Below, one piece after another: positions 1 through 64,000 of a stretch of DNA of 64,000 nucleotides. Source of the stretch: Synechococcus sp. PROS-U-1 (GTDB taxonomy: Bacteria; Cyanobacteriota; Cyanobacteriia; PCC-6307; Cyanobiaceae); contig NZ_CP047951.1 of NCBI RefSeq assembly GCF_014279755.1, forward strand, positions 2,480,001-2,544,000, read 5' to 3'. The notes under the pieces were generated by a model. That model searched no databases. It worked only from the letters and a program-made list of their open reading frames with translations, and was not told the origin of the DNA. The translations under genes and the position numbers were made by a program. Each line of letters opens with the position of its first letter. Within the stretch, counting starts at the first letter, position 1.

Positions 1-840
1 TACGGCTGGACCAGCGACATCATCTCCGCGGTGCGCTGGGCCGCTGACAGGGGCGCGGACGTAATCAACATGTCTCTCGGCGGCGGGGGCTACAGCCAGG
101 CCATGGCTGATGCCATCAGCTACGCCACAGGACAAGGAAGCGTTGTTGTAATGGCGGCGGGCAACTCCGGTGGAAGCTCACCGGACTATCCAGCCGCCCA
201 TGCCATCAACCAAGGCATCGCCGTGGGTGCTGTTGATCAGAACCGGGCACTGGCTGGATTTTCCAATCGAGCCGGCAGCACTGAGCTGGATTACGTCACG
301 GCACCAGGAGTAAACATCTATTCAGCCGTTCCGGGAGGTGGCTACAGCAACGCGAACGGCACGTCGATGGCCGCACCCCACGTCGCCGGTGTCGCTGGCC
401 TGCTGAAGGGCCATGACCGCAATCTCTCACCATCAAGCATTGAAGATCTGCTCACCGGCTCGGCCAGCAACTCCAGTGCCAGCAGTTCCGTGAGCAACTC
501 TCGAGCTTCAGGCGCCTGGAGATCACAAGACACAATCACCGCACAGACCCTGAGCGACTTTCAAGATCACGAACTGAGCGGAACCCTGATCGCCAGCATT
601 GATGGCAATAGCAAGGAGCGGCGTTCCACGCTCCGACAGCTCAAAAGGGGGGTGCGCAACAACAATGCGGCCTACAACGGTCTAGACCACGTCAAGGTCG
701 TTGACGCCAGCAGGAACAGCTTTGCAGTGCTTGAACTCTCCGATGCGCGAACGGTGGATCAACGATCACTTCTCAGCAACCTTCTGGCCAGTGATCAGTT
801 CCATTACTTTGAAGTTGAACAGAAGTTTTCGATCGTCTGA
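1..840 (+). CDS. S8 subtilisin-like serine protease, 3' part
   Basis: The reading frame is open from the first base, so the 5' end lies outside the window. Visible are the subtilase oxyanion region (AAGNSGGSSPDYPAA) and the catalytic serine block (NGTSMAAPHVAGVAGLL); the catalytic Asp and His would be upstream. After the protease fold comes a Ser/Asn-rich linker and about 110 residues without a family I recognise, ending in FSIV. Subtilases of this kind are usually exported or cell-surface enzymes, but no signal peptide can be judged here. The next gene starts 3 bases after the stop. Confidence 0.85.
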   Translation, partial: YGWTSDIISAVRWAADRGADVINMSLGGGGYSQAMADAISYATGQGSVVVMAAGNSGGSSPDYPAAHAINQGIAVGAVDQNRALAGFSNRAGSTELDYVTAPGVNIYSAVPGGGYSNANGTSMAAPHVAGVAGLLKGHDRNLSPSSIEDLLTGSASNSSASSSVSNSRASGAWRSQDTITAQTLSDFQDHELSGTLIASIDGNSKERRSTLRQLKRGVRNNNAAYNGLDHVKVVDASRNSFAVLELSDARTVDQRSLLSNLLASDQFHYFEVEQKFSIV

Positions 841-843
841 GCC

Positions 844-1698
844 ATGACCTCAGTGGCCGTTCTGGGCACAGGGCTCCTCGGAACGGCCATCGCCACGCGA
901 TTGCTACACCAGGGGCTCAATGTCCACGTTTGGAATCGTGACTCCTCCCGCATCGCCCCCTTGGCAGCGATGGGAGCCAACGTCATCGACGATCTAGAGC
1001 AGGTTGTCGAAAATCACCGGCCAATCATCACCGTCTTGCGGGATGCATCAGCGACAACCTCCGTGATTGACGGGGTTGGACATCTGCAGGGATCAACGGT
1101 GATCCCGATGGGAACCATGGGCGTGGAAGAAAGCCGCAACCTCGCCAAGCATGTGGCGGGTCAGGGCGGGAGTTATCTGGAAGCGCCGGTTCTCGGGAGC
1201 CGCCCCCAGGCTTTAAACGGCACCCTGCTGGTGATGGCTGGCGGTGAAGCCCTCGACTTCAATCAACAGCACGAGCTTCTGACTCACCTCGCGGAACAGC
1301 CAATGCACGTGGGCCCGGTGGGCAGTGGTGCCGCCACCAAGCTTGCACTGAATCAAATGATCGCCAGCCTCACCCACAGCTTTTCACTCTCGATCCGCTT
1401 GATTCAGCAGAGCGGTGTTCCGGTGGAGACCTTCATGAAGATCCTGCGCCCCTCTGCGCTCTACGCACCAACCTTCGACAAAAAACTCCAGCGCATGCTG
1501 GATCAGCACTACAGCGATCCCAATTTCAGCACCGCGCTCCTGCGCAAGGATCTCCGGCTGTTCCTGGAGGAAGCCGCTGCAGCGGGGCTTCAAACCAATG
1601 GACTTCAGGGCCTTGCCACACTTCTGGAGGATGCGCAGGGAGGTGACCTGGATGATCAGGACTATTGCGCGCTTCACGAACTCACCGTCCTGAGATGA
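844..1698 (+). CDS. NAD(P)-dependent beta-hydroxyacid dehydrogenase family oxidoreductase
   Basis: A 284-residue protein with an N-terminal Rossmann motif ([15 protein letters not shown], residues about 5-19) and the family's catalytic-lysine segment [14 protein letters not shown] near residue 165. This matches the 3-hydroxyisobutyrate dehydrogenase / 6-phosphogluconate-dehydrogenase-like superfamily, which reduces or oxidises small hydroxyacids or semialdehydes. The substrate cannot be told; a glyoxylate or succinic semialdehyde reductase is an alternative. It overlaps queC by 4 bases (ATGA) and is probably co-transcribed with it. Confidence 0.8.
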
Positions 1699-2375
1699 GT
1701 CAACGCACTGCGATCGCGCTGCTCTCGGGTGGGCTGGATTCCGCCACGGCTGCAGCCCTTGCCCTTGAGCAAGGCGACCGCGTCATTGGCCTCTCCTTCG
1801 ACTACGGCCAGCGACACCGGCGCGAACTGGAGGCCGCTGCAGCCATTGCCGACCGTCTTGGCCTCGACGAACATCACTGCATCGCGGTGAATCTGGCCAG
1901 CTGGGGAGGCTCAGCCCTGACCGACGCCAGCATCTCCATTCCGACCCATGGCGTCGAGGACGGCTGCATCCCGCCCACCTATGTACCCGGGCGCAACACC
2001 GTGTTTATTTCCATTGGCCTCAGCCTGGCTGAGGCTCGCGGGGCCGAACGGTTGGTTCTTGGCGTCAATGCAATCGACTACTCGGGATACCCAGACTGTC
2101 GACCCGACTACCTCCAGGCCTTCCAGGCTCTGGCGAACCTGGCCAGTAAGGCCGGTCGAGAAGGTCACGGCGCCCAGCTCTGGGCACCCCTTGTGCAGTG
2201 GAGCAAGGTTCGCATCGTCGAAGAAGCCCTTCGCCTGGGTGTTCCCATCGCGGCAACCTGGAGCTGCTACAGCGGCGGAATAACCCCATGCGGTGTCTGT
2301 GACAGCTGCCGCATTCGAGATGCAGCACTGCGCGACGCAGGACGGGCCGATCTCTGCAGTCAGGCGATCGAATGA
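1695..2375 (+). CDS. queC: 7-cyano-7-deazaguanine (preQ0) synthase QueC
   Basis: QueC converts 7-carboxy-7-deazaguanine to preQ0 with ATP and ammonia in the queuosine pathway. The PP-loop ATP site SGGLDSATA lies at the N-terminus and a zinc-binding cysteine cluster ([15 protein letters not shown]) near the C-terminus; 226 residues is normal for the family. I chose the ATG at 1695, overlapping the previous stop, because the fold begins at once after it; an upstream ATG at 1665 would add residues unlike the family. The 3' end overlaps pabB by 4 bases. Confidence 0.93.
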
Positions 2376-3670
2376 TCAGCCCGAAGCGGCTTGAACTGCC
2401 TTGGCAGGAACCCCAAGCCCTGGCCCGCCAACTGGTCCATATCTATGGGGAGCAAGGCCTGATCTGGCTGGATGGCGATGGCAGCGACCTCGGCCGCTGG
2501 GCGACGCTGGCGGTGAACCCGCAAGAGACCATCTGCTGCCGGGGACTGCCTGGCGATCCAGATGCCACAGATCCCTTCGCGGCTCTTCGCGGACTATCAC
2601 CAGGACATTGGTGTGGCTGGTTGAGCTACGAAGCCGCCGCCTGGGTGGAACCGGGCAATCCCTGGGCCAGCGATGGGATGGCCACGCTTTGGATCACCCG
2701 TCACGATCCTGTGCTGCGTTTTGATTTGCAGCACCGCAAAGTCTGGATCGAAGCGACAACAACTGAAGCGCTGCAGACCCTGTCCGAGACACTCAGCCAA
2801 CTCGTCCCGCCGTCCACGAAGCAAGTGAAGGGCATCCCACTGGGGGCATGGCATCACCACACACCGGTTCCCAGTTATGCCGCCGGCGTGAAACGCATCC
2901 AGAACCTGATCGCGGCGGGCGACCTGTTCCAGGCCAACCTCACCGCCTGCTGCAGCACACCCTGGCCTCCAGGGACCAGCAGCATCGATCTGTTTCTCAA
3001 ACTGCGCCGGGCCTGCCCCGCCCCGTTTGCGGGCTTGATGATCACAGGGCACGAGGAAGCACTGCTCTCCGCATCCCCGGAACGGTTCCTCCAGATGAAC
3101 CGCAATGGCGTTGTGCAAACCCGCCCGATCAAAGGCACCCGCCCCCGTCATTCGCTGCCCGAACGCGACGCCGAACTCGCTGCAGAACTGGTGAGCAGCG
3201 ACAAAGACCGCGCCGAGAACGTGATGATTGTGGATCTGTTGCGCAATGACCTCGGCCGGGTATGCCAACCGGGCTCGATCCGCGTCCCCCAACTGGTTGG
3301 TCTCGAGAGTTACTCCGCCGTGCACCACCTCACGTCCGTTGTTGAGGGCCAGTTGCAGGACGGCCTGAACTGGGTTGACTTACTCCAGGCCTGCTGGCCG
3401 GGGGGTTCGATCAGTGGTGCACCAAAATTGCGGGCCTGCCAACGCCTGCACGCACTGGAACCCACCAGCCGCGGCCCCTATTGCGGCTCGATTCTGCGGA
3501 TCGATTGGGATGGCACCTTCGACAGCAACATCCTGATCCGCTCCGTCCTGCGCGAGGGAGACACCCTGCGCGCCCATGCCGGCTGCGGGATTGTTGCTGA
3601 CTCAGACCCCGACAGCGAAGCGGAGGAACTGATGTGGAAGATGCAGCCATTGCTGGAGGCTCTGTCATGA
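2372..3670 (+). CDS. pabB: Aminodeoxychorismate synthase component I (PabB)
   Basis: A chorismate-binding enzyme of 432 residues. The catalytic region contains PIKGTRPR (the lysine-bearing form seen in PabB; TrpE usually has PIAGT), [20 protein letters not shown] and [12 protein letters not shown], all typical of the family. With a glutaminase partner it makes 4-amino-4-deoxychorismate for folate. The downstream gene is an aminodeoxychorismate-lyase-like class IV enzyme overlapping by 4 bases, which supports PabB over anthranilate synthase. The glutaminase subunit is not in this window. Confidence 0.85.
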
Positions 3671-4479
3671 GCACATCCATTGCCTGGATCGACGGCCACT
3701 GGGGAACCGCAGCAGCTCTGAGCCTTCCTCTCGACGACCGCGGAGTGCTGTTGGCCGACGGCCTTTTCGAAACCGTGCTGATCCGCAACGGACAGCCGCA
3801 GCTCCTGCATGAACATCTGCAGCGATGGACGAACAGTGCTGCGCTGCTGGGCATGGACCCACCCCCGCAGCACAACGAGCTGGAGCCTTTAATTCAAGAA
3901 GCGATTCAACGCATTCAGCTGAACGAAAGCGATGGGGCCCTACGCCTCAACTGGAGTCGAGGCAGCACGGAACAGCGCGGCATCGCGCTGCCGAACTCCA
4001 GCATCCATCGCTTCTGGCTCGGCCTGCACCCTTGCAGCGCGGTTTTCACACCAGTAACCACAATCACCAGTCGCCATGAGCACCGCAATGCCTCCAGCCG
4101 ACTGAGCCGTTGCAAGACATTCGCCTATGGGCAAGCCATCCAGGCCCGCAGGGAAGCGCAGGACCAAGGCGTTGACGATGCTCTGCTCTTAAATACAGCA
4201 GGAGCCATGTGCTGTGGAACGACAGCCAACCTGATGATCAGGCGTCGCGGACAGTGGCTCACCCCAGCACTCAGCAGCGGCTGTCTTCCGGGGGTGATGC
4301 GGGGCCGTGCTCTGGCCCAGGGGCTGGCGGTAGAAACTGAGCTGACGGCAGAGTTCGAAGCAAATGATCAAGCCGTTCTGATCAACAGCCTCAGCTGCCG
4401 GCCGATCGCGGCCCACAACGGCAGGCCCATGGCCGCAACGACGCGTGCGTTGGAGCTATGGCACTCCCTGCTCGACTGA
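3667..4479 (+). CDS. pabC: Class IV aminotransferase fold protein, probable aminodeoxychorismate lyase (PabC)
   Basis: A 270-residue PLP enzyme. The probable PLP lysine sits in SRCKTFAYGQ, followed by GVDDALLLN, GTTANLMI and SGCLPGVMRG, the usual class IV landmarks. The start at 3667 overlaps the pabB stop (ATGA); an earlier in-frame ATG at 3634 lies inside pabB. Its place directly after pabB points to 4-amino-4-deoxychorismate lyase, giving 4-aminobenzoate. A D-amino-acid or branched-chain aminotransferase is the main alternative on sequence alone. It abuts convergent gpgP with no spacer. Confidence 0.75.
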   Translation: MSTSIAWIDGHWGTAAALSLPLDDRGVLLADGLFETVLIRNGQPQLLHEHLQRWTNSAALLGMDPPPQHNELEPLIQEAIQRIQLNESDGALRLNWSRGSTEQRGIALPNSSIHRFWLGLHPCSAVFTPVTTITSRHEHRNASSRLSRCKTFAYGQAIQARREAQDQGVDDALLLNTAGAMCCGTTANLMIRRRGQWLTPALSSGCLPGVMRGRALAQGLAVETELTAEFEANDQAVLINSLSCRPIAAHNGRPMAATTRALELWHSLLD

Positions 4480-5292
4480 TCAGGGGGAGCCAGCAACCGC
4501 CTCGATCCTGAGAATCCGGCGCACAGCCTCATCCCAACCTATGGCATGGGGGGCTCCGGCCAACTGAAATCGTCCTGAGGCGATGCCGGAACACAACTCC
4601 GGGTGGGGGCCGTCAGGCCCAGGAACCACAACAGCGACGTCGGCCACCTCGAGCAGCGGCAGATCGTTGGGGGAATCTCCCAAAGCCAAGACCTTCACCT
4701 GCTCGGCTCCCAGATGACGCTTCAGGGTTGCCAAGGCCTTGCCTTTGCTGATGTCCGGACCCAATAGATGCCCCATTCGGTTGCCCTGCACCACCGTGAG
4801 GCCCATCCCCTGCGCCAGAGCCTGAAGTCGACACCGACCCTCCGCAGAGGGCGGGACAAAGGGCACGCTGCAACAGCGTCGCTGCGCCTGGCGCAAGGAT
4901 TCACCACCAAGCCCTAACAACTGCAGACCTTCCTCTTCGCTGAGTTCATCCAAAGGACGAAGAGGCTCTCCAAGCTCGTTCTGGAGACACTGCAACCGAG
5001 GCTTCAGCTCGGTCCAACCGGGGCCCAGCGGCAACTCCCAGGCATCTCCATCAAAGGTTTCACCGTGAACCGCGCCACCGTTTTCAACGATGTATGGGTC
5101 ATGAAGGCTCGCTTTTGCGCGAAAGACACGCACTTCCTCCGCCGTTTTGCTGGTGCATGGAATCACAGGGATCCTGAGCTCTTGCAGCTGGCGGAGAAGA
5201 TCCTTCGCCGGCGACCAGTCGTAGGTGTGATCCAACAAGGTGCCGTCGAGATCGGTCACCACCCACCACGTCGACTCGACACTCGCGGTCAT
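4480..5292 (-). CDS. gpgP: Glucosyl-3-phosphoglycerate phosphatase (HAD family, MpgP-like)
   Basis: HAD-superfamily phosphatase of 270 residues with motif I DLDGTLLDH (nucleophile D14, D16), motif II CTSKTAEEV and motif IV ALGDSPNDLPLLEVAD. This is the mannosyl-/glucosyl-3-phosphoglycerate phosphatase type, which gives the compatible solute glucosylglycerate. The nearby GpgS-like glycosyltransferase and GH13 phosphorylase support the glucosyl substrate. I took the ATG at 5292, overlapping the phosphorylase stop (ATGA); a longer frame to 5370 runs into that gene and lacks family features. Confidence 0.82.
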   Translation of the reverse strand: MTASVESTWWVVTDLDGTLLDHTYDWSPAKDLLRQLQELRIPVIPCTSKTAEEVRVFRAKASLHDPYIVENGGAVHGETFDGDAWELPLGPGWTELKPRLQCLQNELGEPLRPLDELSEEEGLQLLGLGGESLRQAQRRCCSVPFVPPSAEGRCRLQALAQGMGLTVVQGNRMGHLLGPDISKGKALATLKRHLGAEQVKVLALGDSPNDLPLLEVADVAVVVPGPDGPHPELCSGIASGRFQLAGAPHAIGWDEAVRRILRIEAVAGSP

Positions 5293-7028
5293 GGCTGTAC
5301 CAACCAATGCACCGCGTAAGGCTCTAGCGAATGCAACTGATGTGGTGCAAAGACATGACCGCTCAGGCAATCGGCCCAGGGCTGGTTCACATCACCGCCC
5401 AGACGACTGAGGCGCAAACTCAGGCGCGATGCCGTCATGTTGTGAACAGCCACCAACGTTTCCCCCCCATAGGAACGCTGCAGGATGACGCGATCAAGGC
5501 GGTCAGCGCTCAGCACCTGCATGGGGGCATCAGGATGCAAGGCCAGATGAACAGCCCTTTCGGCAAGCGCCCGCTTCAGCAACGGAAGCAGCGCCGATGC
5601 ATCGGCATCAGGGTCCGCCAGGCGTCGCTCCAAGGCCTGGGCCGTGAATTGGGGCCGATTGAGATCCCGTCGATGACCCGTCCGACGAAAACGAGTTAGA
5701 TCATTGGGAGCCGCCAAAAGCGCCGGCAGATAAAAAGCGGGCACCCCTGGCAAAGCCAGGATCATGAGTTGGGTGAGCAGAAACCGCTCCCGTTGGAGAT
5801 AGGTGGGATCAATCCCCCCATCCGCCATGGCACTCCACCAACTGATGTTGATCTCGTAGGGAACTTCTTCCCCAGAACTGAGCATCCTGTGGCTGACCAA
5901 TCCACCCCGTTGCTCACAGCCGATCAACAGTTGAAGCAAACGTTTCTGGGACATCAGTCCCTCCAGCGGCCTTAAGCCGATGCCGTCATGACAGGCGGTG
6001 AAGTTGAGCAACCCCGTCTGCTGCGGAAGGTCGGGCCATCGACTTAACCAGGCATTCAGGAGATCGGCCCGACCACTGACGCTGGCCTCCAGCAGCAAGG
6101 GCGGCAGTGGAAAGTTGTAGGCCAGATGCGCTTCATCACCACTTCTCAGGTACGAGAGGTTTTCCTGCTCCGGCACGTTGGTCTCGGTGACCACAACGCC
6201 ATCCGGTCCCACCTGATCGAGGAGCAGGCGAAGCACCTGGACCAGTTGATGCGCCTCAGGCAGATGAATGCAAGAGGTGTTGGGCTGCTTCCAGACAAAA
6301 CCCACTGCATCCAGACGAATCCAACGCACCCCATGCCGGGCCATGCGCTGCATCAGACGGGCAAAGCCCAGCAGCACCTCCGCACTGCGCCAGTTGAGAT
6401 CCACCTGATCGGGGCCAAAGGTGGTCCAGACCTGACGCGCACCTTTGGGCCCCCTCAACTGCGTGAACAGATTGGAGCTGCGAGGACGAACGACATCCGA
6501 CCAACAGGGATCGGGAGCAGCCTCCAGCACACAAGAGCGACCGGGATCTTCATCCCGCATGAACTGCTGCACCCAAGGATGAGACGCCGACACGTGATTG
6601 AGAACGAGATCGGCCATAAGCCGTCTCCCCTGGGCCAGGGCGGCAAGGTCGCTCCAATCGCCGAAACGCTTCTCAAGAGACATATGGCTGGCCACCGCAA
6701 AACCTCCATCACTGGTGGATTGCAGGAACGGCAACACATGAATCACTGGTGCAAAGGGGTGCAGATGGCGATTCACAAAGGACTTCAAGGCTTGAAGACC
6801 AGGCACACCGTCATCACCAATCGTGTCGGCGTAGGTGATCAAGACCACAGCGCGGCCATCCCAACGCTCAACGCGTCGCACTGCATCTGTCTCGGTATCG
6901 CCATCTGCAGACGATTCGCTCAAGATCTGCAGCAATTGCGACGACAACTCCTTGCCATCCCCGGAAGAATCATTCGGGTACAAATTGCCAAGCAGGTTCC
7001 GCAGCGTCTCTTCGCGCGGGGGCTGCAT
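5289..7028 (-). CDS. GH13 (subfamily 18-like) glycoside phosphorylase, sucrose phosphorylase or glucosylglycerate phosphorylase
   Basis: An alpha-amylase-superfamily enzyme of 579 residues. The nucleophile region RLDAVGF, the acid/base region VVTETNVPEQENLSYL and the third-acid region FTACHDGIGLRPLEG are present, in the style of sucrose phosphorylases. The start at 7028 has a strong AGGAGG six bases upstream, so it is preferred over GTG at 7046. Cyanobacterial members are often annotated as sucrose phosphorylase; because it forms a 4-base-overlap operon with gpgP and is divergent from gpgS, phosphorolysis of glucosylglycerate to glucose-1-phosphate is the more likely role. That choice is inference. 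Confidence 0.75.
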   Translation of the reverse strand: MQPPREETLRNLLGNLYPNDSSGDGKELSSQLLQILSESSADGDTETDAVRRVERWDGRAVVLITYADTIGDDGVPGLQALKSFVNRHLHPFAPVIHVLPFLQSTSDGGFAVASHMSLEKRFGDWSDLAALAQGRRLMADLVLNHVSASHPWVQQFMRDEDPGRSCVLEAAPDPCWSDVVRPRSSNLFTQLRGPKGARQVWTTFGPDQVDLNWRSAEVLLGFARLMQRMARHGVRWIRLDAVGFVWKQPNTSCIHLPEAHQLVQVLRLLLDQVGPDGVVVTETNVPEQENLSYLRSGDEAHLAYNFPLPPLLLEASVSGRADLLNAWLSRWPDLPQQTGLLNFTACHDGIGLRPLEGLMSQKRLLQLLIGCEQRGGLVSHRMLSSGEEVPYEINISWWSAMADGGIDPTYLQRERFLLTQLMILALPGVPAFYLPALLAAPNDLTRFRRTGHRRDLNRPQFTAQALERRLADPDADASALLPLLKRALAERAVHLALHPDAPMQVLSADRLDRVILQRSYGGETLVAVHNMTASRLSLRLSRLGGDVNQPWADCLSGHVFAPHQLHSLEPYAVHWLVQP

Positions 7029-7097
7029 TGCCTTCCTCCTCAACACCGTTCAGGTATGGGGCAGGACTCTGACCTCTGTTGTTGCATCGAACACCAC

Positions 7098-8375
7098 ATG
7101 GATTTTCAGCAGGGCCTGATAAGCACCGTTCACGACTACAGCTTGGGCAATCTTGATGCAGTTGCCTTTAACCAGGAGTTGAGTCAGCGACCCACAACGC
7201 TGCTGATCCCCTGCTTGATGGAAGAATTCAGCCGCCCGGCCCTCGGCCTGATCCGAGACACGCTCTCTGGACTAAAGGGCCTCAACGAGCTGGTGGTGGC
7301 GCTGGCGGCCAAAAGCCCCGAAGACGTCAAAGCAGCAGAACAGTTTTTTGAAGGGATGCCGTTCCCCGTACGGGTGCACTGGACCAACGGCCCCGCGGTT
7401 CGGGAGCTACTCGAATCCGTCGGCGACCTGGGGCTCGATGTGACCGGCCCACCAGGCAAAGGATGGGCCGTCTGGCAGGGGCTGGGGGTGGCATGCCAAA
7501 ACGCTGAGGTCGTTGGCCTGTTCGATGCCGACATCAGAACCTTTGGATCGGCGTATCCGGAGCGCATGCTTCGCCCCTTGCTCGATCGATCCCACGGCAT
7601 GGCCTATGTCAAAGCCTTCTACAGCCGCCTTTCCCTTGAGACCCAGGCGCTTCAAGGGCGCGCCACCCGCTTGTTTGTAGGCCCGTTGCTGGCCAGTCTG
7701 GAACAGATTTTCGGACCGCTCCCCTACCTGGCTTACCTGCAGTCATTCCGCTACCCCCTCGCTGGCGAATTCGCCTTCACCACAGATTTGGCGATGAATC
7801 TGCGGATCCCATCGGACTGGGGACTAGAGGTCGGCTTGCTATCAGAGGTCTACCGCCACGTGGCACCGAGCCGAATTGCTCAGGTTGATCTGGGATTGTT
7901 CGACCACAAACACAAAGAACTGGGGCAGCAACCGACAGAGGGCTTGCAACGCATGGCCGGCGAAATTTTTGGCACGGTCTTACGCGGCCTGATGGAACAT
8001 GAAGGCTGCGTGATGTCGATGGATCAACTGCCGACGCTGGAAGTGCTCTATCGACGCGTTGGCGAAGATCGCGTGCGTCAGTTCGGTCTCGACTCAGCGA
8101 TCAACCGACTGCCCTACGACCGTCATGGCGAGGAACTGGCTGTTCAGAACTTTGCAGGCCTCTTACGGCCTGGTCTTGCAAAACTGATGCAGGCACCTAT
8201 TGCGCATCAACTGCCCAGCTGGTCGCGGCTTCGGAGCTGCAATTCGGCGTTACAAGCTGATCTGGCTGCAGCGGGACAAGCTGATCGAGGATCCCAGATC
8301 TTGAGAGGGGATCAGCCATCCTTAAAACGACCCAACCACAACCCGCAGCTCCTTTCTCCTGAGATCGCCGCGTAA
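7098..8375 (+). CDS. gpgS: Glucosyl-3-phosphoglycerate synthase (GpgS-like glycosyltransferase)
   Basis: A 425-residue GT-A glycosyltransferase with the metal/nucleotide motif FDADIRTF, a GKGWAVWQGL segment that corresponds to GKGxAxW in GpgS proteins, and AGEFAF downstream. It transfers glucose from an NDP-glucose to 3-phosphoglycerate; GpgP then removes the phosphate. The frame is open far upstream on the strand opposite the phosphorylase, but the family-like sequence begins around the ATG at 7098. The start is 69 bases from the divergent phosphorylase gene, so the two promoters must share a very short region. The last ~40 residues are low in family similarity. Confidence 0.85.
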   Translation: MDFQQGLISTVHDYSLGNLDAVAFNQELSQRPTTLLIPCLMEEFSRPALGLIRDTLSGLKGLNELVVALAAKSPEDVKAAEQFFEGMPFPVRVHWTNGPAVRELLESVGDLGLDVTGPPGKGWAVWQGLGVACQNAEVVGLFDADIRTFGSAYPERMLRPLLDRSHGMAYVKAFYSRLSLETQALQGRATRLFVGPLLASLEQIFGPLPYLAYLQSFRYPLAGEFAFTTDLAMNLRIPSDWGLEVGLLSEVYRHVAPSRIAQVDLGLFDHKHKELGQQPTEGLQRMAGEIFGTVLRGLMEHEGCVMSMDQLPTLEVLYRRVGEDRVRQFGLDSAINRLPYDRHGEELAVQNFAGLLRPGLAKLMQAPIAHQLPSWSRLRSCNSALQADLAAAGQADRGSQILRGDQPSLKRPNHNPQLLSPEIAA

Positions 8376-8394
8376 AACCAGCCGAGGACCACAC

Positions 8395-8637
8395 TCAGCC
8401 CAACTGTTGCCGCTGCCTCGCCACCCAGGCAGTTGCGGCACGCTGCGAATGCCAAGCCTGGAGCAATCGCTGGGCAAGCATCTGCAATTGCTGAGCGTCA
8501 CTTGTTGAATCGATGGCTCGATTCATGCGCTCAACATCAAACTGCTGAGTAATACTCAAGCTGACTGATTCTTCCACTCTCAATACCTCTATTGACAGAG
8601 CAATGATGCGGAGAGCAAAGAAAAATAATTGTTTCAT
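8395..8637 (-). CDS. Small conserved-looking helical protein, function unknown
   Basis: About 80 residues starting MKQLFFFALRIIALSIE; an alternative upstream start at 8700 would give 101 residues. The C-terminal half (SITQQFDVERMNRAI ... QRLLQAWHSQRAATAWV) looks like an amphipathic two-helix protein. The xxQQFxxxxMxxxI...AQxLL pattern recalls NblA-type phycobilisome degradation adaptors, but the match is weak and marine Synechococcus are generally thought to lack NblA. It is convergent with gpgS, 19 bases away. The 5' end is AT-rich compared with its neighbours. Confidence 0.5.
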   Translation of the reverse strand: MKQLFFFALRIIALSIEVLRVEESVSLSITQQFDVERMNRAIDSTSDAQQLQMLAQRLLQAWHSQRAATAWVARQRQQLG

Positions 8638-8854
8638 CCGAAACGAATTCAGTCGTTTATGTTCACTACGCAACAAAGACTCCCTCTCCCCGAGAGGCAA
8701 AACGTGAACATGAAATTTGTCGCCGCTACTACCGAATCAACAGGCTTTGTATCCCTCCGTCTAAACGAAATCTAAAGGTGTGAGGATTCGGTGACGAAAT
8801 AGACACCTCTCGAACCCCAACACAGCGAAATTGTCAAGCAATGGCTTGACTCAA

Positions 8855-9100
8855 ATGATGGAATGCATCTATCGCAACGACACCGACCGGATGGTGATCG
8901 TGAAGTGCATTGGAACCGATCACTTCTACATAGAAAAAGTGGTGATGCCCACCGAGATGTTTTGGTTTGAAGCTCCCAGGGACGCCAGGCTGGAAATCTG
9001 GAAAATGTCGATCAGCGGCCAGATGCTGCATGTACGAGCCGACGTCAGCGACTACGCCAGAGAAGACGAACCAGTAGCCGAAACCCTCTGGGCGAGCTGA
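8855..9100 (+). CDS. DUF1830 family protein
   Basis: About 81 residues matching the cyanobacterial DUF1830 pattern: CIYRNDTDRMVIVKC, then FYIEKVVMPTEMFWFEAPRDARLEIW (the family's WYFERVVFPGQRLxFEAPxxAxLEI). The function of the family is unknown. The start is uncertain: a TTG at 8831 and ATGs at 8855 and 8858 are all in frame, and none has a good ribosome binding site. It is convergent with the DUF4278 gene, 19 bases away. Confidence 0.75.
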   Translation: MMECIYRNDTDRMVIVKCIGTDHFYIEKVVMPTEMFWFEAPRDARLEIWKMSISGQMLHVRADVSDYAREDEPVAETLWAS

Positions 9101-9119
9101 TCACGACAGACCAACCGCC

Positions 9120-9539
9120 TTAGTACGCAATACCTCGATAAACACGGGTTGACTTGGCCCTCGTGCAATCCAGCTTCAGCAGATCAGCCGTAGCGCGAGA
9201 CCGCACAACACCACGGGGCCGCACAGGAGCACCAGCAGCTTTCACGGGATTGATGCCGAGCAATTCGGCTGTCATGCGAGAGCGAATGACACCTCCCTGT
9301 TGAATCGGAGCACGGTCAAGCCGCTTGGCCTGAAGCGAGCGAACCGGAACACCGCGATACACAAAGCGGTTGTTCTCTTTGGGGCCCTCTAGTTGAAGCA
9401 GCTCCGCTGTGGGAGCCGAGCGAATGACCCGCTTCTCTTGAACAGCTGAGCGATAGACCAGCTGCTTAACAGGAGCTTCAGAGCCGGAAGACAGAGAACC
9501 CCGTTCGTAACGGACTCCGCGGAAGGTGAGAACTGACAT
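9120..9539 (-). CDS. DUF4278 protein with internal repeats
   Basis: A 139-residue protein that begins with LTFRGVRYE and ends with VYRGIAY, the short YRG-x-x-Y element of cyanobacterial DUF4278 proteins. Between them a unit of the form V(I/V)RSxxTA(E/D)LLxL occurs three times (around residues 38, 84 and 111), along with further (V)YRG(V) and VYRS elements, so the protein is built from short degenerate repeats. It is rich in Arg and basic. No known function. A perfect dyad (9613-9628) and a leader hairpin (9557-9580) lie upstream, the hairpin 17 bases from the ATG. Confidence 0.75.
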   Translation of the reverse strand: MSVLTFRGVRYERGSLSSGSEAPVKQLVYRSAVQEKRVIRSAPTAELLQLEGPKENNRFVYRGVPVRSLQAKRLDRAPIQQGGVIRSRMTAELLGINPVKAAGAPVRPRGVVRSRATADLLKLDCTRAKSTRVYRGIAY

Positions 9540-9612
9540 GGCGACGACGGCAAGAGACGAGCCCCCGTTCCTTGGCTCGTTGTAGATGCGCCCTGATCCA
9601 GGGTGAACGCAG

Positions 9613-9628
9613 TGTAGCCGTTGCTACA
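9613..9628. promoter_or_regulatory. Perfect TGTAGC-N4-GCTACA dyad, NtcA/CRP-like operator
   Basis: TGTAGCcgttGCTACA is a perfect 16-base inverted repeat and fits the NtcA consensus GTA-N8-TAC. It lies in the divergent spacer between the DUF4278 gene (74 bases from its ATG) and the lipoprotein gene (135 bases). No clear TAN3T -10 box follows at 20-24 bases on either side, so activation from this site is unproven. A similar dyad precedes the second DUF4278 gene. Confidence 0.5.
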
Positions 9629-9762
9629 GACAGAGTTTGACCATTGACTTTCCTGGCATGGCGTTCATAGGGCTACACACCGGCAGAAAAAAAACTTTTT
9701 TTAATGGTTGGCCTGCGATGTAGACAGAGAAGCGTCTTGGACCACAGGGGCGTTGCAGCGTC

Positions 9763-10245
9763 ATGCCAAAACAAGTCATCTCAGCGCAGCTGATCCTGCT
9801 CACCACGGCAGTCGCCTTGGCCTGCCAAGGCTGCAGCTCATCTGCGCCAAAGGAGACACGACTTCACGAAGCCCAGCCTGGCGATGTTCTGGTGATCGAA
9901 GGCAAGACAACCATCAAGCTCAGCAAGGCATTTCGGCCCGGAACACCCAACGGACTATTCGATGGCGGGGTTTTGGTCAGCAGTCCTGAAATGGAAGAGA
10001 GGGCCGCGGAGGTCAACGCCGTTTGCAGCATGCCGGACCTGCCGAACTGGCCCGAGTACGACAACATCTACGGTCGCTGGCTGGAAGAAGACGAAACCCC
10101 CGGCTCGGAAGGTGGAGATACTGATTGGCAACTCTTGATTTACTTCAACGGGACGACACAAAACAAAGGGAGACAAGAGGCTCCCCCCTGGGCCCAACGC
10201 CTCGCCAAGAACGCCTGCCGCAAAGAAGACTTCCGCGACAACTGA
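9763..10245 (+). CDS. Putative lipoprotein, unknown function
   Basis: A 160-residue protein with an N-terminal hydrophobic segment ending in ALACQGC, consistent with a lipoprotein signal with cysteine at about 21. The mature part (DVLVIEGKTTIKLSKAF, then CSMPDLPNWPEYDNIYG) has no family I recognise. It is likely anchored on the outer face of the inner membrane or in the outer membrane. It precedes the formamidase gene by 117 bases; no functional link is visible. Confidence 0.65.
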   Translation: MPKQVISAQLILLTTAVALACQGCSSSAPKETRLHEAQPGDVLVIEGKTTIKLSKAFRPGTPNGLFDGGVLVSSPEMEERAAEVNAVCSMPDLPNWPEYDNIYGRWLEEDETPGSEGGDTDWQLLIYFNGTTQNKGRQEAPPWAQRLAKNACRKEDFRDN

Positions 10246-10362
10246 TCACTTAAACGGTATCAATAGCAACTCTTTACGACCAAAAGGCTGAAAGATGCAG
10301 CAAGAGATACAGCTCCCCAAAAACCCCGAAGACACAATGAGAATGATTCCCATTCCTCCTTT

Positions 10363-11412
10363 ATGGCAAGCACCGGCAGCGTCAGCTCCTGGGACGAATC
10401 CCTGCTCGTCGCAATGATTCAGTATCCGGTCCCTGTGATCAAAGGACCGGAAGACATTCAGACCCAGGTTGATCAGATCTGTAAAGCAGTTGCTTCAACC
10501 AAGGCCGGCTATCCAGAGGCAGACTTGATCGTGATGCCGGAGTACTCGACTCAGGGTCTCAACACAGCGATCTGGACCTACGACGAGATGCTACTGACCA
10601 TCGACTCACCAGAAATCGGCCGCTTCAAACAAGCCTGCAAAGATAACGATGTTTGGGGTGTATTTTCCTTAATGGAGGTCAACGATGACCCAAGCAAACC
10701 ACCCTTCAATACAGCCATCATCATTAATTCAGATGGCGAGATAGCACTTCACTACCGCAAACTGCAACCCTGGGTCCCCATCGAACCCTGGTCTCCAGGC
10801 AACTACGGCATGCCTGTCTGTGATGGCCCTAAAGGTTCCAAGCTTGCAGTCTGCATCTGCCATGACGGCATGTTCCCAGAACTTGCAAGGGAAGCTGCTT
10901 ATAAGGGTGCGAATGTCTACATCCGCATCTCGGGTTATTCCACGCAAGTGAATGATCAATGGATTTGGACGAACCGAACCAATGCTTGGCAAAACCTGAT
11001 GTACACCATTTCGGTGAACCTTGCTGGTTACGACGGTGTGTTCTACTACTTCGGCGAAGGAACAGTCTGCAACTACGACGGAAACGTTATCCAGCAAGGC
11101 CATCGCAACCCATGGGAAATCGTTACAGCAGAACTATTCCCACGCCTGGTTGATAAGGCAAGAGAAAATTGGGCCCTCGAAAATAACATCTTCAATCTGG
11201 GATGTCGTGCCTATGTGGGCAAGCCGGGAGGAGAAAAAGAAAATTACCTCACCTGGGTTGAAGACCTGGCTAAAGGCGAATACAAACTCCCTTGGGACAG
11301 CAGCATCAGGATTCGTGACGGGTGGAAGTACTACCCCGAAGGAGTGAAGCTGGGACCGATGCCGAAGAACGGAACAACAACTGCCAAACCAGCTGAGTCA
11401 GTCTCGGTATAG
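10363..11412 (+). CDS. amiF: Formamidase of the nitrilase superfamily (AmiF)
   Basis: A 349-residue nitrilase-superfamily amidase. The catalytic triad falls exactly at the AmiF positions: E60 (VMPEYST), K133 (HYRKLQPW) and C166 (CICHDGM). Long conserved stretches such as [20 protein letters not shown] and [16 protein letters not shown] agree with AmiF of Helicobacter and relatives. It hydrolyses formamide to formate and ammonium; aliphatic amidase AmiE is the close alternative. The ATG at 10363 has CCTCCTTT before it and no clear Shine-Dalgarno. An unrelated formamidase gene follows downstream. Confidence 0.88.
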
Positions 11413-11422
11413 GCAGGCTTGC

Positions 11423-11452
11423 GCCCGGAGCTGTCCAACGCCAACTCCGGGC
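11423..11452 (+). terminator. Hairpin after amiF, weak terminator
   Basis: GCCCGGAG and CTCCGGGC form an 8-bp stem with a 14-base loop 11 bases after the amiF stop. There is no T-run after it, so it may stabilise the mRNA end or act as a factor-dependent stop. Confidence 0.4.
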
Positions 11453-11478
11453 CTTATCAAAAGCACGATCAAGTTTTA

Positions 11479-11492
11479 GTGTCATCTAATAC
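11479..11492 (+). promoter_or_regulatory. Candidate NtcA site upstream of fmdA
   Basis: GTGtcatctaaTAC matches GTA-N8-TAC except one base and is the same GTG-N8-TAC variant as the site upstream of urtA. It lies 104 bases before the fmdA start. No clear -10 box sits at the expected 22-base distance, so confidence is modest. Confidence 0.35.
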
Positions 11493-11595
11493 CAATATAT
11501 TCAAACCGAAAAACCATTCAGGAAAATAAGTATCAGCCACAACATCTCAGCTTTTTTCTGCTGATTTGAATGTTGTTGGTTGATAGTGCCTTTTC

Positions 11596-12801
11596 ATGCC
11601 CGAGACCCTGTTCAAGGTGGATCTCACCAAGCCCATGGACCAGCAGGAGATGCCTGGTCACAACAGGTGGCACCCCGACATTCCTGCTGTTGCCTCAGTC
11701 AATCCAGGCGACGTCTTCCGCATTGAATGCAAAGACTGGACCGATGGACAGATCAAGGACAACGACGACCCGCAAGATATTGCCGACGTCAACTTGGAAG
11801 TTGTTCACGTTCTGAGTGGGCCGATCTGGGTGAACGGTGCCCAACCCGGTGACATCCTTGTCGTGGACATCCTCGAGGTGGGAGCCCTACAAGGGGATGA
11901 ATGGGGTTTCACAGGAATTTTCGCTAAAGAGAATGGCGGTGGCTTCCTCACCGATCATTTCCCCAAAGCAGCAAAAGCCATCTGGGATCTTGAAGGTGTA
12001 TACACCTCGTCACGACACATTCCTGGTGTGCGCTTCGCAGGCATCACGCACCCTGGCTTGATCGGCTGCGCTCCTTCCATGGAACTGCTCAACGAGTGGA
12101 ACCGTAGGGAAACGGAACTGGTCAACACCGCCCCGGATCGCCGGACCTACGGCGCTGGACTCTCCGGCAGTGAACCTGTGCTGGCTGCTCTACCCAACCC
12201 CAACAGTGCCATCCTCGGCAATGTGGGGGCGGGTGATTTCGATCGCATCGCCAATGAAGCAGCACGCACCGTTCCACCCAGAGAACATGGCGGCAACTGC
12301 GACATCAAAAACCTCACCAAAGGCACACGGATCTATTTCCCCGTGTACGTAGAAGGGGCGAAACTTTCCATGGGTGACATCCACTTCTCACAAGGTGATG
12401 GTGAAATCTCCTTCTGTGGTGCCATCGAAATGTCGGGCTATCTCGACCTGCATGTCGATCTAATCAAAGGTGGCATGGCCAAATATGGAATGGTCAATCC
12501 CATGTTCAAGACCAGTCCCGTTGAGCCTCATTACAGTGATTACCTCGTCTTCGAGGGAATTTCTGTTGATGAATTCGAAGGCAAGCAGTACTACATGGAT
12601 GTGCATATTGCTTACCGTCGCGCTTGCCTGAATGCCATTGAGTACCTGAAAAAATTCGGTTACACCGGCGAACAGGCTTACTTGCTCTTGAGTTGTGCAC
12701 CTGTCGAAGGCAGGATCAGCGGCATTGTCGACATCCCCAATGCCTGTTGCACCCTGGCCTTGCCGACGTCGATCTTCGACAAGGACATTCTTCCTTGCTG
12801 A
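11596..12801 (+). CDS. fmdA: Formamidase FmdA (acetamidase/formamidase family)
   Basis: A 401-residue protein of the FmdA_AmdA family, recognisable from GHNRWHPDIPAVA, GPIWVNGAQPGDILVVDI, GGNCDIKNLTKGTRIYFPV and MGDIHFSQGDGE. The family hydrolyses formamide (sometimes acetamide) to ammonium and the acid, and is unrelated in fold to AmiF encoded just upstream. Length is as expected (about 400). Both gene ends are intact, and a strong terminator follows at 12827. It is likely a cytoplasmic nitrogen-scavenging enzyme under nitrogen control. Confidence 0.92.
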   Translation: MPETLFKVDLTKPMDQQEMPGHNRWHPDIPAVASVNPGDVFRIECKDWTDGQIKDNDDPQDIADVNLEVVHVLSGPIWVNGAQPGDILVVDILEVGALQGDEWGFTGIFAKENGGGFLTDHFPKAAKAIWDLEGVYTSSRHIPGVRFAGITHPGLIGCAPSMELLNEWNRRETELVNTAPDRRTYGAGLSGSEPVLAALPNPNSAILGNVGAGDFDRIANEAARTVPPREHGGNCDIKNLTKGTRIYFPVYVEGAKLSMGDIHFSQGDGEISFCGAIEMSGYLDLHVDLIKGGMAKYGMVNPMFKTSPVEPHYSDYLVFEGISVDEFEGKQYYMDVHIAYRRACLNAIEYLKKFGYTGEQAYLLLSCAPVEGRISGIVDIPNACCTLALPTSIFDKDILPC

Positions 12802-12826
12802 GGGACAACCCTCCCCACGCAACAGC

Positions 12827-12861
12827 GAAGGAGTCAATCGCGTGTTTGACTCCTTCTTTTT
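12827..12861 (+). terminator. Intrinsic terminator between fmdA and the FmdB-like gene
   Basis: GAAGGAGTCAA and TTGACTCCTTC form an 11-bp perfect stem with an 8-base loop followed by TTTTT. It ends fmdA transcription, so the downstream FmdB-like gene needs read-through or its own promoter. Confidence 0.85.
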
Positions 12862-12876
12862 GATTTCCTCGAAACA

Positions 12877-13152
12877 ATGCCCGTTTACGAATTCGCCTGC
12901 TCGACCAACCAATGCCCAACCTATGAAGTGTGGAGGTCAATCTCAGATCGCGACACCAGCACGGAATGTCCGGAATGTGGAAGTCACGGGAAGCGATTAT
13001 TCAATCCACCAATGATGCTTACCGGTGGGTTGCGCTTGAAAACTGAACGGAGGGAACCTGAACTCGTTACTAAAAAAGTGCGGGAAACTTCCACCAAACC
13101 AAGGCTTCAGGAAAGCACCACCCGGCCTTGGATGCTGAATCGCGGTTGCTGA
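12877..13152 (+). CDS. FmdB-like zinc-ribbon protein
   Basis: A 91-residue protein opening MPVYEFACSTNQC and with CPECG further on, so the two cysteine pairs make a zinc ribbon of the FmdB (CxxC_CXXC_SSSS) type. It then has a basic, Thr-rich tail. Family members were named for a putative regulator of formamidase in Methylophilus; the molecular role is not established. Here it sits directly after fmdA, although a terminator lies between them. Confidence 0.8.
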   Translation: MPVYEFACSTNQCPTYEVWRSISDRDTSTECPECGSHGKRLFNPPMMLTGGLRLKTERREPELVTKKVRETSTKPRLQESTTRPWMLNRGC

Positions 13153-13175
13153 TTTAAGTAACCAACCCACGACAA

Positions 13176-13208
13176 AGCCCCCGCAACAGATAGCTGCGGG
13201 GGCTTTTT
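13176..13208. terminator. Terminator between the FmdB-like gene and urtE
   Basis: AGCCCCCGCA and TGCGGGGGCT make a 10-bp perfect GC-rich stem with a 9-base loop, followed on the plus strand by TTTTT. It stops the FmdB-like gene and, lying 10 bases after urtE, may also stop the convergent urea transporter operon. Confidence 0.9.
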
Positions 13209-13217
13209 GATGAGGAG

Positions 13218-13973
13218 TTAAACCGTCAAGAACTCTTGGATGACAGTGTCAGACAAGGAGGACGTTGGGCCACTGGACACAATTCCACCGCGCTGCATGG
13301 CGTAGTAGAAGTTCGATTGACGAACAAAATGCAAATGTTGTTCAACAAGCAAGACGCTGATACCGGTCTCTTTGATGATGCGCTGAACAGCACGCTCAAT
13401 GTCAAGGATGATTGATGGCTGAATACCCTCGGTTGGTTCATCCAGCAAAAGTAGCTTAGGCTTACCGAGCAATGCACGAGCGATAGCCAACTGCTGTTGT
13501 TGACCACCACTCAAGTCGCCACCACGCCGATTCAGAAACTCTTCAAGAATTGGGAAGAGTTCGTAGATGAAGGGATCGATATGGCGATTTTTGCCCATTC
13601 CGCCAGGTAGAGCCTCCATACCAAGCATCAGGTTCTCACGAACTGTTAGGCGAGGAATAATGTCGCGGCCCTGGGACACATAACCAATGCCATGACGAGC
13701 ACGGCGATACGGAGGTTGCTTCAAAAGCTGGTTTGACTCGTATTCAATCGAGCCACTTTTCTGCTGAAGCAGACCAATCAATGTTTTCAGAAATGTGGTT
13801 TTACCCACACCATTGCGACCGATCAGGCAAACCATTTCTCCCTTGGGAATTTGCAGATCGACATCCCTAAGGATGTGACTTTCACCGTAGTAAACATTGA
13901 CACCTGATGACTTGAGAATCAAGTCAGAAGAAGTTGGATGCATGGTAGATGATTCAAGGATTGCAGTCGGCAT
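13218..13973 (-). CDS. urtE: Urea ABC transporter ATP-binding protein UrtE
   Basis: A 251-residue ABC ATPase of the branched-chain amino acid type. Walker A is GRNGVGKTT, the signature is LSGGQQQQLAIARAL, and Walker B is LLLLDEPTEGIQP. It energises urea import together with UrtD through the permeases UrtB and UrtC. An inner ATG at 13943 is possible, since the LivF-like core starts only at about residue 20. It is the last gene of urtABCDE. Confidence 0.93.
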   Translation of the reverse strand: MPTAILESSTMHPTSSDLILKSSGVNVYYGESHILRDVDLQIPKGEMVCLIGRNGVGKTTFLKTLIGLLQQKSGSIEYESNQLLKQPPYRRARHGIGYVSQGRDIIPRLTVRENLMLGMEALPGGMGKNRHIDPFIYELFPILEEFLNRRGGDLSGGQQQQLAIARALLGKPKLLLLDEPTEGIQPSIILDIERAVQRIIKETGISVLLVEQHLHFVRQSNFYYAMQRGGIVSSGPTSSLSDTVIQEFLTV

Positions 13974-13994
13974 GACATCTAGTTCAAAGAAGAT

Positions 13995-14744
13995 TTAGTG
14001 ATCATCAGATTCACCGAGATAAACCTCAATCACACGGGGATCAGTCTTCACCTCATCCATGGTTCCCTCCGTCAATTTCCGGCCTTGATGAAGCACGGTG
14101 ACAGGGGCTCCCAGGTCGCGAATGAACTCCATATCGTGCTCGATCACCACAACGGTGTGCTCACCAGCAAGAGATTTGATCAAATCGGCAGTTTTGGAGG
14201 TTTCCTCATCCGTCAAACCGGCAACAGGCTCATCCAGGAGAATGATGTCTGGAGACTGAGCCACCAACATCGAGATGGCGAGCCACTGCTTCTGACCATG
14301 GGACAACGAACCCGCCTGCCACTTGGCGTAAGGAGCCAAGCCCACATACTCCATGATTTTGAAGACTTCGTCCTTGACGGTGTCATTCAATGATTCCGTC
14401 AACAACGACAACGGATTCTTTTTGGGTGACGCGGTCAGTTCGAGGTTGCGCTGAACCGTCAGATTCTCAAAGACGCGAGGTGTTTGGAACTTACGACCAA
14501 CACCCAGACGAGAGATCTTTTGCTCGGAGAGGCCAACAATGCTGCGACCGCGCAACATCACATCCCCTTTGGTGGGACGGACTTTTCCGGTAATCACATC
14601 CAGGAATGTGGTTTTTCCGGCTCCGTTAGGGCCGATAATCGAGCGCAGCTCACCCGGACGCAGCGAAAAAGAAAGGTCAGTGAGAGCATAAAAGCCGTCA
14701 AAACTGACGCTGACGTCGTCTAGATCAAGAATAGTTTGAGACAT
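13995..14744 (-). CDS. urtD: Urea ABC transporter ATP-binding protein UrtD
   Basis: A 249-residue LivG-type ATPase with Walker A GPNGAGKTT, a variant signature LSHGQKQWLAISM and Walker B DIILLDEPVAGLT. The LSHGQ form in place of LSGGQ is common in UrtD proteins. It lies 32 bases after urtC and 21 bases before urtE. Confidence 0.93.
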   Translation of the reverse strand: MSQTILDLDDVSVSFDGFYALTDLSFSLRPGELRSIIGPNGAGKTTFLDVITGKVRPTKGDVMLRGRSIVGLSEQKISRLGVGRKFQTPRVFENLTVQRNLELTASPKKNPLSLLTESLNDTVKDEVFKIMEYVGLAPYAKWQAGSLSHGQKQWLAISMLVAQSPDIILLDEPVAGLTDEETSKTADLIKSLAGEHTVVVIEHDMEFIRDLGAPVTVLHQGRKLTEGTMDEVKTDPRVIEVYLGESDDH

Positions 14745-14776
14745 GGAGAACCTTCAAGAAATCAGAGTGAAAACAT

Positions 14777-15925
14777 TTAGGCAGATGCAGACTCACTTTG
14801 AGCAGATTCGTCAAGGTCGATCTTTGGATAAGTCGGAGATTTCTTGGCAAGACCGAAAGCAGCGAGCATGGTACGGAAGCCACCTTTGGTAAACCATCCA
14901 TAGATTCCGTCAGGCATCAGGACAACAACAAAGATAAAGAGTGCACCTTGCACAAACAGCCAAGCCTCCGGGAGTGCTTCACTGACCAAACTCCTCAGGT
15001 AGTTGACAACAACAGCACCGATAATCGGACCCACCAGCGTGCCGCGACCACCAACAGCGACCCAAATCACCATCTCAATCGACATCGAAATCGACATAAA
15101 TTGAGGAGAGACAATGCCCGACTGGACGGTGTAAAGGGCACCAGAAATACCCGCTAAAGCACCAGCCACAACAAAGACAATCACCTTGAAGGGAGTTGGA
15201 TTGAATCCTGAGAAACGCAAACGCGGCTCATCATCACGAATCGCGATCAGAGAATCACCAAAACGACCAGAGGTCAGATATTTGCAGAGTAAATAGGCAA
15301 AAGGAAGGAGTATCAGAGTGATGCGGTAAAACAAAACCTGTGCATCATCTGAACCAGCAACCAACCCGAAGATTTCCGTCGTACTGGTCTTCAAACCATT
15401 GGTTCCATTGACAAGTTTTTGCTGACCATTGAAGAAATGGTAGAAAACCATCAAGGACGCCTGAGTGATGATCGAAAAATACACACCCTTGATTCGGTTC
15501 CTGAAGATCAGATAACCAACCAATCCCGCCACAACGGAAGGAACGATGAAAATGGCAAAGATGGAAACAGGGAACGACCAGAATGGTTCCCAGAAAAAGG
15601 GCAACTGATCGACACCATAGTTCTCGAAAAACTTAGGCAATCCGTTGGCTCCTGTTGTGAAGTCATTTTTGGTGACCAGCAACAGGTGCATCGCAATGGC
15701 ATACCCCCCGAGGGAGAAGAAGATTCCCTGGCCCAGACTCAGCAAGCCTGTATAACCCCAAATGAGGTCAATTCCGAGAGCAACAAACGCGAGTGAAAAG
15801 TAACGACCAAACAGGTTCAGTCGAAACTGAGAAAAGCCAAACAACTCGCTATCTGCCATGGCAGGCAAGATAAAAAAGGCAAAAGCCAGGAGGATCCAGG
15901 GGATCAGGCGCTTAAAAAGTTTCAT
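14777..15925 (-). CDS. urtC: Urea ABC transporter permease UrtC
   Basis: A 382-residue LivM-type permease with about ten hydrophobic segments; FGRYFSLAFVALGIDLIWGY and the later IRDDEPRLRFSGFNP cytoplasmic loop are typical. It forms the urea channel with UrtB in the inner membrane. The gap to urtB is 18 bases. Confidence 0.92.
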   Translation of the reverse strand: MKLFKRLIPWILLAFAFFILPAMADSELFGFSQFRLNLFGRYFSLAFVALGIDLIWGYTGLLSLGQGIFFSLGGYAIAMHLLLVTKNDFTTGANGLPKFFENYGVDQLPFFWEPFWSFPVSIFAIFIVPSVVAGLVGYLIFRNRIKGVYFSIITQASLMVFYHFFNGQQKLVNGTNGLKTSTTEIFGLVAGSDDAQVLFYRITLILLPFAYLLCKYLTSGRFGDSLIAIRDDEPRLRFSGFNPTPFKVIVFVVAGALAGISGALYTVQSGIVSPQFMSISMSIEMVIWVAVGGRGTLVGPIIGAVVVNYLRSLVSEALPEAWLFVQGALFIFVVVLMPDGIYGWFTKGGFRTMLAAFGLAKKSPTYPKIDLDESAQSESASA

Positions 15926-15943
15926 TGAAATAATGCAAAGTCA

Positions 15944-17104
15944 TTAAGCATCAACTGAGCGTCCCTTTTGAGGGAACATGCCTGTTGGCTTGAACTGAAG
16001 GAAGGCAATAATAAAAATAAAAACAAGCACCAACGACATACTCGTCGTTGCGAAAAACTCGGTCACAGCCCTCAAACCAGATGGCATATCTGGGAATGCA
16101 ATCAACAACGAACCAGAGCCAATAATCGATTGAATGATGCCGAGCATCATCGAAGCAATCACTGTTCCAACAAGGTTCCCGACACCTCCAAGAACAATCA
16201 CCATGAAGCAGGAGACGATGTAGGAGGCCCCAAGGTTTGGTCCAACAGAGCCAAGCAAGGTGATGGCACAGCCAGCTACCCCAGCAAGACCAGATCCAAT
16301 GCCAAAGGTGATGCTGTCAACACTATCGGTAGGTATTCCAAGACAGTTACTCATTTCACGGTTCTGAGTTACCGAGCGAATTCGGACACCCCAGACACTT
16401 TTGGTTAGGAACCAAGCAACAGCTGCGAGCAAAAGTGCCGACAAGACAATGATGAAGATCCTGATTCCTGGCAATTCGATCCCAGCAATGGAGCCCCAAC
16501 TTCCTTGCAACCATTTTGGAGCAGTGACGTCAATGTTGCGTGGTCCAAACCAGGGGTTTGAAAAGAAGCGACCAAACGAAGCGAAAATATTGATCGAAAG
16601 GATGCCAAGCACACCAGCAACACCCCAGAGAGCCCCACCCAGATAACTTGAATAGGATGCTTCTTTCAAAGAAACAGGCATAAATCGTTTGGCCAACCAG
16701 CCCAGCAATGCCGTCACACCAATTCCCAGCATCATGGCGAGGGAAACGCTGCGGACAAACTGAATCAGAATCAGGCTGACACCCCAGGTGGCTAGGAGTG
16801 TTTCAAGAGGCCTCCCATACAACCGCCGAATCAATGTGCGTTCCAGCAGAACACCCACCAGAGCGGTCACAACAAAAGAGGCGACAAGCGCAACGAGGTA
16901 ATACAGCTCAAAAACAGTTCCCCCAAGTGGGCGAAACATGTTTTGAACCACAAAGGTGACATAGGCACCAAGCATCATGAATTCACCATGGGCGAGATTA
17001 ATCACACCCATCAATCCAAAGACGATTGCCAAGCCAGTCGCCGCGAGCAGAAGCACCGAACCGATACTTAAGCCATCAAGAATCTGCGAAAAAACTAGCT
17101 CCAT
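15944..17104 (-). CDS. urtB: Urea ABC transporter permease UrtB
   Basis: A 386-residue LivH-type permease with GLMGVINLAHGEFMMLGAY near residue 30 and RSVTQNREMSNCLGI in the coupling loop. It is the partner of UrtC. The spacer to urtA contains a terminator-like hairpin (17120-17153), so urtB and the genes after it are probably transcribed less than urtA. Confidence 0.92.
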   Translation of the reverse strand: MELVFSQILDGLSIGSVLLLAATGLAIVFGLMGVINLAHGEFMMLGAYVTFVVQNMFRPLGGTVFELYYLVALVASFVVTALVGVLLERTLIRRLYGRPLETLLATWGVSLILIQFVRSVSLAMMLGIGVTALLGWLAKRFMPVSLKEASYSSYLGGALWGVAGVLGILSINIFASFGRFFSNPWFGPRNIDVTAPKWLQGSWGSIAGIELPGIRIFIIVLSALLLAAVAWFLTKSVWGVRIRSVTQNREMSNCLGIPTDSVDSITFGIGSGLAGVAGCAITLLGSVGPNLGASYIVSCFMVIVLGGVGNLVGTVIASMMLGIIQSIIGSGSLLIAFPDMPSGLRAVTEFFATTSMSLVLVFIFIIAFLQFKPTGMFPQKGRSVDA

Positions 17105-17119
17105 GATTTCATCGGATAA

Positions 17120-17153
17120 TAAAAAAGGTGGATCAAACTAAGTCTGACCCACC
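17120..17153 (-). terminator. Attenuator-type terminator between urtA and urtB
   Basis: Read on the minus strand, GGTGGGTCA pairs with TGATCCACC (one G-T pair) around a 9-base loop and is followed by TTTTTT. It lies within the 74-base urtA-urtB spacer, so part of the transcripts should end after urtA. Confidence 0.75.
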
Positions 17154-17178
17154 CAGGATTAGATTTCTGAATCAAGAA

Positions 17179-18477
17179 TCACATCTTGAACTTACCAGCA
17201 TCCGGACGATCCAGAGTCCAGTCGCATGCAAAGCCCTTGGTCTCAGGAACGTACTGGTTCCAGGTGATCGGAGCAACGGGAGTTTTGCTATCCCAGAGGA
17301 TTTCAAACTGGCCATCATCCTTGGCTTCACCGATGCGAACGGTCTGAGAGATGTGGTGGTTGGGATACATCTCGATGGGACCTTGAGGTGCATCCATCTT
17401 GATGCCGATCATGGCATCGCGAACGGCATCCAGATCCTCATAGGTACCAGCCTTCTCAACAGCAGCCTTCCAGAGGTAGACCATGTTGTAAGCGGATTCC
17501 ATCGGGTCGTTGGTCACCCGATCGTCGCCATACATCTCAATGAAAGCTTCATTGAAGGTGTTGGAAGCTTCTGTTCCAAGCGACATGAAATAGTTCCAAG
17601 CCGCATAGGTGCCGCCGACGTAGTCAGGGCCGATCTGGCGAATCTCTTCTTCCGCGATGGAGAAGGACATGATCGGATACTTGTCCGGAGTGATGCCAGC
17701 TGCCTTGAACTGCTTGAACAGAGCAACGTTGGAGTCACCGTTCAGGGTGTTGATGATGATGCCGCCATCAGGGAACTCCTTCTTGATCTTGGCGATGATC
17801 GGAGCAACTTCAGTGTTACCCAGGGGGATGTAGTCCTCTCCAACCGTTTCACCACCCAGGCTCTTGACCTGCTCTTTGATGATGGTATTTGCGGTACGCG
17901 GATAGACGTAGTCAGATCCGACGAGATAAACCTTTTTGCCGTACTTGTCAGCAAAGGTATCGAACAACCAATCAACAGCAGGCTCAGCCTGCTGGTTGGG
18001 AACAGCACCGGTGTAGAAGATGTTCTTGGAACACTCCTGACCCTCGTACTGGATGGGGTAGAAAAGGAAGTGGTCCTTGGCTTCGTAGACGGGAAGCATG
18101 GCCTTACGGCTGGCTGAGGTCCAGCCACCGAACACCACGGCAACCTTGTCGGCGTCGATCAGCTTCTGAGATTTCTCAGCGAAAGTGGGCCAATCAGAAG
18201 CACCGTCTTCAGAGACGTAGGTGATCTTGTAAGACTTGTCGTCGATTTTGACGCCGCCTGCGTCATTGATCTCCTTGATTGCCATCTCCTCAACCTCTTT
18301 GAGGGTGGTTTCGGAGATCGCCATGGTTCCACTCAGGGAGTGGAGGATGCCCACCTTGATTTCGCCGTCGAAATCGCCACCGGAAGAATCACCGCCGCCA
18401 CCGCAGGCCGTCATGGTGACGCCAACAGCTGTTGCAGCAAAGCCAGCAAGGACTCGCTTTGAAAGTGAACTAATCAT
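17179..18477 (-). CDS. urtA: Urea ABC transporter substrate-binding protein UrtA
   Basis: A 432-residue periplasmic binding protein of the LivK type. It starts with a lipoprotein-like signal ending in TMTACGGGG (cysteine about 25), followed by the mature start IKVGILHSLSGTMAISE and the FFGGWTSASRK-like ligand segment (VVFGGWTSASRKA). It captures urea outside the membrane. It is the first gene of the operon and has an NtcA-type promoter 43 to 92 bases upstream. It is followed by a hairpin terminator, consistent with overproduction relative to the permease. Confidence 0.94.
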   Translation of the reverse strand: MISSLSKRVLAGFAATAVGVTMTACGGGGDSSGGDFDGEIKVGILHSLSGTMAISETTLKEVEEMAIKEINDAGGVKIDDKSYKITYVSEDGASDWPTFAEKSQKLIDADKVAVVFGGWTSASRKAMLPVYEAKDHFLFYPIQYEGQECSKNIFYTGAVPNQQAEPAVDWLFDTFADKYGKKVYLVGSDYVYPRTANTIIKEQVKSLGGETVGEDYIPLGNTEVAPIIAKIKKEFPDGGIIINTLNGDSNVALFKQFKAAGITPDKYPIMSFSIAEEEIRQIGPDYVGGTYAAWNYFMSLGTEASNTFNEAFIEMYGDDRVTNDPMESAYNMVYLWKAAVEKAGTYEDLDAVRDAMIGIKMDAPQGPIEMYPNHHISQTVRIGEAKDDGQFEILWDSKTPVAPITWNQYVPETKGFACDWTLDRPDAGKFKM

Positions 18478-18526
18478 TTCCCGAAAGACACGCGAAGAAA
18501 CAAAGACCGCCTAGGGGCGTTCTCAG

Positions 18527-18569
18527 AAGGTATTGAGGGCAACAACCAGAGAAATGTATCCAATCGCAC
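18527..18569 (-). promoter_or_regulatory. NtcA-activated promoter of urtABCDE
   Basis: On the minus strand GTGcgattggaTAC (18569-18556) is a GTG-N8-TAC site, and 23 bases after it stands TACCTT (18532-18527), a TAN3T -10 box. This is the layout of class II NtcA promoters, with the operator in the place of a -35 box. The leader to the urtA ATG would be about 43 bases. Confidence 0.65.
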
Positions 18570-18597
18570 TATTTGCCGATTCCAAGGTTTTTGGCAA

Positions 18598-19200
18598 TTA
18601 GTTCGGTAGCTGTTGCAACAAGAAGTCCACCACCTTCTCCAATCCCTGACCGTTATGGAGGTTGGTGAAACACCACGGCCTATCTCCGCGCATCCGCCGG
18701 GTGTCCTGTTCCATCACCGCAAGGTCGGCACCGACCTGAGGAGCCAGATCAATCTTGTTGATCACCAGCAAATCCGAGCGCGTGATGCCTGGCCCTCCCT
18801 TGCGGGGGATCTTGTCGCCAGCCGCAACGTCGATCACATAAATGCAGAGATCCACCAACTCAGGGCTGAAGCTCGCCGCCAGGTTGTCGCCGCCACTCTC
18901 AACAAGAACAAGATCAAGATCAGGAAATTGCGCCTCCAGCTCTGCCACAGCGGCTCTGTTGATCGAGCAGTCTTCGCGGATCGCCGTGTGAGGGCAACCA
19001 CCGGTCTCCACCCCACGGATCCGCTCTGGATCCAGGGCACCGGCACGGGTGAGGAACTGGGCATCCTCCTGGGTGTAAATGTCATTGGTGACCACCGCGA
19101 GCTGCAGGTCGTCGCGCAAGCGGCGACAGAGCGCCTCCACCAGTGCGGTCTTGCCGGATCCCACAGGACCCGCCACCCCCAGGCGCAGTTTGCTGCTCAT
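18598..19200 (-). CDS. ureG: Urease accessory GTPase UreG
   Basis: A 200-residue SIMIBI GTPase with P-loop [25 protein letters not shown], and the GTP-specificity motif NKIDLAP. It delivers nickel into the urease active site with UreF, UreD and UreE. Its ATG overlaps the ureF stop by one base (TGATG). Confidence 0.95.
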
Positions 19201-19871
19201 CAGCTTCGAAATAGGCGTGAATACAGCTCAGCATGGGCAAGCTGCGCCATGCCCGCACCAACGCCACTGCTCCAGAGCTGCTGCGGATCGGCCGCCTGGA
19301 GCAACAGCGCTTGCGACGCAATCATCGGCAGCAGACGCCGTTGAAGAACCTGCGCTCGGGACGGACCTAACGGCAGCAGCCGTACCGCTGCACTGAGCTG
19401 ATTGGCGACCCAGCCGTAGAGGTACCCCTCCACCATGTCGTTAGCTGGAACCGACAAGCCCACAGCGGCCCAGGCCCAGGCCGCTGGCCAGCTCAAGGGA
19501 ACGGGTTCAGGCAGGTCCTGTCCCATGTCAGACATCAACTGCAGCAGCGACATCCCCATCTGACGCTGTTGCGCACGAAGCTCTGCCGCTTCACGGGTGG
19601 CCAACAACCAGGCATCCAGATCGAGAAGGCGCGCTTTGGCCGCGCCATCCGCCTGGGTTGACCACCCCACCAACGCCTCTGCAAGGGGCCTCAAGGCAGC
19701 GGCCTCCAGTCGCACCGCGCCCCACTGCAGCTCAGCCTCCAACCAAGCCTGAACGGCCTGCTCATCAGCGATGGAGCCAGCCTGGATCAGCACCTCCAGA
19801 CCCTCTGAGTAGCTGAAGGCACCAACGGGCAACGCCGGGCTGACCAATTGCAACAACGCCAGGGATGTCAT
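19200..19871 (-). CDS. ureF: Urease accessory protein UreF
   Basis: A 223-residue all-helical accessory protein. The opening [21 protein letters not shown] is the family hallmark. It bridges UreD and UreG in the activation complex. It overlaps ureE by 4 bases (ATGA) and ureG by one. Confidence 0.93.
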
Positions 19872-20320
19872 CCGTGCTGATGCCCCCCATAGGCACCACC
19901 TTCGGGAGCAAACGGCTGTAGGCAGCGACTGACCGTCAAACCGCGCCCTTCCAGCATCGTGGCCAGCACGGAATCGTCTGGAAGCAACAGCTCCTGCTCA
20001 TGCAGCTCAAGAGCGACATGGCGATTGCCCAGGTGATATGCCGCCTGCAACAGCTCCAGGGGATGCGACCCCTGCACCCGCAACAGCGCTTCCGGGGCTG
20101 CCGTCACCTCCACAACGGTCAAACCGGACTGATCCCCCAGCAGATCACCAGGTTGCAGAGATCCCACACGGGGCAACTGAAGCAGCACCGGACGACCGCA
20201 GGAGGTGGTCCGACGACCGCGCAGCACCGTGCGCTCTTCGGCTGTCAAAGGCAAGTGCAGGGTTGCCGTGGCACTGCTGTTCTGCAGGCGCTGCTCCAGC
20301 ACGACCACCGCATCCGTCAC
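19868..20320 (-). CDS. ureE: Urease accessory nickel chaperone UreE
   Basis: About 150 residues. LPLTAEERTVLRGRR, GDLL and YHLGNRHVALEL are the UreE landmarks; the C-terminus ([10 protein letters not shown]) carries only two histidines, not a long His tail. The frame is open up to 20731, but I chose the GTG at 20320 since AGGAGG lies five bases upstream and the family begins there. It is divergent from ureD with a 105-base spacer. Confidence 0.88.
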   Translation of the reverse strand: MTDAVVVLEQRLQNSSATATLHLPLTAEERTVLRGRRTTSCGRPVLLQLPRVGSLQPGDLLGDQSGLTVVEVTAAPEALLRVQGSHPLELLQAAYHLGNRHVALELHEQELLLPDDSVLATMLEGRGLTVSRCLQPFAPEGGAYGGHQHG

Positions 20321-20425
20321 CAGCGCCTCCTGTCCAGATCCACAACGAAAGCGTGCCGACAGAACAGCTGCACTTTGGTGTTCATTGCTACAGAGTCGAA
20401 ACCGGCGGCGGCGGAGCGTGAGGCC

Positions 20426-21361
20426 ATGCAACGTCTTGATCCTTGGCACGGCCGCTGCGACCTGCAGTTTCATGCCACCAACGGCAGCACCCGACACCAG
20501 GGGGGCTGCACGGCTCCGTTCAAGCTGCTTCGCAGCGAACGCGGTGATGACGGACGCTGCGAGCTGCCGGTGCTGCACACCGCTGGAGGCCTGGTGGGCG
20601 GCGATCAACTCAGCCTCGACATCAAGCTTGAAGCCAGCAGCCGCGGCCTGATCACCAGCGTGGCGGCGCAGAAGGTTTACGGGTCGATCGGCCGCAGCCG
20701 CCTGCAACCCGAGGGTTGCTTTGCCCATCAACAGGTGCGCTGCTCGCTGGCCAACGGCAGTGATCTCGAATGGCTGCCGCAGGAACTGGTGCTATACGCC
20801 GATGCCTTGTTCGAGCAGGAGCTGACGGTGACCCTGCCCGAGGACGCCTCCTTTCTCAGCGCAGAAATCGTGCGCTTGGGTCGAACCGCCGCCGGCGAAA
20901 CCCTCCAGCAGGGACGCTGGCGGTCGCACCTCACCATTCAGCGCGTCGCGGCCAGCAGCTCAACCTGGGAGCTGGCGGATCGCGTGGAACTGGGCGGCGC
21001 CAGCCTGGACAGCCCGCACGGGTTAGGAGGCGCCCCTGTGTTCGGCACGCTGGTCTGGGCCGCGCCGATGGCCATGGGCGCCAAAACAACAGAAAAACTG
21101 CTGGAAGGAGCAAGGGCCGACCGAGAGGGACTGACGGGCACGATGCGCTGCGGCACCCTCGATCAGGGATTAATCGCGCGCTATTCCGGCACTTCCAGCC
21201 GCGATGCCCGCTTCTGGTTCAGCCGAATCTGGGAGCGCACACGAAGGCTCCGGGGCCTGACAACACCTCGCATCCCCAGGGTCTGGCCCCTGCAGGAGCA
21301 GCCTCTGCGCCGACAAACGTCCACCGTGAACGCTTTCGAGGCTGCAGCAGAGACACACTGA
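20426..21361 (+). CDS. ureD: Urease accessory protein UreD (UreH)
   Basis: A 311-residue accessory protein with FKLLRSERGDDGRCELPVLH, TAGGLVGGD and AAQKVYGSIGRS, typical of UreD. It is the scaffold that binds apo-urease. The ATG at 20426 was preferred over the long upstream extension, which is antisense to ureE. It begins the plus-strand ureDABC run; ureA follows after 18 bases. Confidence 0.92.
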   Translation: MQRLDPWHGRCDLQFHATNGSTRHQGGCTAPFKLLRSERGDDGRCELPVLHTAGGLVGGDQLSLDIKLEASSRGLITSVAAQKVYGSIGRSRLQPEGCFAHQQVRCSLANGSDLEWLPQELVLYADALFEQELTVTLPEDASFLSAEIVRLGRTAAGETLQQGRWRSHLTIQRVAASSSTWELADRVELGGASLDSPHGLGGAPVFGTLVWAAPMAMGAKTTEKLLEGARADREGLTGTMRCGTLDQGLIARYSGTSSRDARFWFSRIWERTRRLRGLTTPRIPRVWPLQEQPLRRQTSTVNAFEAAAETH

Positions 21362-21379
21362 AGAAGACCGAGCTTCGCC

Positions 21380-21682
21380 ATGCATCTCAGTCCCCAGGAA
21401 AAGGACAAACTCCTGATCGTGACCGCGGCACTGCTTGCCGAGCGGCGCTTGAACCGCGGCCTCAAGCTCAACCACCCCGAAGCGGTGGCCTGGCTCAGTT
21501 TTCTGGTGTTGGAAGGCGCCCGTGACGGCAAGAGCGTGGCGGAGCTGATGCAGGAGGGCACCACCTGGCTGCAGCGCGACCAGGTGATGGAGGGCGTACC
21601 CGAGCTCGTCCATGAGGTGCAGATCGAGGCCGTCTTCCCCGATGGCACCAAGCTCGTCACCCTGCATGACCCGATTCGCTGA
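21380..21682 (+). CDS. ureA: Urease gamma subunit
   Basis: 100 residues, the standard length, starting [20 protein letters not shown] and ending in the [14 protein letters not shown] block. It is the small structural subunit of the three-subunit bacterial type urease. It lies 10 bases before ureB. Confidence 0.96.
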
Positions 21683-21692
21683 GACAGAACCC

Positions 21693-22013
21693 ATGGCACC
21701 TCTCATTCCAGGCGAACTGCTTCCCGAACCGGGTGAACTCGAACTGAATGCAGGCCGACCCGTCACCACGGTGAGCGTCTCCAACAGTGGGGATCGCCCT
21801 GTGCAAGTGGGCTCCCATTTCCATTTCGCCGAAGCCAACGCCGCCCTGCAGTTCGACCGGGCCGCAGCCCGCGGTCAACGGCTCGACATCCCCGCCGGCA
21901 CGGCCATCCGCTTTGAACCCGGCGACAGCCGCGACGTGAACCTGATTCCCTTCGCCGGTGCGCGACGCGTCATCGGCTTCAACGGCCAGATCAACGGACC
22001 CCTCGACGCCTGA
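21693..22013 (+). CDS. ureB: Urease beta subunit
   Basis: 106 residues with [18 protein letters not shown] and [13 protein letters not shown](Q)FDR, the UreB signature. The ATG at 21693 was chosen; the earlier in-frame ATG at 21612 lies inside ureA. The gap to ureC is 3 bases. Confidence 0.96.
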
Positions 22014-22016
22014 CCC

Positions 22017-23726
22017 ATGCCCTACCGCATCTCCCGCCAGGCCTACGCCGAGACCTACGGACCCACCACCGGCGACCGGGTTCGCCTGGCCGACACCGAG
22101 CTGATCCTCGAAGTCGAGAAGGATTTCACCGTGTACGGCGACGAGGTGAAGTTCGGCGGCGGCAAGGTGATTCGCGATGGCATGGGCCAGTCCCAGACCC
22201 CTCGAGCCGAGGGCGCCGTCGACACGGTGATCACCAATGCTCTGATCCTGGATTGGTGGGGCATCGTCAAAGCCGATGTCGGACTGAAAGACGGTCGGAT
22301 CGTGGGCATCGGCAAAGCCGGCAACCCCGACACCCAGGAAGGGGTGACCATCGTGGTGGGCCCCGGCACCGAAGCGATCGCTGGGGAAGGTCACATCCTC
22401 ACGGCCGGTGGCATCGACACCCACATCCACTTCATCTGCCCCCAGCAGATCGAAACAGCTCTGGCCAGTGGCGTCACCACCCTGATGGGAGGCGGCACCG
22501 GACCAGCCACCGGCACCAACGCCACCACCTGCACCCCTGGCGCCTTCCACATCGGGCGAATGCTCCAGGCCGCTGAAGGCCTGCCGGTGAATCTGGGCTT
22601 CTTCGGCAAGGGCAACGCCAGCACCCCTGAAGCTTTGGAAGAACAGGTGCGCGCCGGCGCCTGCGGCTTGAAGCTGCATGAAGACTGGGGCACCACACCC
22701 GCAACGATCGATGCCTGCCTGTCGGTGGCCGACCGGATGGATGTGCAGGTGTGCATCCACACCGACACCTTGAATGAAGCCGGCTTCGTGGAAGACACGA
22801 TCGCCGCCATCAAGGGACGCACCATTCACACCTTCCACACCGAAGGTGCCGGCGGCGGCCATGCACCGGACATCATCAAGATCTGCGGCGAAGCGAATGT
22901 GCTGCCAAGCAGCACCAACCCCACCCGGCCCTACACCCGCAACACGCTCGAGGAGCACCTCGACATGCTGATGGTGTGCCACCACCTCGATCCGAAGATC
23001 CCGGAAGACGTGGCGTTCGCCGAATCCCGCATCCGACGAGAGACGATCGCGGCCGAAGACATCCTTCACGACCTCGGCGCCTTCTCGATCATCGCCAGCG
23101 ACTCCCAGGCCATGGGGCGCGTGGGCGAAGTGATCACACGCACCTTCCAGACCGCCCACAAGATGAAGGTGCAGCGCGGTGCGCTCCCGGAAGACTCCAG
23201 CCGCAACGACAACCACCGCCTCAAGCGCTATATCGCCAAGGTGACGATCAACCCCGCTCTCGCCCATGGCATCAGCAGCGAGGTGGGCTCGATCGAAACC
23301 GGCAAGCTCGCCGATCTCGTGCTGTGGAAGCCGGGCTTCTTTGGCATTCGCCCTGAACTGGTGATCAAGGGCGGTTCGATCGTGTGGGCCCAGATGGGCG
23401 ATGCCAACGCCTCCATTCCCACCCCCGGCCCCGTGCACGGCAGGCCCATGTTCGGCGCCTTTGGCAAAGCCTTGGCTCCCAGCTGCCTCACCTTCGTGAG
23501 CGAAGCAGCAATGGATGCTGATATTCAACGCCAGCTGGGTCTGGAACGCACCTGCATGGCCGTGAAGGACACCCGCAGCGTGGGCAAAAGCGCTCTCAAA
23601 CTCAACTCCGCCCTGCCGAAGATGAGCGTGGACCCGCAGACCTATGAGGTGTTCGCCGACGGTGAACTGCTCACCTGCGAGCCCGCCGACGTGCTGCCCC
23701 TCGCCCAGCGCTACCTGCTGCTTTGA
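22017..23726 (+). CDS. ureC: Urease alpha subunit, catalytic
   Basis: A 569-residue amidohydrolase that hydrolyses urea to ammonium and carbamate. The nickel ligands and active-site residues are all present with a +2 offset to the Klebsiella numbering: H136 and H138 (THIHF), carbamylated K219 and H221 (KLHEDWG), H248, H274, C321 and H322 (MVCHHLDP) and D362 (SDSQAMGR). The enzyme should be active. It overlaps the next gene by 4 bases (TTGA). Confidence 0.98.
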
Positions 23727-24481
23727 GCACCACGCTGCTGGTGATCCAGCACGTTGACCACGAAGGGCCCGAACTGGTGGGACAACTGGCGCGGGAACGG
23801 GGAATGGACCTCCAGACCCTGCGGCCGGACCGTAGCGACTGCCTGCCGAACCCAAGCGAATGCCCGAACAGCATCGCGCTGGTGCTGGGGGGACCAATGG
23901 GCGTGAACGAACGGCATCAACCAGACCTGCACTGGCTCCAAACCGAGCTGAACTGGCTGATGGCTTGGCACCGGCAGAGCCGACCTGTACTGGGCATCTG
24001 CCTGGGGGCTCAGCTCTTGGCTGTTGCTGCAGGTGGCTGCGTCAAACCCCTGCAGGTTGGAGCACCACCGCAGCAGCTCAAGGAACTGGGACTGGGCGCA
24101 ATCCACTGGGTCGCTGATCCGACCCATGAGGCCCTACTGCAGGGACAACCGAGCGGCAGCTTGGCGCTGCATTGGCATGGCGATCGCATCCACCTGCCAG
24201 CCGATGCAACCCTGCTGGGTTCCTCGCTGCACTGTGCGGAACAGGTGTTTCGAATCGGCGATCACGCCATTGGCCTGCAATGCCATCTCGAGATCAACGG
24301 AGATGCACTGCAACGCTGGATCGCCAACGACCACACCTATGTGATGAGTGCCCTTGGGCCTGAAGGGCCCGAACGCCTGATGCGGGAGTGGCGCTGGCTA
24401 GGAGACGAGCTGCAGGAGCAAGGTCGACACTTTTTCAATGCTGCACTCGATCAACTGCAGGACTGCTGCATGATTCAGTGA
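23723..24481 (+). CDS. Class I glutamine amidotransferase-like protein
   Basis: A 252-residue GATase1-fold protein resembling the amidotransferase domain of GMP synthase. The nucleophile elbow GICLGAQ holds C93, and GLQCHLEI provides the downstream histidine and glutamate, so it is probably an active glutaminase or a gamma-glutamyl hydrolase. It starts with TTG overlapping the ureC stop and is likely co-transcribed with urease. Its acceptor partner is not obvious. Confidence 0.78.
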
Positions 24482-24597
24482 TTGGTATCAACAAGGCCTA
24501 CTAATTCCTACGGACAAAAATAAACAAAACCAAAAACTTTTCTGTACAAGTATCGACCCGAACATCGCCTCAGGGGAGGCAAGCGCTTGAATAGTTC

Positions 24598-24613
24598 TGT
24601 AGCAACAGCTACC
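24598..24613. promoter_or_regulatory. TGTAGC-N4-GCTAC dyad upstream of the short DUF4278 gene
   Basis: TGTAGCaacaGCTACc satisfies GTA-N8-TAC and is nearly identical to the dyad at 9613-9628. It lies 83 bases before the ATG at 24696. A perfect 7-bp hairpin, CTTCGCG-cca-CGCGAAG (24623-24639), follows and would be in the leader of a transcript. Confidence 0.5.
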
Positions 24614-24695
24614 GATCGTTCACTTCGCGCCACGCGAAGCGCAGTTCGCCTCAGGCCATGGAACGGGGACCTGAGCTTGCTTCGAGGACCATCCA

Positions 24696-24863
24696 ATGAC
24701 CACCCTTCTCTATCGCGGGCATCAGTACCAGCAAAGCAACGCCACTGAGGGCAAACCTGGTGTGCAGCTGGTCTACCGCCGCAACGTGTACCAAGCCCGT
24801 CAGATCAACAGCCACCGCACTCCGGTGCAGCTCGTTTACCGCGGGGTGGGCTACACGCGCTAG
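24696..24863 (+). CDS. Short DUF4278 protein
   Basis: 55 residues, MTTLLYRGHQYQQ to LVYRGVGYTR, consisting of three copies of a (L/V)YR(G/R)xxY element (residues about 5-11, 26-32 and 47-53). This is the same cyanobacterial DUF4278 family as the gene at 9120-9539. A GAGGA ribosome site stands six bases before the ATG. Function unknown. Confidence 0.7.
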   Translation: MTTLLYRGHQYQQSNATEGKPGVQLVYRRNVYQARQINSHRTPVQLVYRGVGYTR

Positions 24864-24943
24864 GCCAACTTCTCAATCTGTAGCAAGTCGAACATTCCGG
24901 TTCCGAGGATTAGGGCGTAATAGATCCAGCTTCAGCAACGACG

Positions 24944-25162
24944 TTGGATCTCATCACTTCCCGCCTCGACAAAGGCCTTGTGCAGGTGAATCCCTCCAGC
25001 GTGCACGGCGTGTTCTGGCTGCAAACCCACTTTCCGGCGAACGAATGGGATGCCTTGCTGTCTGGACAAGCCGCCTTTGGCATGGACTGCATCGATGATC
25101 TGGTCAGTGATGCACGCGAGGCTGGATTGAATGTGGAGTGGGAAGCCTCCGTCCCCAGCTGA
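24944..25162 (+). CDS. Small hypothetical protein
   Basis: About 72 residues starting from TTG, DLITSRLDKGLVQVNPSSVH and ending in GLNVEWEASVPS. The middle part (HGVFWLQTHFPANEWDALLSG) reads like a folded small domain with conserved aromatic residues. There is no ATG and no clear ribosome site, so the start is uncertain. A strong terminator follows 28 bases after the stop, which supports that it is expressed. No family recognised. Confidence 0.55.
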   Translation: MDLITSRLDKGLVQVNPSSVHGVFWLQTHFPANEWDALLSGQAAFGMDCIDDLVSDAREAGLNVEWEASVPS

Positions 25163-25190
25163 GCCATCTCAAATCTTTCAAACTTTCAAA

Positions 25191-25228
25191 AAGACCCTGC
25201 ACACTTCGGTACTGCAGGGTCTTTTTTT
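25191..25228. terminator. Bidirectional terminator
   Basis: AAGACCCTGCA and TGCAGGGTCTT form an 11-bp stem with an 11-base loop containing TTCG, with T-runs on both strands. It ends the small plus-strand gene and the convergent DUF1028 gene. Confidence 0.9.
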
Positions 25229-25249
25229 GACATGACCTGTGGCTGATCC

Positions 25250-25924
25250 CTACGCCACCAGACGGTTCAGCATTGGCAATTCCGACAGTTCGTCCCTCCA
25301 CTCCTGAGCCCAAAGGGCCTGGCTGCGCTCATACACCTCCATCAACTGCTCCACCGCACGCTCATGGAAATCAACCCGTAGGTCCAACAACGGAAAGGCA
25401 GCTTCACCACTCACCTGTACCGCTGCTGAAGTGCAGAAATCGGAGCGGTGATCGCCTCCAGCAGCCTCCCCAGCCTGCAGGGCAGCCATCAGGCGACGAC
25501 CAAGTTTCCAGCTGGGATCGCTGGTGAGATACGCCTGCTCCATCGCCTCCACAACACCATCGTCCACTAAACAATTTCCGGCGACAGACAGGTCACGCCG
25601 ATGGCGGTGCCCAGCCCAAGCCCCGCAATCCTGCCCCGTCCAACAGGCCGTTCGACCATCCAGATCGATCAGGTGAAACTGACGCCGGTCACGATGCTGA
25701 TCATCCGCCAGAAGGCTGGCCAGAACACTCTCGGCATCCGAACTCTGCTCCAGGCGTTCAAGGCCACAGATCCCCAGATAGGGATTGGTGTGGGCCTGGG
25801 TCGCCACAGCGCCAACTCCGGCGCGGATGTGGGGCACGGTGGATCCAACGGCCAGATGACAGGTGGCAACAGCCACGCCAAAGCGGCCGTTGTTGGGATC
25901 ACGGGCCAGGATCGAAAAAGTCAC
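25250..25924 (-). CDS. DUF1028 family protein (predicted Ntn-hydrolase fold)
   Basis: A 224-residue protein starting MTFSILARDPNNGRFGVAVATCHLAVG with GAVATQAHTNPYLG, the DUF1028 (PF06267-type) pattern. Members are thought to have an Ntn-hydrolase-like fold, but I know of no assigned reaction. It overlaps the M20 hydrolase gene by 4 bases (ATGA), so the pair is likely made together. It may act on a related amide substrate; that is inference from position. Confidence 0.8.
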   Translation of the reverse strand: MTFSILARDPNNGRFGVAVATCHLAVGSTVPHIRAGVGAVATQAHTNPYLGICGLERLEQSSDAESVLASLLADDQHRDRRQFHLIDLDGRTACWTGQDCGAWAGHRHRRDLSVAGNCLVDDGVVEAMEQAYLTSDPSWKLGRRLMAALQAGEAAGGDHRSDFCTSAAVQVSGEAAFPLLDLRVDFHERAVEQLMEVYERSQALWAQEWRDELSELPMLNRLVA

Positions 25925-27210
25925 GGCAGCTGACGGTCAAGCCGCAGCAACGTTTCGAGCAGCACCGCAGTGCCCGCCCAGCACTGTTCATCGCTGGTGA
26001 ACTCCGCAGCGGAATGACTCAAACCACCCCGGCTGGGGACAAAGATCATGCCCATCGGCCAACGGCGACCGACTTCCTGCGCATCATGGCTGGCGCGGCT
26101 GGGGAGATGGCTGTGGGACAGACCGAGGTCGGCAGCGGCTTCTGCAATCGTCGCCATCACCACAGCATCAGCAGGGGTGGGATCAACACTGAACTGTGGG
26201 TCCACCGAAATCGGGCAGCCCGTTTCAGCACCGATGCTTTCGACCTGCTGCATCAACTCCTCCACCAATTGATCGAGCACACGTCGATCCACATCCCTTA
26301 AATCAACTGTCAGGGAGACAGCACCAGGGACGACGTTGGCGGCATTGGGCCAAACCTCAAGACGGCCCACCGTCGCCACAGGATCTCCTGGATGACTGGA
26401 GGCCATGGCCTCGACAGCGAGAACAATGCGCGACGCCGCCACGAGGGCGTCCTGTCGCAGACCCATCGGTGTAGTGCCGGCATGGTTGGCCTGTCCCTGC
26501 ACATTGATGCTGAACCGGCGCTGACCGACGACACCCTCCACAACACCGATGGCATCACCGCGTTGCTCGAGAACACCGCCCTGCTCAACATGCAATTCCA
26601 GGAAAGCGGCGTAAGCCTCATCGGAGCGGCGGGCGGAGGCCAATGACGGCCAATGCCCCCCGATGCGTGCCAGGTTCTCCTGAATCGGCTGGCCATTGCT
26701 GGTGGCGTAACTCTCCGGATCAGTGGAGGCCGTGCCCGCCAAACCCTTGCAACCCACCATGGTCGACTCCTCGTCGGCAAAGGCGATCAACTCGATTCCA
26801 TGCCGCAGCCGCATGCCCTTGTCTTGAAGAGCTCGGCAAGCTTCGAGACCTGCAAGAACACCCAAGGCTCCATCGAAACGTCCGCCTGTGGGAACGGTGT
26901 CGAGGTGTGACCCGGTCACCAAAGCAGGACGATGTGGCTCGAGGCCGTCAAGACGCCCGATCAAATTGCCAGCGGCATCAACACGAACCTGCATGCCCAG
27001 CTGCTTCATCCAACTGGCCAGCAACTCACGGCCCTGGACGTCTTCAGCCGAAAACCCCCGTCGACAGACGCTGCCATCCGGCTTGGAACCAATGCTGGCC
27101 AGCTGCTGAATTGATCCGACCAAACGATCACGGTTTGCACGCGTCGCAACTTCGACTGGCTCGACCCTCGATGCAGGGGTGGTCGGAGACGCCGAGATGA
27201 GCGATGGCAA
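25921..27210 (-). CDS. M20-family carbamoyl-amide hydrolase (N-carbamoyl-L-amino acid hydrolase / allantoate amidohydrolase)
   Basis: A 429-residue di-metal amidase of the M20 carbamoylase branch. The metal ligands are visible in GSHLDTVPTGGRFDGALG, FADEES, ELHVEQG and RASHDAQE. The dimerisation-domain motif NHAGTTPMGLRQDAL also fits. It releases ammonium and CO2 from an N-carbamoyl group; the substrate could be an N-carbamoyl amino acid, beta-ureidopropionate or allantoate. The nearby genes favour carbamoyl compounds. The start is uncertain by about 20 residues. Confidence 0.85.
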   Translation of the reverse strand: MPSLISASPTTPASRVEPVEVATRANRDRLVGSIQQLASIGSKPDGSVCRRGFSAEDVQGRELLASWMKQLGMQVRVDAAGNLIGRLDGLEPHRPALVTGSHLDTVPTGGRFDGALGVLAGLEACRALQDKGMRLRHGIELIAFADEESTMVGCKGLAGTASTDPESYATSNGQPIQENLARIGGHWPSLASARRSDEAYAAFLELHVEQGGVLEQRGDAIGVVEGVVGQRRFSINVQGQANHAGTTPMGLRQDALVAASRIVLAVEAMASSHPGDPVATVGRLEVWPNAANVVPGAVSLTVDLRDVDRRVLDQLVEELMQQVESIGAETGCPISVDPQFSVDPTPADAVVMATIAEAAADLGLSHSHLPSRASHDAQEVGRRWPMGMIFVPSRGGLSHSAAEFTSDEQCWAGTAVLLETLLRLDRQLP

Positions 27211-27304
27211 TGCCGTGACCTTCAGTTCAAAGGGTTCGTCATCTTGACCTGAATCAACCGATTGGCGTGTAGCTAGTGCAACGATTTAACCCTGATCAAA
27301 GAAT

Positions 27305-29329
27305 TCAAACGGGCATCAGCACCCGCCATCCAAGGCGGTCGGCCTCCCGACGGGCCAGGGCGGGCACGTCTTCAGCCACAAACATCCGGTGCAGCATTTG
27401 CACACCCAGCAGATGATTGATCACGGCATCCATCTGCACACGCTCCGCATCGGTGGTGGCTGGGTCCTCATGACGCGAAAACAAGGCGCGTACGCCGGCT
27501 TTGCTCAATAAACCAGCGGCATCAATCGCCTCATCACTGAGGTAGTCATCAGCGAGTTGCTTCATCTGCGCCCACTTCTCGGGCTCCGTGTGGGCAGGCG
27601 GCGCCATGAAGGCGAACTTCTCTCGCCGATACAACACCTCGGGCAACAAACCCGCCATGGCTTCCCGCAGCACGTATTTCTCGGTTTTGCCCTTAATACG
27701 CAGTTCGGGAGGCACTTGCACGGCAACAGCGGCCAGATGGTGATCCAAAAATGCCGGTCGCGCCTCCATGGAATTGGCCATGTCGACCCGATCACCACCC
27801 CAGGTCAAAATCTGGCCCTCCAACATGGTTTTGATCCAGACGTACTGCGCCTTGTCGAGGGCATGGCGCCCGTCCAGTTGATCCGCATCCAATTGCGCCG
27901 CAATCGCTTTACCCGGGGAGTAATCCTGCAGAGCTGCAGCATGAGACTCCGCCAGAAGCTCCGGCACCAAGGGCGCGCAGGCCAGCCACGGCTGCAGGCA
28001 ACTGGGGGTGAAGCCAACCACCGCATCCAGGTCTGGATCGTCGACCTGGTTTTCAGCCAACATCGCTCCCTGCACCAGGGCATTCGACTGCTGAAGCAGG
28101 CTTTCCCAGGTATCGCGCTCCTCCTGAGGCAGGTCATCCAGACCGTGCAGGAACATGTCGCGGCGAAAGGCGGGATAACCGCCGAACAACTCATCTGACC
28201 CTTCACCGGTCATCACGACCTTGTAGTCAACATCGTTGACATGGCGACTCATCAAGAACTTCGCCACCGCCAACGTGTTGTAGATCGTTCGCTCCGCATG
28301 CCAGATGGTGCGCTCCATATGGCCATAAAGCTCTTGGCCCGACAGACGCATCAGATCCTGCTCAGCCCCCGTGGCCTCAGCCATCTCCTGGGCAATCGGC
28401 GACTCGTCGTAACGGGCGTCATCGAATCCGATCGTGAACGCCTTCACCGGTGCCTGGCTGACAGCTGACGCCAAACCGAGAATCGAACAACTGTCGATGC
28501 CACCGGACAGATAACAGCCCACAGGCACGTCGGCCACCATGCGCAGCTCGACGGCCTCCAGCAAAGCCGCACGAACTGCAGCGATGTGGTCGGCCTCCGT
28601 GAGGCGGCGATCGCGCTGATCCTGACGCGGAAAGTCGACATCCCAGTAGGTCGACTCCGACACCTCCAGCCGCCCGTTCGCACGTTGCACCTTCAGCACA
28701 TGGCCAGGCTGCACCTGGTGCACCCCAGCAAAAGCCGTGGTGCCAGGAACCATGGTCTGCATCAACTGGTGGAACAGACCTTCTGAGGTAAAGCGCCGCT
28801 CCACCGCCGGATGCGCGAACAGCACCTTCAACTCGGAACCAAACACCAGACCCTCAGGCGTCATCACCCAGTACTGCGGTTTGATGCCGAAGCGATCCCG
28901 CACCAGGTAGAGGCAATCCTCCACACGATCAAACAATGCGAAGGCAAATTCCCCGCGCAACAAGGGCAGAGTCGCCTCCAATCCCTGGCGCTGGTAGAGC
29001 CGGAGCAGGATCTCGGAATCGCTCTTGCTGCTAAATCGCACCCCTTGGGCGGTGAGGTCCGCCCTGATGCGCTGAAAGTCGTAGAACTCGCCGTTGTGCG
29101 CCATCAGCACCTCACCGTCATCGGTGAGAAAGGGCTGACGGCCACGTGACTCGTTCAGATCGATGATCGAGAGGCGGGCATGGCAGAAACCAACACCAGC
29201 CTGATCAAGCACCTCGACGCCGAAGCCGTCGGGCCCGCGATGGGCCTGGATCGCCGCCATGTTGACCAGCAGCTGGCGGTCCACCGTCTGACGACAGTCA
29301 GCATTGAAAACACCTCCGATTCCGCACAT
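27305..29329 (-). CDS. asnB: Asparagine synthase (glutamine-hydrolysing) family protein
   Basis: A 674-residue protein with an N-terminal Ntn glutaminase domain (nucleophile Cys2 in MCGIGGVF, then HRGPDGFG and MAHNGEFYDF) and a C-terminal ATP-PPi synthetase domain (YLSGGIDSCSILGLAS). It transfers glutamine ammonia to an adenylated carboxylate, usually that of aspartate. Its coupling to a carbamoyltransferase-like gene 9 bases upstream and a length above the usual 550-630 leave open a different acceptor. The stop lies near 27305 with 94 bases to the M20 gene. Confidence 0.88.
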   Translation of the reverse strand: MCGIGGVFNADCRQTVDRQLLVNMAAIQAHRGPDGFGVEVLDQAGVGFCHARLSIIDLNESRGRQPFLTDDGEVLMAHNGEFYDFQRIRADLTAQGVRFSSKSDSEILLRLYQRQGLEATLPLLRGEFAFALFDRVEDCLYLVRDRFGIKPQYWVMTPEGLVFGSELKVLFAHPAVERRFTSEGLFHQLMQTMVPGTTAFAGVHQVQPGHVLKVQRANGRLEVSESTYWDVDFPRQDQRDRRLTEADHIAAVRAALLEAVELRMVADVPVGCYLSGGIDSCSILGLASAVSQAPVKAFTIGFDDARYDESPIAQEMAEATGAEQDLMRLSGQELYGHMERTIWHAERTIYNTLAVAKFLMSRHVNDVDYKVVMTGEGSDELFGGYPAFRRDMFLHGLDDLPQEERDTWESLLQQSNALVQGAMLAENQVDDPDLDAVVGFTPSCLQPWLACAPLVPELLAESHAAALQDYSPGKAIAAQLDADQLDGRHALDKAQYVWIKTMLEGQILTWGGDRVDMANSMEARPAFLDHHLAAVAVQVPPELRIKGKTEKYVLREAMAGLLPEVLYRREKFAFMAPPAHTEPEKWAQMKQLADDYLSDEAIDAAGLLSKAGVRALFSRHEDPATTDAERVQMDAVINHLLGVQMLHRMFVAEDVPALARREADRLGWRVLMPV

Positions 29330-29338
29330 AACGCTCGC

Positions 29339-30454
29339 TCAGACGACATCCATGACGCGTTCGGCCCGGTTCACCATGCAGGTGAGAAGTGCCATCCGCA
29401 GGAACACAGCTCCCCTGGCCTGGCTGAAGTACCAGTTGTGGGGTGTGTCATCCAGGCAGGTGCTCAGTTCCGCTCCCCGTGCCAAGGGGTGGAGCACGAT
29501 CGCTTCAGGCTTGAACGGCATATCGCGGGTGAGGCGAAATCCGCCACCGTGCACTTCATAGGTATCGCCAATCCAGGCGATGGCGTTGATATAAATGACA
29601 TCCAAATCGGGCACTTCAGCCTGAAGATCGGTGCTGCAGCGCACCTTCATTCCACAAGCTTCGAGCTCCTCCAACTGCCCTGGGTCAAACAGCTGCAGAT
29701 CCGAATCGAGCCCGGGAGCATGGATCACCACCACCTCATCCACGGTCTGCGGGAATTTGGCCAGGATCCTCAGCAGTGAGCGAACCGTTCGCATCCGGGA
29801 TGGAATCCCGACGATTCCGATGCGAATCCGATCAGCCGCAGCCACCTCAACTTCAGCGAGCTTGGGACGCCACTTGAAGATCGTGTACAGATCCGCCATC
29901 GCCTGAGTCGGATGTTCATCAATGCCATTGCCTGCATTGATGATGGGAATCCGCAGGGTTGACGTCATCGCATAAACAGCACCGGGATCGCTGTCCCGTA
30001 GCACCACGCAATCGCCGTAGTTGTTGAACATGTGGGCGACATCTTCCAGAGACTCGCCTTTGGCAATCCCCGTGGTTGCCCTGTCGGTGATGTTGATCGA
30101 GCTGCCACCAAGACGATGCCAAGCGCTGTCAAAAGACAGGCGGGTGCGGGTGCTCGGCTCGTAAAACGCGTTGATCAGAATCTTGCCGGTCAGGGGCGTG
30201 TTGTGACGGCAATACCGATCTGGATTGCTCTCGAACTTCGCCGCCAGCCGAAACACCTGCAACAAGGCCTCGGGTCGAAACGGTTGGATCGACACCACAT
30301 GCTGATTCACCAGATCCAGCAACGGCTCTCCGTCCTCGGCAATCGCAGCCAGCAGCTCCTGGGGTTGGTTCTGGCCATAGACATCGGGACCCATCGGCTG
30401 AAACCGAATCTGTACCGACGTGGCGTCCACAACTGCTGAATTGGCCTGTGCCAT
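29339..30454 (-). CDS. Divergent aspartate/ornithine carbamoyltransferase superfamily protein
   Basis: A 371-residue protein. The carbamoyl-phosphate side is intact: FYEPSTRTRLSFD, the 80s-loop-like TTGIAKGESLED, HPTQAMADLYTI and HPLARG. The second-substrate side is not standard: where aspartate transcarbamylase has R-x-Q and ornithine transcarbamylase has the SMG loop, this protein has INAIAWIGDTYE. An extra N-terminal extension of about 50 residues precedes the fold. It is therefore a carbamoyltransferase with unknown acceptor, not simply PyrB. It lies 9 bases before asnB and is probably co-translated with it. Confidence 0.75.
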   Translation of the reverse strand: MAQANSAVVDATSVQIRFQPMGPDVYGQNQPQELLAAIAEDGEPLLDLVNQHVVSIQPFRPEALLQVFRLAAKFESNPDRYCRHNTPLTGKILINAFYEPSTRTRLSFDSAWHRLGGSSINITDRATTGIAKGESLEDVAHMFNNYGDCVVLRDSDPGAVYAMTSTLRIPIINAGNGIDEHPTQAMADLYTIFKWRPKLAEVEVAAADRIRIGIVGIPSRMRTVRSLLRILAKFPQTVDEVVVIHAPGLDSDLQLFDPGQLEELEACGMKVRCSTDLQAEVPDLDVIYINAIAWIGDTYEVHGGGFRLTRDMPFKPEAIVLHPLARGAELSTCLDDTPHNWYFSQARGAVFLRMALLTCMVNRAERVMDVV

Positions 30455-30615
30455 AGCGGGATCAGATCAACACTCTGTTTGCCAAACCAAGTGCTAAATC
30501 CAGGAACTACATCTTTTACCGGTAACAACAACAACACCCCTTCGTCCACAAAGAAGCAGGTTCTTAAGCAAAGATCCCGAAAAAATGTTCAGCTGGTTAC
30601 TAACACTTGCAGCCG

Positions 30616-30765
30616 TCACCACACACGACCGTTCCGCCACTCAACCCACCAAATCAGTAACAAGACGAACACAGACAACACCAAGGCAAGCTGACTGGCC
30701 ACCAGCAGAAACTGAAAACCGGAGAGTCCAACGAGGCTGGTCATCAAAAGAAGACTTTGGATCAT
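30616..30765 (-). CDS. Tiny membrane protein, translationally coupled to the symporter
   Basis: A 49-residue ORF, MIQSLLLMTSLVGL to WRNGRVW, almost entirely hydrophobic in residues 4-41 with a basic C-terminus, so one long or two short membrane spans. Its ATG overlaps the symporter stop (ATGA), and GGAGGAGGG, also inside the symporter gene, is an excellent ribosome site. It is probably a real gene and could be an auxiliary subunit of the transporter; no family recognised. Confidence 0.55.
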   Translation of the reverse strand: MIQSLLLMTSLVGLSGFQFLLVASQLALVLSVFVLLLIWWVEWRNGRVW

Positions 30766-32192
30766 CCCTCCTCCTGCAACAAAGTGAAGTCAAACCGTTC
30801 CGGCCACGTGCGACTGCCGATCAGCATCACGACTGCTGACACGGCCGCCGAAAACACAGCGGCGCAGTAAGGCGCTATCAGCACATAAGCGAGCAGGCCA
30901 ACAACGCTGCCGGCGAGCATGGCCGCAATGGCAGCCGTGCGATTGGCCGTGCGCCAGTACAGGCCGCAGGCCACAGGCCAGACCGTGGAGGCCACCAGGG
31001 CACCGGTGAAGAACAGCACCGACGCCAAAGAATCCAGCCGCGGCCAGGACAGCGCCAGCGTGACGACCGCCAACCCCACCACCATCAGCCGCGCAGCCTG
31101 CTTCAGCTGCAGGTCACTGGCTTGGGGCCGCAACAGGCGGAAGTACACATCCTCCGCCAGAAGATCGGCGGTGGATGCCAACAGCGAATCCAGGGTGGAG
31201 GTGAGCGACGCAAACACCACCACAAACACCAGAGCAGCGCCGCCGGCTCCAAGCAGATCAGCCGCCATCACTGGAAACACCATGTTCACTTGCTCGAGAG
31301 GCAACTCACGCGCCAAGGCCACCAGGCCGATGGAGCCCGTCACCATCGGCACGCTCATCCAGGCGACCCCCCCCAACACAAATGACGTCATCACCACCGA
31401 GCGACGGCTTGCGAAAACCCGAGACCACCAGATGTTGTTGTGAAACACCTCGCCCATCGAGAACAGGGCGGAATTCCACGCGATCAACAAACCGGCAGGC
31501 AACAGCAGATCGAGCCGATCGGGATGCCGGGCGAGCAACGAGGCATGCACCTCGGGCATCGGGAATTGCCGGAAGGCGAGCACCGCCACCACCGCCAGCA
31601 GCACCATGATCAAAAGCGACTGGATGAAATCGGTGCCGATCACGGCCCGCATCCCGCCGAACAGGGTGTAAAGCGTGGCGACACCAATCACCACCACCAT
31701 CCCCACGTGGTAATTGAAGCCTGAAAGGGCCTGCAGCAGCAGTCCGGCACCCATCGCCTGGGTCATCAGAAAACCCAGGGTGTAAATAGCGGTGATCACC
31801 ATGAACACCCACCACGCCAGGCGCCCGTAACGCAACCGAATGAAATCGCCGCTGGTGCGCCCGTTGGGCATCAGCTGCTTGATCCGCGAAGCCAGGGGGG
31901 CAAACAGGATCAGTCCAAGCCCTGCCAGGGCATAGCTGAACATGCCCCAAAGCCCGGTCTTGTAGCCGAATTCAGGGGCAAGCAACGTGGTGTTGCCGGT
32001 GACCCAGGAGGCCATCAACGTGGCGGTGCTCAGGGCCAGCCCGATGTTGCGCCCCGCCAGCATGTAGTCATCGGCATTGCCTTGACCGCGCCGACCCCAA
32101 GCAATCCCGAGGGCAACCCAGAGAACGGAGAACAACACCACCAGCGCCCAGGCGATCCCGGGCTGGAGGAAGGGAACCGAGTCAGCGGACAT
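30762..32192 (-). CDS. Sodium:solute symporter (SSS family), possibly DUR3-like urea or amide transporter
   Basis: A 476-residue membrane protein with about 13 hydrophobic segments. DDYMLAGRNIGLALSTATLM, then GYKTGLWGMFSYALAG and FASLTSTLDSLLASTADLL are SSF family hallmarks. The early region resembles the DUR3 type urea permeases more than PutP proline carriers, but this is only impression. It imports an organic solute with sodium or protons. It heads the run that continues with the carbamoyltransferase and asparagine synthetase, so the solute may be a nitrogen compound. Confidence 0.82.
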   Translation of the reverse strand: MSADSVPFLQPGIAWALVVLFSVLWVALGIAWGRRGQGNADDYMLAGRNIGLALSTATLMASWVTGNTTLLAPEFGYKTGLWGMFSYALAGLGLILFAPLASRIKQLMPNGRTSGDFIRLRYGRLAWWVFMVITAIYTLGFLMTQAMGAGLLLQALSGFNYHVGMVVVIGVATLYTLFGGMRAVIGTDFIQSLLIMVLLAVVAVLAFRQFPMPEVHASLLARHPDRLDLLLPAGLLIAWNSALFSMGEVFHNNIWWSRVFASRRSVVMTSFVLGGVAWMSVPMVTGSIGLVALARELPLEQVNMVFPVMAADLLGAGGAALVFVVVFASLTSTLDSLLASTADLLAEDVYFRLLRPQASDLQLKQAARLMVVGLAVVTLALSWPRLDSLASVLFFTGALVASTVWPVACGLYWRTANRTAAIAAMLAGSVVGLLAYVLIAPYCAAVFSAAVSAVVMLIGSRTWPERFDFTLLQEEG

Positions 32193-32307
32193 CCGTCGAC
32201 CCCCTGCGGTTCCAATAAAGATGTCCGCGCAGAATCATCACCACAGTTGCCACGGTTACGGCTGCACCGAGGGCAAAGATCAGTCGCGCCCAGAGCAATT
32301 CATCCAA
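32182..32307 (-). CDS. Possible tiny membrane protein ahead of the symporter
   Basis: About 41 residues from a TTG start, DELLWARLIFALGAAVTVAT to a basic tail YWNRRGSTDVR: one predicted membrane span, positive side in the C-terminus. An AAGGG lies 8 bases before the TTG. It overlaps the symporter start by 11 bases, suggesting translational coupling. A longer frame to 32400 would give an Arg-rich N-terminus that looks spurious. Low certainty because of the non-ATG start. Confidence 0.4.
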   Translation of the reverse strand: MDELLWARLIFALGAAVTVATVVMILRGHLYWNRRGSTDVR

Positions 32308-32507
32308 AGCGAAGACCCTTTGAACTCCAGAAACAGATAAGCAAAGGAGTCTTCCCCGCCTGGCCCTTCGCCCTCGATTCAGGTGCCTTCGGATACGCAA
32401 ACATCAAGCAATCAGCGCCCTGTCACCTGAAATTGCGGAATATGTAGCAACTACAACCCGAGGGGGTTGGGGCGACGCCTTGGATGAAATGTGCCCAGAC
32501 CATCGGA

Positions 32508-33983
32508 ATGTTCACCGACTACAAACCCACGGTCGGGTTCGACGAATATTTCTGCAGTGAAACGGCGAGGCCTCGCGACGATCTGGCAACGCTGCTTGCA
32601 TCGCTGGGGCAGATGGGATTGCCCGAGCTCAACCGCAGTCATGCCTCCGCCAGCCAGCTGCTGCGTCGCCTCGGTGCCACGTTCCGCCTGAACGATTCCG
32701 GCCTGAAGGGCAGTGAACGGATTCTTCCTTTCGATCCCTTGCCCCGACTGATCGGCCGCAGCGACTGGATCAACCTGGAGCGGGGACTACTGCAACGCCT
32801 GGAAGCCATCGACTGCTTCCTCGCCGACATCTATGGCCCCCAGCAGATCCTCAAGGACGGTGTGATCCCGCGGGAAGACGTGGAAAGTTCCTCCGGCTGG
32901 CGACCTCAGATGCAGGGCATCAGCCTGCCCCTCAACCGCTGGTGCCACATCTCCGGACTCGACCTGATCCGCGACGGCAATGGCACCTGGCGTGTCCTGG
33001 AAGACAACCTGCGCTGCCCGTCAGGGGTGGCCTACTTCCTCGAGAATCGTCGGGTGATGAAACGGTTGTTCCCTGGCCTGTTCGAGGGCCGTGCCGTTCA
33101 ACCGATCGACGCCTATCCCTCCCATCTGCTGCGCACCCTTCAGGACCTGGCGCCCTGGAGTGAAAGCCCTCGCGTGGCAATCCTGACGCCCGGGGTGTTC
33201 AACAGCGCCTATTTCGAACACAGCTATCTGGCCCAGCAGATGGGCATTGCACTGGTTGAGGGACGCGACCTGGTCTGCGACAACGGCCGGGTGTGGATGC
33301 GCAGCACCAACGGGCTCAAGCCCGTGGATGTGATCTACCGCCGTATCGACGACGATTTTCTCGATCCCACCGTGTTCCGGCAGGACTCGATGCTGGGGGT
33401 GCCGGGCCTGATCGACGTGCTTAGGCAAGGACGGGTTGCCATCGCCAATGCCCCCGGCACCGGCGTCGCCGACGACAAGCTGATCTACGCCCATGTGCCG
33501 GCAATGATCCGCTACTACCTCGATGAGGAGCCGATCATCGAGAACGTTCCCACCTATCTCTGTGCCCGGCCCGACGATCAGCGCTATGTGCTCGACCACC
33601 TCGAACAACTGGTGGTGAAATCGGTGGCGGAAGCCGGGGGCTACGGAATGCTGATCGGCCCCCAGGCCAGCCGATCGGAACTGGCTGACTTCGACACCAA
33701 AATCCGTGCGAATCCCCGCAACTTCATCGCGCAGCCCACACTGCAGCTCTCCACCGTGCCATCCCTCAGTGACGGTGAGCTGTATCCCTGCCACGTGGAT
33801 CTGCGCCCCTATGTGCTGCGCGGCTCAAACAGCTGGGTGAGCCCTGGTGGGCTGACGCGCGTGGCCCTCAAGCGGGGCTCACTGGTGGTGAATTCGTCCC
33901 AGGGGGGCGGCTGTAAGGACACCTGGATCGTCGACGACCAACGGATGTCGGCACCGCAGCCAAAGGAGGCTGTGCCGTGTTGA
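32508..33983 (+). CDS. Circularly permuted ATP-grasp protein (DUF404/DUF407)
   Basis: A 491-residue protein of the circularly permuted ATP-grasp type. Seen are LPLNRWCHISGLDLIRDGNG, RVLEDNLRCPSGVAYFLENR, DVIYRRIDDDFLDP and KSVAEAGGYGMLIG. Family members are predicted ATP-dependent amide or peptide ligases. The ATG at 32508 (MFTDYKP) matches the usual family start; an ATG at 32484 is also in frame. It overlaps the alpha-E gene by 7 bases. Substrate unknown. Confidence 0.85.
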   Translation: MFTDYKPTVGFDEYFCSETARPRDDLATLLASLGQMGLPELNRSHASASQLLRRLGATFRLNDSGLKGSERILPFDPLPRLIGRSDWINLERGLLQRLEAIDCFLADIYGPQQILKDGVIPREDVESSSGWRPQMQGISLPLNRWCHISGLDLIRDGNGTWRVLEDNLRCPSGVAYFLENRRVMKRLFPGLFEGRAVQPIDAYPSHLLRTLQDLAPWSESPRVAILTPGVFNSAYFEHSYLAQQMGIALVEGRDLVCDNGRVWMRSTNGLKPVDVIYRRIDDDFLDPTVFRQDSMLGVPGLIDVLRQGRVAIANAPGTGVADDKLIYAHVPAMIRYYLDEEPIIENVPTYLCARPDDQRYVLDHLEQLVVKSVAEAGGYGMLIGPQASRSELADFDTKIRANPRNFIAQPTLQLSTVPSLSDGELYPCHVDLRPYVLRGSNSWVSPGGLTRVALKRGSLVVNSSQGGGCKDTWIVDDQRMSAPQPKEAVPC

Positions 33984-34972
33984 GTCGCGTTGCCGATTCG
34001 CTCTACTGGATCAACCGCTATCTGGAACGCGCCGAAAACGTCTCACGTTTTCTGGAAGTGAGTGAAGCGATGGCGCTGGACAGTCCTCCAGGGAGCGCAG
34101 AACCATGGTTGCCGTTGGTGGAGGTGACAGGAGATCGGAACCGCTTCGACGCGGCCTATCCCGATGCCACTCCCAAACAAGTGGTGCGCTTCCTACTGCT
34201 GGACCGCAGCAATCCCAACAGCATCGTGAGCTGCATTGCGATGGCTCGGGAAAATGCAAGGCAGATCAGGGATGTGATCACCACGGAAATGTGGGAGCAG
34301 ATCAATGATCTGCACTGGAGCTTGCAAGACGACGAAGACATCTGGCGGGAACCCGTGCAGGAGCAACTGCAGATCATCCGCCGCGGCTGCCAGCTTGTGT
34401 ACGGGATCACCGACACCACACTGAGCCGCGATCTGAGCTGGCTATTCAGCCAGCTGGGACGTCTGATCGAACGCGCTGACAAAACATCCCGCATCCTCGA
34501 CGTCAAATACTTCCTGCTGCTGCCGTCCACCGAGGAGGTCGGCGGGGTGCTGGATGAACTGCAGTGGATCACCCTGCTGCGCACGGCGGGCGCGTATCAG
34601 ATGTACCGCCAAAGCGTCCAACAAGCGATCAGCCCCGCATCGGTGGCCCGCTTTTTGCTGCTGGATCCATTCTTTCCTCGGTCGGTGCGCTACTGCCTCC
34701 AGGGCATCAGCGACACCTTGCAACAGATCCAACAGCACCCGAGCCAAGACACGCCAGACGATCTCGACTGCTTACGCGGACAGCTCCTGGCCCGCTGGAG
34801 CTACGTAAGGATCGACAACCTGATCGAATCCGGTCTGCATGAAGCGATTGACCGGCTTCAACAGGACCTCAACCAACTCCACAACCTGCTCCAGACCCGC
34901 TACTTCACCAGCGCTGACCTCCGTTCCACCCCCACCGATCCCGCATGCGCGCTCTCATCGTTCACCGCCTGA
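33977..34972 (+). CDS. Alpha-E domain protein (DUF403)
   Basis: A 331-residue all-helical protein, starting MLSRVADSLYWINRYLERAENVSRFLEV, the alpha-E hallmark. Its GTG start has AAAGGAGG six bases upstream within the previous gene. Alpha-E proteins accompany circularly permuted ATP-grasp enzymes and are thought to be part of the same ligase system. It overlaps the transglutaminase gene by 28 bases. Confidence 0.87.
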   Translation: MLSRVADSLYWINRYLERAENVSRFLEVSEAMALDSPPGSAEPWLPLVEVTGDRNRFDAAYPDATPKQVVRFLLLDRSNPNSIVSCIAMARENARQIRDVITTEMWEQINDLHWSLQDDEDIWREPVQEQLQIIRRGCQLVYGITDTTLSRDLSWLFSQLGRLIERADKTSRILDVKYFLLLPSTEEVGGVLDELQWITLLRTAGAYQMYRQSVQQAISPASVARFLLLDPFFPRSVRYCLQGISDTLQQIQQHPSQDTPDDLDCLRGQLLARWSYVRIDNLIESGLHEAIDRLQQDLNQLHNLLQTRYFTSADLRSTPTDPACALSSFTA

Positions 34973-35844
34973 CGTATCGGTATGACGCCCCGGTGAATCT
35001 GGGGGAGCATCGCCTCTGTCTGCGGCCCCGGGGGCAGGGGTTCCAGACCCTGCTGGACCATCACCTCTACGTGCTGCCGGAACCGGAACAACGTCGGGAA
35101 CTGGTGGCCGCCAGCGGCGACGAAATCCAACGGCTCCGCTTTCTCGGCAGCACCGATGAACTGATCTTTGAGGCCCGCAGCCTGGTGGAGACCCGGTCGG
35201 CACCACCGCTGCAAAGCTGCTTCAACGGACTCGAACCTCCACTGCCCTACCCGCAGGGGCAACTCAACGGCGATCTGCAGGGCGCCCTAAAGGGTTGGTT
35301 GCCGAATGGCCAGCACGAACCCGCAGCCATCGACCTCACCCAGGAAGCGCTGATGGGCAGCAACCAACAGACCCTGGCCTTTCTGAAGCAACTCATTGAA
35401 CTGATTCAAGAGAGGGTGAAATACACCCAACGCCATATGGGGCCGGCCTGGCCAGCGGGCCGAACCCTGCGCGAGCGGATCGGCTCTTGCCGAGATCTGG
35501 CCATGCTGATGGTGGCCTGCTGCCGCGTAGTGGGTCTTCCGGCCCGATTCGTGAGCGGCTATCAACTGCAGCAACCTCCCCCGGAGGAGTACGACCTCCA
35601 TGCCTGGGCGGAGGTCTACCTGCCGGGAGCGGGCTGGCGAGGCTTTGACCCCAGTGCCGGCACGGAGGTCAACGATCGCTATGTGGTGCTGGCCACCTCC
35701 TCCAAGCCGGAACTCACCGCGGCCGTAAGCGGCAGCTTCAGCGGTCCCCCCGGAACAAGCAGTGAGCTGAACTGGCAGATTCAGATCAACGAAGAAGCCT
35801 CCGAACCGGAGAACTCACAACGCAAGCTGGTTCAGGCTGCCTGA
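34945..35844 (+). CDS. Transglutaminase-like cysteine peptidase family protein
   Basis: A 299-residue protein with the bacterial transglutaminase N-terminal domain (HRLTYRYDAPVNLGEHRLCL) and the core with catalytic Cys in RIGSCRDLAMLM, His in DLHAWAEVYLPG and Asp in FDPSAG. The triad is complete. It forms with the two preceding genes a conserved trio. It could cut or form amide bonds made by the ATP-grasp partner. It ends in a 13-base convergent overlap with the cupin gene. Confidence 0.85.
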   Translation: MRALIVHRLTYRYDAPVNLGEHRLCLRPRGQGFQTLLDHHLYVLPEPEQRRELVAASGDEIQRLRFLGSTDELIFEARSLVETRSAPPLQSCFNGLEPPLPYPQGQLNGDLQGALKGWLPNGQHEPAAIDLTQEALMGSNQQTLAFLKQLIELIQERVKYTQRHMGPAWPAGRTLRERIGSCRDLAMLMVACCRVVGLPARFVSGYQLQQPPPEEYDLHAWAEVYLPGAGWRGFDPSAGTEVNDRYVVLATSSKPELTAAVSGSFSGPPGTSSELNWQIQINEEASEPENSQRKLVQAA

Positions 35845-36380
35845 AGCAGAGGTTCCACCCCGTGCAACTGGGGCTTCAGAGCAGAAATATGGGTTGCCGC
35901 CATCAAGGCCGGGATCTTGGCGCTGTTGTAGACGCGAAATTCCCGCACAAGAGAGACGCCTTCCTGACGAACCGCCTGGTTCAGAACGACAGAGCCATTG
36001 GGATCGGAAATCGAGCGGTGGAAGGTGCCGGGGGGGATGCGGAGGATGTCACCACCACTCTCCAGCCGAACGATGTGAAAGGGCTGGTCCCAGGCCAGGT
36101 TCACCAAGAAGAAGGTTCTGCCGCCACTGGCCGCAAGCAGGTTGTCTTCCTGATGGGGATGCAGATAGAACTGCCATGCTCCGCTCTCAGGGTCGTTGGG
36201 TGGGGACACGGCCGGCCCGCTGTGAATCACCAGGTCGCGTGCATTCGAGGTGTCCACGGTGACGTCGAAAAAACGAACCGACGGAGTGTCGCGGAAGCGC
36301 TCGTAGGCCAGCAGTTCAAACATGTCGATGGATCCCTCTGGATCCTTCAGCTGCCCCGTTGTACCGGGAGCATCAGGCAA
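35832..36380 (-). CDS. Cupin-fold protein
   Basis: A 182-residue protein with a single cupin-like barrel: YLHPHQEDNLLAASGGRTFFLV and IPPGTFHRSISDPNGSVVLNQAV. It resembles RmlC-like sugar epimerase cupins but lacks enough motifs to name an activity. An inner ATG at MFELLAYERF is a possible start. It lies 22 bases after moaA on the same strand, probably the last gene of mobA-moaA. Confidence 0.65.
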   Translation of the reverse strand: MPDAPGTTGQLKDPEGSIDMFELLAYERFRDTPSVRFFDVTVDTSNARDLVIHSGPAVSPPNDPESGAWQFYLHPHQEDNLLAASGGRTFFLVNLAWDQPFHIVRLESGGDILRIPPGTFHRSISDPNGSVVLNQAVRQEGVSLVREFRVYNSAKIPALMAATHISALKPQLHGVEPLLQAA

Positions 36381-36402
36381 AAACGGTGACGATCACGACG
36401 GT

Positions 36403-37446
36403 TCAGCCCCCCAGATACGCCATCTCGGCATGGGTTGACGCAGCGGCGGCTGGATCACGCTCCTCGCTGTAGCGGTCTTGGCGCCGCTGCCAGAGATCGC
36501 GCATGGCCTGCTCGAGGCGAGACTCCGAGACGAGCGCGGGCTTGAGATCCGTGCCATCAGCCGAGAACAAACAGGTGAACGCCTGTCCATCGGCGGTGAC
36601 ACGCAACCGGTTGCAATCCCCACAGAATGGCTCACTGATGGAGGCGATCACACCGATGGATCCAGCTCCATCGCCATAGCTCCAACGGCAGGCCGTCCCA
36701 CCCCTCGGGCGACCCAGAGGCTCAAGGGGCCAACGGGTGTGAATGCGCTCCACCATCTGCGCCGCCGGCAGCACCTGGTCCAGCGACCACTGGTTGCGGT
36801 TGCCCACATCCATGTATTCGATCAAACGCAGCTCGATCCCCTGCTGCCGCGCCAAGCCGGCCAAGGGCAACAGCTGATCGTCATTGATCCCCCGTTGGAT
36901 CACGGCATTGAGCTTGAGCTCACCGCATGAGGGATCAAAACCAGCGGCGCGGGCCGCCGCGATACCGTCCTGCACCTGGCCCACCAGGCGGTCCCCAGCC
37001 ACGGCGCCACCCTGGAGACCAGCCATGCGCGCCGCTGCATCCCCTTCCGCTGCATCCAGGCTGATGGTGATGCGATCCAGCCCTGCGGCACGCAACGCGC
37101 AAGCCATCGGTTCCGACAGCAGCACCCCGTTACTGGTCAGCGCCACAGTCTGAAGACCGGCCATCGGATCCCAACGATCCCGCCGGGCCTGCGTCACCGC
37201 CTCCAACAAAGGCAACAAGCGCCGGCTCAACAACGGCTCTCCACCCGTAAGACGCAGGGTTTGTGCCCCGAGGCGCGAGGCCACGCGAATAACGCGTATC
37301 TGCTGCTCAAGCGTGAGCAGGCCCGGGGGCTCCTCCACATCCGGACAGCAGTACGGACAGGCGAGATTGCAGCGCGCCGTCAGCGACAGCCGCAGCACCC
37401 CGATGGGCCGGTTGAAGCGATCTGCGAGCGGCAGCGTGGTGCTCAT
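36403..37446 (-). CDS. moaA: GTP 3',8-cyclase MoaA
   Basis: A 347-residue radical SAM enzyme starting molybdopterin synthesis. The SAM cluster motif CNLACPYC is at the N-terminus and the second cluster in FCGDCNRLRVTADGQAFTC; it ends YLGG, with the functional C-terminal GG pair. Its start overlaps mobA by 4 bases (ATGA). It serves the Moco of nitrate reductase NarB. Confidence 0.95.
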   Translation of the reverse strand: MSTTLPLADRFNRPIGVLRLSLTARCNLACPYCCPDVEEPPGLLTLEQQIRVIRVASRLGAQTLRLTGGEPLLSRRLLPLLEAVTQARRDRWDPMAGLQTVALTSNGVLLSEPMACALRAAGLDRITISLDAAEGDAAARMAGLQGGAVAGDRLVGQVQDGIAAARAAGFDPSCGELKLNAVIQRGINDDQLLPLAGLARQQGIELRLIEYMDVGNRNQWSLDQVLPAAQMVERIHTRWPLEPLGRPRGGTACRWSYGDGAGSIGVIASISEPFCGDCNRLRVTADGQAFTCLFSADGTDLKPALVSESRLEQAMRDLWQRRQDRYSEERDPAAAASTHAEMAYLGG

Positions 37447-38027
37447 CCTTCCAACGCTGACAGATCTGCAGAACAGTTGGCATTCAGCAGAGCCTCTGCA
37501 GGCAGAGGGACCGATCGATAGGGAACACGGGTCAACCAGTCCATCCAGCGCAACTCTCCACGTTGCAGTTGCTGATCAAGACAGGAGCGGAATGGAGACG
37601 TCGAAGGAATCACCGCCAGCAACGGCTGCAGCCGTTGCCCGTCATGGGCCACCGCCGCATGCTCAGGAGCACGGTTCCAAGCCGCAATGAGCTGATGAAA
37701 AACGGCCGTCCGCAAGCGCGGCATGTCCACCGGGAGAACCAGCAACGCCTCCCCGGGTAGCGGGGGCAGAACCTTGGCAAGCGCCTGCAGAGGGCCATTC
37801 CAGGGAGGGGGCTCCAACAGAACGGAACACCCGGGTCGGAGCCCCAGCACCTCTGCATGCTCGCGATGGCGACTCAACACTTGCACCGGATACCCCAGAG
37901 GAAGCAGCTGATCGACCAATGCGGTGAGCCAGACACCACCCGATGGATGCGGCAACAACGCCTTGTCACGCCCCATGCGACGACTGTCTCCGCCACTGAG
38001 CAAACAAACCCGCAAGCCTTGATTCAC
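37443..38027 (-). CDS. mobA: Molybdenum cofactor guanylyltransferase MobA
   Basis: About 194 residues. The nucleotide-binding motif LLSGGDSRRMGRDKALLPH and later VLPVDMPRL are typical. It attaches GMP to molybdopterin to give the MGD cofactor that NarB needs. The start is not certain: the GTG at 38027 places the motif at residues 8-26; the frame is open to 38081. Confidence 0.85.
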   Translation of the reverse strand: MNQGLRVCLLSGGDSRRMGRDKALLPHPSGGVWLTALVDQLLPLGYPVQVLSRHREHAEVLGLRPGCSVLLEPPPWNGPLQALAKVLPPLPGEALLVLPVDMPRLRTAVFHQLIAAWNRAPEHAAVAHDGQRLQPLLAVIPSTSPFRSCLDQQLQRGELRWMDWLTRVPYRSVPLPAEALLNANCSADLSALEG

Positions 38028-38169
38028 ATCGCCGATCAACAATCTGCACCAGCAAAGACCAACCGCTCGACAAAGTTGCAACCGCTACCAAATCATCCAT
38101 ATACAAGAAGACCTGATCCAAGCAATCAGCTCCATTGATGTTTGCTTAGGAACACAAAAACAGCAATTG

Positions 38170-38183
38170 GTAACCAATCTGAC
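38170..38183 (+). promoter_or_regulatory. Weak candidate NtcA site upstream of nrtP
   Basis: GTAaccaatctGAC matches GTA-N8-TAC in five of six positions, 119 bases before the nrtP start. No convincing -10 box at the right distance. I see nothing else in the 273-base spacer between mobA and nrtP. Confidence 0.3.
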
Positions 38184-38301
38184 CAAACAAAGGCCCAACG
38201 AGTTGATTAACTGCGCGAGTTAAACGGATCTTCTTTTCGACCGTTTTGCCATCCCCGGGCACCCTTCGTTTTGACGCCCGAGGTTTCATTTCTTCTTCTC
38301 A

Positions 38302-39843
38302 ATGCTTGGCGACCTCTGGTCGTTCCAGGGCAGGTATCGAACCCTTCACCTGACCTGGATCGCCTTCTTCCTGACCTTCGTGGTCTGGTTCAACCTGGCC
38401 CCTCTGGCCACCACCGTTAAAGCAGACCTCGGATTAACCGTTGGTCAGATCCGCACCGTGGCCATCTGCAATGTGGCCCTCACCATCCCGGCTCGCGTGC
38501 TGATTGGCATGCTTCTGGACAAATTCGGACCCAGGGTCACCTATTCCTCGATCCTGGTCTTCTCAGCCTTTCCCTGCCTGCTGTTTGCCTCCGCTCAGGA
38601 CTTCAACCAACTGGTGGTGGCCCGTCTGCTGCTCTCCATCGTGGGCGCTGGCTTCGTGATCGGCATCCGAATGGTGGCTGAGTGGTTCCCGCCCAAGGAA
38701 ATCGGCCTCGCGGAAGGCATCTACGGCGGCTGGGGCAACTTCGGTTCCGCCTTCTCCGCCCTCACGATGGTGGCCCTCGCCGGCTTCCTCTCCTTCTCCG
38801 GTGGGTTCGAACTGCCGACCGGTGCTGTTCTGAACTGGCGCGGTGCGATCGCCCTCACCGGCATCGTTTCGGCTGCCTACGGCTTCTTCTACTTCTTCAA
38901 CGTCACCGATACACCCCCCGGCAAGACGTACCAGCGTCCTGAGAAGACCGCAGGCCTGGAAGTCACCTCCATGCGCGACTTCTGGGGTCTGCTCGGCATG
39001 AACGTGCCCTTCGCAGCCATCCTCTGCGTGCTCTGCTGGCGTCTCGGCAAGGTGGGCTTCCTCACCGCTGCCACCTACCCGCTGGCCCTCGGTGCCGTCG
39101 CCGTCTGGTTTGCGTTTCAGACCTGGGGAATCATCCGCACCAACCGCGACCTGATCCTCGGCAACAAGGTTTATCCCAAAGAAGACCGCTATGAGTTCCG
39201 CCAGGTGGCGATCCTCGAGCTCACCTACATCGTGAACTTCGGCTCCGAACTGGCCGTGGTTTCGATGCTGCCCACCTTCTTTGAAACCACCTTCGATCTG
39301 CCGAAGGCCACCGCGGGAATCCTGGCGTCCTGCTTCGCTTTCGTGAACCTGGTGGCCCGCCCTGCTGGCGGTCTGATCTCCGACCGCGTCGGCAGCCGCA
39401 AGAACACCATGGGCTTCCTCACCGCCGGTCTCGGCGTGGGCTACCTGGTGATGAGCATGATCAAGCCGGGCACCTTCAGCGGCACCACCGGCATTGCGGT
39501 TGCCGTGGTGATCACCATGCTCGCCTCCTTCTTCGTGCAGTCCGGTGAAGGCGCCACCTTCGCGCTGGTGCCCCTGGTCAAGCGTCGCGTCACCGGTCAG
39601 GTGGCCGGTCTGGTCGGTGCCTACGGCAACGTTGGTGCTGTGACCTACCTGACCATCTTCAGCCTCCTGCCGATGTGGATGGGCGGCGGCGGCGAACCCA
39701 CCCCCGAGGTGATCGCAGCTTCCAACAGTGCCTTCTTCCAGATCCTGGGAGTAGCTGGTCTAGTCGTGGCCTTCTTCTGCTTCTTCTTCCTGAAAGAGCC
39801 CAAGGGGTCCTTCGCAGACCTGCACGAAGGCGAAACCGCCTGA
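38302..39843 (+). CDS. nrtP: Nitrate/nitrite permease NrtP (MFS, NNP family)
   Basis: A 513-residue MFS protein of the nitrate-nitrite porter family with about 12 membrane spans; IRMVAEWFPPKEIGLAEGIY followed by GGWGNFGSAFSAL is the nitrate signature, with a second GAYGNVGAVTYL in the C half. Marine Synechococcus use this carrier in place of the NrtABCD ABC transporter. A terminator hairpin lies between it and narB. Confidence 0.94.
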   Translation: MLGDLWSFQGRYRTLHLTWIAFFLTFVVWFNLAPLATTVKADLGLTVGQIRTVAICNVALTIPARVLIGMLLDKFGPRVTYSSILVFSAFPCLLFASAQDFNQLVVARLLLSIVGAGFVIGIRMVAEWFPPKEIGLAEGIYGGWGNFGSAFSALTMVALAGFLSFSGGFELPTGAVLNWRGAIALTGIVSAAYGFFYFFNVTDTPPGKTYQRPEKTAGLEVTSMRDFWGLLGMNVPFAAILCVLCWRLGKVGFLTAATYPLALGAVAVWFAFQTWGIIRTNRDLILGNKVYPKEDRYEFRQVAILELTYIVNFGSELAVVSMLPTFFETTFDLPKATAGILASCFAFVNLVARPAGGLISDRVGSRKNTMGFLTAGLGVGYLVMSMIKPGTFSGTTGIAVAVVITMLASFFVQSGEGATFALVPLVKRRVTGQVAGLVGAYGNVGAVTYLTIFSLLPMWMGGGGEPTPEVIAASNSAFFQILGVAGLVVAFFCFFFLKEPKGSFADLHEGETA

Positions 39844-39881
39844 TCCATCTCCCTCCGCAGCACCATGTCGCTGCACAACGA

Positions 39882-39905
39882 CCCGGAGCTTCGGCTCCGG
39901 GTTTT
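39882..39905 (+). terminator. Stable hairpin between nrtP and narB
   Basis: CCCGGAGC and GCTCCGGG pair around a TTCG tetraloop, one of the most stable loops, followed by TTTTGTTCTTTTTT. It stands 38 bases after nrtP and 19 bases before the narB ATG. It looks like a full intrinsic terminator within a co-oriented gene pair. Confidence 0.8.
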
Positions 39906-39924
39906 GTTCTTTTTTGGTTCTTGC

Positions 39925-42156
39925 ATGGTCAACTCCCCCCGCAGCGTGCGCAGCCAGTGCCCCTACTGCGGAGTGGGCTGTGGCCTGGAGCTGCTCCCTC
40001 CTGCTGTGAAGGGTCAAGCCGTGAAGCGGGATGGTGAAGGCAATCCAATGTGGACGGCCCGCGGCGACCGCGAGCACCCCTCCAGCCTTGGCCAGGTCTG
40101 CATCAAGGGCGCCACCGTCGGCGAAACCCTGGCCCCAGGCCGCCTGCGCCAACCCCTGTTCCGCGCAACCCTCGAGGACGACTTCGCGCCGATCAGCTGG
40201 GACGAGGCCCTCGACAAAATCACCGGACAAATTCAGGCAAGCGTGACCCGGCGCGGCAATGCCGATGGCATCGCCATGTACGGCTCCGGCCAATTCCACA
40301 CAGAGGATTACTACCTGGCCCAGAAACTGCTGAAAGGGGCACTGGGCACCAACAATTTCGATGCCAATTCGCGGCTGTGCATGAGCTCAGCAGTGGCGGG
40401 CTACACCCGCAGCCTGGGGTCCGATGGTCCTCCCTGCAGCTACGAGGATCTCGACCACTGCTCGGTGGCGTTTCTGATCGGCACCAACACCGCCGAGTGC
40501 CACCCGGTGCTGTTCCAGCGTCTTCTGAAGCGGAAACGAAAAAACCCCGGCAGCGTCACCATCGTGGTGGTGGATCCCCGTCGCACCGACACCGCCAAAG
40601 CCGCCGATATCCACTTGCCAATTGCACCGGGCAGCGACCTGGCTCTGCTTCACGGCATTGCCCACCTGGTGCTCCGCGAGAACGGCCAGGATCCAGCTTT
40701 CATCGACGACCATACCGAGAATTACGACGCCTTTTTTGACGTCGCCGCCCGCTGGACACCGAGGCGGGTTGCCCTGTTCTGCAACATCCCCGAAAAACGC
40801 CTGCGGGAAGTGGCCTCTCTGTTCCACCGGCGCGAAAAGGTGCTCAGCCTCTGGTCCATGGGGGTGAACCAACGCCGTGAAGGAACAGCAGTGGTGCAGG
40901 GGTTGATCAATCTGCATCTGCTCACCGGCCAGATCGGCAAAGAAGGAGCGGGCCCGTTTTCCCTCACCGGCCAGCCGAATGCCATGGGCGGGCGCGAGGC
41001 CGGAGGCTTGGCACATCTGCTGCCGGGCTACCGCTTGGTCGCCAACGCTGACCACCGTGCCGAAGTGGAACAAGCCTGGCGGCTGCCTGAAGGACGCATC
41101 AACGCCACACCTGGATTGGCGGCCTGGCAACAGATCGAAGCGATGGAACAGGGCGCGCTGGATCTGTGGTGGGTAGCCGCTACCAACCCCTTGGTCAGCC
41201 TCCCGGATCTCGACCGGGTGAAGTCAGCCATGAACAAGTGCCCGCTGGTGGTTGTGAGCGAGGCCTATGCCGACTCGGAAACGTCCCATTACGCCCACCT
41301 GCTTCTGCCCGCAGCCCAGTGGAGTGAGAAGGCCGGTGCCATGACCAATTCCGAACGACGGGTGACCTATTGCCCGGCCTATCGACGCAGCTTCGGCGAA
41401 AGCCGGCCCGACTGGGAGGTGTTCGCTGACGTGGGACGCCGCTTGGGCTACTCCGAACAATTCAGCTTTGATTCAGCGGCCGCGGTTTACGCCGAATTCA
41501 CCGAACTGACCCGAGGGCGCCTCTGTGACGTCAGTGGCCTGAGCCATGCACTGCTTGAACAGGACGGTCCACAGCAGTGGCCATACCCCCACGGCAGCAC
41601 CCCCAGCGCAACGGCGAAACGCCTCTACGAAGACCATCAATTCCCCACCCCGAACAAGCGCGCCCGCTTCAGCACCGATCAACCGCTCGGGCTGGCGGAG
41701 CCCCCCTGCGAGACCTACCCCCTGGTACTGACGGTGGGCCGCTATCTGGGGCAGTGGCACACCATGACCCGCACAGGGAAGGTGGAACGGCTGATGAAAC
41801 AGCATCCCGAGCCGCTGCTGGAGATTCACCCCGGTGACGCTCAGGATCTAAAACTGCGTAACGGCGAACTAGCAGCGATCAGCTCGCGCCGCGGTCACCT
41901 CACCGCCACCGTGAAGGTCACCGATCGCATTCGGCGTGGATCGGTCTTTCTGCCAATGCACTGGGGATTCACCCAGGAGAAGGCCTGCGAGGCCAATACC
42001 CTGATGCACGACGAGGCCTGCCCAGTATCGAAGCAGCCGGAACTCAAGGCCTGCGCGGTGATCGTGGCTCCGGCCGTCTCGGTGGTGAAGCCCGTTGAGC
42101 AGCAGAAAGGAAAGCTGGAAGCCCTGCGCCGACTGCTCACACCAGCACTTCGCTGA
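39925..42156 (+). CDS. narB: Ferredoxin-nitrate reductase NarB
   Basis: A 743-residue molybdopterin oxidoreductase that reduces nitrate to nitrite in the cytoplasm. The [4Fe-4S] ligands are C12, C15 and C19 (CPYCGVGC) and C59 (GQVCIKGA). The molybdopterin dinucleotide region is normal (GTNTAECHPV, TGQPNAMGGREAGG), and the C-terminal domain has HWGFTQEKACEANTL. I chose ATG 39925 after the terminator; an ATG at 39865 would be upstream of the hairpin. Confidence 0.95.
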   Translation: MVNSPRSVRSQCPYCGVGCGLELLPPAVKGQAVKRDGEGNPMWTARGDREHPSSLGQVCIKGATVGETLAPGRLRQPLFRATLEDDFAPISWDEALDKITGQIQASVTRRGNADGIAMYGSGQFHTEDYYLAQKLLKGALGTNNFDANSRLCMSSAVAGYTRSLGSDGPPCSYEDLDHCSVAFLIGTNTAECHPVLFQRLLKRKRKNPGSVTIVVVDPRRTDTAKAADIHLPIAPGSDLALLHGIAHLVLRENGQDPAFIDDHTENYDAFFDVAARWTPRRVALFCNIPEKRLREVASLFHRREKVLSLWSMGVNQRREGTAVVQGLINLHLLTGQIGKEGAGPFSLTGQPNAMGGREAGGLAHLLPGYRLVANADHRAEVEQAWRLPEGRINATPGLAAWQQIEAMEQGALDLWWVAATNPLVSLPDLDRVKSAMNKCPLVVVSEAYADSETSHYAHLLLPAAQWSEKAGAMTNSERRVTYCPAYRRSFGESRPDWEVFADVGRRLGYSEQFSFDSAAAVYAEFTELTRGRLCDVSGLSHALLEQDGPQQWPYPHGSTPSATAKRLYEDHQFPTPNKRARFSTDQPLGLAEPPCETYPLVLTVGRYLGQWHTMTRTGKVERLMKQHPEPLLEIHPGDAQDLKLRNGELAAISSRRGHLTATVKVTDRIRRGSVFLPMHWGFTQEKACEANTLMHDEACPVSKQPELKACAVIVAPAVSVVKPVEQQKGKLEALRRLLTPALR

Positions 42157-42604
42157 AGGCTGCCTCAAGGTTGTGATGATCGTGCCCCGGCCGGGCCAAC
42201 TTGCACAAGGCAAAGCGCTCCAGCTCACTGAGCTGGGTCCATTGCTCCAGGGTCAGCACCACACCCCGCACTGTGGCGGCCTCCTGCACCACAGCGGGCA
42301 GCTCGGCCAGCTGTTGCCAGGGGGCACCGCTCACCGGTGGCAGATCCTTGGCCATGCCATCGGCCATGGGGCTCGTGCAATCGCGCAGGTGTTGGCAAAG
42401 CTGCTCGAGAGCATCATCTGCATCCGGCCAATCCACCAGGGCTTGACGTTGCTCATGGGAAAGTTCAAGCCAGTGGTTGAGCTTTAACTTCACCCCACAC
42501 AGATCCAATTTGCGTCGCACACACAGGGGAATGCAGCGCCAGTTGCCGATGAAGTCCTGTTCAAAGGCAAAGCAATGGCTGGCGGAATCACGACGGCTGG
42601 ACAT
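42137..42604 (-). CDS. Nitrate reductase associated protein
   Basis: A 155-residue protein of the Nitr_red_assoc family, seen from FEQDFIGNWRCIPLCVRRKLDLCGVKL. The family is found next to narB in cyanobacteria; its role is unknown, though help in NarB assembly or regulation is assumed. It is convergent with narB and overlaps its 3' end by 20 bases. ATG 42604 was preferred over TTG 42607. Confidence 0.85.
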   Translation of the reverse strand: MSSRRDSASHCFAFEQDFIGNWRCIPLCVRRKLDLCGVKLKLNHWLELSHEQRQALVDWPDADDALEQLCQHLRDCTSPMADGMAKDLPPVSGAPWQQLAELPAVVQEAATVRGVVLTLEQWTQLSELERFALCKLARPGHDHHNLEAAFSEVLV

Positions 42605-42659
42605 CAACCAAAGCCTTGATCGGTGTCAATGATGACAACGGAAGTCCACGAAAACAGAG

Positions 42660-42857
42660 ATGTTTACCTCGATACAAAATTGGTCTGTGCGCTTCGCCCT
42701 CTCCCTCGGAATGTTGCTGGGAATGTCCCATGGATGGGTCACAGCTGAAGCATTCCAGCACCAGCCCGTGCAGGACTTTGATCCCATAGAAACTGTTAAT
42801 TCCGCTACACAATTCAGCCCGTTTAGTAGTCGTTCACACCAATTCTTTCCATACTGA
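42660..42857 (+). CDS. Small secreted protein, unknown
   Basis: 65 residues with a signal-peptide-like start (MFTSIQNWSVRFALSLGMLLGMSHGWVTAEA), cleavage likely after AEA, giving a mature peptide of about 35 residues rich in Phe, Gln and Ser and lacking Cys and Lys. The gene is divergent from the nitrate-reductase-associated gene (55-base spacer). I do not recognise a family, and it might be a spurious ORF. Confidence 0.45.
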   Translation: MFTSIQNWSVRFALSLGMLLGMSHGWVTAEAFQHQPVQDFDPIETVNSATQFSPFSSRSHQFFPY

Positions 42858-42881
42858 AGCTCTGTTCAAAGAGTTTCTGCC

Positions 42882-43193
42882 GTGACCAGCAGCATCTCGT
42901 CCGCTTCCGGCCGCAGCCCCATCACCCTGGCCGCCGGCTTCCTGGGTGCCTTCATCATTGGTTCCCTCGCCGTGCAACTGGTGCGCAGCCAGACGGCCTC
43001 CGTTCAGGCCGGCGCTACTGGCGTCGAGCCGGTGATCGCAGGTCCTGCCGCTCTCTGGGCTCCCTTGGGCGAGCGCGACATCGCCAGCGCCAACACAGCC
43101 GCAACCGCCCAACCCGCTGCTGCCATCCAGCCCGCTGTGGAGCCTGTTGTGGGTTCCGAAGCCACCCTCTGGGCACCCTTCGGCGAGCGCTGA
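42882..43193 (+). CDS. Small membrane-anchored protein with LWAP(L/F)GER repeat
   Basis: A 103-residue protein with one membrane span (TLAAGFLGAFIIGSLAVQLV) near the N-terminus and an Ala/Val/Pro-rich tail in which ALWAPLGER and TLWAPFGER occur, the second as the exact C-terminus. The repeat suggests a binding motif. The start is GTG at 42882. No family recognised; it may be specific for marine picocyanobacteria. Confidence 0.6.
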   Translation: MTSSISSASGRSPITLAAGFLGAFIIGSLAVQLVRSQTASVQAGATGVEPVIAGPAALWAPLGERDIASANTAATAQPAAAIQPAVEPVVGSEATLWAPFGER

Positions 43194-43259
43194 TCGCAGG
43201 GGCCAAATAGAACAGCCCCGATCGCACAACCCACCAGCCGGCCCACATAGGCTGCCGGC

Positions 43260-43958
43260 ATGGGGATTCAGCGCCGTCACTTCCTCCAGCAAACGGGCGG
43301 TCTGGCCTTAGCCGCCCTGATGCAGGCGCGGCCTGTTGAAGCAGCTGAAGACGGGTTCTGCGTTCCTGATGATCCACTCCAGGCTCTGATGGCGGGAAAC
43401 CGCCGGTTTGCAGAGGCTTGGCGCAGGGCCGATCAAAACAACTGGGCCACACAGCAAGCACCCAGTCCAGACCCACGCTGCTTCAACTCCCCTCGAGCTT
43501 TGGCCAAAAGCCAGCACCCCTGGGCGACTGTGCTCACCTGCTCTGATTCACGGGTATCGCCGAGCTGGGTGTTCGACACCACCCCTGGAGACCTATTCGT
43601 GATTCGCAACGCCGGCAACAGCGCGTTTGACGAAGCGATCGCTTCGGTGGAGTACGGCGTCAGCGTTCTCAAGACGCCACTGGTGATGGTGATGGGACAC
43701 AGCGGCTGCGGAGCCGTCACGGCAGCGATGGACGCCAACCCGCTCACCCCTTCGCTGGACCGGCTAATCCAACCCATCCAGGAGAGCATCAACGGCAGCA
43801 GCGATCTGGCGGAGGCCGTCAGGAGCAATGCCCTCGCCAGCGCCTCCACGCTGATCCAACGCAGCGCCGTTCTGGCCGATGCCAAAACCAGCGGTGCGCT
43901 GAAACTGGTGGTGGGTTATTTCCAACTCAGCAGCGGTGTTGTCACCTTGATCGAATGA
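43260..43958 (+). CDS. Beta-carbonic anhydrase with Tat-like signal peptide
   Basis: A 232-residue beta-class carbonic anhydrase. The zinc and catalytic residues are in TCSDSR (Cys, Asp, Arg) and GHSGCGAV (His, Cys). The N-terminus has a twin-arginine signal ([17 protein letters not shown], cleavage after EAA), so the enzyme is expected in the periplasm or thylakoid lumen. It overlaps moaC by 4 bases (ATGA), an odd neighbour for a Moco gene. Confidence 0.87.
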
Positions 43959-44431
43959 CGCAAAACCTGAGTCATCTGAACCAGCAAGGCGAGGTTCACA
44001 TGGTGGATGTGGGGGACCGTCCGGCCACCAACCGCGAGGCCCATGCCCGTGGGGCCATTCGCATGGAAGCCACAACCCTCGGCCTGATCCAGCGGGGCGA
44101 GACACCAAAAGGAGATCTTCTGGCGGTCGCCCGGGTGGCGGCCATCCAGGCAGCCAAACGAACCTGGGAACTGATTCCCCTGTGCCACCCACTGCCGCTC
44201 AGTGGCATGGATGTGACGATCGACGCCGACGCATCGCTGCCTGGCCTGGTCGTCAACTGCCGTTGCCGCACCACAGGCCAGACCGGGGTGGAAATGGAAG
44301 CGATGACGGCGGTGTCCGTGGGGTTGCTGACCCTTTACGACATGCTCAAGGCCGTCGATCCAGCCATGACGATCGAGGCGATCCAACTGGAGTTCAAAGA
44401 AGGTGGGCGGAACGGTGTCTGGAAACGCTGA
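43955..44431 (+). CDS. moaC: Cyclic pyranopterin monophosphate synthase MoaC
   Basis: A 158-residue protein with the MoaC motifs [31 protein letters not shown] and [19 protein letters not shown]. It makes cyclic pyranopterin monophosphate after MoaA. It overlaps the carbonic anhydrase gene upstream and moeA downstream, so all three are likely co-translated. Confidence 0.96.
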
Positions 44432-45665
44432 GCCCTACGGACGCGAAGGGCTCCCCCTGGAGGAGGCACGTCGACGGGTTCTGGCGGCGATCCAACCGAT
44501 CACGGCGACCAGCACGGTGCCCCTGCAGGAGGCCCTCGGCCGCATGAGCGCAATGGCAGTGCAAGCCACCGCAGCCGTTCCCGGGTTCCGGGCTTCGATC
44601 ATGGACGGCTACGCCCTGGGGCAGAGCCACCAGCCCAAGCTCCGAGAGACCTGGCAGCTAAAAGGACGCTCCGCCGCCGGCCAACCCTTCAACGGGACCC
44701 TCGTGAACGGCGATGCGATTCGGATCCTCACCGGAGCTCCACTCCCGGACGGTGCTGGCTGGGTGCTGCCCCAGGAGCTGATCACCGTGGACGGCACCAC
44801 CATCCAGCTGGCGAAAGACGCATCGGATCGTCCCTGGATTCGCCCCGAGGATGAGGAATGCCGACCAGGAGACCTGCTGCTGGCCGCTGGACGGCGCCTG
44901 GGTTCAGCCGATCTCGCACGGCTCGCCGGCTGCGGCATCGCCGAGTTAACCGTTGCGAAGCAACCCCGCATCGGGCTGCTGATCAGCGGGGACGAGCTGG
45001 TGCCACCCGGAACAGCGCGGCACCCCGGTGCCATCTGGGAGAGCAACGGCACGCTTCTGGAGACGATGCTCCAGGCCCTCGGGCAGTCGGTGACCCAGCG
45101 ACGGGTGGTGGCCGATCAACCCAACGCCCTGCGGCAGGCCCTGCTTGATCTGGCCAACGACTGCGACGTGGTGGTGAGCACCGGCGGCGTCTCCGCCGGT
45201 GACACCGATTGGATCCGACCGCTGGTGGCGGAGCTGGGTGCCGTGGACTTCTGGAAACTGTTCCTTCGCCCGGGTCGCCCCTTCGCCTTTGGAAGCATCG
45301 GTGAGGGCGTGCCATTTTTCGGACTACCAGGCAATCCGGTGGCGGCGGCGGTCACCGCTCTGCAACTGCTCTGGCCCGCTCTGCAGGTCCTGGAGGGCCA
45401 GACCGAACCGGAGCTGTTCCCCCGGGTGATGGTGGAACTCGCCGACCCGTTGTCCCGCCGACCGGGACGGCCGGAACTGGCCCGGGCCCGCCTTGACACC
45501 AACGCCGCAGGCACGCTGCTGGCACGGGTGGATGGCTCGCAGGCCTCCTCCAGGATCGGCTCCCTGCAACACGCCGATCTGCTGTTGGAACTGCCGGCGG
45601 AGGCCGGCTCGCTGGAGAGCGGCACCCGCCTCTGGGCACAGGTGATCCGTCAGCGGATTTTCTAA
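44415..45665 (+). CDS. moeA: Molybdopterin molybdenumtransferase MoeA
   Basis: About 416 residues. [33 protein letters not shown] and [10 protein letters not shown] are the MoeA landmarks. It inserts molybdate into adenylated molybdopterin. The start is GTG, either 44403 or 44415; the second has a GGTGGGCGG upstream and is preferred. It ends in a 4-base convergent overlap with the DUF3598 gene. Confidence 0.92.
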
Positions 45666-46459
45666 GCCTCATCAGACCGAAAGCGTCGACGCTCCCAGGC
45701 CATGAGCTGGCCCGATGCATCGAAATGGATGCTGATCTGCTGAAACAACTCAGCGCCGAGACGCCCACCGATCTCAAGGCTGAAGGGCTGCTCCGGTATC
45801 TCACTGGGCACCGAGAACACCAAGCCGTCGGGCATCACGGCTGAGCAGTCGTTGTGCAACAGCTGGCTTGGATCGAAGACCAGTGGAGCGGCATCCTCAG
45901 CCTGGCCGTTCACCCCCACTTGCGGCCTGAGCATCTGCCGCTTGCCACTCCATCCCTGCACCGGCGCCAGCAGGGCCTCGGGTGTCCCGCCCGCGGGACG
46001 GTCGGGTTCCGGATCGGTGCTGTTCAAGCAACGGAAACCCACCGCTCCAACGCGCTGCAAACGCCAACGGCCGTTCCGCGGTTCCCAGAGCAGCACCAGC
46101 ATCGAGCGGGAGCGACCGCAGAACAGGTTGATCTCGTGGCCGAAGCGCGGACGATCGGCATCCAAGCCAAGGCTGGACTGGCCCCCCGCCCCGGGAAACT
46201 GCCAGCAAACGCCAGCGGCGTTGTAGGTGGCTCGACTGATGGGATAGGTGGCCAGGCCACCGGGAGCAAACGCCAGACCCGAGCCATCCCACACCCCGTG
46301 GTCGTCATCGGAAAAGGAAATCACGTAGGTGGTGGGGTCAATCCGGCGCGACGGACGCTGCAGATCCAATCGATTGCTGCCGTCCCGTTCAAACCAGTGG
46401 CCACAGCCCTGCCAGTGGCCGGCGAAATTGCGGCGGTTGAGGGTCCATTGATCAGTCAT
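45662..46459 (-). CDS. DUF3598 family protein
   Basis: A 265-residue protein starting WTLNRRNFAGHWQGCGHWF and with further beta-rich segments, in the style of the cyanobacterial DUF3598 proteins, which are thought to have a lipocalin-like fold related to CpcS bilin lyases. Function unknown. Its start is 60 bases from the divergent epimerase-like gene. Confidence 0.65.
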   Translation of the reverse strand: MTDQWTLNRRNFAGHWQGCGHWFERDGSNRLDLQRPSRRIDPTTYVISFSDDDHGVWDGSGLAFAPGGLATYPISRATYNAAGVCWQFPGAGGQSSLGLDADRPRFGHEINLFCGRSRSMLVLLWEPRNGRWRLQRVGAVGFRCLNSTDPEPDRPAGGTPEALLAPVQGWSGKRQMLRPQVGVNGQAEDAAPLVFDPSQLLHNDCSAVMPDGLVFSVPSEIPEQPFSLEIGGRLGAELFQQISIHFDASGQLMAWERRRFRSDEA

Positions 46460-46519
46460 GTCAGTGACGGCATGGAGCAGTCGATCTTCTTAAGGTCGCT
46501 GCAACAGCCATCCCCCGCC

Positions 46520-47383
46520 ATGGACCTGACCATCGTTGGCTGCGGGTATTTGGGGCTCGCCCTAGCGGAGCGGCTGCAACTGAGACGGCCACAGCTGAGG
46601 CTGACACTGACCACCACCACCAGCGAACGGCTGGAACAACTCAGCCCCCTGGCGGATCGGGTGCAGGTGTGCGACGCCACCGACCCCGCCCAATTGCTGG
46701 ACGCACTGCGACAAAGCAGCAGCGCGGTGTTTTGTCTGGGTCCCAAAGGAGATCGCCAGGTGGATACCAACGGCTATCGCCACACCTTCGTCGACAGCTT
46801 CCGCTGCCTGATGTCGCTGTTGCCACAACTGCCAAATCTGCGACAGATCGTCTACACGAGCAGTTGCTCGGTGTACGGCGATGCCCAGGGTGGCTGGGTG
46901 GATGAAGAAACGCCAGCCGAGCCAGGCCGTGGCCATGGCGATGTTCTGCTTGAAAGCGAGCAATTGCTCAGCGGCATCAGCGACCGGCGGGTGTGCATCC
47001 TGCGCCTCGGAGCGCTGTATGGCCCCGGACGCGAGCTTGATCGACGCTTGCGCGGGCTCGCCGGAGTAGAACGCCCCGGCAACGGAGCCTCCTACAGCAA
47101 CTGGCTGCACGTGGCGGATGCCGCCGGTGCCCTGGAAGCAGCACTTGATGGTGAATGGATCGGCGTGGTGAATGTGGTTAATGACGAACCAATTCGACTG
47201 CGGGATCTGGTGGGGAAGAGCCTGCAGCGCCAGGGTTTGGCGCCCGTGCACTGGCTTGGACACGACGAACCAGGGTCAGCGGGCCGACGGATCCGCAACA
47301 CCCGACTCAAACAGCTGGGTTACGAACTGCAGCACCCAAACGTTGATCAGAGCGGTGTGTTCTCCGCCAGCCAGGTGCCCTGA
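46520..47383 (+). CDS. NAD(P)-dependent epimerase/dehydratase family protein (YeeZ-like)
   Basis: A 287-residue short-chain dehydrogenase-like protein with MDLTIVGCGYLGLALAERL, the nucleotide loop, and YTSSCSVYG with the SDR Ser/Tyr region altered. It lacks the classical YxxxK (VLLESEQLL stands there), so it may be a nucleotide-binding protein more than an active epimerase. The ATG at 46520 was chosen; the frame upstream is antisense to DUF3598. It overlaps moaE by 37 bases in convergent orientation. Confidence 0.75.
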   Translation: MDLTIVGCGYLGLALAERLQLRRPQLRLTLTTTTSERLEQLSPLADRVQVCDATDPAQLLDALRQSSSAVFCLGPKGDRQVDTNGYRHTFVDSFRCLMSLLPQLPNLRQIVYTSSCSVYGDAQGGWVDEETPAEPGRGHGDVLLESEQLLSGISDRRVCILRLGALYGPGRELDRRLRGLAGVERPGNGASYSNWLHVADAAGALEAALDGEWIGVVNVVNDEPIRLRDLVGKSLQRQGLAPVHWLGHDEPGSAGRRIRNTRLKQLGYELQHPNVDQSGVFSASQVP

Positions 47384-47775
47384 CCAGCGCACCACTCCCG
47401 CTTCCAGAATGGGGCCTGGTGCTTGAGATGCTCCAAAAGGGCGGCTGAGCAGCGCTGCGCCGCACCACGACGATCCGCCTGCACTGCGACCAGAACGATC
47501 GGGTCTCCAGGGGCGAGCCTCCCCACCCGATGCAGCACCAAAATCGGCCCTACCCGGTGCTCGTGCTGCAAACGCTGCGCCATGGCCGTGATCTGACGTT
47601 CGCAAAGGCCAGGGAAGTGCTCCAGCTCAAGCGCCTGCAGAGGCCTGCCATCCATGGTGGTGGGACGCACCCGACCAATGAAGATCGCCGCGGCCGCGGC
47701 ATCCCCACTCCAGATCGCGAGCTGCTGCCAAGGATCAAAGGGATCCGGGCACACCTCCACACAACAACTGGTCAT
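47347..47775 (-). CDS. moaE: Molybdopterin synthase catalytic subunit MoaE
   Basis: A 142-residue MoaE protein with IFIGRVRPTTMDGRPLQALELEHFPG, VLHRVGRLAPGDPIVLVAV and APFWKREW, which holds the catalytic lysines. With MoaD it converts precursor Z into molybdopterin. It is three bases after moaD. Confidence 0.93.
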   Translation of the reverse strand: MTSCCVEVCPDPFDPWQQLAIWSGDAAAAAIFIGRVRPTTMDGRPLQALELEHFPGLCERQITAMAQRLQHEHRVGPILVLHRVGRLAPGDPIVLVAVQADRRGAAQRCSAALLEHLKHQAPFWKREWCAGQGTWLAENTPL

Positions 47776-47778
47776 GCT

Positions 47779-48015
47779 TCAACCCCCCGTGAACGGTGGA
47801 AGGAACGCCAGCTCATCACCGGCCTGCAACCGCTGATTGGCACCAACCAACTCCTGGTTGACCGCGATGCTGATGCCCTCCAGCGGGCCAAGATCCAACT
47901 GGTTCCAGACCTCACGGGCCGTCGATACCCCTGGCGTGAAGGGGAGGGAACGCTCGGCCCAACCGGCGCGTTCTCGCAGGGAAGCGAACAGCAGCACCTT
48001 CAGCACCGCGTCCAT
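47779..48015 (-). CDS. moaD: Molybdopterin synthase sulfur carrier subunit MoaD
   Basis: A 78-residue ubiquitin-like protein, VLLFASLRERAG to the C-terminal AFLPPFTGG; the terminal Gly-Gly is the thiocarboxylate site. The long frame to 48396 is antisense to moaB; ATG 48015 gives the normal size. It is divergent from moaB by 45 bases. Confidence 0.92.
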   Translation of the reverse strand: MDAVLKVLLFASLRERAGWAERSLPFTPGVSTAREVWNQLDLGPLEGISIAVNQELVGANQRLQAGDELAFLPPFTGG

Positions 48016-48060
48016 GGCAGCTGGAGCGGTTCTAGCGTCCGAAGGCTCCGCCGCTGTGCC

Positions 48061-48558
48061 ATGGGCCTGTCCATCGCCCTGCTCACCATCTCCGACACAC
48101 GCACCCTTTCGGACGACAGCAGCGGAGATCAGCTGCTGCGCAGCCTTGAAGCCGCCGACCATCGGCTTCACGAGCGACAACTCTGCCCGGATGATCGCTA
48201 TCAAATCCGCCGTGAGCTGAGCCGCTGGATCGCTGATCCCGCGGTTGATGTGGTGATCACATGCGGCGGTACCGGCTTGACCGGCCGCGATGGCACCCCT
48301 GAAGCCGTGGCACCTCTGCTGGACAAAACAATCGAAGGATTCGGAGAACTGTTTCGCGTGCTCTCGTTCGAGCGCATCGGCACCAGCACCCTGCAAAGCC
48401 GCTGCCTTGCCGGCGTGGCCAACAGCACCTTTGTTTTTGTGCTGCCGGGATCTCTGGATGCGGTGACTACAGCTTGGGACCGACTCATCCGAGCTCAGCT
48501 GGATGCCGACACCCGCCCCTGCAACCTGGCCCAGCTCCGGGCTCGCTTGAAGGAATAG
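48061..48558 (+). CDS. moaB: Molybdopterin adenylyltransferase-like protein MoaB
   Basis: A 165-residue MoaB/MogA protein with ALLTISDTRTLSDDSSGD and VVITCGGTGLTGRDGTPEAV, then ALPGS-like VLPGSLDAV. It adenylates molybdopterin before MoeA acts. The ATG at 48061 follows the divergent spacer; the upstream extension is antisense to moaD and moaE. Confidence 0.9.
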   Translation: MGLSIALLTISDTRTLSDDSSGDQLLRSLEAADHRLHERQLCPDDRYQIRRELSRWIADPAVDVVITCGGTGLTGRDGTPEAVAPLLDKTIEGFGELFRVLSFERIGTSTLQSRCLAGVANSTFVFVLPGSLDAVTTAWDRLIRAQLDADTRPCNLAQLRARLKE

Positions 48559-48569
48559 AGCGGGGATGG

Positions 48570-49358
48570 TCAGAACGGAATCGGCATCGTGACCGCTGCC
48601 GGTGTGGGCATGCAGGCTTCAACCTGCTGATCAATCACCTCACCCACCACAACAATCGAGGGTGACTTGAAGGCTTGCGATCGGCATTGATCAGCAACGT
48701 CAACCAAGGTTGCTTTGAGGCAACGCTGCCCCGCCACCGTGCCCTGCTGGATCACCGCCACAGGGGTTGTCGCGGCCAAACCACCCGCCAGCAGTTCCTC
48801 CGCAATCCGGGGCAGGTTGTGCAGCCCCATGTAGATCACCAATCCGTCACTGGCCGCGGCCAAGGCACGCCAATCCACAGAGGGACGGCGCTTGTCGATT
48901 TCCTCATGACCGGTGACAAAGGTCACCGATGACCCCGCCCGCCGGTGCGTGACGGGAATTCCCGCATAAGCAGGGGCAGCGATGCCGGCCGTCACGCCCG
49001 GGACCACCTGAACAGAGATGTTCCTTTCCGCCAAGTAAGCCGCTTCTTCACCTCCACGACCAAACAGAAAGGGATCACCCCCCTTCAACCGCACCACCGT
49101 GCTGTGTTTCTGGGCCATTTCCACGAGCACGGCGTTGGTGCTCGGTTGCGGCACTGAATGATGCCCACGACGCTTGCCGACAAAACGGCGTTCGCAGGCA
49201 TCAGGGACAAGATCCAGCACTTCCTCGGGCACCAGCGAGTCGTACACCAGGGCATCGCACTCACGAAGCAGCCGATGCGCCTTCAGCGTGAGCAACTCGG
49301 GATCGCCAGGACCGGCTCCCACCAGATAAACGGTTCCGGATTGTTCAGCGGTGCTCAC
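48570..49358 (-). CDS. cobA: Uroporphyrinogen-III C-methyltransferase CobA
   Basis: A 262-residue SAM-dependent methyltransferase: VYLVGAGPGDPELLTLKA, VVRLKGGDPFLFGRGGEEA and PVTHRRAGSSVTFVTGH are diagnostic. It makes precorrin-2, the branch to siroheme and cobalamin. I chose GTG 49358, overlapping the upstream gene's stop (GTGA). Its position near nirA fits siroheme supply for nitrite reductase. Confidence 0.92.
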   Translation of the reverse strand: MSTAEQSGTVYLVGAGPGDPELLTLKAHRLLRECDALVYDSLVPEEVLDLVPDACERRFVGKRRGHHSVPQPSTNAVLVEMAQKHSTVVRLKGGDPFLFGRGGEEAAYLAERNISVQVVPGVTAGIAAPAYAGIPVTHRRAGSSVTFVTGHEEIDKRRPSVDWRALAAASDGLVIYMGLHNLPRIAEELLAGGLAATTPVAVIQQGTVAGQRCLKATLVDVADQCRSQAFKSPSIVVVGEVIDQQVEACMPTPAAVTMPIPF

Positions 49359-50017
49359 GGCAGAGAAACAAGCAGATCGATCAAGGCCTGACGGGTGGGG
49401 GGATGCTCCAGCAGAGGAGGCAATCCACCAGCTTCGCTTAGCGCCTCCGTCATGCGATTCGGAGCTAGAGCCAACGGGAGTGGCCGGGCGCGGGGATGGC
49501 GCTGCTGGAACTCCGGCCAAGCATCGAAGGAAACCAACGGCAACGCCAATCGAGACGACAGCATCGTGAGAAACCGATCCGCCACACCTGGACGGAGAGG
49601 ATGGTGCACCAGCACGGCATCACGGCGTTCAGGCAGAGGAAGCGCTGACAGCACAGCGTCCCACCAGGAGGTCCATGCACCAAGAAAGGGCAGCAAACGC
49701 ACACTGGCCCCAACTCCATGAAGCCTGTCCCGAATTGCCGGCACGTCCGTTCGGGCGTGAGCTCCAGGCAGCAACAGCAAAGGAACGATCCAAGCGGGTT
49801 GGAGAGGAGGCGAAACGGCCTGTTCAGCTGTCAGCACCTCGAGCTGTACCGGCGCCGATCGCCGCTGAGCCAGAAGAGGCGGCAGGGATGCCAAACAGTC
49901 GGGAACAGCACCGCCACTGCGGCCGTGCACCACGAGATGCAAACCACGCCGTCTCCCATCGGAAGCGTCATTCCGTAGCAATTGCCACGGATCGATGACC
50001 CTGCCGGCTGATGTCAT
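49355..50017 (-). CDS. CbiX/SirB-like chelatase
   Basis: A 220-residue protein with a chelatase-like start (LHLVVHGRSGGAVPDCLASL), LLLLPGAHARTDVPAIRD and a second half-like region AVLVHHPLRPGVAD. It fits the CbiX/SirB class of sirohydrochlorin chelatases, although the match is loose. Coupling to cobA by a 4-base overlap and nearness to nirA support a role in siroheme formation. ATG 50017 was taken; the open frame to 50305 is antisense to the next gene. Confidence 0.6.
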   Translation of the reverse strand: MTSAGRVIDPWQLLRNDASDGRRRGLHLVVHGRSGGAVPDCLASLPPLLAQRRSAPVQLEVLTAEQAVSPPLQPAWIVPLLLLPGAHARTDVPAIRDRLHGVGASVRLLPFLGAWTSWWDAVLSALPLPERRDAVLVHHPLRPGVADRFLTMLSSRLALPLVSFDAWPEFQQRHPRARPLPLALAPNRMTEALSEAGGLPPLLEHPPTRQALIDLLVSLP

Positions 50018-50044
50018 CGGGTTGTTCTGAACGTTGAGGAAGTC

Positions 50045-50311
50045 ATGGCGCCCCGCCGTAATTTTGATCGTGCTCCATTGGACAGCCGCTCCTACCGCGA
50101 GCCTCTGGACGGAGGAATCGAGCGCTACGACGCCCGGAACGACCGCTACCGCAGGGGATATGACCCCAGGGACGCCCACTACGACCGACGTCTGGACCGC
50201 CCGACCGTGCCCTCCGAGCTGGACCAAGACTTCGCTGCGATGAAGCGCGTTTGGCAAATGCTCCGGGCCGGAGCGGTGCGGATGGTTGGCGAAATTGGAC
50301 GCCAATACTGA
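50045..50311 (+). CDS. Hypothetical Arg/Tyr/Asp-rich small protein
   Basis: 88 residues. The N-terminal half is rich in Arg, Asp and Tyr (RNFDRAPLDSRSYREPLDGG), likely disordered; the C-terminal half (LDQDFAAMKRVWQMLRAGAV) looks like an amphipathic helix. It is divergent from the chelatase gene (27 bases). No family recognised. Confidence 0.6.
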   Translation: MAPRRNFDRAPLDSRSYREPLDGGIERYDARNDRYRRGYDPRDAHYDRRLDRPTVPSELDQDFAAMKRVWQMLRAGAVRMVGEIGRQY

Positions 50312-50356
50312 GGCCTAAGCAGGTTGCCTTTTACGGCCTCACGGGAACCACCAGAT

Positions 50357-50370
50357 GTAGCCGGAATTAC
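50357..50370 (+). promoter_or_regulatory. NtcA site upstream of nirA
   Basis: GTAgccggaatTAC matches the NtcA consensus in full, and the flanks extend it to TGTA-N8-TACA. It lies 199 bases before the nirA ATG. A second, weaker GTT-N8-TAC site is at 50415-50428. No ideal TAN3T box follows either; the leader, if transcribed from here, would be about 150 bases. Confidence 0.6.
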
Positions 50371-50568
50371 AAATTGGCCAAATCACAGCCCTGCAATCGA
50401 TCAACACCAAAAGTGTTCTCTTTGTTACGGACCAGGGCTGCCTTCGCGTTGTTAATTCACTCATCCCAACGCTCCCCTTCATTTTGAAGCGTTGCCGGTC
50501 TTCGGGCCATCTCGATTGATTCGCGCCTCGTCTTTGAGCAATCAATCCGCCCACTTTTCAATCGACTT

Positions 50569-52110
50569 ATGACTACTAGCTCTCCCTCCAGGCCTTACCT
50601 GGATGGCAAGAAGCTCAACAAGATCGAGCAGAACAAGGCGGCCAAAGATGGCCTGTTGGTCGGTAGCGAGATTGAAAAATTCGCAGAACTCGGCTGGGAG
50701 CAGGTGGATGAGACCGACCTTCAACTGCGTTTGAAGTGGTACGGCATGTTCTGGCGTCCGAAAACGCCAGGCAAGTTCATGCTCCGCCTGCGTGTGCCCA
50801 ATGGAGTACTGACCTCAGATCAACTTCGTGTGGTTGGTTCGATCGTCGAGCGCTACGGCGAAAACGGCAGTTGCGACATCACCACGCGGCAGAACCTGCA
50901 GTTGCGTGGTGTGCTGCTGGGCGACCTGCCAGAGATTCTTAAACGACTAACGGAAGCAGGTCTTAGCACGATTCAATCCGGCTTCGACAATCCCCGCAAC
51001 GTCACTGGCAACCCAATCGCCGGAATCGATCCCAACGAGATCGTCGACACGCGGCCCTACACAACCGAGCTGCAGAACTTCCTCACCAACAACTGCCAAG
51101 GCAACCCGGAGTATTCCAACTTGCCCCGCAAGTGGAACACAGCCGTTGCAGGGGCGAAGGACAACTTCCTGCTCCACAACGACATCGTCTTCCACCCCGT
51201 GGAACGAGATGGGGTGATGGGATTTGGCGTGTGGATCGGCGGTGTTCTGTCATCGCAGATGAACGCCTATGCCGTTCCCCTGAACGCCTGGGTGAAGCCA
51301 GACGAAATCTGCAAGATGACCGACGCCGTGATCCGGCTCTGGCGCGACAACGGCGAACGGGACAAGCGCCCCAAAGGCCGCTTCCGCCTCTATCTGGATC
51401 AGGTGGGCCACGACGTGTTCCGCAGCCAAGTGGAAGAACTCTTCGGTCCGCTGACACCGGATCCTGGCTCCGTGTTCAACACCACGCCCCGCTCCCACTA
51501 CGGATTCCACCCGCAGAAACAGGAGGGCCTGTCCTACGCCGGTCTGCACGTTCCAGTCGGCCGCCTGACCGCCCAGGATCTTCAGGATTTGGCCACCGCA
51601 AGCCTCAACTACGGCAGTGGTGAGGTGCGTCTTACCGAAGATCAGAACGTCATCCTCGTGGGCCTTGCGAACGACAAGCTCGACGCCCTGAAAGCCGACA
51701 CCCTGGTGCAGCGCTTCCCGCTGGAGCCCGGCCATATCGCTGCCGGAACGGTGTCCTGCACCGGCAACACCTACTGCGGCTTCGCCCTCACCAACACCAA
51801 GGACCAAGCTCTCGAGGCGGCCAAAGAACTCGACAAAGAGCTCAATCTCCCCGAGGAGCTGAAGATCCATTGGACCGGCTGCCCCAACACCTGCGGACAG
51901 GCCTACATGGGTGCCATCGGCCTCACCGGCACCAAGGCAAAAAACAGCGAGGGAGTCATGGGTGAGGGCTACACGATGACCATCGGCGGTTCCCAAGGCG
52001 CCAACCCAAGCATCGGCGAAATCCACCGCAAGGCCATCCCCGCCGATGAGATCAAGGCAGCGCTGAAAGAGGTGTTGATCGACAAATTCGGGGCCACCCC
52101 GAAGGCCTGA
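50569..52110 (+). CDS. nirA: Ferredoxin-nitrite reductase NirA
   Basis: A 513-residue siroheme/[4Fe-4S] enzyme that reduces nitrite to ammonium with ferredoxin. The cluster ligands are in GTVSCTGNTYCGFAL and HWTGCPNTCGQAY; GSCDITTRQNLQLRG is typical too. It is preceded by a 257-base spacer with NtcA-like sites and followed by an 8-bp hairpin and a 44-residue ORF before the FNT transporter gene. Confidence 0.95.
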   Translation: MTTSSPSRPYLDGKKLNKIEQNKAAKDGLLVGSEIEKFAELGWEQVDETDLQLRLKWYGMFWRPKTPGKFMLRLRVPNGVLTSDQLRVVGSIVERYGENGSCDITTRQNLQLRGVLLGDLPEILKRLTEAGLSTIQSGFDNPRNVTGNPIAGIDPNEIVDTRPYTTELQNFLTNNCQGNPEYSNLPRKWNTAVAGAKDNFLLHNDIVFHPVERDGVMGFGVWIGGVLSSQMNAYAVPLNAWVKPDEICKMTDAVIRLWRDNGERDKRPKGRFRLYLDQVGHDVFRSQVEELFGPLTPDPGSVFNTTPRSHYGFHPQKQEGLSYAGLHVPVGRLTAQDLQDLATASLNYGSGEVRLTEDQNVILVGLANDKLDALKADTLVQRFPLEPGHIAAGTVSCTGNTYCGFALTNTKDQALEAAKELDKELNLPEELKIHWTGCPNTCGQAYMGAIGLTGTKAKNSEGVMGEGYTMTIGGSQGANPSIGEIHRKAIPADEIKAALKEVLIDKFGATPKA

Positions 52111-52121
52111 TCGCTGTCGTC

Positions 52122-52150
52122 GCCGTGACGCTTCCTTTCGAAGTCACGGC
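52122..52150 (+). other. Hairpin after nirA without T-run
   Basis: GCCGTGAC and GTCACGGC make a perfect 8-bp stem with a 13-base loop, 12 bases after nirA. Lacking a T-run, it is more likely to mark an mRNA processing or stabilising element than a terminator. Confidence 0.45.
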
Positions 52151-52182
52151 TCCAACGCAACGACCACTTCCCCCTCACCGTC

Positions 52183-52317
52183 ATGGCCAACCGCAACGAC
52201 GTGTTCTCTCGTTTCGTCAACTGGCTTAGTGCCAGTGGTCGCGACGGAGCCGCCATCAACCGTCAGGGCGGCAGCCCTGATCTGTTCTCCCGCCTGATGA
52301 ACCGCATCAGCGGCTGA
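52183..52317 (+). CDS. 44-residue protein between nirA and the FNT transporter
   Basis: A short ORF, MANRNDVFSRFVNWLSASGR ending LFSRLMNRISG. Two similar amphipathic segments, DVFSRFVNWLS and DLFSRLMNRIS, flank a Gly/Asp-rich linker, a repeat of the form DxFSRxxNxxS. The codon use fits the neighbours and the gene lies between co-oriented genes at short distances, so I think it is real. Role unknown; a link to nitrite transport or reduction is inference. Confidence 0.55.
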   Translation: MANRNDVFSRFVNWLSASGRDGAAINRQGGSPDLFSRLMNRISG

Positions 52318-52351
52318 CATCAAACCTTCGTCCAACTCTCAATCTCAACCG

Positions 52352-53239
52352 ATGGACTACGTCCTACCCAATGAGCTTGTCGACGGCATGATTGCCGCCG
52401 GCGGCAAAAAATCAACGGTCAGCGTGAAGAACCTGCTGATCCGCGGCTTTTACTCCGGAGCCATTCTTGGCCTGGCGGTGATCCTGGCCCTGACCGTGGG
52501 CATCACCGTGAAAGCGCCCTTCGTCGGCTCACTTCTATTCCCCTTCGGCTTCGCCAGCATCGTGCTGTTTGGCATGGAGCTGGTCACCGGCAACTTTGCG
52601 CTGCTGCCGATGGCCACCTGGGCTGGCAAAAGCACCTGGGGCGCCACCTTCCGCAATTGGGTCTGGGTCTGGATCGGTAACTGGATCGGCACCGCAGTTG
52701 TGGCCGTGATCATGGCGATCAGCCTCACCAGCGGCACCATGGATGGCGCTGCTGACAATGTCGGCCCGCCGATCTGGGATGCCGTGGCCCAGAAGATCAT
52801 GGCTCTCAATCAAATCAACGTTGAGAAGAAGTACGAGGCCCTGGGAAGCATGGGCTTTTTCCTCGCCTTCCTGCGCGGACTGGTGGCCAACTGGCTGGTC
52901 TGCCTTGGCGTAACCATGGCTCTGGTGAGCAAGAGCGTTCCTGGCAAAATCCTGGCCTGCTGGCTTCCGATCACGGCCTTCCAATCGATGGGCATGGAGC
53001 ACATCGTGGTGAACCAGTTCCTGCACACCGCTGGGCCGATCCTTGGTTCAGGTGTCCCCTTCACCAAGGTGATCTTCTGGAACTTCCTGCCGGTCACCCT
53101 GGGCAACATCGTGGGCGGCATGGTGTTCATCGGCATGCTCTTCTACAGCACCCACCGCACACATATGGAGAACGTGCTGCCGACCGAGCACGATGAAAAG
53201 CTGGAGCGTGAGCTCGCTGCTGAACTGGGTGCCCGCTGA
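52352..53239 (+). CDS. focA: Formate/nitrite transporter family protein, probable nitrite transporter
   Basis: A 295-residue FNT channel with about six spans. LLIRGFYSGAILGLAVILAL, FGMELVTGNFALLPMATWAG and NWLVCLGVTMAL are FNT signatures. Position after nirA points to nitrite uptake, although the family also moves formate, which is interesting because formate is a product of the two formamidases. Its C-terminus is rich in acid residues. Confidence 0.85.
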   Translation: MDYVLPNELVDGMIAAGGKKSTVSVKNLLIRGFYSGAILGLAVILALTVGITVKAPFVGSLLFPFGFASIVLFGMELVTGNFALLPMATWAGKSTWGATFRNWVWVWIGNWIGTAVVAVIMAISLTSGTMDGAADNVGPPIWDAVAQKIMALNQINVEKKYEALGSMGFFLAFLRGLVANWLVCLGVTMALVSKSVPGKILACWLPITAFQSMGMEHIVVNQFLHTAGPILGSGVPFTKVIFWNFLPVTLGNIVGGMVFIGMLFYSTHRTHMENVLPTEHDEKLERELAAELGAR

Positions 53240-53246
53240 TCCATCG

Positions 53247-53969
53247 ATGAACGACGAAGCCGTTCTCTGGGAACGGCTCGCCCGATCACGACGCGCTCCT
53301 TTGGAGCCCGCTTGGCTGGGGGAGGTCTACTCCCCCAGCCTTTCTGTTGATCTGCAGCGAGCCCTCTGCGAAAAACTGGGGATGCAGGCCGAGCGGGGCT
53401 GGCCCGTCATCCAAGAACTCCTCGCCAACCATGGGGTTCTGCCTGATTTGGTCATGGCAGCAGGGCTGTGCCACCAGAGCGAAGCCCGCGATTGGTTGTT
53501 AGTTCAACTCGAGCAAACCTCGGACAACGAGGACGCCAACCTGCTAGTGGTTCAGGCTCTGGCCTGCTGGGGAGCCGAGGTTCCGGAATCAGTTGTGGTG
53601 AATTGCCTGCATCACCCAGGCCAACTGCACCGCCTCGCCGGTCTGCAACTGCTCAGCTTCCGGTCCCACTGCCTCGACGACGGCGAACTGCTGCAGTTCT
53701 GCCAAGAAGTCTTGAATGATTTTCGCGATCCAGTCGTTGTGGCCGCTATTCGGGTTCTGCAACGCCGCGATGGCGTATTGATCAGCGAAAAGCTGGCAGA
53801 ACTGTGTCGCAACGGTTCCCTCCCTGTTGCAGAGGCAGCATTCCGCGCGCTGGGTTGCATCGCCACACCTGCCAGTCAGCGCTGTCTGCTGGAACTGAGC
53901 GAAGAACTGAATGACGACACTCGAAGGAAGATGGCAAGCACCCAGCTCAGCCAACAGTTCCGCCCATAA
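53247..53969 (+). CDS. HEAT-repeat-like helical protein
   Basis: A 240-residue protein made of helical pairs; segments such as EVLNDFRDPVVVAAIRVLQRR and SLPVAEAAFRALGCIATP look like HEAT repeats. In cyanobacteria such proteins often act as adaptors or bilin lyases, but no motif decides. It starts 7 bases after the FNT gene and is likely in the nirA operon. ATG 53247 was taken over 53193, which lies within the transporter gene. Confidence 0.7.
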   Translation: MNDEAVLWERLARSRRAPLEPAWLGEVYSPSLSVDLQRALCEKLGMQAERGWPVIQELLANHGVLPDLVMAAGLCHQSEARDWLLVQLEQTSDNEDANLLVVQALACWGAEVPESVVVNCLHHPGQLHRLAGLQLLSFRSHCLDDGELLQFCQEVLNDFRDPVVVAAIRVLQRRDGVLISEKLAELCRNGSLPVAEAAFRALGCIATPASQRCLLELSEELNDDTRRKMASTQLSQQFRP

Positions 53970-53990
53970 AAAAACCCCGCTTTTGCGGGG
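53968..53990 (-). terminator. Terminator of cynS
   Basis: On the minus strand CCCCGC-aaaa-GCGGGG is followed by TTTTTTT. It ends cynS transcription 33 bases after the stop and touches the stop of the convergent HEAT gene. Confidence 0.85.
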
Positions 53991-54022
53991 CCTTGATGTC
54001 TTTAATCAAGACAACTGGTTGT

Positions 54023-54508
54023 TCACCACTTTTTGTAAGGCAGAAACTTGCCGCACATGGTGATTTTGACCCGATCACCTTTGGGATCTTCCACTTTGTC
54101 GACATCGAGGGTGAAATCGATCGCGCTCATGATGCCATCACCAAAGTGTTCCTGGATGACATCCTTCAGAGGCATTCCATAGACCTGCATGATCTCGTAG
54201 AAGCGATAGATCAAGGGATCGGTGGGGATCACAGGATCAAGACTTCCCTTGGTGGGGAACTCCTGCAAAGCCGCAGTGATGGCCGGATCAAGGGAGAGAA
54301 GCGCAGCCAGCTTGTCAGCCTCTTCCTTGGAAGCCGTGGCTTGACCGTAGAACAATGAAGCAATCCAGACCTCATCAAGGCCCAAGGCCGCTTCCAGGTC
54401 GGCAAAGCTCATGCCCTTGGCTTTCTTGGCAGCCATCAAGGTGGCAGTGACGGTCTCCTGAGAAGGAGCTGACAACGACGGGGTCGAAGGAACAGCTGAA
54501 ACAGTCAT
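54023..54508 (-). CDS. cynS: Cyanate hydratase (cyanase)
   Basis: A 161-residue cyanase; it decomposes cyanate with bicarbonate to ammonium and CO2. The active-site residues are R102, E105 and S128 (in YRFYEIMQ and GIMSAIDF), shifted by six from the E. coli R96/E99/S122. An HTH-like N-terminal domain is present. No cyanate transporter genes are in this window. Confidence 0.96.
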
Positions 54509-54703
54509 GATTAAACGAAAAGTTGTTATGGCCGCCTCAAAAACAGCGTCCCGAACCGGAACGTCTCAGCAGCTCAGAAACTGTTGCGCAAACACTGACT
54601 TAACAATGAAGCATCAACTACAAAACAACAGCCTGTTTTGAAGCAACAAGCACAGCCAACAGGGTCGTGCTGCGAGTGAAATCAACGTCAACGCAGGATT
54701 CCA

Positions 54704-54874
54704 ATGAGCCAATTTTTTCAATCCATGGCCACCCTGCTCCAAGCGCAATTCCTTCCCGCGACCACAGCCCCCCAACTGATGCTCGAACGGCTCTATTACG
54801 CCGAAGGCCGCCATCACCCAGAGCATCCACGGCATGGCAGCTTCGAGGGGTTATCGCGGCTGAGCAGGCCCTGA
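54704..54874 (+). CDS. Small hypothetical protein
   Basis: 56 residues, MSQFFQSMATLLQAQF to a C-terminus FEGLSRLSRP. The middle LERLYYAEGRHHPEHPRHG looks like a conserved short domain, and a possible AGGA lies six bases before the ATG. It lies alone in the 438-base stretch between cynS and the TrpD-like gene. Confidence is moderate because of the small size. Confidence 0.45.
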   Translation: MSQFFQSMATLLQAQFLPATTAPQLMLERLYYAEGRHHPEHPRHGSFEGLSRLSRP

Positions 54875-54880
54875 TCTTTC

Positions 54881-54894
54881 GTAGCAATTGCTAC
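54881..54894. promoter_or_regulatory. Palindrome GTAGCAATTGCTAC, NtcA-like
   Basis: A perfect 14-base palindrome that fits GTA-N8-TAC, 52 bases before the TTG start of the TrpD-like gene and just after the small ORF. It has the same GTAGC-N4-GCTAC form as the sites at 9613 and 24598. No -10 box is clear. Confidence 0.45.
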
Positions 54895-54946
54895 CTCTAT
54901 TGGGTCAGTCGCTCCTGAAGACTGACCACAGCTTCAGGCCGGACCT

Positions 54947-56017
54947 TTGACGAGCGCAGTTCTCTCCGGCCGAGACCGCTTCAAACAGCACCTGCGCAAG
55001 GTGGGAAGCGGTGAACACACCAGCAAAGGCATGAGTCGCGAGGAAGCGGCTGATGCCATGGAGCTGATGCTGCAGGGCGAAGCGACGCCAGCACAGATCG
55101 GCGCCTTTCTGATTGCCCATCGCATCCGCCGGCCCGAACCCCAGGAACTCACGGGCATGTTGGACACCTACCGCGCCCATGGTCCGGTGCTGCAATCCGC
55201 AGGCGGCAATCGAGCACCGCTGTGTTTCGGCATGCCGTACGACGGGCGCACGCGGACAGCACCGATCTACCCACTCACCACACTGGTGCTTTTGGCCTGT
55301 GGCCAGCCGGTGGTTCTACAGGGCGGTGACCGGATGCCGATCAAATACGGCGTCACCGCTGCGGATCTGTTCCGCCTCCTTAATCTCGACCTCACGGGCC
55401 TGCCAATCAGCGTTGTTGCAGACGGCTTCCAGCAGAACGGCTTCGCCCTGATCCATCAACCGGATCACTTTCCCATTGCGGAAACACTGATCGGTTACCG
55501 CGAAGAACTGGGCAAGCGCCCCCCGGTCGCCAGTCTGGAACTGCTCTGGACTCCCCATCAAGGCGACCACCTTCTCGTCAGTGGCTTTGTACACCCCCCT
55601 ACCGAAGCCCGCGCCTGGGAAGCCCTCAAGCAAGGCGGCGAGACCGATATCCTCACTGTGAAAGGTTTGGAGGGAGGAACCGACCTCCCGATCGGCCGGG
55701 CCTGCATCACGGCACGGGTGCGGAACGGTGAAGCGGAGCGGTTAATCCTGCATCCCCGCGACCATGGTTGCCATGACGCCGACGTCGAATGGGCTGACGA
55801 AAGCACCTGGGCCGAGCAGGCGCTGAACGCCCTGCAGAACAAAGGCCCTCTCTGCGATGCCCTGCGCTGGAATGCCGGCGCCTATTTGTGGTTCTCCGGT
55901 TGCAGTGAATCCCTGGAACAGGGCATTCAACGGGCGGAATCCGTCATGCAGACGGGCAAGGCCCAAGCCAGGCTGGATCAACTGTGCGCTTGGCGAAGCA
56001 GCTTGACCATCCGATAG
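54947..56017 (+). CDS. Anthranilate phosphoribosyltransferase-like (TrpD2-type) protein
   Basis: A 356-residue protein with the helical N-terminal domain (MSREEAADAMELMLQGEATPAQIGAFLIAHRIR...) and central domain of nucleoside phosphorylase/TrpD type. The canonical glycine-rich GTGGDG is replaced by GMPYDGRTRTAPIYP, and the second loop is VLQGGDRMPIKYGVT, so it is not a normal TrpD; the TrpD2/YbiB group is better. Start is TTG. It overlaps the GNAT gene by 40 bases, convergent. Confidence 0.78.
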   Translation: MTSAVLSGRDRFKQHLRKVGSGEHTSKGMSREEAADAMELMLQGEATPAQIGAFLIAHRIRRPEPQELTGMLDTYRAHGPVLQSAGGNRAPLCFGMPYDGRTRTAPIYPLTTLVLLACGQPVVLQGGDRMPIKYGVTAADLFRLLNLDLTGLPISVVADGFQQNGFALIHQPDHFPIAETLIGYREELGKRPPVASLELLWTPHQGDHLLVSGFVHPPTEARAWEALKQGGETDILTVKGLEGGTDLPIGRACITARVRNGEAERLILHPRDHGCHDADVEWADESTWAEQALNALQNKGPLCDALRWNAGAYLWFSGCSESLEQGIQRAESVMQTGKAQARLDQLCAWRSSLTIR

Positions 56018-56445
56018 CGCTCAAAAGGAACGCCTCCGATCAGGATCGTTTCCGGAGACTCCACCCGCCAGCCAAGGCGCTCCAGCAACGGTCGGCTGAA
56101 CTGACTGGCCTCCGTGCGGAAATGACGGATTCCCGCCGCCCTCGCATCCGCTTCAATCTGATTGAGAAGTGCACTGCCATGGCCGCGCCGCGATGCCCGA
56201 CCTCGGCAGTAGAGCAGCGACAGACGGTCTTCAGGATGACGGATCGCAAACGCTGAACCATCGGTGGTGAGCCATCCCGAGCCCTCACGGAACGTGGCGT
56301 CGAGCACGCCGGGCAACCACGCCAAAGCAGCCCAGGCCCTGACTTGTGCGTCGGTATAGAGAAGAGGCGCCTGCGATTCGATCGCGTCGGCATAGATCTC
56401 CCGCAGAAGCGCTTGATCCTCCGGAGCAATCGGACGCAAAGCCAT
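55978..56445 (-). CDS. GNAT-family acetyltransferase
   Basis: About 155 residues. MALRPIAPEDQALLREIY is a typical GNAT opening, and the acetyl-CoA loop is CRGRASRRGHGSALL. Substrate unknown. Its ATG at 56445 is the reverse half of a CCATGG site which also gives an ATG on the other strand; a GTG further upstream is possible. Confidence 0.75.
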   Translation of the reverse strand: MALRPIAPEDQALLREIYADAIESQAPLLYTDAQVRAWAALAWLPGVLDATFREGSGWLTTDGSAFAIRHPEDRLSLLYCRGRASRRGHGSALLNQIEADARAAGIRHFRTEASQFSRPLLERLGWRVESPETILIGGVPFERYRMVKLLRQAHS

Positions 56446-56479
56446 GGCAGCCGCCTGTTGGAATGTGAGTCTCACCTGC

Positions 56480-57733
56480 GTGGCAGCCAGCTTGCAGCGT
56501 CCTCGGATTCCCACACTGCTCAGCGCATTCCTCACGCTGCTCAACGACCGACTCAGCGAGAGCATTGTTTTTCCACTGTTGCCATTTCTGCTGGCCCAGT
56601 TCGCTCCAGACGGGCGAACCCTTGGTTTGCTAGCGGGAAGCTATGCACTCGCTCAGTTCCTGGTCACCCCGTTGATCGGAGCGCTGAGTGATCGTTACGG
56701 GCGGCGACCCGTGATCAGCATCTGCGTCGCAGGCTCCGTGCTGGGACTCGGGCTGTTTGCGGTGACCGTTTCGCTGCCTTGGCCTAGCCAAAGCCTTCTG
56801 CCCCTGATGCTGCTGTTCGCAGCACGCATCATTGACGGCATCAGTGGCGGAACAGCTGCAACGGCCAGCGCAGTGTTGGCCGACATCACGCCTCCCGACA
56901 AGCGGGCCCGTGCCTTCGGATTGATCGGCGTGGCCTTTGGCTTGGGTTTCATCCTTGGCCCCTTCGTCGGTGGACAACTGGCCCGGGTGGCAGTGGCACT
57001 CCCCGTTTGGATCGCCACAGCATTCGCTGCACTCAACCTCTTGGTGGTGCTCAATCTGCTGCCGGAAACCCATCCCCAGGACTCCCGCAAAAGCCTTCCC
57101 AGAAAACGCGACTTGAATCCATTTGCACGGCTGAGCCAAGTGCTGATGAACCCAAGCGTGGGTCGACTCTGCGCTGCATTTTTCCTGTTCTTCCTGGCCT
57201 TCAATGGATTCACAGCCATCCTTGTGCTCTATTTCAAGCAGCGCTTCGGCTGGGGCCCTGAGCTGGCCACCACAGCATTCCTGGTGGTGGGGGTGGTTGC
57301 CACCGTGGTGCAGGGAGGGCTGATCGGTCCTCTCGTGAAACGGTTTGGTGAATGGCGCCTGACCTTGATGGGTCTGGGCTTGGTGATCATTGGATGCCTG
57401 CTGATCCCCAGCGTGGGCTCATCAGAGCGGGCCGGTGCGATTTTCACCGCCGTTGGAATCCTTGCGCTGGGCACAGGCCTGGTCACACCCAGCCTGCGCA
57501 GCCTGGTGTCGCGACGCCTCGGCCGAGAGGGACAAGGCAGCGCCCTGGGAAGCCTTCAGGCCCTGCAAAGTTTGGGCAGTTTTCTCGGCCCACCCTTGGC
57601 GGGGTTGAGCTACGACCTGCTCGGTCCGGTGAGTCCCTTTGCAGCGGCGGCAGTTGTGCTGGTGCTCGTGATCGGCCTGGTGGCCGGAAGCCCGCTCCCG
57701 GACATCTCCGACACACAACCAAGCGAATCCTGA
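56480..57733 (+). CDS. MFS transporter, multidrug-efflux type
   Basis: A 12-span MFS protein of about 417 residues with the motif A GALSDRYGRRPV between spans 2 and 3 and GPFVGGQLARV (motif C-like) in span 5, which places it with drug:proton antiporters. Start codons at 56444 (ATG), 56465 and 56480 (GTG) are all possible; the last avoids overlap with the GNAT gene. It precedes ppk by 45 bases. Confidence 0.78.
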   Translation: MAASLQRPRIPTLLSAFLTLLNDRLSESIVFPLLPFLLAQFAPDGRTLGLLAGSYALAQFLVTPLIGALSDRYGRRPVISICVAGSVLGLGLFAVTVSLPWPSQSLLPLMLLFAARIIDGISGGTAATASAVLADITPPDKRARAFGLIGVAFGLGFILGPFVGGQLARVAVALPVWIATAFAALNLLVVLNLLPETHPQDSRKSLPRKRDLNPFARLSQVLMNPSVGRLCAAFFLFFLAFNGFTAILVLYFKQRFGWGPELATTAFLVVGVVATVVQGGLIGPLVKRFGEWRLTLMGLGLVIIGCLLIPSVGSSERAGAIFTAVGILALGTGLVTPSLRSLVSRRLGREGQGSALGSLQALQSLGSFLGPPLAGLSYDLLGPVSPFAAAAVVLVLVIGLVAGSPLPDISDTQPSES

Positions 57734-57778
57734 TTGCTACGTTTCAACCAACGAAACGAACGCCAGGCCGTTCAACCC

Positions 57779-59917
57779 ATGTGCGCAGCAGCCCTTGCCC
57801 CGGAGCATTACATCAACCGGGAGCTGAGCTGGATCGCCTTCAACGAGAGGGTCTTGGCTCAGGCCCTTGATCCACGCACCCCCTTGCTGGATCAAGCCAA
57901 ATTCAGCGCCATCTTCAGCAACAACCTCGACGAATTCTTCATGGTTCGCGTGGCGTCCCTGAAGTCACAGGTGGAGGCTGGCGTCAGCAAACCGAGTGAG
58001 GATGGCAAGTCACCCCTGGAGCAGCTGCTTGCGATCCGAGAGCAACTCATTCCCCTGCTGAAGCAGCAACAGGTGCATTACCGCCAATACTTGAAGCCGA
58101 AGCTGCTGGAACACAACGTTGCGCTGCTCGATTACAAACAACTGAACGACGACCAACGCAACTGGGTTGACAACACCTTCCAGACGTCGGTGTTCCCAGT
58201 GCTGACACCCCTGGCTGTCGATCCAGCCCATCCTTTCCCGTTTGTCAGCAACCTGAGCCTGAACGTTGCCGCGGTGGTTGTTGATCCAGAAACAGGTCAA
58301 CGTCAATTTGCACGGGTCAAAGTTCCGCAGAAGAATCTGGCCCGGTTCATCGCCATCCCCTCAGAACTGAGCGGAACTGAGGACAAACCAGTTCACACCG
58401 CCATTGCTCTCGAGCAGGTGATCGCCTTCAACCTTGAGGTGCTGTTTCCCGGCATGACGATCGAAGGTCACTACTTCTTCCGCGTGACGCGGGATGCGGA
58501 TCTGGAACTGAGGGATCTGGAAGCCGATGACCTGATGCTGGCCCTGGAACAAGGGCTGCGGAAACGACGGATGGGCGGTGAGGTGGTGCGCCTCGAAGTT
58601 CCCAACGAGATGCCCAGAGACGTTGTGGAGATGCTGATGACCGGGCTGAGCGTGGAAGAGGAAGACCTTTACGTGATCGATGGACCCCTGGGCCTGGACG
58701 ACCTCTTCGGGCTGACCGGGCTATCACTGCCGAAACTCAAAAGTCGTACCCAGGGAGGCCAAACACCGGCTGTGCTTGCACGCAGTCAGCAGCACCTGGT
58801 TGAAGAGGGCGCGATCAAAGCGGATGAATTCGAATCGATCTTCTCGGTGATTCGCCGTCAAGACATCCTTCTGCATCATCCCTACGAGCTCTTCTCCACA
58901 ACCGTCGAAGAGTTCATCAATCAGGCAGCGGACGATCCCCAGGTGATGGGCATCAAGATGACGCTCTACCGCACCTCCAAAGACTCTCCGATCATTGCTG
59001 CCCTGATCCGTGCTGCTGAAAACGGCAAGCAGGTGATGGCACTGGTGGAGTTGAAAGCGCGATTTGACGAGGACAACAACATTCAATGGGCCCGGCACCT
59101 GGAGCAGTCGGGGGTTCACGTTGTCTACGGCGTGCTTGGGCTCAAAACGCACACCAAGATCGTTCTGGTGGTTCGTAAGGAGAAAGAGAAGCTGCAGAGC
59201 TATGCGCACATCGGCACTGGCAACTACAACTCAAAAACGTCCAAGCTCTACACCGACCTGGGCCTACTCACAGCCAACCAAGAGCTGGGGCAAGACTTGG
59301 TGGAACTATTCAATTACCTCACCGGGTTTTCGAAACAACAAAGCTTCCGTCGGTTGCTCGTGGCCCCCGTCACGTTGCGAAAAGGAATGGAGCTGTTGAT
59401 CCGCCGAGAGATTGAGCATGCCCAGCAAGGTCGACAGGCTGTGATCCGAGCCAAAATGAATTCCCTGGTTGACCCCAGCATCATTTCGCTGCTCTATGAA
59501 GCATCCCAAGCTGGGGTCGTGATCGAATTGATCATTCGGGGCATGTGCAGCTTGTATCCCGGTCGCCAGGGTCTGAGTGAAAACATTCGTGTGATCAGCA
59601 TCATCGGCCAGTTCCTGGAACACTCCAGAATTTTTTCGTTTGCCAATGGCGGCTCTCCAGAGGTTTATATCGGCAGTGCCGACTGGATGAGCCGCAATCT
59701 GGACCGCCGCATTGAAGCGGTCACACCGATCGAAGATCCAGAACATCGCCAAAAACTGGAACGCCTGCTGCAGCTTTACCTGGACGACAACCAGGGCGCC
59801 TGGGACATGCAAAGCGACGGCACTTTTGTGCAGCGCAAACCAGAGAACAAGACCTCAGAACGCAATAGCCAGATTGATTTAGTCAAAGAATGGAGCAACG
59901 GCATCCAATCCGAATAA
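57779..59917 (+). CDS. ppk: Polyphosphate kinase PPK1
   Basis: A 712-residue PPK1 that polymerises ATP gamma-phosphate into polyphosphate. YINRELSWIAFNERVLAQA, FSNNLDEFFMVRVA, the autophosphorylated His in GLKTHTKIVLVVR and SADWMSRNLDRRIEAV are diagnostic. ATG 57779 was chosen over TTG 57734 because the family starts there. Probably in one unit with the MFS gene. Confidence 0.95.
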   Translation: MCAAALAPEHYINRELSWIAFNERVLAQALDPRTPLLDQAKFSAIFSNNLDEFFMVRVASLKSQVEAGVSKPSEDGKSPLEQLLAIREQLIPLLKQQQVHYRQYLKPKLLEHNVALLDYKQLNDDQRNWVDNTFQTSVFPVLTPLAVDPAHPFPFVSNLSLNVAAVVVDPETGQRQFARVKVPQKNLARFIAIPSELSGTEDKPVHTAIALEQVIAFNLEVLFPGMTIEGHYFFRVTRDADLELRDLEADDLMLALEQGLRKRRMGGEVVRLEVPNEMPRDVVEMLMTGLSVEEEDLYVIDGPLGLDDLFGLTGLSLPKLKSRTQGGQTPAVLARSQQHLVEEGAIKADEFESIFSVIRRQDILLHHPYELFSTTVEEFINQAADDPQVMGIKMTLYRTSKDSPIIAALIRAAENGKQVMALVELKARFDEDNNIQWARHLEQSGVHVVYGVLGLKTHTKIVLVVRKEKEKLQSYAHIGTGNYNSKTSKLYTDLGLLTANQELGQDLVELFNYLTGFSKQQSFRRLLVAPVTLRKGMELLIRREIEHAQQGRQAVIRAKMNSLVDPSIISLLYEASQAGVVIELIIRGMCSLYPGRQGLSENIRVISIIGQFLEHSRIFSFANGGSPEVYIGSADWMSRNLDRRIEAVTPIEDPEHRQKLERLLQLYLDDNQGAWDMQSDGTFVQRKPENKTSERNSQIDLVKEWSNGIQSE

Positions 59918-60120
59918 TTCTTTGGGTTTTCACGCGTCCTGCATCTGTGACATCCGATACAACATTCCTTCAAAAACAAATCTGAAGCGACAACGATCAC
60001 ACCCGCAACAGTTATTTCGAAAGCAAAAAGATTCAGCTCCTGAAATTCTTCCGATTCGAGACAGTCATCGCTGTTGCTCGGTGCTAAGTTCAGCCCAAAT
60101 TCATTCAGGAGACCAGGGTG

Positions 60121-61107
60121 ATGGGGATCCCTCTGGAATCTTCCGGCACGACACAACAGTCGTCTCGGAAGGAACCTGCGTTGCCGTCCACTGGACGTCG
60201 ACCATCTGCACGACAGGGAGGGCGGCTAGCGACCGACTCCATCGGTTTTTATCTGAGCAGCATCGGACGTATTCCTCTGCTGACAGCAGCTGAAGAAATC
60301 GAGCTTGCACATCATGTGCAAGAGATGAAGCAACTTCAAGAGTTGCCAGAAGAGGAGCAGACCTCCCGACATCGGCACAAAATCCGCATGGGCAAACGGG
60401 CCCGAGACCGGATGATGGCAGCCAACCTCCGCCTCGTTGTGAGTGTTGCCAAGAAATACCAGAACCAGGGCCTTGAACTGCTCGACCTGGTTCAAGAAGG
60501 TGCCATTGGCTTGGAGCGAGCGGTCGACAAGTTCGACCCCGCCATGGGCTACAAGTTTTCCACCTATGCCTACTGGTGGATTCGCCAGGGCATGACGCGG
60601 GCCATCGACAACAGCGCCCGAACCATTCGCCTACCAATCCACATCAGCGAAAAGCTCTCGAAGATGCGTCGCATCTCCCGGGAGCTATCCCATCGCTTCG
60701 GTCGTCAACCGAATCGCCTGGAGTTGGCGAGTGCCATGGGAATCGAACCCCGAGAACTGGAAGACCTGATCTCCCAGAGCGCACCCTGTGCGTCGCTGGA
60801 TGCCCATGCCCGTGGCGAGGAAGATCGCAGCACCCTGGGCGAATTGATCCCAGATCCCAACGGTGAAGAGCCGATGGAAGGGATGGATCGCAGCATCCAG
60901 AAGGAACATCTGGGGGGCTGGCTGTCGCAGTTGAACGAGCGCGAGCAGAAGATTCTGCGGTTGCGGTTCGGTCTTGGCGGTGAAGAGCCTCTAACCCTTG
61001 CGGAGATCGGTCGTCAGATCAATGTGTCCCGTGAGCGCGTGAGGCAACTCGAGGCCAAAGCGATTCTCAAGCTGCGCGCCATGACCAATCACCAACAAGC
61101 CGCCTAA
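60121..61107 (+). CDS. RNA polymerase sigma factor, RpoD-like (group 2)
   Basis: A 328-residue sigma-70 protein without the large region 1 of the principal factor. Region 1.2 is DSIGFYLSSIGRIPLLTAAEE, region 2 contains DLVQEGAIGLERAVDKFDP and YKFSTYAYWWIRQ, region 4 LTLAEIGRQINVSRERVRQLE. Such alternative factors in cyanobacteria respond to stress or nutrient status. GTG 60118 is an alternative start; GGAG lies just before. The 203-base spacer to ppk shows nothing else that I recognise. Confidence 0.92.
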   Translation: MGIPLESSGTTQQSSRKEPALPSTGRRPSARQGGRLATDSIGFYLSSIGRIPLLTAAEEIELAHHVQEMKQLQELPEEEQTSRHRHKIRMGKRARDRMMAANLRLVVSVAKKYQNQGLELLDLVQEGAIGLERAVDKFDPAMGYKFSTYAYWWIRQGMTRAIDNSARTIRLPIHISEKLSKMRRISRELSHRFGRQPNRLELASAMGIEPRELEDLISQSAPCASLDAHARGEEDRSTLGELIPDPNGEEPMEGMDRSIQKEHLGGWLSQLNEREQKILRLRFGLGGEEPLTLAEIGRQINVSRERVRQLEAKAILKLRAMTNHQQAA

Positions 61108-61112
61108 GCAAC

Positions 61113-61763
61113 TTGCTTTCCATCACCGGACCCATCGCCATCCTCTCCTGGATGGCGATGGTGATAGCAGCTGCCGTGGTGTGTCGTCGCCTCAGGCCGA
61201 ACCAACGGGAACTCAGTCGAAAAGTTGTGCACATCGGAACCGGGGCCGTGGTTCCTTTGGCCTGGGTCTTTCAGATTCCTTTCGTGGTCGCCATCCCTGT
61301 TGCGGTGGTGATCACCCTTGCCACGACGATCAATCACCGATGGCGCTTCATCCCCGCCGTTGAGGATATCAATCGCAACAGCTACGGCACGATCGCCTAC
61401 GGGATAGCGATCACGACCCTGCTCCTGCTCTTCTGGCCAACCCGAGCCGATGCTGTTTCCGCAGGGGTTCTTGCCATGGCCCTGGGAGATGGCCTTGCAG
61501 GATTGATCGGCCGCGGCGTTGACTCACCAAAGTGGGTCCTCTTTGGTCAGACCAAATCAACTGTCGGCACCATGACCATGGCGTGTGTCACGGGCCTAGT
61601 GCTGATCGGTCTGGCGCATTGGTCAAGGGCTGACCTACCCCTGCCAGCAGCCCTCAGCATGGTGGCCATCGCAACCGGTCTGGAACAGCTCAGCTGGCGC
61701 GGACTCGACAACCTCAGCGTTCCCCTCAGCGTTGGAGTGATGTGGAGTCGACTGGTGGTCTGA
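61113..61763 (+). CDS. Phytol/dolichol kinase-like membrane protein
   Basis: A 216-residue membrane protein with about six spans. RELSRKVVHIGTGAVVPLAW and the acidic motif LAMALGDGLAGLIGRGV, then GQTKSTVGTMTM match the phytol kinase (VTE5-like)/CDP-diglyceride-type family. It probably phosphorylates phytol or phytyl phosphate for tocopherol or chlorophyll turnover. It starts with TTG 5 bases after the sigma gene. Confidence 0.8.
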   Translation: MLSITGPIAILSWMAMVIAAAVVCRRLRPNQRELSRKVVHIGTGAVVPLAWVFQIPFVVAIPVAVVITLATTINHRWRFIPAVEDINRNSYGTIAYGIAITTLLLLFWPTRADAVSAGVLAMALGDGLAGLIGRGVDSPKWVLFGQTKSTVGTMTMACVTGLVLIGLAHWSRADLPLPAALSMVAIATGLEQLSWRGLDNLSVPLSVGVMWSRLVV

Positions 61764-61765
61764 TC

Positions 61766-62833
61766 TCAAGCAGTGACCGTCTGTTTGCGACTGGCAACGG
61801 CCGCGGCCAGATCATCCAGCAGGGCTTCGGTGGTCTCGAGGCTGATGCAGGCATCCGTGACGCTCTGGCCGTACGTCAGCTGCGTCAGGTCGGCGCTGAG
61901 CTTCTGATTGCCTTCCACCAGATGGCTCTCAATCATCACGCCCATCACGTGGCTGGAGCCACCCCGCAACTGCTCGGCAACGCTGGCCAGCACCTCCGCT
62001 TGTCGGCGGAAGTCCTTGTTGCTGTTGGCATGGCTGCAATCCACCATCAGTCGATCCTGCAGACCGGCCTGGCTCAACTCCGCCGCGGCTGCCTGCACGG
62101 CCTCCAGGTGGTAATTGCTGCCACGGCTGCCTCCGCGCAGCACGAGATGTCCATAGGGATTGCCCGTGGTGCTGACGATCGAAGCATGGCCCTCACGATT
62201 GATGCCGAGAAAATGATGCGGCTTCGAGGCAGCCTGCATGGCATTGATCGCAATCGTGGCGCTGCCGTTCGTACTGTTTTTGTAGCCGATCGGCATCGAC
62301 AGACCAGAGGCCATTTCGCGGTGGGTCTGACTCTCGGTCGTCCTTGCACCGATCGCGGTCCAACTGATCAGATCGGCGATGTACTGCGGAACCACGGGAT
62401 CGAGCAGTTCCGTTGCAGCGGGCATTCCCTCACGCGCGAGATCGAGCAGCAATCCCCGGGCCCGACGCAGTCCCGTGTTGATGTCGTAAGAGTCATCGAG
62501 ATGGGGATCGTTGATCAGTCCCTTCCAGCCGACCGTGGTCCGAGGCTTCTCGAAGTACACCCGCATCACCACATCCAACTGATCCTTCAGGCGCTCGCGA
62601 ATGGGTGCCAAGAGCTGGGCATAGTCGCGGGCTGCTTTGACATCGTGAACGGAGCAGGGACCCACCACCACCAGCAGGCGGTCATCTCGACCGCTGAGAA
62701 TGTCCTGGATGCGCTGGCGGGCGGATGCCACGGTCTCAAGCGCTGCCGCATCCATGGGCAGCTCCTGATGCAGCACCGCAGGGGCAACCAGGGGACGTGT
62801 CTCCACCACATGCAAATCGGAGGTGGTGGCCAT
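61766..62833 (-). CDS. 3-deoxy-7-phosphoheptulonate (DAHP) synthase, class I
   Basis: A 355-residue enzyme of the AroG/F/H type that condenses PEP and erythrose-4-phosphate for the shikimate pathway. VVVGPCSVHD, MRVYFEKPRTTVGWKGLINDP, GARTTESQTHRE and MVDCSHANSNKD show the catalytic and metal residues. ATG 62833 was preferred over the frame to 62857. It is convergent with the phytol kinase gene with 2 bases between. Confidence 0.95.
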   Translation of the reverse strand: MATTSDLHVVETRPLVAPAVLHQELPMDAAALETVASARQRIQDILSGRDDRLLVVVGPCSVHDVKAARDYAQLLAPIRERLKDQLDVVMRVYFEKPRTTVGWKGLINDPHLDDSYDINTGLRRARGLLLDLAREGMPAATELLDPVVPQYIADLISWTAIGARTTESQTHREMASGLSMPIGYKNSTNGSATIAINAMQAASKPHHFLGINREGHASIVSTTGNPYGHLVLRGGSRGSNYHLEAVQAAAAELSQAGLQDRLMVDCSHANSNKDFRRQAEVLASVAEQLRGGSSHVMGVMIESHLVEGNQKLSADLTQLTYGQSVTDACISLETTEALLDDLAAAVASRKQTVTA

Positions 62834-62929
62834 GGGTGGACGCGAGACTCCGACCAAGGCTACGCACCCTGCTAACTGTCAACAGACACGGTCCGGAAGA
62901 ATGGTGAGAGTCCCTGAACAGAGATCTCC

Positions 62930-64000
62930 ATGCTGAGCGCTTACCGCGAGCTGGCCGCCGCCCGGGAAGCCCAGGGCGTTCCCGCTCTTCCGCTCAACGC
63001 CGAGCAGACCCAGGGACTGACCGCACTGCTTCAGAACCCGCCTGCCGGTGAAGAGGCGTTCCTGCTGCACCTGCTGAGCGAACGGATCCCCCCGGGTGTG
63101 GATGAAGCCGCTTACGTGAAGGCCACTTGGCTCAGCGCCGTGGCTCAGGGAGAAGCCACCAGTCCCCTGGTGTCACCGCTGGAAGCCACGCGGCTGCTGG
63201 GGACGATGGTGGGTGGATACAACGTGGCCGCCCTGATTGAGCTGCTGAAACACCCCGACGCTGCTCTGGCCGGCTGTGCTGCAGAGGGACTCAGCCGAAC
63301 GCTGCTTGTTTACGACGCGTTCAACGAAGTGATGGATCTGGCGGCAGACAACCGCTTTGCCCAACAGGTTGTGGACAGCTGGGCAGCAGCCGAGTGGTTC
63401 ACCTGCAAGCCCGAACTGGCCGACAGCATCACCGTGACGGTGTTCAAGGTCGAGGGCGAAACCAACACGGACGATCTCTCGCCAGCGACCCACGCCACCA
63501 CCCGGCCGGACATCCCCCTCCATGCCCTGGCGATGCTCGAAACCCGCGATCCAGAGGGTCTGAAAACGATCGCGACCCTCAAAGACAAGGGCCATCCCGT
63601 GGCTTACGTCGGTGACGTGGTGGGAACAGGAAGCTCCCGCAAAAGCGCCATCAACTCGGTGCTGTGGCACACCGGGAATGACATTCCCCATGTGCCCAAC
63701 AAACGGGCCGGTGGCGTGATTCTCGGCGGCAAGATCGCCCCGATCTTCTTCAACACGGCCGAGGACTCCGGCGCCCTGCCAATCGAATGCGATGTCAGTG
63801 AACTGAACACTGGTGATGTCATCACCATCCGACCCCATGCCGGCACGATCGAACGCGACGGCACCGTGGTGAGTCGGTTCGAGCTCAAGCCCACCACGAT
63901 CAGCGACGAGGTGCGCGCCGGCGGTCGCATCCCCCTGATGATCGGTCGCGCCCTGACCGACAAGGTGCGCGCAAAGCTCGGCCTCAACCCTTCGGATCTG
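62930..64000 (+). CDS. acnB: Aconitate hydratase B, 5' part
   Basis: The first 357 codons of aconitase B, cut by the window end. The N-terminal HEAT-like domain (MLSAYRELAAAREAQGVPAL) and the swivel domain (TNTDDLSPATHATTRPDIPLH, VGTGSSRKSAINSVLW, GGVILGGKIAPIFFNTAEDSGALPIE) are clear. It interconverts citrate and isocitrate. GATCTCC before the ATG is not a strong ribosome site. The catalytic Fe-S domain would follow beyond base 64000. Confidence 0.95.
   Translation, partial: MLSAYRELAAAREAQGVPALPLNAEQTQGLTALLQNPPAGEEAFLLHLLSERIPPGVDEAAYVKATWLSAVAQGEATSPLVSPLEATRLLGTMVGGYNVAALIELLKHPDAALAGCAAEGLSRTLLVYDAFNEVMDLAADNRFAQQVVDSWAAAEWFTCKPELADSITVTVFKVEGETNTDDLSPATHATTRPDIPLHALAMLETRDPEGLKTIATLKDKGHPVAYVGDVVGTGSSRKSAINSVLWHTGNDIPHVPNKRAGGVILGGKIAPIFFNTAEDSGALPIECDVSELNTGDVITIRPHAGTIERDGTVVSRFELKPTTISDEVRAGGRIPLMIGRALTDKVRAKLGLNPSDL

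Follow-up and report, generated by a model that had tools for sequence, protein, structure and literature searches.

The osmolyte carbamoylglutamine amide (CGA), which holds four nitrogen atoms per six carbon atoms, was reportedly described in 1991. Its isolation from Ectothiorhodospira marismortui is cited in a passage of PMC1224877, and in 2013 it was presented as a minor solute of this organism and as a compound with a single known source (PMC3857566). Our literature search returned no genes for CGA biosynthesis, only mentions of the compound or of a like name, nor did it yield any reference to CGA in Synechococcus. The solutes published for Synechococcus are betaine, glucosylglycerol, glucosylglycerate and sucrose, CGA not being among them, and the main text of recent papers on salinity in marine Synechococcus does not mention carbamoyl or asparagine genes. 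Another known osmolyte, N-acetylglutaminylglutamine amide (NAGGN), has its biosynthesis encoded by the asnO-ngg operon (PA3459-PA3461 in Pseudomonas aeruginosa), where AsnO makes the terminal amide (PMC8070244).

The gene block and its surroundings

The window analysed here is a stretch of 64,000 nucleotides from Synechococcus sp. PROS-U-1. It carries the following genes, listed with the roles that we propose for them:

25250-25924, minus strand: DUF1028 protein (PF06267, 6.9e-67), proposed amide hydrolase
25921-27210, minus strand: M20-family carbamoyl-amidohydrolase, M20 (Peptidase_M20, 5.1e-26), proposed to remove the carbamoyl group
27305-29329, minus strand: asparagine-synthetase-like glutamine amidotransferase, ASNB (Asn_synthase, 4.4e-92, plus GATase domains), proposed to turn the alpha-carboxylate of N-carbamoylglutamine into an amide
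29339-30454, minus strand: carbamoyltransferase, CT (Pfam OTCace_N, 2.5e-39, plus OTCace), proposed glutamine N-alpha-carbamoyltransferase
30616-30765, minus strand: 49-aa single-TM protein with Trp at its end, its gene overlapping the stop codon of SSF, proposed as a small subunit of SSF
30762-32192, minus strand: SSF sodium:solute symporter (Pfam SSF, PF00474, 4.8e-31), proposed to retain the solute or take it up
32182-32307, minus strand: 41-aa single-TM protein with a TTG start, encoded ahead of SSF and proposed as its partner

A preliminary description had placed five same-strand genes at 25250-32307. All five were found on the minus strand with strong Pfam matches, and the 9-base gap between CT and ASNB and the overlap of M20 with DUF1028 (4 bases) were both confirmed. 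The five proteins were thus correctly listed, but the 49-aa membrane protein had been missed; it is a conserved feature, as 70 of 71 loci encode a small hydrophobic peptide with a terminal W between SSF and CT. The upper limit of 32307 is the TTG start of the 41-aa protein. Neither small protein has an NCBIfam match. Short ORFs resembling the 41-aa protein are present in several Synechococcus loci, and at its place gammaproteobacterial loci have a longer protein with a terminal TM segment.

The block is adjoined by urease genes, among which the alpha subunit was identified; elsewhere in the window are an acetamidase/formamidase, a molybdopterin oxidoreductase, a nitrite reductase and a branched-chain-type permease. 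The nitrogen setting described earlier was therefore recovered in the parts that we looked at (urease alpha, acetamidase/formamidase, nitrite reductase). No NtcA-type palindrome (GTAN8TAC) was found before SSF, CT or M20, and direct NtcA control was rejected on this ground. An Rfam search returned no RNA element within the module; the lone match near it is a glutamine-II riboswitch on the opposite strand.

Sequence and fold of the enzymes

CT scores below every NCBIfam cut-off for ATCase (aspartate transcarbamylase, PyrB) and OTCase, including the PyrB equivalog models TIGR00670 (196 bits, cut-off 237) and NF002032 (188 bits, cut-off 263), and a genome search located separate PyrB- and ArgF-like genes elsewhere. 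Its AF2 model (pLDDT 82) adopts the ATCase fold, with a TM-score of 0.87 against PALA-bound 1ml4. In a family alignment of 30 sequences, the carbamoyl-phosphate site (STRTR, H-P-T-Q) is invariant, as is R222, the equivalent of the ATCase alpha-carboxylate arginine Arg167. A291 and A293, by contrast, align with Arg229 and Gln231 (E. coli numbering), the ligands of the aspartate side chain in ATCase. Since these side-chain carboxylate ligands are lost, acidic substrates are disfavoured; judged by its residues, CT would favour a substrate with a neutral side chain, glutamine not being singled out.

ASNB starts with MCG and carries an SGGIDS motif. It passes TIGR01536, but an amidotransferase of the XrtA/PEP-CTERM family does so too (498 bits), and this model is therefore not diagnostic of asparagine synthetase B. 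The AsnB equivalog PRK09431 was not reached (268 bits, cut-off 499), nor was the model of the NAGGN amidotransferase AsnO, TIGR03104 (302 bits, cut-off 570). Furthermore, Ngg, the acetyltransferase/peptide synthetase that partners AsnO, is absent beside ASNB, with CT in its place. The NAGGN pathway was accordingly rejected, the score being far under the cut-off and ngg missing.

The best NCBIfam model for M20 is the N-carbamyl-L-glutamate amidohydrolase ErtE (NF058540; 2e-129), with 432 bits, below the cut-off of 520, and M20 aligns along its length with the N-carbamoyl-L-amino acid hydrolase 3n5f. For DUF1028 the sole solved relative is 2imh. In Ectothiorhodospira and Thioalkalivibrio, DUF1028 is replaced by an isochorismatase-type hydrolase, whose closest matches are biuret and ureidoacrylate amidohydrolases.

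Distribution of the block and its proposed product

Using CT alone as the query, we retrieved the best 80 named genomes. Among these, the gene immediately after CT is ASNB in 76 of 77 loci with downstream sequence, and SSF lies directly upstream of CT on the same strand in 66 of 73. Of 367 cyanobacteria, 14 possess CT; ASNB accompanies it in every one of them (p=1.7e-23) and always stands directly after it. The adjacency of CT and ASNB spans phyla, and one genome (G014) has lost the block in one piece. The comparison of neighbourhoods proposed earlier thus revealed conservation, and the block is a genuine module whose gene neighbourhood is maintained. Co-inheritance, loss as a block and adjacency across phyla also lend strong support to the earlier suggestion that an N-carbamoyl or amide metabolite is made and broken down here.

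Roughly one in three of the larger loci lack an M20 nearby, and M20 carbamoylases entered the block on two occasions: those of the cyanobacterial blocks branch among free-standing M20s of cyanobacteria, and the proteobacterial ones form another clade. DUF1028 tracks ASNB across genomes, including three cyanobacteria (G058, G073 and G088) with an ASNB orthologue and no detected CT, and ASNB can therefore have another partner or substrate. A viral or phage origin was rejected, as no viral-contig relative was found and phage matches were just ~30% identical ATCases.

As far as names tell, the best 80 named carriers belong to marine, halophilic or soda-lake lineages; this holds for all named genera with a known habitat, and some carriers are MAGs without one. 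Sulfur oxidisers and heterotrophs are included, and Idiomarina is among the carriers. One carrier is E. marismortui itself: contig FOUO01000006 (locus L100) holds M20, the isochorismatase-type hydrolase, CT and ASNB as consecutive genes of the same strand, and this contig is from the type strain DSM 4180T (PMC8877833). The distribution of the carriers and the cluster in this strain argue for CGA as a compatible solute rather than a simple nitrogen source. Many carriers are not known as CGA makers.

We infer substrates and products as follows. CT would carbamoylate glutamine at its alpha-amino group, with carbamoyl phosphate as the donor, and so produce N-carbamoylglutamine (calculated [M+H]+ 190.0822). 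ASNB, using ATP and hydrolysing a second glutamine, would convert the alpha-carboxylate into an amide. The resulting CGA, C6H12N4O3 with a calculated [M+H]+ of 189.0982, would be masked at both ends and uncharged, as NAGGN is. At lowered salinity or under nitrogen shortage, DUF1028 would strip the alpha-amide and M20 would cleave off the carbamoyl group, yielding glutamine, ammonia and CO2, and SSF and its small membrane partners would recover leaked solute. It is quite probable that the block makes and recycles CGA as a nitrogen-rich salt protectant. The earlier reading as a nitrogen store or source came close in pointing to an amide module, and a store role beside osmoprotection is conceivable (four nitrogens per six carbons, hydrolases included, urea genes adjacent), but the salt-linked carriers and E. 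marismortui indicate that osmoprotection is probably the main role.

The same two-step chemistry could instead yield the N-carbamoylated amide of another amino acid (asparagine, glutamate or a small dipeptide), serving as osmolyte or nitrogen store. The gene families set the chemistry and not the amino acid, the best-scoring model for M20 is that of an N-carbamyl-glutamate hydrolase, and ASNB homologues exist without CT; however, the known CGA maker has this same cluster, and the lost side-chain ligands speak against acidic substrates, so that we regard this alternative as unlikely. Still less probable is a block that chiefly stores or supplies nitrogen, with osmotic balance secondary, in which case the product may still be CGA. 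The adjacent urease genes, the formamidase and nitrite reductase elsewhere in the window, the hydrolases and the nitrogen content of CGA would suit such a role. Nevertheless, what the named carriers share is salinity and not nitrogen habits, the block in another genus has different flanks without urease, and the NtcA-type palindrome is missing.

Fold and family matches do point to ATCase and asparagine synthetase, and one could imagine functionally separate, ordinary enzymes of these kinds and hydrolases that are neighbours by chance. This is very improbable given the separate PyrB- and ArgF-like genes, the missed cut-offs, the absent aspartate-binding residues, the adjacency kept across phyla and the one-piece loss, and we rejected ordinary ATCase and asparagine synthetase accordingly. 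Neither of the outcomes that the preliminary description had named as contrary to its proposal, a lack of conserved neighbourhood or ordinary enzymes of these two kinds, is thus supported.

Returning to CGA, we lean slightly towards a broader view, in which marine Synechococcus and many salt-adapted proteobacteria would make it with two enzymes, including a new glutamine-specific transcarbamylase, and use it as osmolyte and nitrogen reserve with dedicated hydrolases and an SSF symporter with tiny subunits; CGA would then be an unrecognised nitrogen-rich metabolite of the ocean. If so, genes would be assigned to an osmolyte from 1991 for which a single source organism was known in 2013. Marine Synechococcus rank among the most abundant photosynthetic cells of the sea, and many of them would make a four-nitrogen solute that is missing from their compatible-solute inventories, which would bear on nitrogen spending in nitrogen-poor water and on release to other microbes. 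It would also suggest that a transcarbamylase can act on glutamine, that DUF1028 has a role here and that a sodium symporter can have very small partners.

Comparison with known systems

CT resembles PyrB in its fold, in its site for carbamoyl phosphate and in the arginine that serves the alpha-carboxylate. It differs in its alanines at the Arg229 and Gln231 positions, in its scores below the ATCase cut-offs and in a conserved YIN[AS]I stretch that occupies the side-chain loop. Like ErtE and allantoate amidohydrolase, M20 belongs over its full length to the hydantoinase/carbamoylase family, exceeding the TIGR01879 cut-off, but it misses the ErtE equivalog cut-off; M20 as ErtE or AllC proper was rejected, both cut-offs being missed. 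The proposed pathway resembles NAGGN biosynthesis, where AsnO, likewise similar to asparagine synthetase, places an amide on the alpha-carboxylate of a glutamine derivative with an N-cap, so that a neutral osmolyte results, and where the operon also includes a hydrolase gene (PMC8070244). In that pathway, however, Ngg acetylates and forms a peptide bond, whereas here a carbamoyltransferase is present. CGA itself bears exactly the groups predicted from CT and ASNB, a carbamoyl cap and an alpha-amide, and its producer has the cluster. The block had been called undescribed, which holds for the genes but not for the chemically known compound; CGA has been known as a compound only, and its proposed presence in Synechococcus is new.

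Composition and inheritance of the gene block

The five genes that the preliminary description had named were confirmed, all on the minus strand and with the coordinates it gave. The genome containing the window comprises 2,576,003 bases in a single contig.

Genes of the block in the window
25250-25924, minus strand: DUF1028 protein
25921-27210, minus strand: M20, carbamoyl-amidohydrolase family, overlapping the DUF1028 gene by 4 bases
27305-29329, minus strand: ASNB, asparagine-synthetase-like amidotransferase
29339-30454, minus strand: CT, carbamoyltransferase, spaced 9 bases from ASNB
30616-30765, minus strand: membrane protein of 49 aa behind SSF, overlapping the SSF stop; absent from the preliminary description
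30762-32192, minus strand: SSF, sodium:solute symporter
32182-32307, minus strand: membrane protein of 41 aa ahead of SSF; its limit is the end of the interval described previously

Both of the small membrane proteins are assigned to the SSF symporter. CT, ASNB, SSF, M20 and DUF1028 form one module, as had been proposed: in a tally from homologue tables, a single set of 18 high-quality genomes from the family carried all five and the rest carried none, the exceptions being unrelated or distant homologues and CT-less members of the class. In genome G014, the flanks are in order, with the ATP-grasp cluster on one side and GATase plus urease on the other, and the block is gone. The sole remnant at this empty Synechococcus site is a 41-residue scrap of the DUF1028 C-terminus (L108:9690-9812). 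Conversely, a genome of another genus of the family (G041) has the block with its gene order unchanged, flanked by different neighbours and no urease. Together these findings indicate that the block is passed on, or disappears, in one piece, independently of the adjoining urea genes.

Several further features were observed. A same-family relative with a 1.7-Mb genome carries CT-ASNB-M20-DUF1028 without SSF (L136:5828-11031), and the block is missing from most of the members listed for its genus. The ASNB reading frame is split in two in Synechococcus sp. AG-670-A05 (L031; one in-frame stop) and in Aphanocapsa feldmannii (L046), reflecting decay or sequencing error. In the window, a divergent cluster adjoins the block (32484-35844, plus strand), whose names derive from sequence reading: a long protein, taken as a circularly permuted ATP-grasp type, together with one protein each of alpha-E-like and transglutaminase-like type. 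At 24614-24675, plus strand, lies a glutamine-II riboswitch (RF01704, 67.3 bits), directly preceded by the NtcA-type palindrome GTAGCAACAGCTAC at 24599-24612 and followed by a 55-aa ORF (24696-24863, plus strand) with LVYRGxxY-type repeats, which we take to resemble DUF4278/PirA-type proteins. GTAN8TAC occurred five times in the whole window (9614, 24599, 50357, 54881 and 55589), against 0.58 expected from shuffles.

Distribution and gene adjacency

Named genomes were scanned with a CT profile, and the linkage figures from that scan refer to the best 80 of 117 loci and are valid for that similarity range. The relatives found through CT were mostly named Synechococcus, and carriers included marine Synechococcus and the sponge symbiont Aphanocapsa feldmannii. 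CT identities of 58-66% were found in Kangiella, Idiomarina, Aliidiomarina, Pseudoalteromonas, Alteromonas, Thioalkalivibrio, Ectothiorhodospira, Thiorhodospira, Nitrosomonas halophila and others. Judged from what is known of the genera, these carriers are marine, halophilic or soda-lake organisms.

The comparison of CT neighbourhoods, proposed in the preliminary description, had a positive outcome. In loci fetched by CT alone, ASNB came next after CT on the same strand in 76/77 with enough downstream sequence; the lone exception was Thiorhodospira sibirica, whose ASNB orthologue stands elsewhere in the genome. SSF was directly upstream of CT in 66/73 loci. Among 367 cyanobacterial genomes, 14 had CT, all 14 of these had ASNB, and two more had ASNB (Fisher p=1.7e-23, genomes counted regardless of relatedness). 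A MAG contig titled Gammaproteobacteria (CPC316; L035) bears a Synechococcus-like block with 81% CT identity and was probably mis-binned.

Between SSF and CT, a peptide of ~40-50 aa that has a single hydrophobic segment and ends in Trp was found in 70/71 loci, the remaining locus having undetermined bases there. As the search required the final Trp and hydrophobicity, these features were partly selected, but the near-universal position was not. No NCBIfam model matches this peptide, which may be a small SSF subunit.

Proposed breakdown enzymes and partners of ASNB

The nearest model to the window M20 was N-carbamyl-L-glutamate amidohydrolase, and the protein aligned along its length with the N-carbamoyl-L-amino acid hydrolase 3n5f. 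In the M20 tree, cyanobacterial module sequences stood among free-standing cyanobacterial M20s, whereas proteobacterial module M20s formed a separate clade; in the ASNB tree (a short search, with some long branches), the cyanobacterial module sequences lay inside the proteobacterial ones. From these two topologies, CT and ASNB, as the synthetic pair, were probably transferred from one phylum to another and the carbamoylase was added twice, which would support a common substrate. Roughly one in three of the larger loci (best 80 of 117) had no M20 nearby. In Ectothiorhodospira and Thioalkalivibrio, M20 is accompanied by an isochorismatase-type hydrolase that most resembles biuret and ureidoacrylate amidohydrolases but scores well below their cut-offs.

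ASNB occurred without detected CT in three cyanobacteria (G058, G073 and G088), which shows that it can work with another partner. DUF1028, confined to cyanobacterial loci among the best 80 of 117, tracks ASNB even there: both are present in G058 and G073, and they are divergent neighbours in G088. We therefore tentatively suggest that DUF1028 might act on the amide that ASNB makes. ASNB orthologues of cyanobacteria with no CT detected (L109:7475-9505, L135:7124-10122 and L110:10309-10887) are ~60% identical; that in L135 is divergent from a DUF1028 gene, and in the tree the two that are full-length cluster with Ectothiorhodospiraceae.

Carbamoylglutamine amide as proposed product

Carbamoylglutamine amide (CGA), a nitrogen-rich salt-protecting solute, has its carbamoyl group on the alpha-nitrogen and its amide on carbon 1. 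It was isolated from Ectothiorhodospira marismortui (cited in PMC1224877), and a 2013 account describes it as occurring in a single organism, as a minor solute (PMC3857566). Locus L100 (FOUO01000006), in a record titled E. mobilis DSM 4180, has four consecutive genes on one strand, for M20, an isochorismatase-family hydrolase, CT and ASNB; FOUO00000000 is listed as E. marismortui DSM 4180, the type strain (PMC8877833). The reported CGA producer carries both CT and ASNB. The chemistry of the carbamoyl/amide nitrogen module proposed earlier was largely right, while its identity shifts: judged from the genes, the block most likely makes the osmolyte CGA, and it may serve as a nitrogen store as well. 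In the open-access literature, CGA is not in published solute lists for marine Synechococcus, although it may be described elsewhere; sugar-directed methods might overlook it.

CT shares with ATCase a common fold, the carbamoyl-phosphate motif and the Arg167 equivalent, but differs in having Ala at the Arg229 and Gln231 positions. Its AlphaFold2 model (pLDDT 82.3, pTM 0.85) predicted an ATCase fold, best matched in the PDB by PALA-bound ATCase (1ml4; TM-score 0.87 by target). In 30 diverse members of the family, the motifs STRTR (carbamoyl phosphate) and HPTQ and R222, aligned with E. coli Arg167, were invariant; A291 and A293 of the window protein, aligned with Arg229 and Gln231, lie inside a conserved YIN[AS]I stretch. 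Given the roles of these residues in ATCase, the pattern would fit an alpha-amino acid substrate whose alpha-carboxylate is free and whose side chain is neutral; this fit to a free alpha-carboxylate suggests that carbamoylation precedes amidation. CT scored under every NCBIfam ATCase and OTCase cut-off, and PyrB-like and ArgF-like proteins are encoded elsewhere in the genome. ASNB, with an N-terminal Cys glutaminase domain and an SGGIDS motif, was above cut-off only for the broad asparagine-synthase model, which an XrtA/PEP-CTERM amidotransferase also passes. For the amidation proposed for ASNB, AsnO provides a precedent: it converts N-acetylglutaminylglutamine to its amide, the osmolyte NAGGN (PMC8070244).
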